The position numbers and the translations under genes were made by a program. A model generated the notes under the pieces. That model was not told the DNA's origin. It made no database searches and saw only the letters and a program-made list of their open reading frames with translations. Of a stretch of DNA of 8,424 bases, positions 1-8,424 are shown piece after piece. Position 1 is the stretch's first letter. The number at the start of each line of letters is the position of its first letter. Source of the DNA: a bacterium (GTDB taxonomy: Bacteria > UBP15 > UBA6099 > DSWB01); contig JAGUYV010000187.1 of the NCBI GenBank assembly GCA_020061125.1, positions 1 to 8,424 of the forward strand. The letters are read 5' to 3'.

Positions 1-378
1 CTGCGCACCGCGGATCAGGGTCAGGCCCGCGCCCTCGAAGCCCTGGCCGAACATATCCGCACCCAGGCCGGCATCAGCGATCTGGCCGTGAACGCGCCGC
101 TGGACCCGCAAGCCAAATACATGTCCGGCCTGGCCATGGGCGTGGAGGTGTTCGTGCCCGTGGACCAAGAGCGCACGCGCCTGGAAATCGCACGCCTTGA
201 AAAAAGCATGGCCCAGACGCGCAAGGATCTCGAAAAGGTTGACAAAAAGCTCAACAGCCAGGGGTTCCTGGACAAGGCGCCCGCGGATGTTGTGGACAAG
301 GAAAAGGCCAAGCAGGCCGCGCTCGCCGCGGACATCGGCAAGCTGGAAGAGCGCCTGGCCATGCTGCGAGGCGCGTGA
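1..378 (+). CDS. valS: Valyl-tRNA synthetase, C-terminal fragment (5' part outside window)
   Basis: The reading frame is open from base 1 to the TGA at 376-378 and gives the last 125 residues of a protein of roughly 900. ValRS charges tRNA-Val with valine in the cytoplasm. The visible part matches the family's C-terminal end. A short strand segment reads GVEVFVPV. It is followed by a long charged helical region beginning ERTRLEIARLEKSM, with the family signature KLNSQGFLDKAPADVV and then VDKEKAK. This is the tRNA-binding antiparallel coiled-coil arm, at about residues 58-122 of the fragment. A GTG at 88 could be mistaken for a start, but the frame continues upstream with ValRS-like sequence, so this is a truncated gene and not a short one. 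The next ORF begins 34 nt downstream on the same strand with no terminator between, so they may be co-transcribed. Confidence 0.93.
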   Translation: MRTADQGQARALEALAEHIRTQAGISDLAVNAPLDPQAKYMSGLAMGVEVFVPVDQERTRLEIARLEKSMAQTRKDLEKVDKKLNSQGFLDKAPADVVDKEKAKQAALAADIGKLEERLAMLRGA

Positions 379-412
379 CGCGCTTTGCGCACGGCCTCAC
401 GGATGTGTTATC

Positions 413-607
413 ATGCACGGAAACACGCAGGATCTCATGGCGCGCAAGCGCGATCTCGAAACGCAAATCAACCGGGCCGTGGCCCAGCGCTTCGCGATCG
501 AGGAGGAGATCCAGACAAAGCAACGCGCTCTCGACAGGGCCGAACGCGAGATCAGCAGCCTGAAAATTGAGCTTCAGACTGTAAACAAACTGCTCGGTTC
601 GGCATAA
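413..607 (+). CDS. Small coiled-coil hypothetical protein (64 aa)
   Basis: This ORF lies in the gap between valS (34 nt upstream) and the SPOR gene (29 nt downstream), in the same direction. The product is almost entirely charged helix, with heptad-like spacing of hydrophobics from about residue 12 to 60 (for example LETQINRAVAQRFAIEEEI and ISSLKIELQTVNKLL). It has no signal peptide, membrane segment or cysteine. I do not recognise a family. It resembles many short cytoplasmic coiled-coil proteins. The start is uncertain. ATG 413 gives 64 residues but has a poor Shine-Dalgarno site. ATG 437 gives 56 residues and has AGGA at 429-432, which is rather close. The tight fit between its neighbours and the coherent amphipathic sequence make it a likely real gene. 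Its function is unknown. Confidence 0.6.
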   Translation: MHGNTQDLMARKRDLETQINRAVAQRFAIEEEIQTKQRALDRAEREISSLKIELQTVNKLLGSA

Positions 608-624
608 TCGCCTAAAAGCGAAAA

Positions 625-632
625 CTGGGGGA
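625..632 (+). promoter_or_regulatory. Shine-Dalgarno site of the SPOR-domain gene
   Basis: A purine-rich CTGGGGGA stretch lies 4-5 nt before ATG 637. It fixes that codon as the start of the SPOR-domain gene. Confidence 0.6.
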
Positions 633-636
633 ATCC

Positions 637-1365
637 ATGAATTCCAAGACCGTCACCTTCTGGGGCATCATGATCGCGGGCGTCATCGCGGTGTCCGTGG
701 CTGCATGGCTCATCGGCAACAAGATCGCCGATGTCGCGATTAACAACCGCAACAAGCAGAAGATCGAGGAACCTGCCGGGCCGGAGGCGGAAAAGAATTT
801 TGACCGCATGAACCCGGACGAGCGCGCGGAGAGCATCTCCATCGAGGAGCCTGCGGGCGGCCCGGACGACGAAGCCGCCACGGATGAAGAAACCGGTGAC
901 GACGAGGACGAGGAAACCGCCGATGCCGCGGACCCGGACGCGGAGAAGATTCCGTCCGCGGACGAGGTTTCAGAAACCAAACCCGGCGCCGCGCCCCCCG
1001 CGGGCGCGGAACACGATGAACTGTTCGGTGGAACCGGCGCGGAAAAGGCGCCCGCAAACCCGGATACCGCAGGTGACAAACCCGCGAAAACCGAACCCGC
1101 GCAGAAACCCGCGGCCGGGACCAAAAAGATCCTCTACCGCGTGCAGATCGGCGCCTTCGCAAAACAGGAAAACGCGGCGGCGTACGCCGTGGAAGCTGCG
1201 GAAAAAACCGGGCTTCCCACAAAACCCATCAAAGACAGCGCCACCAACCTTTACCGCGTGCAGTGCGGCGCGTTCTCGAACAAGGACGCCGCGAACAAGC
1301 TCATGCGCGAGCTTGAACTCCAGGGCTATAAGGTTCACATGAGCGAGACGGAACTGGCCCAGTAA
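637..1365 (+). CDS. Membrane-anchored SPOR-domain protein
   Basis: The product has 242 residues. It has a short cytoplasmic N-terminus, one membrane helix (about residues 7-27, WGIMIAGVIAVSVAAWLIG), a long low-complexity acidic Ala/Pro/Glu/Asp linker (about 40-160), and a C-terminal SPOR domain (about 166-236). The SPOR domain shows its two half-repeats, YRVQIGAF (167-174) and YRVQCGAF (206-213), each followed by a helix. SPOR domains bind denuded glycan strands of septal peptidoglycan. A single-pass protein with a disordered linker is the FtsN/DedD-like layout, so a role at the division site or in the cell wall is likely. That role is inferred from architecture, and the protein cannot be called FtsN from sequence alone. 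The gene follows the small coiled-coil ORF by 29 nt and is the last gene before the accessory insert. No convincing terminator follows it. Confidence 0.9.
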   Translation: MNSKTVTFWGIMIAGVIAVSVAAWLIGNKIADVAINNRNKQKIEEPAGPEAEKNFDRMNPDERAESISIEEPAGGPDDEAATDEETGDDEDEETADAADPDAEKIPSADEVSETKPGAAPPAGAEHDELFGGTGAEKAPANPDTAGDKPAKTEPAQKPAAGTKKILYRVQIGAFAKQENAAAYAVEAAEKTGLPTKPIKDSATNLYRVQCGAFSNKDAANKLMRELELQGYKVHMSETELAQ

Positions 1366-1467
1366 CGGCCTGCGGCTTTTATTCGATATTCGAGATGCTT
1401 ATTGAAAACTCGTGGATAGAGAAACACCTTCGTTTACGATCCCCAACATGCCAAGCGCTTTTTTGAT

Positions 1468-1493
1468 GTAGGGCGCTGTTGCCGAACCGCGCC
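1468..1493 (+). repeat. REP-like element, left copy (GTAG head plus hairpin)
   Basis: The plus strand reads GTAG at 1468-1471, followed directly by a GC-rich hairpin. The arm GGCGCTGT (1472-1479) pairs with ACCGCGCC (1486-1493) around the loop TGCCGA, with one T/C mismatch. A GTAG or GGAG tetranucleotide immediately 5' of an imperfect palindrome is the known layout of REP sequences mobilised by RAYT (TnpA-REP) tyrosine transposases. The preceding bases TTTTGAT are also shared with the right copy. The last two bases of the hairpin coincide with the proposed left end of the insertion sequence. Confidence 0.65.
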
Positions 1494-1516
1494 TGTCTTT
1501 TGGGGGTCTATTGAAA

Positions 1517-1537
1517 CCCGCATTACCCATATCAAAA
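1517..1537 (+). repeat. Subterminal inverted repeat of the IS, left arm
   Basis: These 21 bases match the reverse complement of 3045-3065 at 18 positions, sharing the block CCATATCAAAA. They sit 25 nt inside the proposed left end. Such repeats are candidate transposase-binding sites. Confidence 0.65.
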
Positions 1538-1565
1538 ACCATTATGCTGTAAGAAATCGGCAAAA

Positions 1566-1605
1566 ATGCCCCTGAACAAAGTATGATTTCACATTCAAGG
1601 GGCAT
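1566..1605 (+). promoter_or_regulatory. Hairpin that covers the transposase ribosome binding site
   Basis: ATGCCCCTGAA (1566-1576) pairs with TTCAAGGGGCAT (1594-1605), leaving one bulged base and a 17-nt loop. The right arm contains the Shine-Dalgarno sequence AAGGGG (1597-1602), spaced 7 nt before ATG 1610. It also covers the in-frame ATG at 1604. In a transcript reading in from outside, the site would be hidden. This is a known way for insertion sequences to avoid expression from neighbouring promoters. A transcript starting between the arms would escape it. The function is inferred, while the pairing is seen directly. Confidence 0.55.
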
Positions 1606-1609
1606 GGTA

Positions 1610-2864
1610 ATGGCAAAATCACAGGGTGAAAGCCTTAGCGTGGATTTCAACAGCAGTTTGAAGCTGAAATTTAAAGGTTCCAAAGTCACATCCGATGGGC
1701 ATACCGTGAACTGGATGAAGCGCTGGGACTATCCGATGCAGCGCCTGCGATTTTTCAAGACAAGCGCACAGGGCGAAACATTCGACATGACATGTTCATT
1801 GTTGCGCCAGTCCGCGTACAGTTGCCTTGCGGGATACGAAGATGTGAACGATGCAGAGCGGTTGTCCTTCGACCCTGCCAGGCATGTTGCACTGGAAAGA
1901 AACCCGAAAAGAACGCGGCAAGCACGAACACCTTGGAACGCTAAGAAACGGAAATGCTGACCACTGAAGACAACCTTGCCAGCCTTGAAGAACTCAACAG
2001 GCAGTGGGTGCGTAAAGCCGTGGGCAGGCCGGCGGAAAAGAGAATCATTCTGGACATGGGCAATTCGGAAAGCCCGGTGTACGGGGAGCAGGAAGGCTCT
2101 GCATACAACGGTCACTTCGACATCCGGTGCTATCACCCGCTGTTCTGGTTCAACCAGCACGGAGACTGTGAGGGAGCAATGCTGCGGCGCGGCAATGTGC
2201 ACAGCGCAAGTATTTTCGTGGCGATGCGGCTTTCGCAATCCCTGAAATCTACGAACATCTTGAAGACCATTCGTTCCAGTACGCCATCCGGCTGCCCGCT
2301 AATCAAATCCTACAGGAACAAATCAAATATCTGCTGACCCGCTCCGTGGGGCGTCTATCCAAAGAACCGGACATCTATCATGACGAATTCATGTATCAGG
2401 CGGCAAACTGGAACAGAAAACGGCGGGTGGTCTTAAAAAGTGGAGTGGCATTGCGGAGAGCTTTTTCACGGGTCGGATTTATCGTGACCAACATGAAGGC
2501 CCACAAATGTGATGTCGTGCATTTCTACAACCAGCGTGGCACTGTCGAGCAGTGGCTGAAGGAAGGCAAGTACGCCCTGAACTGGACACGGCTGTCCTGC
2601 AAGCGGTTTGCCGCAGATCAAGTGCGCCTCGCCCTGTTCGTGCTGGCATACAATCTCGGCAACTTCCTGCGGCGGCTGGCACTGCCCAAGTCTGACAGCC
2701 AATGGTCGCTGCGAAGCCTTCAGGTTGAACTGGTCAAAATAGTCGCAAAGGGCATAAGCCACAGCAATTACACTCACTTCCGGATGGCGGAAGTCGCCGT
2801 GAGCAGGGAACTTTTTGAGCGAATCCTGTTGCGAATCAACAGATTGCGATGCTGTACGGCATGA
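1610..2864 (+). pseudogene. IS1380-family transposase, multiply frameshifted and deleted
   Basis: The family sequence can be followed across all three frames. The N-terminus is MAKSQGES. Blocks with family matches are LLRQSAYSCLAGYEDVNDAERL, FETEMLTTEDNLASLEEL (after a stop), GEQEGSAYNGHFDI, YFRGDAAFAIPEIYE, HFYNQRGTVEQWLKEGK, LFVLAYNLGNFLRRLALPKS and MAEVAVSRELF. Lesions read against the family pattern are: loss near 1697 (SDG then YRELDEALGLSDA in frame 1); a likely 2-nt loss near 1785; a 1-nt loss near 1890-1896; TAA at 1942-1944 where the family has Phe or Leu; a deletion of about 19 codons near 2204 between NVHSA and RKYFRGD; an extra A in the run 2435-2439; and a compensating lost C near 2467. 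The first catalytic block reads LDMGNSESP where related proteins have LDMDSSESP. The second Asp (RGDAAF) and the Glu (VEQWLKEGK) remain. The frame is open to the TGA at 2862-2864. It is not functional. Confidence 0.88.
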
Positions 2865-3044
2865 AAAGACACACTGCCAGAAAATTCACTGGACAACTGC
2901 GCTCTGTGGACTTTTTTCCCGGCATGGTTGTGCATTTGAGGAAGGATTTTGTAATATATGTGGCAGAAAATCGGCTCTCATGCAATCAGACCCGCATGGG
3001 CATACGAAACTCGGCGGATCAGGGGCTGGTTGGAGTCAGGATAA

Positions 3045-3065
3045 TTTTGATATGGAAAATGTGGG
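3045..3065 (-). repeat. Subterminal inverted repeat of the IS, right arm
   Basis: This is the partner of 1517-1537, with 18 of 21 positions matching in inverted orientation. It lies 28 nt inside the proposed right end (CCAGG, 3089-3093). Confidence 0.65.
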
Positions 3066-3277
3066 TGAACATCATTGCATAGCACTTTCCAGGGATTTAG
3101 CGAGCGGTTGCGGCGCATAAGAAATCCTCGGGGCGGTCGGAAAAAGGCTGTGATTAGCGTAGCAGTAACTTTACGGGATCAAGCACGATGAACCGAAAAT
3201 CGTTTCATTGTATGGCAGGGATCGCATCAAGCGCCCGTATCAACAACACGGTGCAAAACAAAGTCGAACAGGAAAAA

Positions 3278-3284
3278 GGGAGAG
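3278..3284 (+). promoter_or_regulatory. Shine-Dalgarno site deciding the hemopexin-like gene start
   Basis: GGGAGAG lies 8 nt before ATG 3293. Together with the signal peptide that begins there, it selects 3293 over the in-frame ATG at 3188, which has only a weak upstream site and would bury the signal peptide behind 35 polar residues. Confidence 0.75.
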
Positions 3285-3292
3285 TAATTTTC

Positions 3293-4060
3293 ATGAAAAG
3301 CATGAGACATGCGGTGACGGTCCTTCTTTTCGCAGTTGTGCAGGCTCTGATGAGTGCGTCTGCGCATGCCAGTTGCTTGGTTTCCGTGGATGCGGCCGTC
3401 AACTGGGGAAATGGCAAAGCGTATTTCTTCGGCTACATCCCGGATAACGACCAACTGAATTATGTGCGCTATGACATCAAAGCAGACAAAGCCGATCCAG
3501 GATACCCCAAGCCCGTGAATAACAGCACCTGGCCGGGGCTGGGCCTGGACACAATCACCGCTGCGGTGAACGGGGGCAACGGCAAAGCGTATTTCTTCGG
3601 CTACATTGATGGCGTTGATGAATTGCAATATGTGAGCTACGACATTAAAACCGACAGAGCTGACGAGGGTTACCCCTACCCGGTTGACGATGTATTCTGG
3701 CCAGACTTAAGCGACCTGTCCGATATCACAGCAACACTGGATCTGGGTGACGGCTTTGTGATTTTCATGGGATACAACGGTGCGATTTCCGAGAACCAGC
3801 TTGGCATCCTGTACAACATAAATACCTTCGCTAAGCTCGACGAGGTCCAGGAAATAAACCCTGAAGAAATGGGCGGAAGCCAACTCGATTTCATCTCCAG
3901 CGCCGTGGAATGGGGCGACAAATTTTATCTGTTCGGCTGGATCGAGGGCGAAGATTACCCCTTGTACGAACGATTCACCACAAGCACCATGACCATGGAT
4001 GCTGATTACCCGCGCGTGATGGATTCGGATATGTGGCCCGGCATGGGATGCAGTTACTGA
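3293..4060 (+). CDS. Secreted four-bladed hemopexin-like repeat protein
   Basis: The precursor has 255 residues. A signal peptide (MKSMRHAVTVLLFAVVQALM, then SASAHA) has its likely cleavage after Ala26, leaving about 229 residues outside the cytoplasm. The mature part is four repeats of about 55 residues, at about 33-85, 86-143, 144-198 and 199-252. Repeats 1 and 2 follow the hemopexin pattern DAAVNWGNGKAYFF, Y-x-x-YDI, GYP-x-PV, WPGL or WPDL. Repeats 3 and 4 are more diverged, and repeat 4 keeps YPRVMDSDMWPGM. The only cysteines in the mature chain are Cys28 and Cys253, where the disulfide that closes a hemopexin propeller is expected. Hemopexin domains form a four-bladed beta-propeller that binds proteins or small ligands, such as haem or polyamines in plant albumin-2 proteins. 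The ligand here is unknown. Each blade has extra residues between the FFG strand and the next Y-containing strand. The gene is monocistronic, lies between a dead IS and a terminator, and is poorer in GC than its flanks, so it was probably acquired. Confidence 0.85.
   Translation: MKSMRHAVTVLLFAVVQALMSASAHASCLVSVDAAVNWGNGKAYFFGYIPDNDQLNYVRYDIKADKADPGYPKPVNNSTWPGLGLDTITAAVNGGNGKAYFFGYIDGVDELQYVSYDIKTDRADEGYPYPVDDVFWPDLSDLSDITATLDLGDGFVIFMGYNGAISENQLGILYNINTFAKLDEVQEINPEEMGGSQLDFISSAVEWGDKFYLFGWIEGEDYPLYERFTTSTMTMDADYPRVMDSDMWPGMGCSY
3413..3438 (+). repeat. 26-bp exact direct repeat in the hemopexin-like gene, copy 1
   Basis: This is identical to 3581-3606, 168 bp (56 codons) away and in frame. 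It encodes GKAYFFGYI of blade 1. The match is longer than protein conservation alone requires, which suggests a fairly recent blade duplication or gene conversion. Confidence 0.85.
3581..3606 (+). repeat. 26-bp exact direct repeat in the hemopexin-like gene, copy 2
   Basis: This is identical to 3413-3438 and encodes the same strand in blade 2. The bases on either side differ between the two copies. Confidence 0.85.
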
Positions 4061-4099
4061 TCCGCACCGCGATACGCCAAATCATACAGTAAACCCTGC

Positions 4100-4130
4100 A
4101 GGCCTCCCCGAACCGGGGAGGCCTCTTTCA
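4100..4130 (+). terminator. Intrinsic terminator of the hemopexin-like gene
   Basis: There is a perfect 11-bp GC-rich stem: AGGCCTCCCCG (4100-4110) pairs with CGGGGAGGCCT (4114-4124) around the 3-nt loop AAC. CTTTCATT follows. It lies 39 nt after the stop codon at 4058-4060. The T-run is short, but the stem is very strong. Confidence 0.8.
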
Positions 4131-4442
4131 TTGGGCTGGTCTGAAACCCGAAAAGTGGCCCTGAAGAAAAGCCTGTGCCAAGACCATATTAGAAAATTGG
4201 TTGAAAATAGCCTCGAAAAAACCGGCTATCATGCAAGTCTCTCCATCACACCATTTAGAACTTGTTTTGCCGCGAAAAAATTGACAAACGGGACTTGGTT
4301 CCGGCGCGGTCGCCGAACCGCGCCCTACATCAAAACATTCAACTGATCAGCACATACAACATGATGATATAATCTCGGAGTTGCGGGAACAGCCCCTCTG
4401 CTTTTTGCGACCGCAAGACTCTTCAAGATCCATGATTCTTGA
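4131..4442. other. Non-coding gap between the terminator and sdhB
   Basis: Apart from the right REP-like copy I see no gene here. The 71-residue ORF at 4131-4346 reads straight through the REP hairpin, has no ribosome binding site and resembles no family, so it is not called. TATAAT occurs at 4368-4373 on the plus strand. It has no -35 partner and no gene downstream on that strand. No clear terminator for the sdh operon is visible on the minus strand. Confidence 0.6.
4303..4328 (-). repeat. REP-like element, right copy, inverted
   Basis: Arms GGCGCGGT (4303-4310) and ACCGCGCC (4317-4324) form a perfect 8-bp stem around the loop CGCCGA. On the minus strand the GTAG head is at 4328-4325, preceded by TTTTGAT just as in the left copy. 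The first 16 bases, TTTTGATGTAGGGCGC, are identical to the left copy in inverted orientation, and over 35 positions 29 agree. The hairpin here is more perfect than the left one. Confidence 0.7.
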
Positions 4443-5195
4443 TTATTTCCGCAACGAACCGAAAAGCGCCAGCCTTGTGGTCTGGCGGCAGATGTCCGCG
4501 ATGGAATCCGTGAGCGGGATGTTCTTGGGGCATGCGTGGATGCAGTTCTGCGCGTTGCCGCAGTCCGTGACGCCGCCCGGCCCCATGAGCGCGCGCAGGC
4601 GCAAATCCTTGTGCATGGCGCCTGTGGGGTGCATGTTGAACAGGCGCGCCTGGCTGATTGCGGACGGGCCGATGAAGGGTGAGCGCGAGTTCACCTGCGG
4701 GCAGGCGTCCAGGCAGCAGCCGCAGGTCATGCACCGGGACAGGATGTACATGAGCGCCTGCCGGTGCGGGCTGATGAGCGGGCCGGGGCCGGCCGCGTGC
4801 GTGCCGTCAATGTCAATCCAGGCGCGCACGCGCTTCAAATCCTCGAACATGCGCGAGCGGTCCACATGCAAATCCCGCACCACCGGGAACTTGGCCATGG
4901 GCTGCAGCACGATGGGATGCTCCAGCTCGTCAATGAGCGCGGAGCAGGCCTGCTGCGTGCGGCCGTTGATGCGCATGCTGCACGCGCCGCACACTTCTTC
5001 GAGGCACGAGCACTCCCACGCCACGGGCGTGGTGCGCTTGTTCTGCGCGTTCACCGGGTTGGCCTGGATCTCCATGAGCGCCGAGATCACATTCATGTTC
5101 TTGCGGTACGGGATCTCGAAGGTTTCCCAGAAGGAGGCCTTGTCCGGCCCGGGCTGCCGCTGGATTTTCAGGATGATGGATTTTTCATTCGCCAT
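4443..5195 (-). CDS. sdhB: Succinate dehydrogenase iron-sulfur subunit
   Basis: The product has 250 residues, the normal length. It carries electrons from the FAD of SdhA to the quinone site through three clusters. The [2Fe-2S] ligands are Cys64, Cys69, Cys72 and Cys84 (CLEEVCGAC, then 11 residues, then C). The [4Fe-4S] ligands are Cys155, Cys158, Cys161 and Cys165 (CMTCGCCLDACP). The [3Fe-4S] ligands are Cys212, Cys218 and Cys222 (CGNAQNCIHACP). The extra Cys62 before the first cluster (ECSCLEEVCGAC) resembles the Bacillus-type subunit, in agreement with the dihaem SdhC here. The start ATG (5193-5195) has GAGG 6 nt upstream. The gene follows sdhA by 14 nt, so the two are co-transcribed and probably translationally coupled. 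It is the last gene of the operon. Fumarate reductase activity in the same complex type cannot be excluded. Confidence 0.96.
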   Translation of the reverse strand: MANEKSIILKIQRQPGPDKASFWETFEIPYRKNMNVISALMEIQANPVNAQNKRTTPVAWECSCLEEVCGACSMRINGRTQQACSALIDELEHPIVLQPMAKFPVVRDLHVDRSRMFEDLKRVRAWIDIDGTHAAGPGPLISPHRQALMYILSRCMTCGCCLDACPQVNSRSPFIGPSAISQARLFNMHPTGAMHKDLRLRALMGPGGVTDCGNAQNCIHACPKNIPLTDSIADICRQTTRLALFGSLRK

Positions 5196-5209
5196 GGCGC
5201 GCCTCGCGG

Positions 5210-6961
5210 TTATTTTTCCACATCGTATTTGCGTTCCCTGGGGGGAATGAACTGAATGTCAACTTCTTCGTAGGTCAGAACCGGGCCGTGGGGGGAATGC
5301 GCGGCCCGCGTGGTCTTGAGAAAGTTCGCATCGTCGCGGTCCGGGAATTCGGGCTTGTAATGCGCGCCGCGGCTTTCGTTGCGCGCCAGCGCGCCCAGTG
5401 TGACGACCCGCGCCAGTGCGATCATGTTCTCCAACTGGCGCGTGAACACCAGGGGCTGGTTCTTCCACAGGGCCTTGTCCGGAACGCCCACCCTGTTTTC
5501 GTAGCGCTCCTTGATTTCGAGCAGCTTTTCATCGGTGAGCTTGAGCTTGGGATTCTCGCGGATCACGGTCACATTTTCGGTCATGAGATTTCCCATTTCG
5601 CGCCACAGGGCGTAGGGGTTCTCTGTTCCGTCCTTTTTCAGCCACTCGTTGTTGGCGTCCCGCTCCCGTTTTTCGGCCTGCTGCAGAAGCGTGACCGCGT
5701 CGGTCGGGTTCTGGAGGCCGGACAGGTATTTGACCGCCTCTGGGCCGGCCAGGAACCCGGCGTGGATGCAGCTCAAGAGGCTGTTGGCGCCCAGGCGGTT
5801 GGCGCCGTGGTACTGGTAGTCGCATTCCCCGGCGGCAAACAGGCCCGCAACATTGGTCATCTGCCCGAAGTCCACCCACAGCCCGCCCATGGAATAGTGA
5901 ACGGCCGGGAAAATCTGCATGGGGATTTTGCGTGGATCGTCGCCCACGAACTTTTCGTAGATTTCGAGCACGCCTCCCAGCTTGCTGGTGAGGTACGCTG
6001 GGTCTAGGTGGGAGACATCAAGATACACCACATTGCGGCCCTCGATGCCCATGTCCAGCTCGTACACCACTTTGAAGATGGCGCGGGTCGCGATGTCGCG
6101 CGGCACCAGGTTGCCATATGCGGGATACCATTCTTCGAGGAAGTACCAGGGCTTGCCGTCTTTGGGCACCCACACGCGGCCGCCTTCGCCGCGCACGCTT
6201 TCGGAAATGAGCCGCCGCTTGTCTTCGCCCTGAATGGCCGTGGGGTGCACCTGTATGAACTCGCCGTTGGCGTAGTCCACGCCGTGGCGGAAGCACGCGC
6301 CCGCGGCGCTGCCCGTGTTGATGAAGCTGTTGGTGGTGTTGGTTCCGTAAACCAGGCCGGGGCCTCCCGTGGCCATGATGACCGCGTCCGCGGGGAACGC
6401 GCGCACATCCATGCCGTCCAGGCTCATGGCCACGATGCCGCGGCAGCGCCGGTCATCGTCAATGACCGGAACCAGGAATTCCCAGAACTCGTATTTTGTG
6501 ACCAGGCCCTGGGCCTCGAAGCGGCGCACCTGCTCGTCGAGCGCGTACATGAGCTGCTGTCCGGTGGTTGCGCCGGCGAACGCCGTGCGCTTGAATTTCG
6601 CGCCGCCGAACGCGCGCACATCGAGCCGGCCCTCGCTGGTGCGGTTAAAGGTCACGCCCATGCGGTCAAGCAGATCTATGATTGCAGGCGCGGCCTCGCA
6701 CATGCCCTTGACCGGCGTCTGGTTGGCCAGAAAATCCCCGCCGTAAATGGTGTCGTCAAAATGCTCCCAGGTGCTGTCGCCCTGCCCGTGCGGGTCCGTG
6801 GCCGCGTTGATGCCGCCCTGCGCGCACACCGAATGGCTGCGCCGCACGGGCACCATGGAGAACAGCTCCACCTGCGCGCCGGACTCGGCGATCTTGAGCG
6901 CCGCGGACAACCCCGCAAGCCCTCCGCCCACCACGATGACTTTCTTGCCGTTTCCGCCCAT
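5210..6961 (-). CDS. sdhA: Succinate dehydrogenase flavoprotein subunit
   Basis: The product has 583 residues, complete. It oxidises succinate to fumarate on the cytoplasmic side of the membrane. The FAD-binding Rossmann motif GGGLAG is at 12-17. His43 in RSHSVCAQGG is the covalent FAD attachment residue of this family. Other family blocks are AFAGATTGQQL (127-137), HPTAI (239-243), ESVRGEGG (254-261), VPRDIATRA (286-294, with the likely catalytic Arg288), AVHYSMGG (353-360) and NRLGANSLLS (388-397). By family knowledge, His239, Arg288, His355 and Arg389 line the dicarboxylate site. The N-terminal style (LFSMVPVRRSHSVCAQGGINAA) is that of the group found with single-subunit dihaem cytochromes. 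The gene lies 31 nt after sdhC, with GGGAG about 10 nt before its ATG. Confidence 0.97.
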   Translation of the reverse strand: MGGNGKKVIVVGGGLAGLSAALKIAESGAQVELFSMVPVRRSHSVCAQGGINAATDPHGQGDSTWEHFDDTIYGGDFLANQTPVKGMCEAAPAIIDLLDRMGVTFNRTSEGRLDVRAFGGAKFKRTAFAGATTGQQLMYALDEQVRRFEAQGLVTKYEFWEFLVPVIDDDRRCRGIVAMSLDGMDVRAFPADAVIMATGGPGLVYGTNTTNSFINTGSAAGACFRHGVDYANGEFIQVHPTAIQGEDKRRLISESVRGEGGRVWVPKDGKPWYFLEEWYPAYGNLVPRDIATRAIFKVVYELDMGIEGRNVVYLDVSHLDPAYLTSKLGGVLEIYEKFVGDDPRKIPMQIFPAVHYSMGGLWVDFGQMTNVAGLFAAGECDYQYHGANRLGANSLLSCIHAGFLAGPEAVKYLSGLQNPTDAVTLLQQAEKRERDANNEWLKKDGTENPYALWREMGNLMTENVTVIRENPKLKLTDEKLLEIKERYENRVGVPDKALWKNQPLVFTRQLENMIALARVVTLGALARNESRGAHYKPEFPDRDDANFLKTTRAAHSPHGPVLTYEEVDIQFIPPRERKYDVEK

Positions 6962-6992
6962 TCTTCAGACGCTCCCGTCAGGATGTCTTTTG

Positions 6993-7676
6993 TCAAATGC
7001 TGATAATCAGCGCCTTGCCCACGAACGCCAGGAGCGCGTTCACGCCGATGAACGACAGCGCAAGCCCCACGGCCGCGCACGCCCAGGCGCTTGCGCGCTG
7101 CGCGCGGGGTCCGATGGTTATGCCCCACGACACGCAGAAGTTCCAGATGCCGTTGGCGAAGTGAAACACGGACGCCAGCACGCCCGCGATGTAGAACACC
7201 ATCACCCATGTGACCGCCAGGTGCTGGCGCACCAGGTCGAAGGTCACATGCAGGTCCGGGTTGATCATGCTGGCGATGCGGAAATTCCACAGGTGCACCA
7301 CCACGAATATGAAGGTGAACAGGCCCGTGACGCGCTGGATTACATACATCCAGTTGCGGCCGTAGCGGTACGCGCCCGTGTTCACCGACGCTTCCGTGGT
7401 GACGAACACGCCGTACACCCCGTGGAACAGTATCGGAATCATGATGAACAGAATTTCGATGACGATAAGGTACGGCAGGCCGCGCAGCACGCCCACCGCG
7501 GCGTTGAACACGCGCTCGCCCCCGGCCGTGGCCGCCAGCGAGTTCACCGACAGGTGCTCGATCAGAAACAGGCCCACGGGAATGATGCCGAAAAGGGAGT
7601 GCAGCTTGCGCAGCTTGAAATGGACGGGAACCGTGTCCGTGGCAGTGTGTTCCGCTGTGGCAGTTATGGGAATCAC
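6993..7676 (-). CDS. sdhC: Succinate dehydrogenase cytochrome b558 membrane anchor
   Basis: The product has 227 residues and about five membrane helices, like the single-anchor (type B) subunit of Bacillus SQR. Family blocks are RKLHSLFGIIPVGLFLIEHL, YRYGRNWMYVIQRVTG, VVHLWNFRIASMI and VFHFANGIWNF. By comparison with Bacillus SdhC, the ligands of the two b haems are His41 (IEHL), His85 (LFHGVYG), His128 (VVHLW) and His172 (VFHFANG), and all are present. The protein anchors SdhAB and passes electrons to quinone. Type B enzymes of this kind usually work with menaquinone, so menaquinone is likely but not shown. The only usable start upstream of the first helix is GTG at 7674-7676. The frame is open for about 18 more codons without ATG, GTG or TTG. 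GAGG directly abuts that GTG, an unusually short spacing, so the exact start is less certain than the gene. Confidence 0.95.
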   Translation of the reverse strand: MIPITATAEHTATDTVPVHFKLRKLHSLFGIIPVGLFLIEHLSVNSLAATAGGERVFNAAVGVLRGLPYLIVIEILFIMIPILFHGVYGVFVTTEASVNTGAYRYGRNWMYVIQRVTGLFTFIFVVVHLWNFRIASMINPDLHVTFDLVRQHLAVTWVMVFYIAGVLASVFHFANGIWNFCVSWGITIGPRAQRASAWACAAVGLALSFIGVNALLAFVGKALIISI

Positions 7677-7700
7677 CTCGCGTTTCGTGTCGCTGAAAAC

Positions 7701-7725
7701 CGTTTGCGGCCAGTCGCCGCAAGCG
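7701..7725 (-). promoter_or_regulatory. Inverted repeat across the expected sdh transcription start
   Basis: CGTTTGCGGC (7701-7710) pairs with GCCGCAAGCG (7716-7725) around the loop CAGTC: ten pairs, one of them T-G. On the minus strand it begins one base after the TATAAT, so the likely start site (about 7720) falls inside it. It could be a repressor operator. It could also be a hairpin ending DUF4159 transcripts, since it is followed by ACGGTTTTC on the minus strand. Sequence cannot decide between these. Confidence 0.5.
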
Positions 7726-7726
7726 C

Positions 7727-7756
7727 ATTATACACCACAATCCGCCGCGCGGTCAG
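7727..7756 (-). promoter_or_regulatory. Probable sdhCAB promoter
   Basis: On the minus strand the -10 box is a perfect TATAAT (7732-7727). The -35 candidate is CTGACC (7756-7751), with 4 of 6 matches to TTGACA and an 18-nt spacer. The -35 overlaps the stop codon of the DUF4159 gene. The predicted leader before sdhC is about 45 nt. Confidence 0.55.
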
Positions 7757-8424
7757 TGCGTCATCACATACATCACAATGTTGAGCGCCATGCGGAAGGC
7801 GGCCTCGCGCACCTCGGGCGGATCCTTGTGGATCTCGGGCGACTCCAGCCCATCGCCGAGATCGGTGTTGAAATCGTAGAACACGGTGAGCCGCCCGGTT
7901 TCGTCAATAATGCCGTATCCGCGCGGAGGGCCGCCGTCGTGCTCGTGAATCTTGGGCAGCCCCCTGGGGAATTCATGATAGGCATGATAAATCGGATGGC
8001 TGAACGGCAATTCCGCGAGTTCGCGGTCCGGGTACACCTTGCGCATTTCGCGCCGGAACGCCGCGTCCATGCCGTAGTCGTCGCTGGCCCACAGGAACCC
8101 GCCCCGGTCCAGGTACTGGCGCAGACGCTGCGCTTCCTCTGGCGAAAAATCCACATTGCCGTGGCCCGTCATGTAAATCATGGGATAGCTGAAAAGCTCC
8201 TCGTCCGTGAGCCTGACCGTGGCGCGCACATTGGCCGCTGGAGCGCCGAACTCTTTCTGCACCCGCTCCTGAAGGCGGACCATGGAGGTCTTGTCCTCGT
8301 ACCAGTCGCCGCCGCCGCGGTATTGCACCTGGGCGATGGTGAACAGGTCGCCGCCCTGGCGTTTGTCCTTGCGCTGGGCCGCGGCGCGCGGGCAAAACAG
8401 CGCCAGCGCCGCGCACAGCGCCAG
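7753..8424 (-). CDS. Secreted DUF4159-domain protein, 5' end outside window
   Basis: The frame is open from the window edge to TGA at 7753-7755, giving 223 residues. A GTG at 8326-8328 is internal: the 32 upstream codons are in frame and read LALCAALALFCPRAAAQ, the tail of a signal peptide with a likely AAA-Q cleavage, then FTIAQ. The mature domain matches DUF4159, beginning FTIAQVQYRGGGDWY. It continues with YPMIYMTGHGNVDFSPEEA, LRQYLDRGGFLWASDDYG, LPFSHPIYHAYHEFPRGLP, a GYGI block and VFYDFNTDLGDG near the end. DUF4159 has an alpha/beta fold like that of class I glutamine amidotransferase-type domains. It occurs as the whole mature protein, as here, or as part of large membrane proteins. 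No biochemical role is established. The conserved His and Asp residues (TGHGN, DDYG, HPIYHAYH) could bind metal, which is speculation. Only the first residues of the precursor are missing. Confidence 0.88.
   Translation of the reverse strand: MALCAALALFCPRAAAQRKDKRQGGDLFTIAQVQYRGGGDWYEDKTSMVRLQERVQKEFGAPAANVRATVRLTDEELFSYPMIYMTGHGNVDFSPEEAQRLRQYLDRGGFLWASDDYGMDAAFRREMRKVYPDRELAELPFSHPIYHAYHEFPRGLPKIHEHDGGPPRGYGIIDETGRLTVFYDFNTDLGDGLESPEIHKDPPEVREAAFRMALNIVMYVMTH

Follow-up and report, generated by a model that had tools for sequence, protein, structure and literature searches.

Does the protein encoded at positions 3293–4060 of a bacterial contig adopt the hemopexin fold, and is the same element of that fold enlarged in each of its blades? 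The DNA analyzed here (the window), 8,424 bases long, makes up a whole contig of a MAG that is 79% complete, and a reading from sequence only had proposed that it encodes a secreted hemopexin-like propeller with an extra loop in every blade. The hemopexin fold itself is known; what is new is that one hairpin exceeds, in each of the four blades, the length that it has in any bacterial relative found. Hemopexin proteins are seldom met in bacteria and few of them have been characterized, and four lengthened hairpins that are alike provide a natural comparison with close relatives, asking whether a new ligand could be met by a four-fold crown. They also bear on whether the likeness among the repeats of a propeller is maintained by amplification of a single blade or by blades exchanging sequence.

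Results

Gene and mature protein

The start at ATG 3293 is favored over an upstream in-frame ATG at 3188 because an RBS-like GGGAGAG lies 8 bases before the former (Table 1). The N terminus reads as a signal peptide, as had been noted earlier, and export of the product with cleavage between AHA and SC is predicted on this basis. The mature protein would have 229 residues, is acidic throughout (pI 4.05), and contains two cysteines only, Cys28 and Cys253, as the sequence-only reading had stated; its C terminus lies 2 residues beyond Cys253. Reading of the sequence finds no histidine in the mature protein, both histidines (His6 and His25) being part of the signal peptide. A search of Rfam gave no match.

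Table 1. Coordinates of features in the window, with the basis for each assignment
Feature	Position	Strand	Basis or detail
CDS, 255 aa, predicted exported four-bladed hemopexin-type propeller	3293..4060	+	translation, PF00045, model and fold match
RBS-like GGGAGAG	3278..3284	+	8 nt 5' of ATG 3293, sequence reading
Signal peptide, putative cleavage after A26	3293..3370	+	read from sequence, no predictor run
Cys28 codon, blade 1 start	3374..3376	+	
Cys253 codon, blade 4 end	4049..4051	+	
Terminator-like stem-loop 3' of gene	4100..4124	+	11 pairs, 9 of them G-C; such sites at most as numerous as in shuffled DNA
Blade 1	3383..3544	+	
Blade 2	3551..3712	+	
Blade 3, divergent	3722..3883	+	profile-negative, visible in model
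Blade 4	3890..4048	+	
Blade 1 hairpin GYIPDNDQLN	3431..3460	+	6 residues longer than relatives; strands 16-23 and 28-35 in model
Blade 2 hairpin GYIDGVDELQ	3599..3628	+	
Blade 3 hairpin GYNGAISENQLG	3770..3805	+	strands 129-136 and 143-149 in model
Blade 4 hairpin GWIEGEDYPL	3935..3964	+	
Decayed IS1380-type insertion sequence	1516..3066	+	22-nt terminal inverted repeats 1516-1537 / 3045-3066
Transposase split into three ORFs	1583-1960, 1954-2337, 2346-2864	+	PF13701 DDE_Tnp_1_4, consecutive pieces
33-nt inverted repeat, left arm	1461..1493	+	bounds low-GC island
33-nt inverted repeat, right arm	4303..4335	+	bounds low-GC island

Overall fold

PF00045 (Hemopexin) is the sole Pfam domain above threshold in the product (E 1.6e-6; 28.4 bits, cut-off 21.3), and each of the 17 aligned relatives matches the same family in Pfam. 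A search of the PDB with the single sequence weakly matched the hemopexin domains of MMPs (0.0047 at best), and a profile made from the window protein and 16 bacterial relatives matched MMP-14 at 3e-30, vitronectin at 9e-26, and hemopexin at 3e-20. A six-frame search of the genome with PF00045 at E <= 0.001 returned no match, not even this gene, because the extension described below splits the repeat.

The AlphaFold model, built with the bacterial relatives (pLDDT 89.9, pTM 0.88), shows four groups of strands and can be matched along its entire length to hemopexin domains of four blades. Vitronectin and MMP-13 held the top ranks in Foldseek. In VIA-align, 25 hemopexin-fold entries scored Z 16.6–21.5 (rmsd 2.0–3.1 Å over 163–195 residues), with alignments to hemopexin structures covering the whole length of the protein; the best other fold, among the remaining propellers, reached Z 9.4. 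A blade profile derived from the relatives alone detects blades 1, 2, and 4 but not blade 3, which is divergent. With Pfam, the structure model, and the fold matches in agreement, the four-bladed hemopexin fold is secure as a prediction, and two of the checks that the sequence-only reading had put forward, the PF00045 search and the structure model, came out in favor of its four-repeat propeller.

In MMPs, the hemopexin domain has one cysteine where blade 1 begins and another where blade 4 ends. Cys28 and Cys253 occupy the ends expected for the closing disulfide that is typical of hemopexin domains in animals, in keeping with what had been proposed, and the fold alignment spans both residues; their positions are consistent with a predicted Cys28–Cys253 disulfide. 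The corresponding disulfide of serum hemopexin, Cys27–Cys208, ties the first blade to the fourth (PMC4873976). Cysteines near both ends were found in 0 of ~50 relative ORFs examined, and therefore the disulfide-like pair has either been kept only here or arisen again.

Lengthened hairpins

Measured against the blade profile, blades 1, 2, and 4 are each longer by 6 residues between strands 2 and 3; the extension of blade 3 (FM-GYNGAISENQLG-ILYN) comes to about 7 or 8 by reading, its exact register being uncertain. The profile, built from relatives alone, was run on all fetched loci and gave 187 distinct blades spanning the site, from ~49 bacterial relatives. There are 0 extra residues at the site in 178 of these blades and 1 in the other 9, compared with 6 to 8 in the window protein, which bears out the claim that every blade has been enlarged. 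Insertions of 3–8 residues do occur in relative blades, at other sites. The tight turn between strands 2 and 3 is typical of the relatives without being family-defining, and it is absent from all four blades in the window.

In the model, blade 1 has strands of 8 residues joined by a 4-residue turn, and a model of the relative L002 from the same alignment has strands of 6 + 6 residues with a 2-residue turn in every blade. What had been called an extra loop is therefore a lengthened β-hairpin: the extra residues are real, but they extend the strands rather than forming only a loop. The net charges of the hairpin tips in blades 1–4 are −2, −3, −1, and −3, so that the description of these segments as acidic holds for the tips as it does for the whole mature protein. 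From propeller topology, the strand 2–3 turns would all lie on one face, as had been suggested. It is plausible that the lengthened hairpins make up a putative new binding surface, or the added length may make no difference to function.

Origin of the extension

All four hairpins begin with G-[YW]-[IN] and are equal in length, which points to one origin. Blades 1 and 2 have 26 identical bases (3413–3438 and 3581–3606) running across the hairpin start, within a surrounding region that is ~63% identical, and at least these two blades were therefore copied or homogenized with the extension already present. It is well established that propellers can be amplified from a single blade (PMC9218822). 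When the extension is masked, the four window blades form no clade, in trees too weak for a verdict. Blade 1 shares 84% identity with blades of other species and 67% with its own blade 2. The best identity to any relative blade is 0.31 for blade 3 and 0.43 for blade 4. The earlier idea that the insertion predates the blade duplications is thus unproven, and the extension may have arisen either by insertion before amplification or by spread among existing blades.

Relatives and rarity

A domain-wide sample contained a homologue in 2 of 385 other genomes, in line with the statement that hemopexin repeats are uncommon in bacteria. Seven of 395 genomes matched in the phylum of L002 (including one false match and the starting genome), one matched besides the starting genome among 297 in the phylum of L004, and none did so among 392 in the phylum of L012; six other genomes of the window's own phylum held no hemopexin homologue. 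A scan of 84,980 species genomes yielded 36 loci, in which hemopexin blades occur by themselves or together with other regions, and phages and viral contigs yielded no relatives. One weak match to blade 3, in G470 (L087), is an amidohydrolase-like protein and was set aside as a false positive. No second carrier of the extension was found in ~1,560 whole genomes, the scan of 84,980 species, or collections of plasmid, phage, and viral sequences. The proposed search for homologues sharing the loop as a defined subfamily thus produced no second member, and the extension is so far known from one sequence.

Some relatives that do not have the extension lie between an ODP/flavodoxin gene and a rubrerythrin gene (L006:4726-7439, L011:4781-7480, L016:4781-7440, and L085:651-3197), as assigned by Pfam for L006 and L011, by Pfam and reading for L016, and by reading for L085. 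A possible meaning of this flavodiiron–hemopexin–rubrerythrin neighborhood is O2/peroxide defense for a secreted hemopexin; the two papers found to join hemopexin with rubrerythrin do not, by title and abstract, deal with hemopexin genes of bacteria. In other loci (L017, L018, L020, L021, L025, and L027), the blades are joined to regions that by eye resemble amidase, phosphodiesterase, transglycosylase, or tyrosinase-type domains.

Genomic context

The gene lies in a low-GC stretch (1.4–4.4 kb) of ~50% GC between genes of 62–64%. Its own GC is 0.52 and its GC3 0.64, compared with 0.62–0.64 and 0.77–0.90 in the flanking genes. Each arm of the 33-nt inverted repeat that bounds this island is itself a hairpin; the genome holds no other close copy of the repeat, and one partial match with 3 mismatches occurs on contig C224. 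The IS1380-type element is present in a single copy in the genome, with a similar 66-base fragment on contig C363, and the hemopexin gene lies outside its inner terminal repeats. No target duplication was found. IS1380-type elements such as ISEcp1 can mobilize adjacent DNA. The low-GC island, the adjoining transposase, and the fact that the other six genomes of the phylum lack a homologue suggest that the hemopexin gene was probably acquired horizontally.

Genes for the iron-sulfur, flavoprotein, and membrane subunits of succinate dehydrogenase/fumarate reductase occupy 4443–7676 on the minus strand. The only match to sdhB (iron-sulfur subunit) within its own phylum is 28% identical; given this, a contig of 8.4 kb, and 79% completeness of the MAG, misbinning of the contig is possible.

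Discussion

The reading that we prefer, with a probability of about 0.5, is that this locus encodes an exported, single-domain four-bladed hemopexin fold with lengthened hairpins that acts as a non-enzymatic binding module and was horizontally acquired. The fold, its four blades, the extension in all of them, its absence from the sampled relatives, and the foreign base composition are computed; the export and cleavage site, the disulfide, the crown geometry, the binding role, and the horizontal acquisition we infer. The ring would serve as a rigid scaffold closed by Cys28–Cys253, and the four acidic hairpin fingers would stand around one of its faces as a crown. Outside the cytoplasm, such a crown could meet a positively charged ligand, a metal ion, or a macromolecular partner. 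The product has no catalytic domain. We give little credence to the larger claim that this protein is the first member of a hemopexin subfamily in which an acidic hairpin crown is used for binding and which is spread by a neighbor-mobilizing IS1380-type element.

Other explanations differ on what the protein is or on what it does. The low Pfam score (28.4 bits) and the failure of the profile to detect blade 3 might indicate another repeat family, such as kelch, WD40, or a lectin propeller, with a chance likeness to hemopexin. Blades 1–2, however, are 56–58% identical over ~110 residues to clear hemopexins of other phyla, Pfam yields PF00045 alone, and hemopexin folds score Z >= 16.6 as against 9.4 for others; the chance that remains is negligible, and we count this explanation as refuted at the level of these Pfam, identity, and fold tests. 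A heme or iron scavenger, like serum hemopexin, is what the family name would suggest, as would the proposal made for the photopexins of Photorhabdus (PMC2422844) and the binding of a porphyrin analogue by the plant hemopexin-fold protein DC25 (PMC6934871). Serum hemopexin ligates heme through two histidines located where its two domains meet (PMC4873976), but the mature window protein has no histidine and is a single domain, so ligation of that kind is excluded. By Pfam, the window also lacks any heme-uptake gene, and scavenging is on balance quite improbable.

An oxidative-stress protein is another candidate, in view of the deltaproteobacterial-MAG relatives whose genes sit between those for a flavodiiron-type protein and rubrerythrin and of the peroxidase activity of plant DC25 (PMC6934871). 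We find this role doubtful, since the window gene is without that neighborhood, the only two cysteines of its protein are likely paired, and the flanking enzymes are cytoplasmic in type, whereas the hemopexin is exported. The extensions could, finally, represent drift in a gene that is no longer selected, the decaying passenger of a transposon: the neighboring transposase has fallen into three ORFs, blades 3 and 4 are far removed from any relative blade, and the gene is a single copy with no near relative. An intact frame of 255 codons with a signal peptide, RBS, and terminator-like hairpin makes decay unlikely, as do extensions at the same place and of nearly the same length in four blades, which are not expected from drift.

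Closest to the window protein are hemopexin-repeat proteins, secreted and of a single domain, from deltaproteobacterial, Aminicenantes, and Riflebacteria MAGs (L002-L007, L009, L011, L016). They are like it in having three or four blades and, in most cases, a signal peptide, with 33–46% identity overall and, outside the extension, as much as 84% in a single blade; they differ in their 2-residue strand 2–3 turns, in having no Cys pair, and in that no transposase-linked context was seen. Among bacterial proteins known from the literature, photopexins A and B and Plu1645 of Photorhabdus have hemopexin-like domains (PMC2422844). Photopexins carry one or two such domains together with a PA-IIL lectin domain, a fusion that is absent from the window protein, which has no other Pfam domain above threshold. 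The hemopexin domains of MMPs and vitronectin (PF00045) match the window protein at fold Z 17–21 with 16–25% identity but, unlike it, are C-terminal parts of larger eukaryotic proteins. The best fold scores (Z 20.9–21.5) belong to the plant seed albumins DC25 (6ix1), LS-24 (3lp9), and CP4 (3oyo), which are just 18–20% identical to the window protein and likewise consist of a single four-bladed domain. These plant albumins differ among themselves in the loops that join their outermost strands (PMC6934871).
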